A stretch of DNA of 9,318 nt from a bacterium (GTDB lineage Bacteria > Verrucomicrobiota > Verrucomicrobiia > Limisphaerales > J093), in assembly GCA_021784265.1 (NCBI GenBank), contig JAJXTA010000066.1:1-9318 (forward strand). Reading direction: 5' to 3'. The notes beneath the pieces were generated by a model. The model searched no databases and was not told where the DNA came from. It was given only the letters and a program-made list of their open reading frames with translations. Made by a program: the position numbers and the translations under genes. Positions 1 through 9,318 of the stretch are shown here, piece after piece; within the stretch, counting starts at the first letter, position 1; each line of letters begins with the position of its first letter.

Positions 1-195
1 GCCGATACTCGACGGAGCGCGCAACAATGCCCTGGGCCAAATGGGGCGCGACCCCAAGGGCGGCAGGTCTCTTGCGGCCAGGCTTCGTTGCTCGCGCCTT
101 ATGGCCCACCGGCGGGTACGCTCGTCGCGCGCGCCTCGTCTGGCCGAAAAGCCCCTGGCCGCGAGCGTCATCGCATTTATGAATTGGGGCGCTAA
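1..195 (+). other. Possible 3' end of an upstream gene (frame unresolved)
   Basis: Nothing here was recognised as a known protein. All three forward frames are open from the left edge. Frame 1 runs 64 codons to a TAA at 193-195 and would overlap the next gene by 17 bases. Frame 3 ends in a TGA at 180-182 that forms an ATGA overlap with the ATG at 179, a common arrangement for coupled genes. Frame 2 is continuous with the FAD gene and has the most G/C at third positions, so a longer N-terminus for that gene cannot be excluded. Its residues there are arginine-rich and low in hydrophobic content, which argues against it. The likeliest reading is that an upstream gene on the same strand ends here and is co-transcribed with the FAD oxidoreductase. 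Which of frames 1 and 3 is real cannot be decided from the window. Confidence 0.3.
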
Positions 196-1225
196 AGCCA
201 TCACCATCGTCGGGGGCGGCCTGGCCGGCCTGACCCTTGGGATCGGCCTGCGTCAACGTGGGGTCTCCACCGTCGTCATCGAGGCGGGGAGCTATCCCCG
301 GCACCGGGTCTGTGGCGAGTTCATCAGCGGGCGGGGTTTGGCGGTGCTGGACGGGTTGGGGCTGCGCGATCGGTTGCTCGAAGCGGGGGCGCGGCCGGCG
401 CGGTCCGTGCGGTTCTTCACCCCACGGCGCGCCTCACCGCTTTGCCGCCTGCCCCAGCCCGCCCTGGCTCTCTCGCGCTACAGGCTCGACGCCTTGTTGG
501 CGGCGGAATTCACCCGGGCGGGTGGCGCACTGCGCACGCAGACACGCTGGACCACCCCGGTGTTCGGGCCAGGCGTCGTACGCGCCACCGGGCGGCGGCC
601 GCGACCGGTCGAAGGCGGGCGGCGCTGGTTCGGTCTCCGGGTGCATGCGCGGCACGTCTCTTTGACCGCGGACCTGGAGATGCACCTGACCCCGCAAGGG
701 TACGTGGGCCTGTGCCAGTTGGCCGGTGAGGTTGTCAATGTCTGCGGCTTGTTCTGGGCGCGCCCACCGAGGGCCCACCCGACCCCAGCCAGCCCGCACT
801 GGTTGCGCGGTGAACCTGGGTCACCGCTGCACCAGCGGCTCGAGGAGGCCGAGTTCCTGCCGGATTCGTTCCGCTCGGTCGCGGGTCTCTCGCTCCGCCC
901 GCGCTACGCCCGGGAACGCGAGGAGGTCTGTGTGGGTGACGCTCTGACCATGATCCCACCGGTGACGGGCAACGGGATGTCGCTGGCGTTTGAATCCGCC
1001 GCCCTCGCCGCTCCGTCGTTAGCGCGGTTCACCACGGGCGCGTTGGATTGGGAGGGCGTCCGCCGCCAGACCGCGGAGAATTGTGACACAGCGTTGGCGC
1101 GGCGGCTCGCCTGGGCGTGGTGGTTGCAGCGCGCCCTGTCCCACCCCAGCCTGGCGGCGCTGGTAGCAACGCTGGTCCCGCGGGTGCCCCTGCTCTGGCC
1201 AGTGCTTTTCGCCCGCACGCGGTGA
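179..1225 (+). CDS. FAD-dependent oxidoreductase, geranylgeranyl reductase-like
   Basis: This is a 348-residue flavoprotein of the PHBH/geranylgeranyl reductase fold. Residues 8-35 form the FAD-binding Rossmann unit, with the GGGLAG glycine motif at 12-17 and the ribose-binding Glu35 ending strand 2. An R-x-x-CGE segment follows at 43-47, resembling the cysteine-containing signature of geranylgeranyl reductases and related tailoring enzymes. The second FAD motif, VGDA...PPVTGNGMSLA, lies at 252-270. The C-terminus is hydrophobic and rich in Trp, Leu and Pro (311-345), suggesting a lipid-like substrate or membrane association. The ATG at 179 was chosen because it lies seven codons before the Rossmann strand; in-frame ATGs at 41 and 101 would add Arg-rich residues with no family match. 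No Shine-Dalgarno sequence is visible. Family members saturate isoprenoid double bonds or modify polyketides and lipids. The substrate here is unknown and no pathway partner is in view. Confidence 0.85.
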   Translation: MNWGAKAITIVGGGLAGLTLGIGLRQRGVSTVVIEAGSYPRHRVCGEFISGRGLAVLDGLGLRDRLLEAGARPARSVRFFTPRRASPLCRLPQPALALSRYRLDALLAAEFTRAGGALRTQTRWTTPVFGPGVVRATGRRPRPVEGGRRWFGLRVHARHVSLTADLEMHLTPQGYVGLCQLAGEVVNVCGLFWARPPRAHPTPASPHWLRGEPGSPLHQRLEEAEFLPDSFRSVAGLSLRPRYAREREEVCVGDALTMIPPVTGNGMSLAFESAALAAPSLARFTTGALDWEGVRRQTAENCDTALARRLAWAWWLQRALSHPSLAALVATLVPRVPLLWPVLFARTR

Positions 1226-1315
1226 GCCCCGGAGGTGGGGAAGCACGGCGGGCGTTCCGGCCGAGGATTTGGCTCGACGCCACCGGGCCGAGCGGCCTTC
1301 AATGGCCACGCTCCT

Positions 1316-4012
1316 ATGAAGCTGCCTGCCCTCCGCGGCCTCACGCTCGCCGGTCTCGCCTTCGGGTTGAGCGCCGCCACCCCCGCGCCCACCACCGGCG
1401 TGATCAGCAACGCCACCTTCACCCTGAGGGTCCAGGTTCAGGCCGGGACGGTGACGGCGACCTTGGAGGATCACCTCGCCGCCCGCCGCCTCGCCGACGG
1501 CCCCGCTCTGTACCGGGCCGTCCGCGTCGCCGCCGCTAGCACGGAGGAGTGCCGCGGACTCCAAGACCCGGTGGTGACAACGGCTGGGCCGGCGCTGACC
1601 ATCGTCGGCCGGCTTGCCGGGCTGGAGTTGGAAGACCACGTTGTGCTGCCGCCCCGCCAAAGGATGATGGAAGAGCGCGTGGTGGTGCGCAATCAGACCG
1701 GGCGCATGATCGCGCTGTCGGATTTCGAAGCGGGGCTGGAGCGGCGGGTAGCCGATACCACCGGCCAAGTCATGGCGGGTTTGGCGGAAGACCGCTGGGT
1801 GGCCGTCCCGCTGCGGGTCCGGGCCAGCGATCCGCAAGGTTTTGTCAACGACTTCTCCCTCCCCGAGCTGCTCACGCAGCCGGGCTATGAACCGTGGGTG
1901 GACAAGGACCAGCAGTACTCGCAGGTCCCCTCCCGGCACCGCCGTTCCGAAGGCTGGGCCTGGACCCACCGCGACGCGACCCTCGGGATCTTCACCTTCA
2001 GCCAGGAAAACATGCTCTTCAGCGTGGTCTCGACCGAGAAGCGAACCGACGGGACCTGGCTGCGGTTTGGCGGGGTGTGCATGCTCTCGGGCGAACCGGC
2101 CGCCTTGACGCGCGTCGCCCCGGGACAAACCGTGGACCTGGGCGTCGTTCGCTACCAAGCCCTCGAGGGAGGTTACCCGGCAGCCATGCAGGCCTTCCGG
2201 GACATGCTTGACGAGAAGGGCTGCCGGTTTCCGCCCGGCTACAATCCCCCGGTGCATTGGGAGCAGCTTTACGACATGCCCGAGGCCTGGACCGACCGCC
2301 CACACCGGTACACCAAAGCCATCCTCGAACGGGAGGCGCAAAAGGGCCGCGCGTACGGCTGCCAGGCGCTCTATCTGGACCCGGGCTGGGATACCGACTT
2401 CGGCACGTTCCTGTGGGGCGAGCGCTGGCTGGGGCCGCGGCGTCCGTTCCTCGAGGAGATGCGGAGGCGATATGATTTGGCGGTTTCGCTCCACTGCCCG
2501 CTGGCGACCTGGATGTCCCACCAGTATAGCTGGGGCCTGGGGGCGGTAAAGAGCTGGCCACCGAGCGCCGCGCGGCTGGCGCCCACCCCACCCGCCGATG
2601 ACGCAAGCCGCTGGCAGGTGCCCGCCATTCGGACCGGCCGGCGCAATCTCGCCTTGCAGCCCGGCGCCGGTGCCAACGCCTCCTCGGTGTTCATGGGCGG
2701 GGCCATGGCGATTCACCAAATTGCCCACCTCAACGACGGTTGGTATGGCAACACCGCCAGTTGGATTGCCGGCGCAATGCCCGCCTGGGCGGAAATCGAC
2801 CTCGGCCAAGTCTGCCAGATCGGCGAGGTGCGCGTCGGTAACGACCACACCCAGCATTATACCGATCGGGCGGCGACGGCCCTGCGCGTGATGGTGGCGA
2901 CGCGCTACAACGCCGCTTCGACCGCCCCGACCTGGCACACGGTGGCGGAAAGCACCGGCCGGCCGCTCCAGGCCGAACAGACCTTCACCTTTGCCCCGCA
3001 CGCGGCCCGCTGGGTGCGCGTCGAGCTGCGCCAAGCCGGCCCGGACTTGCCGCGCCTGGACGAGCTCGAGGTCTATGAAGCCACGCCCGCTTCCGCGACC
3101 ACGGCCACGGCGTACGCCCGGCGCGCCCGGCGCGGTGCTCCACCGCCGGCGGCCACCGCCAAGCTCGGTCCGCTGGTCTGCCTCGGTTCACGCCAATATC
3201 GGGAGGGAGCCGCTCGCCGGCTCGAGGCCAACTGCGCCGACGGCGCGGTCTTCCTGATGTACGACGGGAATTGGTGGAACGGCGGCTGCCAAGCCCCCAA
3301 CCACGGCCACCCGATCCCCTACCGCTACGAGGACCACATCCGGGCCAACCTGGATTTGGTGCAACGGGTGCACCAACAGTTTCCCAAGGTCTTGATCGAG
3401 CTGCATGACCCGCTGGCGGGCGGCAGTCCCGCCCGCATGACGCCGGTCTATTACAAGTACGGCCTGCCAGGCAGTTACGATGAGAACTGGGGGTTCGAAC
3501 TCATGTGGGACCCGATGGCCGACCTGCGGCAAGGCCGGGCCCGTGCGCTCTACTACTATAATCTCGGATGTAACATCCCCCTCTACCTGCATATCCGGCT
3601 GACGGAGGACACGGCCAGTTGCGTGGTGCTCTGGTGGTACGCCTCGACCTGCCGGCACCTGGGGATTGGCGGGGTGTGCCCCCAGCCGGCTGTGGCGGCG
3701 GCCCAGCAGCGGGCCATGCGGCGCTACCGGGAGCTGGAAGCGTTCTACCAACGAGGCGAGTTCTACGGCCTGGACGAGGCCATCCACGTGCACGTCCTGC
3801 CCGCCAAAGGCGCGTTCGTGGTGAACGTGTTCAATTTGTCGGACCAGCCCCGGACCATCGGCGGCGCCATCGACCTGGACCGGCTCGGCCTGGAGCGGCA
3901 ACGCGCGTATCAGTCCTCCGCGCCCTGGGGGACGGTCGAGAAGGGGGCGTTGGTGGTGCGCCAGCCCTTGGCTCCATGGTCGGCCGACGTGGCGGAGTTT
4001 CACGCGCGCTGA
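1316..4012 (+). CDS. Secreted glycoside hydrolase-like protein with internal F5/8 type C (discoidin) domain
   Basis: The 898-residue product starts with a signal peptide: basic residues Lys2 and Arg7, hydrophobic stretch 9-20, and a small-residue cleavage region near 19-24. This supports the ATG at 1316 over the in-frame ATG at 1235. Residues 30-310 resemble the beta-rich N-terminal domain of alpha-galactosidase-type enzymes. A barrel-like catalytic region begins at ~315, with YLDPGWDTD at 353-361 and strand LAVSLHCPLATW at 388-399. Residues 442-588 look like a discoidin carbohydrate-binding module, beginning NLALQPGA, with AEIDLGQ at 492-498 and ending RWVRVELR...LDELEVYE. The barrel seems to resume at ~618, with strand VFLMYDGNWW at 645-654, whose Asp650 sits where GH36-like enzymes have a nucleophile, and VLIELHDP at 692-699. 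A beta-sandwich-like C-terminus follows from ~820. The substrate is probably a plant or algal polysaccharide or a glycoside, but the exact GH family was not identified. No Shine-Dalgarno sequence was found. Confidence 0.75.
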   Translation: MKLPALRGLTLAGLAFGLSAATPAPTTGVISNATFTLRVQVQAGTVTATLEDHLAARRLADGPALYRAVRVAAASTEECRGLQDPVVTTAGPALTIVGRLAGLELEDHVVLPPRQRMMEERVVVRNQTGRMIALSDFEAGLERRVADTTGQVMAGLAEDRWVAVPLRVRASDPQGFVNDFSLPELLTQPGYEPWVDKDQQYSQVPSRHRRSEGWAWTHRDATLGIFTFSQENMLFSVVSTEKRTDGTWLRFGGVCMLSGEPAALTRVAPGQTVDLGVVRYQALEGGYPAAMQAFRDMLDEKGCRFPPGYNPPVHWEQLYDMPEAWTDRPHRYTKAILEREAQKGRAYGCQALYLDPGWDTDFGTFLWGERWLGPRRPFLEEMRRRYDLAVSLHCPLATWMSHQYSWGLGAVKSWPPSAARLAPTPPADDASRWQVPAIRTGRRNLALQPGAGANASSVFMGGAMAIHQIAHLNDGWYGNTASWIAGAMPAWAEIDLGQVCQIGEVRVGNDHTQHYTDRAATALRVMVATRYNAASTAPTWHTVAESTGRPLQAEQTFTFAPHAARWVRVELRQAGPDLPRLDELEVYEATPASATTATAYARRARRGAPPPAATAKLGPLVCLGSRQYREGAARRLEANCADGAVFLMYDGNWWNGGCQAPNHGHPIPYRYEDHIRANLDLVQRVHQQFPKVLIELHDPLAGGSPARMTPVYYKYGLPGSYDENWGFELMWDPMADLRQGRARALYYYNLGCNIPLYLHIRLTEDTASCVVLWWYASTCRHLGIGGVCPQPAVAAAQQRAMRRYRELEAFYQRGEFYGLDEAIHVHVLPAKGAFVVNVFNLSDQPRTIGGAIDLDRLGLERQRAYQSSAPWGTVEKGALVVRQPLAPWSADVAEFHAR

Positions 4013-4083
4013 GTTCCCCGTGCCCGCCGGGAGGCCACGCCCGCTCCGGCCGGTCCGCGCCACCCCCGCCCCTCACCCGCGGC
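4013..4083. other. Convergent intergenic gap
   Basis: This 71-base gap separates the ends of two convergent transcription units, the glycosidase on the plus strand and the cytochrome operon on the minus strand. It is very GC-rich and contains the short palindrome CCGGCCGG, but no stem followed by a T-run on either strand. I therefore see no intrinsic terminator. Termination may be Rho-dependent or lie inside the facing gene. Confidence 0.5.
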
Positions 4084-5475
4084 TTAGAACCCGAGATTAT
4101 CCGCCTTCGGCATGAGGCTCATCAGGTAATCCACCAAGTCGGCCAACTCGCCTTCGGCGATGCGCCCGCGCCAGGCCGGCATGTAGAGGGGCGGATGGGG
4201 CTTGGCGGGGTCGAGGGAGGGAATCTCCCGCTGCCCGTCGAGGATCCGTTTCTTGAGCTCGTCTTTGGTGTACCCGGCCGCGACATGGATGAGACTGGGG
4301 ACCTGCTGGGCGGTCTTGGCATTGGGATTGGGGATGCCGCCCACCCCACCGGCGCCGTGGCAACCGGCGCAACCATACTTCTGAAACACGGTTTTTCCGC
4401 GCGCTACCGAGGTCATCAGCGCGGGAATCTTCATAAAGCCCACGACATTCGTGTCGGTCACCGAGAGGAGGAATTCGGTCAAGGACCGGATCTCCTGCTC
4501 GGTGAAATTGAACTGGGGCATGACGGAACCGGGGGTGACGGCCTGGGGATTGCGGAAGTGGGCGACAATCCAATCGGGGCTGCGGCGTTTGCCCACGCCA
4601 TCGAGGGCGGGCCCGACCTTGCCGCCCTGGCCGCCGATGCTGTGACAACCGATGCAGCCCTTTTCCTGGAAGAGACGGCGCCCGGCCAATTGGCCGGGAA
4701 TGCTCTTCATCGAGACGTAGTAGGCGCTCATTTCCTCGCCGGTGAAACTGAGCACATAGAGCGTCAAGGCGTCCAGGTCGGCGTCGCTGGCCTGGATCGG
4801 CGGCATGCCGGACCCGGGGCTGACCGCCGCCGGATTCTTGAAATGCTTCATCAGCCATTCCGGGCTGTGACTGGCACCCACCTTGTCCAACTCCGGCCCG
4901 ATCATGCCGCCCACCCCGTTGAGCTTATGACAGCCGATGCAACCGACCTCCTCGAACACGGCCCGGCCCCGGGCCAGCTTGGGGGCGTTGGGGATGTCGG
5001 AGGCCAGATGACACTTCCCGCAGGCCGACTCGATGTACTTCATCGGCAACATCGGCTGATCCCAATGGGGCACCTGGCCGTGGGCGGCCTCGCGGGTGGT
5101 CGCGCGCCCCTGGCCTTGGTGACAGATGGTGCAGCCGAATTTATCGAAGGGATGCTGGTCGTGGTTGGGATGATAGGCCAGGGGTTGCGGGAAACCGCTG
5201 TAGCTGGGGTCATCGACCGCCGCATGACAAGTAATGCAGCGATCAACCCGGTTCAGCCCCGGCAGGACGAGCTGGTGAATCTCGACCGGGATGCGGGCCG
5301 CCTCGGCGCGGGCTTCCGGGGTGTTGGCGCGGGCCAATTCCTGCTTGCGGAACACCTGTTGCCAGCTCCGCCATTCACGAAACTGATCCTTGTAGTAGGC
5401 GACGATCACCAGCCCGCCCACCAGCAGGCCCAGCACGGCAAACCAGGGATAATAGCGGCGCAGCGACGTGTCCAT
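4084..5475 (-). CDS. Membrane-anchored hexaheme cytochrome c of a Rieske/cytochrome b complex
   Basis: The 463-residue protein has an N-terminal membrane anchor (residues 11-27) and six CXXCH heme c sites with cysteines starting at 80, 115, 152, 179, 274 and 369. The first three sites lie in a His-rich region (H102, H105, H108, H132, H137 are possible second ligands) unlike a class I cytochrome. The last three sites sit in tandem class I-type domains spaced exactly 95 residues apart. Domains 4 and 5 share SPEWLMKHF/SPDWIVAHF and GSGMPP/GSVMPQ, giving likely axial Met224 and Met319; domain 6 has YMPAW with Met432. The gene is last in the operon, six bases after cytochrome b, so it probably takes the place of cytochrome c1 or f. 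It would receive electrons from the Rieske cluster on the outer face of the membrane and pass them to periplasmic acceptors. The terminal acceptor is unknown. No clear Shine-Dalgarno sequence precedes the ATG, suggesting translational coupling. Confidence 0.93.
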   Translation of the reverse strand: MDTSLRRYYPWFAVLGLLVGGLVIVAYYKDQFREWRSWQQVFRKQELARANTPEARAEAARIPVEIHQLVLPGLNRVDRCITCHAAVDDPSYSGFPQPLAYHPNHDQHPFDKFGCTICHQGQGRATTREAAHGQVPHWDQPMLPMKYIESACGKCHLASDIPNAPKLARGRAVFEEVGCIGCHKLNGVGGMIGPELDKVGASHSPEWLMKHFKNPAAVSPGSGMPPIQASDADLDALTLYVLSFTGEEMSAYYVSMKSIPGQLAGRRLFQEKGCIGCHSIGGQGGKVGPALDGVGKRRSPDWIVAHFRNPQAVTPGSVMPQFNFTEQEIRSLTEFLLSVTDTNVVGFMKIPALMTSVARGKTVFQKYGCAGCHGAGGVGGIPNPNAKTAQQVPSLIHVAAGYTKDELKKRILDGQREIPSLDPAKPHPPLYMPAWRGRIAEGELADLVDYLMSLMPKADNLGF

Positions 5476-5481
5476 GAGCGA

Positions 5482-6759
5482 TCAATGAAACGCTTGTTCT
5501 TCCGCCGGGATGGGCTTCCAGGGGACTTGGAAGCTCCAGTTCGGGCCCCGGAACAGGCTGCCGATGGTGGTGAACACCACCGCGGCGATAAGGCAAACGG
5601 TGAAGAGGGTGAGCGCGACCTTGCGCTCGCGGGCAAACCAGACGCCCAGCCCCCGCCGGCGGCGGTCCAGGTAGGGTAGCAGGACCAAGGCCGTAACCAA
5701 CAGCCCCGGGACGACCACCCCGCCCCACAGGGCCGAGTACGCCACCAGCTCCTGGAGGCCGAGGAAATACCAGGGGGCCTTGGCGGGGTTGGGCGGGTGG
5801 ACGCGGTTGGCCAATTCCTCCAGCGGGGCATTCCAGAAAATGGCCAGCACCAGCACCACCGCCACGACGGCCAGAAACAAGAGGAGCTCGCGGAAGATCA
5901 GATTGGGCCACGTGAACACCACGTCCTCCGGGGCCAACCCGACCGCCGGGGTGCTCCCCCGCGCCAGTTCCATCAGGCCGTACGTCTTGCTCGTGGGCAG
6001 TTGGCCGGGTGCCAACTCCTGCTGGACAAACGCCGGTTCGTCCGGCCGCGCCAACCCTCCGTCCTTGCGCACCCGCCACAGGTGCAGCGCCACCAGCATG
6101 AGGACGACGCCCGGCAGGACAATCACGTGCAGCGTGTAGAACCGGATCAAGGCGGACTCGCCCACCATGTGGCCGCCGAGCAGGAGGAATTTCAGCTTCT
6201 GCCCCACCAGGGGAGCATAGCCGGCGATGTTGGTGCCGACCGTGATCGCCCAGTAGGCCAACTGGTCCCAGGGCAACAGGTAGCCGGTGAAGGACAAGCC
6301 CAGGGTCAGCAGCAGCAGGACTACCCCAACCACCCAGTTGAACTCCCGCGGCGGTTTGTAGGCGCCGGTATAGAACACGCGGCACAAGTGCAACAGGACG
6401 AAGACCACCATCAGGTGGGCCGACCAGCGGTGCATGTTACGCAGCACCCGGCCGGCGGTGACCACGAACTCGAGGTCCTTCATGTTCTGATAGGCCGCGT
6501 CCGTGGCGGGGACATAATAAAACATGAGCATTACCCCCGTCACCCCCAGGATGAGGAACAGATAGAGGGAAATGAGCCCCAGCCCGAAGGTCGTGCTCGG
6601 CTTCAGGGTCCGCTTGTGCACCTTGGCGGGCTGGAGGTGCAGCAGGAAACTGGAGATGGCCACCTGGGCCCGCTCCAGGTTGCTGGCGGGCAAGCCCACG
6701 CGGAAAATCGAACGCCCGACCCGCGAGGCGCGAAACGCATTCCAAACACGCTGCAGCAT
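5482..6759 (-). CDS. Cytochrome b (fused b6 and subunit IV type) of a Rieske/cytochrome b complex
   Basis: This 425-residue integral membrane protein carries the two b hemes and the quinone sites of a bc-type complex. Seven hydrophobic helices can be seen at roughly 58-82, 113-131, 142-161, 207-229, 289-309, 342-362 and 380-402. That equals the four helices of cytochrome b6 plus the three of subunit IV in one chain, joined by a ~55-residue polar linker (231-286). Heme ligands are His110/His124 in helix B and His211/His226 in helix D. The spacings of 14 and 15 match cytochrome b6 rather than the mitochondrial 14/14. TGYLLPWDQ at 158-166 is the conserved helix C end. The Qo-site motif reads APWY at 328-331 instead of PEWY. 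No Cys occurs in the first 50 residues, so the covalent heme ci of b6f is not expected. It starts one base after the Rieske stop codon and shares its transcript. Confidence 0.96.
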
Positions 6760-6760
6760 A

Positions 6761-7231
6761 TTAGATCACCAGGTATTTCTTGGCCTCGACCGGCTGGGAG
6801 GCGTCGATGATCAGGCGCCCGTCCCGGCTCAGGCTGACCAGCAACCAAGAGAGCGGGCGGGGCGCCGGCCCGCTGGTCACTTCGCCGTTGTCGCTGAACT
6901 GGCTGCCATGACAGGGACAGTGGAAACCATGACCATCGGCGCCGCGGTTGACCGTGCAGCCCAGATGGGTGCAGATGGCCGAGACCGCCCGGAAGCTGTT
7001 CCCCTTGCGAATCAGGAACACCCGGATGTCGGACAGGAAGGTGGTCCCCTCGGGATAATCCTCCGGCTTCTGCCCCTTGAAGCGTTGGTCCGGTTCGTAT
7101 AGGACGTTCGGAACAATATAGCGCGCCCCGGCCACAGCCGAGGCGCCCAGCGCGAAGAGGGCGGAACACCAGCCAAAGGCCAGTTGCATGAAATCCCGCC
7201 GTTTGACTTGGGTGGGGTCGGAGTCGTTCAT
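6761..7231 (-). CDS. Rieske [2Fe-2S] iron-sulfur protein with Tat signal/anchor
   Basis: The 156-residue protein has the Rieske cluster motifs C87-T-H-L-G-C92 and C105-P-C-H-G-S110. Cluster ligands are C87, H89, C105 and H108, and C92/C107 form the usual disulfide. A twin-arginine motif (KRRDFMQ, 10-16) precedes a hydrophobic segment (17-38), as in Rieske proteins exported folded and kept as a membrane anchor. The ATG at 7231 is chosen because it puts the twin-arginine motif near the N-terminus; an in-frame ATG at 7315 would overlap the upstream gene and add 28 unrelated residues. Ser110 next to the cluster is kept, but the Tyr two residues later in high-potential Rieske proteins is Phe112. 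This suggests a lowered potential and would fit menaquinone, which is inference. At 156 residues it is of compact bacterial size. Its role is to take the first electron from quinol at the Qo site. Confidence 0.95.
6765..6770 (-). promoter_or_regulatory. Ribosome binding site for cytochrome b
   Basis: On the minus strand GGTGAT lies five bases before the cytochrome b ATG, inside the last codons of the Rieske gene. It is the only reasonable Shine-Dalgarno-like match in the operon. The other starts have none that I can see. Its overlap with the Rieske 3' end and the single-base gap between the genes point to coupled translation. Confidence 0.45.
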
Positions 7232-7242
7232 GGTTAGGGAGT

Positions 7243-9165
7243 TCAGGCCGGCACCGTCTCGACGCGTTCCATGGTCACGGCCCCGGTGGGGCAGCGGACG
7301 GCACAGAGCCCGCAACGAATGCAGCGGGTCTCGTCTTTGAGGATCGCCCCCTGTTGGCCCGGGGCGGGAACCTTGCCGTAGCGGGCCACAAAGGCCGCCT
7401 GCAACCGGTCGTCCCCGCGCAATCGGGCGCTATCGACCAGACGCAGGCACGATTCGGGGCAGATGTCCGCGCACCCGCCACACAAGACGCAGAGGTCGCC
7501 GTCGAAGACCGGCCCGACGTGACACTTGAGGCAGCGCGTGGCCTGGAGGAGCGCCCCAGGCTCGGGATAGGCCCTTTCCACCTCGGCGATGCCGATCCGC
7601 CGGTCCACCGGCACCATCGGCGGCGTCCGCCGCGGCAGGGTCTCATAACCCGGGACCATGCGATATTGGTCGGTGGCATAGCGGGTGACCCGCACTTTGC
7701 GTGGCTGTTCCGGCTCGCGGCCGGTGAGGTACTTGACCATGGAGCGAGCGGCCCGCTGGCCCTCGGCGACCGCCGTGATAATGATGCGCGGCCCGAAGGC
7801 CACGTCGCCCCCGGCGAACACGTCCGGGCGGGAGGTGGCGAACGTGGCGGGGTCGGTCTGGAGCCCACCCCGGGGGGTGAGACGGAGATTGTCCTCGGGC
7901 CGGATCCAGGACAGGTCGGCGGTTTGCCCCACGGCGAGCACTACGGTGTCGCAGTCCACAGTCTCTTCGCTCCCCTCGATGAACAGGGGGTTGAAGCGGC
8001 GGTTCTCGTCAAAGACGCGGCTGCACTTGATCAACTGCATCCCGGTCACCTTGCCGTCCCGCCCGACCACCCGTTTGGGTCCCCAGCGGGTGTGCAACTT
8101 GATCCCCTCGTGGCCGGCTTCCTCGATCTCCTCGCGGGCCGCGGGAATCTCATCGAGGTTCTCCAAGCAATACATGTGGACTTCCGGGACCCCCTTGCGG
8201 ATCGCCTCGCGGGCAACGTCCAGCGCCAAGCGGACCTCGTCGGGCGGCTCGCCTTCCCCCATGGTCAACTCTTCCAAGGCCGCAGTCGCGGAGCGCAAGG
8301 CCCCCCGCAACTCCGTCTCAGTCATCTGGGCGAAACGCTCGGTCTGCCGGATCACGGAGCGGGCGACATCGAACGCCACGTTGCCCCCGCCAATCACGAC
8401 CACCTTGCGGCCGAGCGTGACGCGGAATCCCAGATTCACGTTGAGCAGGAACTCGATGGCCCGGAGCACCCCGTCCAGGCCCACGCCTTCGATAGCCAGC
8501 TCCCGGCTTTTATGGGCGCCGATGCCCAGGAAGACCGCCTCGTAGCCTTGGCGCTTGAGGTCGGCCAAGCCGTAGTCCCGCCCCAATCGCTGATTGTAGC
8601 GGAGGGTGACTCCCAGCGATTCGATGGCCCGGACTTCCGCCTCGATGATCTCGCGCGGCAGCCGGTACTCCGGCACCCCGAGGACCAGCATCCCGCCCGC
8701 CACGCTCTGCGCTTCGAACACGGTGACGGCGAAGCCCTGCAAGGCCAGCTCGTGGGCACAGGAAAGGCCCGCCGGGCCAGCACCCACGACCGCGACTTTG
8801 CGTCCCGCCCCGAGCCGGGCGCGCTGAGTGTCCCGCCAACCGGGATAGACCCGCCCCAGATCAAAATCTTCGGACTCGACGCCAAAGCGTTCGCAGACAA
8901 AGCGCTTCAAGGCGCGAATCGACACCGCCGCATCCAAGGCCCCGCGCCGGCACTTGGCCTCGCAGGGGGCGGCACATACCCGGCCGCAAATCGAAGCGAA
9001 AGGGTTGGGGGTGCGGGCGATGATATAGGCCTCCTCATAGCGGCCAGCAGCGATGGCTTGCACGTAACCGCCGGAGTCCGTCCGCACCGGGCACCCCTCG
9101 CGACAGAGCACCTGCCGCTCGAAGTAGCGGACGTCGGGGATCTCAATGGGATAAGGTCGTGGCAT
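7243..9165 (-). CDS. NAD(P)-binding FAD/[4Fe-4S] oxidoreductase, GltD-like, with C-terminal 2[4Fe-4S] ferredoxin domain
   Basis: The 640-residue soluble protein belongs to the glutamate synthase small subunit/NfnB-like family. The N-terminal helical domain (about 15-95) has cysteines 21, 25, 60, 64, 68 and 72 in the pattern CREGCP...CGRVCAAPCEAKC, typical of its FeS clusters. The FAD Rossmann motif VVGAGPAG is at 126-133, the NAD(P) Rossmann motif VVIGGGNVAFD at 256-266, and the closing FAD motif DVFAGGDVAFGPR at 448-460. The C-terminus holds a bacterial ferredoxin domain with CVLCGGCADICP (559-570) and CIRCGLCAVRCP (615-626). An extra ~50-residue helical, charged insertion follows the NAD(P) helix (about 275-328). 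The arginine pair that reads the NADPH 2'-phosphate in GltD is replaced by Leu334-Glu335, which favours NADH (inference). No membrane segment or signal is present, so it is cytoplasmic. As the first gene of the operon it probably docks on the inner face of the Rieske/cytochrome b complex and links it to the pyridine nucleotide pool. No glutamate synthase large subunit is in the window. Confidence 0.9.
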   Translation of the reverse strand: MPRPYPIEIPDVRYFERQVLCREGCPVRTDSGGYVQAIAAGRYEEAYIIARTPNPFASICGRVCAAPCEAKCRRGALDAAVSIRALKRFVCERFGVESEDFDLGRVYPGWRDTQRARLGAGRKVAVVGAGPAGLSCAHELALQGFAVTVFEAQSVAGGMLVLGVPEYRLPREIIEAEVRAIESLGVTLRYNQRLGRDYGLADLKRQGYEAVFLGIGAHKSRELAIEGVGLDGVLRAIEFLLNVNLGFRVTLGRKVVVIGGGNVAFDVARSVIRQTERFAQMTETELRGALRSATAALEELTMGEGEPPDEVRLALDVAREAIRKGVPEVHMYCLENLDEIPAAREEIEEAGHEGIKLHTRWGPKRVVGRDGKVTGMQLIKCSRVFDENRRFNPLFIEGSEETVDCDTVVLAVGQTADLSWIRPEDNLRLTPRGGLQTDPATFATSRPDVFAGGDVAFGPRIIITAVAEGQRAARSMVKYLTGREPEQPRKVRVTRYATDQYRMVPGYETLPRRTPPMVPVDRRIGIAEVERAYPEPGALLQATRCLKCHVGPVFDGDLCVLCGGCADICPESCLRLVDSARLRGDDRLQAAFVARYGKVPAPGQQGAILKDETRCIRCGLCAVRCPTGAVTMERVETVPA

Positions 9166-9228
9166 GGCCGGGGCTAAGCCGGGACAGAACAGCCGCGCGC
9201 AAGCTTAGCGGACGACGCCCGGCGGAGA

Positions 9229-9267
9229 CGCCCGCCCCCTCCCCATCCGACAGGGAGAGGGCGGGCG
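9229..9267. repeat. Imperfect GC-rich hairpin upstream of the cytochrome operon
   Basis: The arms CGCCCGCCC (9229-9237) and GGGCGGGCG (9259-9267) pair perfectly. After one C-A mismatch, CTCCC (9239-9243) pairs with GGGAG (9253-9257), leaving a nine-base loop. No T-run follows on either strand, so it is not a canonical intrinsic terminator. It lies 64 bases before the first operon gene and could be an end-of-gene structure of a neighbour, a dispersed REP-like palindrome, or a leader element. The rest of 9166-9318 shows no convincing -35/-10 pair. A short minus-strand open frame enters from the right edge and stops at 9205-9207, but it was not recognised. Confidence 0.55.
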
Positions 9268-9318
9268 GAGGAGGCGCTCGAAGTTCTTCACGCCGGGGCA
9301 GCCGCAGGCAGGGCGGAG

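What the first reader, a model, noticed from the sequence alone, without database searches (positions are those of the whole stretch)
4084..9165. Rieske/cytochrome b operon with its own cytoplasmic NAD(P)/FAD/FeS subunit: candidate quinone-linked NAD(P) oxidoreductase
Seen directly: four minus-strand genes with gaps of 11, 1 and 6 bases, in the order GltD-like flavo-FeS protein, Rieske protein, cytochrome b, hexaheme cytochrome c. Known: canonical bc1 and b6f complexes have no pyridine-nucleotide subunit. Related Rieske/cytochrome b clusters with NAD(P)-oxidoreductase subunits have been noted in anammox planctomycetes, where quinol bifurcation to NAD(P)+ was proposed. Inference: one electron per quinol goes up to the Rieske protein and hexaheme cytochrome, while the low-potential b-heme branch exchanges electrons with the cytoplasmic FeS/flavin module, making or using NAD(P)H. 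This would be a bc complex turned into a bifurcating dehydrogenase.
Basis: partly seen in the sequence, partly recalled or inferred. Interest (0 to 1): 0.78.

Follow-up and report, generated by a model that had tools for sequence, protein, structure and literature searches.

The report
Cytochrome bc complex with built-in NAD-module
Four adjacent bacterial genes encode the parts of a cytochrome bc-type respiratory complex plus an NAD-type flavin/iron-sulfur protein; together they are predicted to split the electrons of menaquinol so that one branch would make NADH, as was proposed for two anammox complexes, and the same gene set recurs in genomes labelled as 19 bacterial phyla.

Summary
In detail: on the minus strand GltD-like, Rieske, cytochrome b and hexaheme cytochrome c genes follow each other with gaps of 11, 1 and 6 bases. 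The set is conserved: of 80 loci fetched by cytochrome b similarity, 76 have the GltD-like gene adjacent, 1 has it nearby, 3 are cut off; they carry 19 phylum names. GltD and cytochrome b diverge together (Mantel r 0.89). Complexes with a putative NAD(P) oxidoreductase, and the NAD(P)H-making bifurcation idea, are published for anammox Kuenenia (PMC12954380), so the kind is known. The window belongs to a different, wide branch: cytochrome b is one fused protein, lacks the cysteine for heme cN, has KAPWYF in place of PEWY, and its flavoprotein has Leu-Glu where Nfn/GltD enzymes have Arg-Arg, so NAD(H) is predicted. Module-type cytochromes b share a histidine (H41) that may match the ligand of a proposed interface heme, but it also occurs where no GltD gene is near. 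The direction of electron flow is not shown. Strict linkage fails outside the fused branch: many related split complexes lack the gene nearby, and two fused loci of one genus do too.

The parts
7243..9165 (-). GltD-like flavo/FeS subunit, 640 aa (predicted cytoplasmic NAD(H) module)
8140..8169 (-). CLENLDEIPA in the NAD domain: Leu-Glu where Nfn/GltD have Arg-Arg
8767..8784 (-). GAGPAG, FAD-binding motif
8374..8391 (-). GGGNVA, pyridine-nucleotide domain motif
9088..9105 (-). CREGCP, N-terminal FeS cysteines
8950..8988 (-). CGRVCAAPCEAKC, N-terminal FeS cysteines
7522..7536 (-). RCLKC, cysteine pair that is N-terminal in NfnL and lies after the NAD domain here
7459..7491 (-). CVLCGGCADIC, C-terminal 4Fe-4S motif
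7291..7323 (-). CIRCGLCAVRC, C-terminal 4Fe-4S motif
6761..7231 (-). Rieske [2Fe-2S] protein, 156 aa, RRDF near the N-terminus (twin-arginine-like)
6896..6919 (-). CPCHGSQF, cluster ligands with the Ser kept and Tyr replaced by Phe
5482..6759 (-). Cytochrome b, 425 aa, b6 and subunit-IV parts in one chain
6637..6639 (-). His41 of cytochrome b, invariant in the clade; candidate ligand of an interface heme
6583..6585 (-). Gly59, at the place of b6f Cys35 (heme cN attachment): cysteine absent
6055..6075 (-). RVRKDGG after helix D, clade signature
5764..5781 (-). KAPWYF in place of the PEWY quinol-site motif
4084..5475 (-). Hexaheme c-type cytochrome with a hydrophobic N-terminal stretch, 463 aa

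Best explanation
The four genes encode a cytochrome bc-type core and an NAD-type flavo-iron-sulfur protein that likely form one complex, which would oxidise menaquinol by electron bifurcation and make NADH. Shown by sequence: the four proteins, their cofactor motifs, the two heme b histidine pairs, and conservation as a gene unit. Inferred: at the outer quinol site one electron goes to the Rieske cluster and the hexaheme cytochrome c, then to a high-potential acceptor; the other goes through hemes bP and bN, perhaps an interface heme held by His41, into the FeS chain of the GltD-like subunit and over FAD to NAD+. Two quinols would give one NADH. With -70 mV for menaquinone and -320 mV for NAD, the acceptor must lie above about +180 mV, and higher still against a membrane potential.
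Against: No experiment and no multimer model; complex formation and direction are not shown. H41, RxRKDG and KAPWYF also occur where no GltD gene is near (L183-L186 and 12 split loci), so they do not mark the module. Missing heme cN cysteine against GltD gene: Fisher p 7.7e-6, but only 2 independent pairs on the tree, so no support. Three fused proteins have a Cys one column earlier. In the window's Verrucomicrobia group no NarG or NapA gene was seen beside the operon (one NarH-type cluster member, L039), so its acceptor is unknown. The Rieske Tyr is Phe (69 of 79), usually a lower potential. Nothing seen forbids quinone reduction at the inner site. An NAD(H) pocket fits NADH oxidation as well.
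Confidence: 0.47

Rival explanations
1. The module is an entry, not an exit: NADH would reduce the FeS chain and heme bN, and menaquinone would be reduced at the inner site; the rest of the complex then runs as an ordinary bc complex, giving an NADH:cytochrome c oxidoreductase (compare FNR feeding b6f, recalled).
For: Downhill in energy; the NAD(H)-type pocket suits catabolic NADH; nothing tested excludes an inner quinone site.
Against: 25 of 25 genomes checked carry an NADH_4Fe-4S gene typical of complex I, and 18 of 20 a NuoD-type match (none found in G071 and G074), a better coupled route; Hauser et al. argue the same for Kuenenia.
Confidence: 0.28
2. The core is an ordinary Q-cycle bc complex; the GltD-like protein is co-expressed but works apart, for example on a soluble ferredoxin or another substrate.
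For: Close kin without a nearby GltD gene keep the core signatures; unlinked GltD-like paralogues exist.
Against: 76 of 80 adjacent, mostly in the same order, co-divergence r 0.888, a pocket change found in the linked proteins.
Confidence: 0.15
3. The GltD-like FAD itself bifurcates, as in Nfn, with a ferredoxin or flavodoxin as second partner, and the membrane part supplies or takes up the high-potential electron.
For: Closest folds are subunits of bifurcating transhydrogenases.
Against: No recurring soluble ferredoxin or second flavoprotein was recognised among the flanking clusters that I looked at (only representatives of the larger clusters were named); glutamate synthase and DPD share the fold without bifurcating (recalled).
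Confidence: 0.07

Closest known systems
Kuenenia stuttgartiensis Rieske/cytochrome b complexes Kustd1480-1485 and Kuste4569-4574 (PMC12954380; abstract, sections 3 and 13, part 1 of 2 of section 14, and passages seen)
   Same: Rieske protein, b6-like cytochrome b, multiheme (hexa/octa) cytochrome c and a putative NAD(P) oxidoreductase; proposed NAD(P)H-making bifurcation; a histidine of cytochrome b as ligand of a proposed interface heme.
   Different: There cytochrome b and subunit IV are separate, subunit IV is modelled with five helices and heme cN is modelled; here one fused chain with three long C-terminal helices in the model, no Cys for heme cN, and gene order GltD-Rieske-cytb-cytc.
Nitrospina gracilis / Kuenenia b6f-like operon with split cytochrome b and octaheme cytochrome c (PMC3578206, passages seen)
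   Same: b6f-like Rieske, cytochrome b and multiheme cytochrome c operon.
   Different: Split cytochrome b; the passages name no NAD-binding subunit. It resembles the split loci L196-L207 found here without a GltD gene nearby.
Cytochrome b6f / bc1
   Same: Rieske fold, cytochrome b with two heme b histidine pairs, fold match.
   Different: No pyridine-nucleotide subunit (recalled); PEWY or PDWY in the 26 other rows with the region; no His at column 41 in 29 other rows, most of them gapped there; b6f has heme cN.
NfnABC / StnABC subunit A and NfnL/GltD (9bov, 9n5u, 8oh5, 4ylf, 5jca)
   Same: FAD and pyridine-nucleotide domains, RCLxC pair, FeS clusters; same domain order as NfnABC-A.
   Different: Leu-Glu for Arg-Arg in the pocket; the operon partner is a bc complex.
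ExtP/ExtQ of the selenite/tellurite reduction operon (NCBIfam)
   Same: b-type cytochrome related in sequence: ExtP 279.1 bits (cut-off 290), ExtQ 78.2 (cut-off 150).
   Different: Below both cut-offs; two separate families there.

Membership tests
NAD(P)-oxidoreductase-bearing Rieske/cytochrome b complexes (Kuenenia type) | Rieske + b6-like cytochrome b + multiheme cytochrome c + NAD(P)-oxidoreductase-like gene in one cluster | tested here: met
NAD(P)-oxidoreductase-bearing Rieske/cytochrome b complexes (Kuenenia type) | Separate cytochrome b6 and subunit IV | tested here: not met
   one 425-aa chain; 73 of 80 relatives fused
NAD(P)-oxidoreductase-bearing Rieske/cytochrome b complexes (Kuenenia type) | Heme cN attachment cysteine | tested here: not met
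   Gly59 at b6f Cys35
NAD(P)-oxidoreductase-bearing Rieske/cytochrome b complexes (Kuenenia type) | Five helices in the subunit-IV part | tested here: not met
   AlphaFold2 model shows three long helices after residue 280; longer tails occur in other fused members
NAD(P)-oxidoreductase-bearing Rieske/cytochrome b complexes (Kuenenia type) | Histidine ligand of the interface heme (His43/His62) | tested here: inconclusive
   H41 in 86 of 86 rows (83 distinct relatives once the window's own two rows and one duplicate are dropped), 0 of 29 others, 21 of them gapped; Kuenenia chains were not at hand, and the spacing to the Arg (204 there; 190 in the window, 190-215 in kin) does not settle which of two nearby His it is
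NAD(P)-oxidoreductase-bearing Rieske/cytochrome b complexes (Kuenenia type) | Subunits form one complex; NAD(P)H made from quinol | not testable with these tools
   needs purification and assay
Canonical bc1/b6f complex | PEWY motif at the quinol oxidation site | tested here: not met
   KAPWYF in 78 and KAAWYF in 1 of 79 rows with the region; PEWY 23 and PDWY 3 of 26 other rows
Canonical bc1/b6f complex | Two pairs of heme b histidines | tested here: met
   H110/H124, H211/H226 in 86 of 86 rows
NADPH-type GltD/NfnL | Arg-Arg of the NADPH 2'-phosphate pocket (role recalled) | tested here: not met
   Leu-Glu in the window; Glu335 in 71 of 75 linked proteins
ExtP (NCBIfam NF040969) | Score at or above the curated cut-off 290 | tested here: not met
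   279.1 bits

The most novel reading that the evidence does not exclude
A bc complex turned NAD+ reductase is not an anammox oddity but a major respiratory machine of some 19 phyla: its fused branch has no heme cN, has an NAD(H)-type flavoprotein fixed as a subunit, and in many members sits beside periplasmic nitrate-type molybdenum reductases that would pull the high-potential electron, so nitrate or another strong oxidant would pay for NADH made straight from menaquinol, without complex I running backwards.
Probability: 0.32. Interest if true: 0.87.

Novelty: new variant of a known kind. Interest (0 to 1): 0.6.

Why it matters
If true, many anaerobes and facultative soil and groundwater bacteria have a second way to make NADH from the quinone pool, driven by a strong oxidant rather than by the proton gradient. 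It would change energy budgets drawn from genomes, where such operons are easily counted as plain complex III, and it gives the untested anammox proposal many simpler, non-anammox test cases (fused cytochrome b, no heme cN).

Tried and rejected
Glutamate synthase: rejected, the protein has two C-terminal ferredoxin motifs, scores below the gltA and gltD-family cut-offs and sits with a bc operon. Arg512/Arg523/Arg544 as docking marks: rejected as diagnostic, since unlinked paralogues mostly carry them too. Heme cN loss as a correlate of the GltD gene: raw association strong, no phylogenetic support. Looking for Kuenenia itself: 23 genomes of the class of L111 and the 120 proteins listed of 7986 found gave no chain with the Kuenenia spacing of 204 between the histidine and the Arg. 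The 466-aa CxxCH protein upstream in 12 loci recalls Cyc2-like cytochrome-porins (recalled); no Pfam or NCBIfam hit, left open. Loci with the other kind of cytochrome b (L127, L128, L133-L138, L141-L144) were not used in linkage counts. FeS-to-heme distance: not computed, the tools fold single chains only. Literature: searches (I saw titles and abstract starts, at most 20 each) listed no paper on an NAD-module bc complex outside anammox; the Nitrospina paper (PMC3578206, passages) describes a split octaheme operon shared with Kuenenia. Dibrova 2017 and Kao and Hunte 2014 were looked up and are not held; ten Brink 2013 and Kartal 2013 were seen only as citations, so earlier mention there cannot be excluded.
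Full report
The window is a complete 9318-base contig of a 4.33-Mb, 870-contig MAG that is 75.6% complete. The Rieske start is the ATG at 7231; one search lists an earlier TTG at 7315 that would overlap the GltD-like gene.

Conservation. Counting a GltD hit above 200 bits on the same strand within 1.5 kb of cytochrome b as adjacent, 76 have it, 1 has it within 15 kb (L044), 3 are cut off (L034, L049, L092) and 0 lack it with room. The 77 linked loci carry 19 phylum names in their record titles, 9 loci have none, and 10 of the 19 phyla rest on a single MAG contig each. These loci were chosen by similarity to the window, so I took a second sample: 288 Verrucomicrobiota genomes, the own one among them; 19 have a match at E 1e-50, 16 with the module-type cytochrome b. 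Of the 19 module-type loci examined (own contig left out), 14 have the GltD gene adjacent, 1 nearby (L170) and 4 lack it: L183/L184 (fused, one genus) and L185/L186 (split). Some repeat the first sample, judged by equal contig lengths (G164, G382, G315, G158). G285 and G192, the genomes of L183/L184, hold a GltD-like gene elsewhere, with a YRR pocket in the one read (L188). In 23 genomes of the class of L111, 12 split loci (L196-L207; 8 with an octaheme cytochrome c in view) have no GltD gene in the fetched stretch, 7 with room by my judgement; L209 and L210 have it adjacent and L208 about 2 kb before the Rieske gene. So the gene is nearly fixed in the fused branch, present in part of the split branch and missing in much of it. 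On the tree, linkage changes three times over 105 rows with known state.

Clade signatures. In an alignment of 86 module-type rows (83 distinct relatives; two rows are the window and one pair is identical) and 29 other cytochromes b, H41, R229, K232, D233 and G234 are in 86 of 86; H41, R229 and D233 are in 0 of 29, but 21 of those 29 are gapped at column 41. PEWY is replaced by KAPWYF (78) or KAAWYF (1) in 79 rows that hold the region; the others have PEWY (23) or PDWY (3) of 26. On a quick tree thinned from 156 to 67 rows the set is one side of a branch with SH-aLRT 99. Hauser et al. predict a new heme b at the cytochrome b dimer interface, held by His43 of Kuste4571 or His62 of Kustd1481, with an Arg 204 residues later and an Arg of the reductase nearby. 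H41 and the RxRKDG segment are candidates for the same site, but I could not fetch the Kuenenia chains, and spacing differs (190 in the window, 190-215 in kin). H41 also stands in loci without a GltD gene nearby, so it marks the clade, not the module.

Heme cN and the pocket. In b6f, Cys35 holds heme cN (recalled); the window has Gly59 there (alignment). None of 73 fused proteins has a Cys in that column, against 5 of 7 split ones and 12 of 13 split loci not counting repeats; three fused proteins (L062, L092, L108) have one a column earlier. Hauser et al. saw a high heme cN potential and inner-site quinone reduction as problems for NAD(P)H production; in this branch that heme is missing. The tie between its absence and the GltD gene is strong in raw counts (with gene: 6 Cys, 89 none; without: 7 Cys, 3 none; Fisher p 7.7e-6) but rests on two independent pairs, so it proves nothing. 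In the NAD domain, the five solved relatives shown carry Arg-Arg before the EMPA-like turn, and 7 of 8 unlinked paralogues carry YRR; 71 of 75 linked proteins have Glu335, 68 of them as Leu-Glu. The exceptions are L055, L058, and the split L071 and L107 with YRR; the split operon of L170 also has YRR. From recalled knowledge Arg-Arg binds the NADPH phosphate and an acidic residue there favours NAD(H). On a quick GltD tree (99 rows thinned to 55) L071 and L107 fall outside with unlinked paralogues while the Glu335 proteins stay in one part, with L055 inside and L058 at its edge; distances of GltD and cytochrome b agree (Mantel r 0.888, 75 loci, 0 of 999). Shared ancestry alone gives part of that.

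Surroundings in relatives. Clustering of flanking ORFs finds a NarG/type-II DMSO-reductase-like Mo enzyme in 25 of 80 loci, an FeS subunit of NarH type in 19, a NarJ-like chaperone in 10 and a NapA-like enzyme in 9. Names rest on one representative per cluster; only the NarH-type one passes a cut-off (TIGR03478, 492 against 480.7). Flanks are often cut, so these are lower bounds, and the largest cluster (28 loci) looks like an antisense-frame artefact. The Mo enzymes lie almost always beside fused members with a long tail. The Verrucomicrobia group of the window instead often has a monoheme cytochrome c, a porin-like protein or a PocR/AraC regulator nearby, and one NarH-type cluster member (L039). 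Genomes checked: 25 of 25 have NADH_4Fe-4S matches and 25 of 25 COX1 matches, 24 above the COX1 cut-off; NuoD-type matches in 18 of 20, none in G071 and G074 (the own genome was not in that set); futalosine pathway in 17 of 25 including the own genome, MenD domain in 5 others, neither in 3.

How it would work. With -70 mV for menaquinone and -320 mV for NAD (both as given in PMC12954380), one electron up and one down balances at an acceptor of +180 mV; a membrane potential raises this, because the low-potential electron moves to the negative side. Cytochrome c at about +250 mV (recalled) leaves little room; nitrate at about +420 mV (recalled) leaves more, which fits the Mo-enzyme neighbours of many relatives. 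Running the module as an NADH entry is easier in energy and stays the main rival; against it stands a complex I-type gene in each genome checked.

Known or new. The kind is known: Kartal et al. proposed it (seen as cited) and Hauser et al. 2025 measured the two Kuenenia Rieske proteins at +303 and +335 mV and modelled the complexes. Eight literature searches listed no NAD-module bc complex outside anammox, but key papers are not held; a split octaheme operon shared by Nitrospina and Kuenenia is in print (PMC3578206). The window belongs to a distinct architecture that fails three features of the Kuenenia complexes, so I call it a new variant of a known kind.

Noticed in passing
window 1235-4012 (+): 925-aa ORF convergent to the operon with an F5/F8 type C-like galactose-binding domain; no sign of a link to the complex.
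   Followed up: no
window 2-1225 (+): FAD-dependent oxidoreductase resembling the geranylgeranyl reductase family, open at the contig end.
   Followed up: no
G000:C388 (L002, L114): A second Rieske/cytochrome b pair in the same genome, cytochrome b 44% identical to the window's over residues 63-208 and cut by the contig end.
   Followed up: partly
L169 and L170 (G369:C27): One contig carries a fused operon with a Glu-type GltD directly beside a split operon whose own GltD-like gene has the YRR motif.
   Followed up: partly
L188-L195: Unlinked GltD-like paralogues, 7 of 8 with YRR pockets, in relatives' genomes; partners unknown.
   Followed up: partly
L103:680-2077 and kin in 12 loci: 466-aa protein with one CxxCH near its start and no Pfam or NCBIfam match, mostly encoded upstream of the GltD gene.
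   Followed up: partly
window 8191-8340 (-), GltD residues 276-325: A 50-residue insert in the NAD domain of the window and close relatives, low model confidence; shorter in others.
   Followed up: no
L185:57-1850: A COX1 gene lies two genes after a split octaheme Rieske/cytochrome b operon that has no GltD gene nearby.
   Followed up: no
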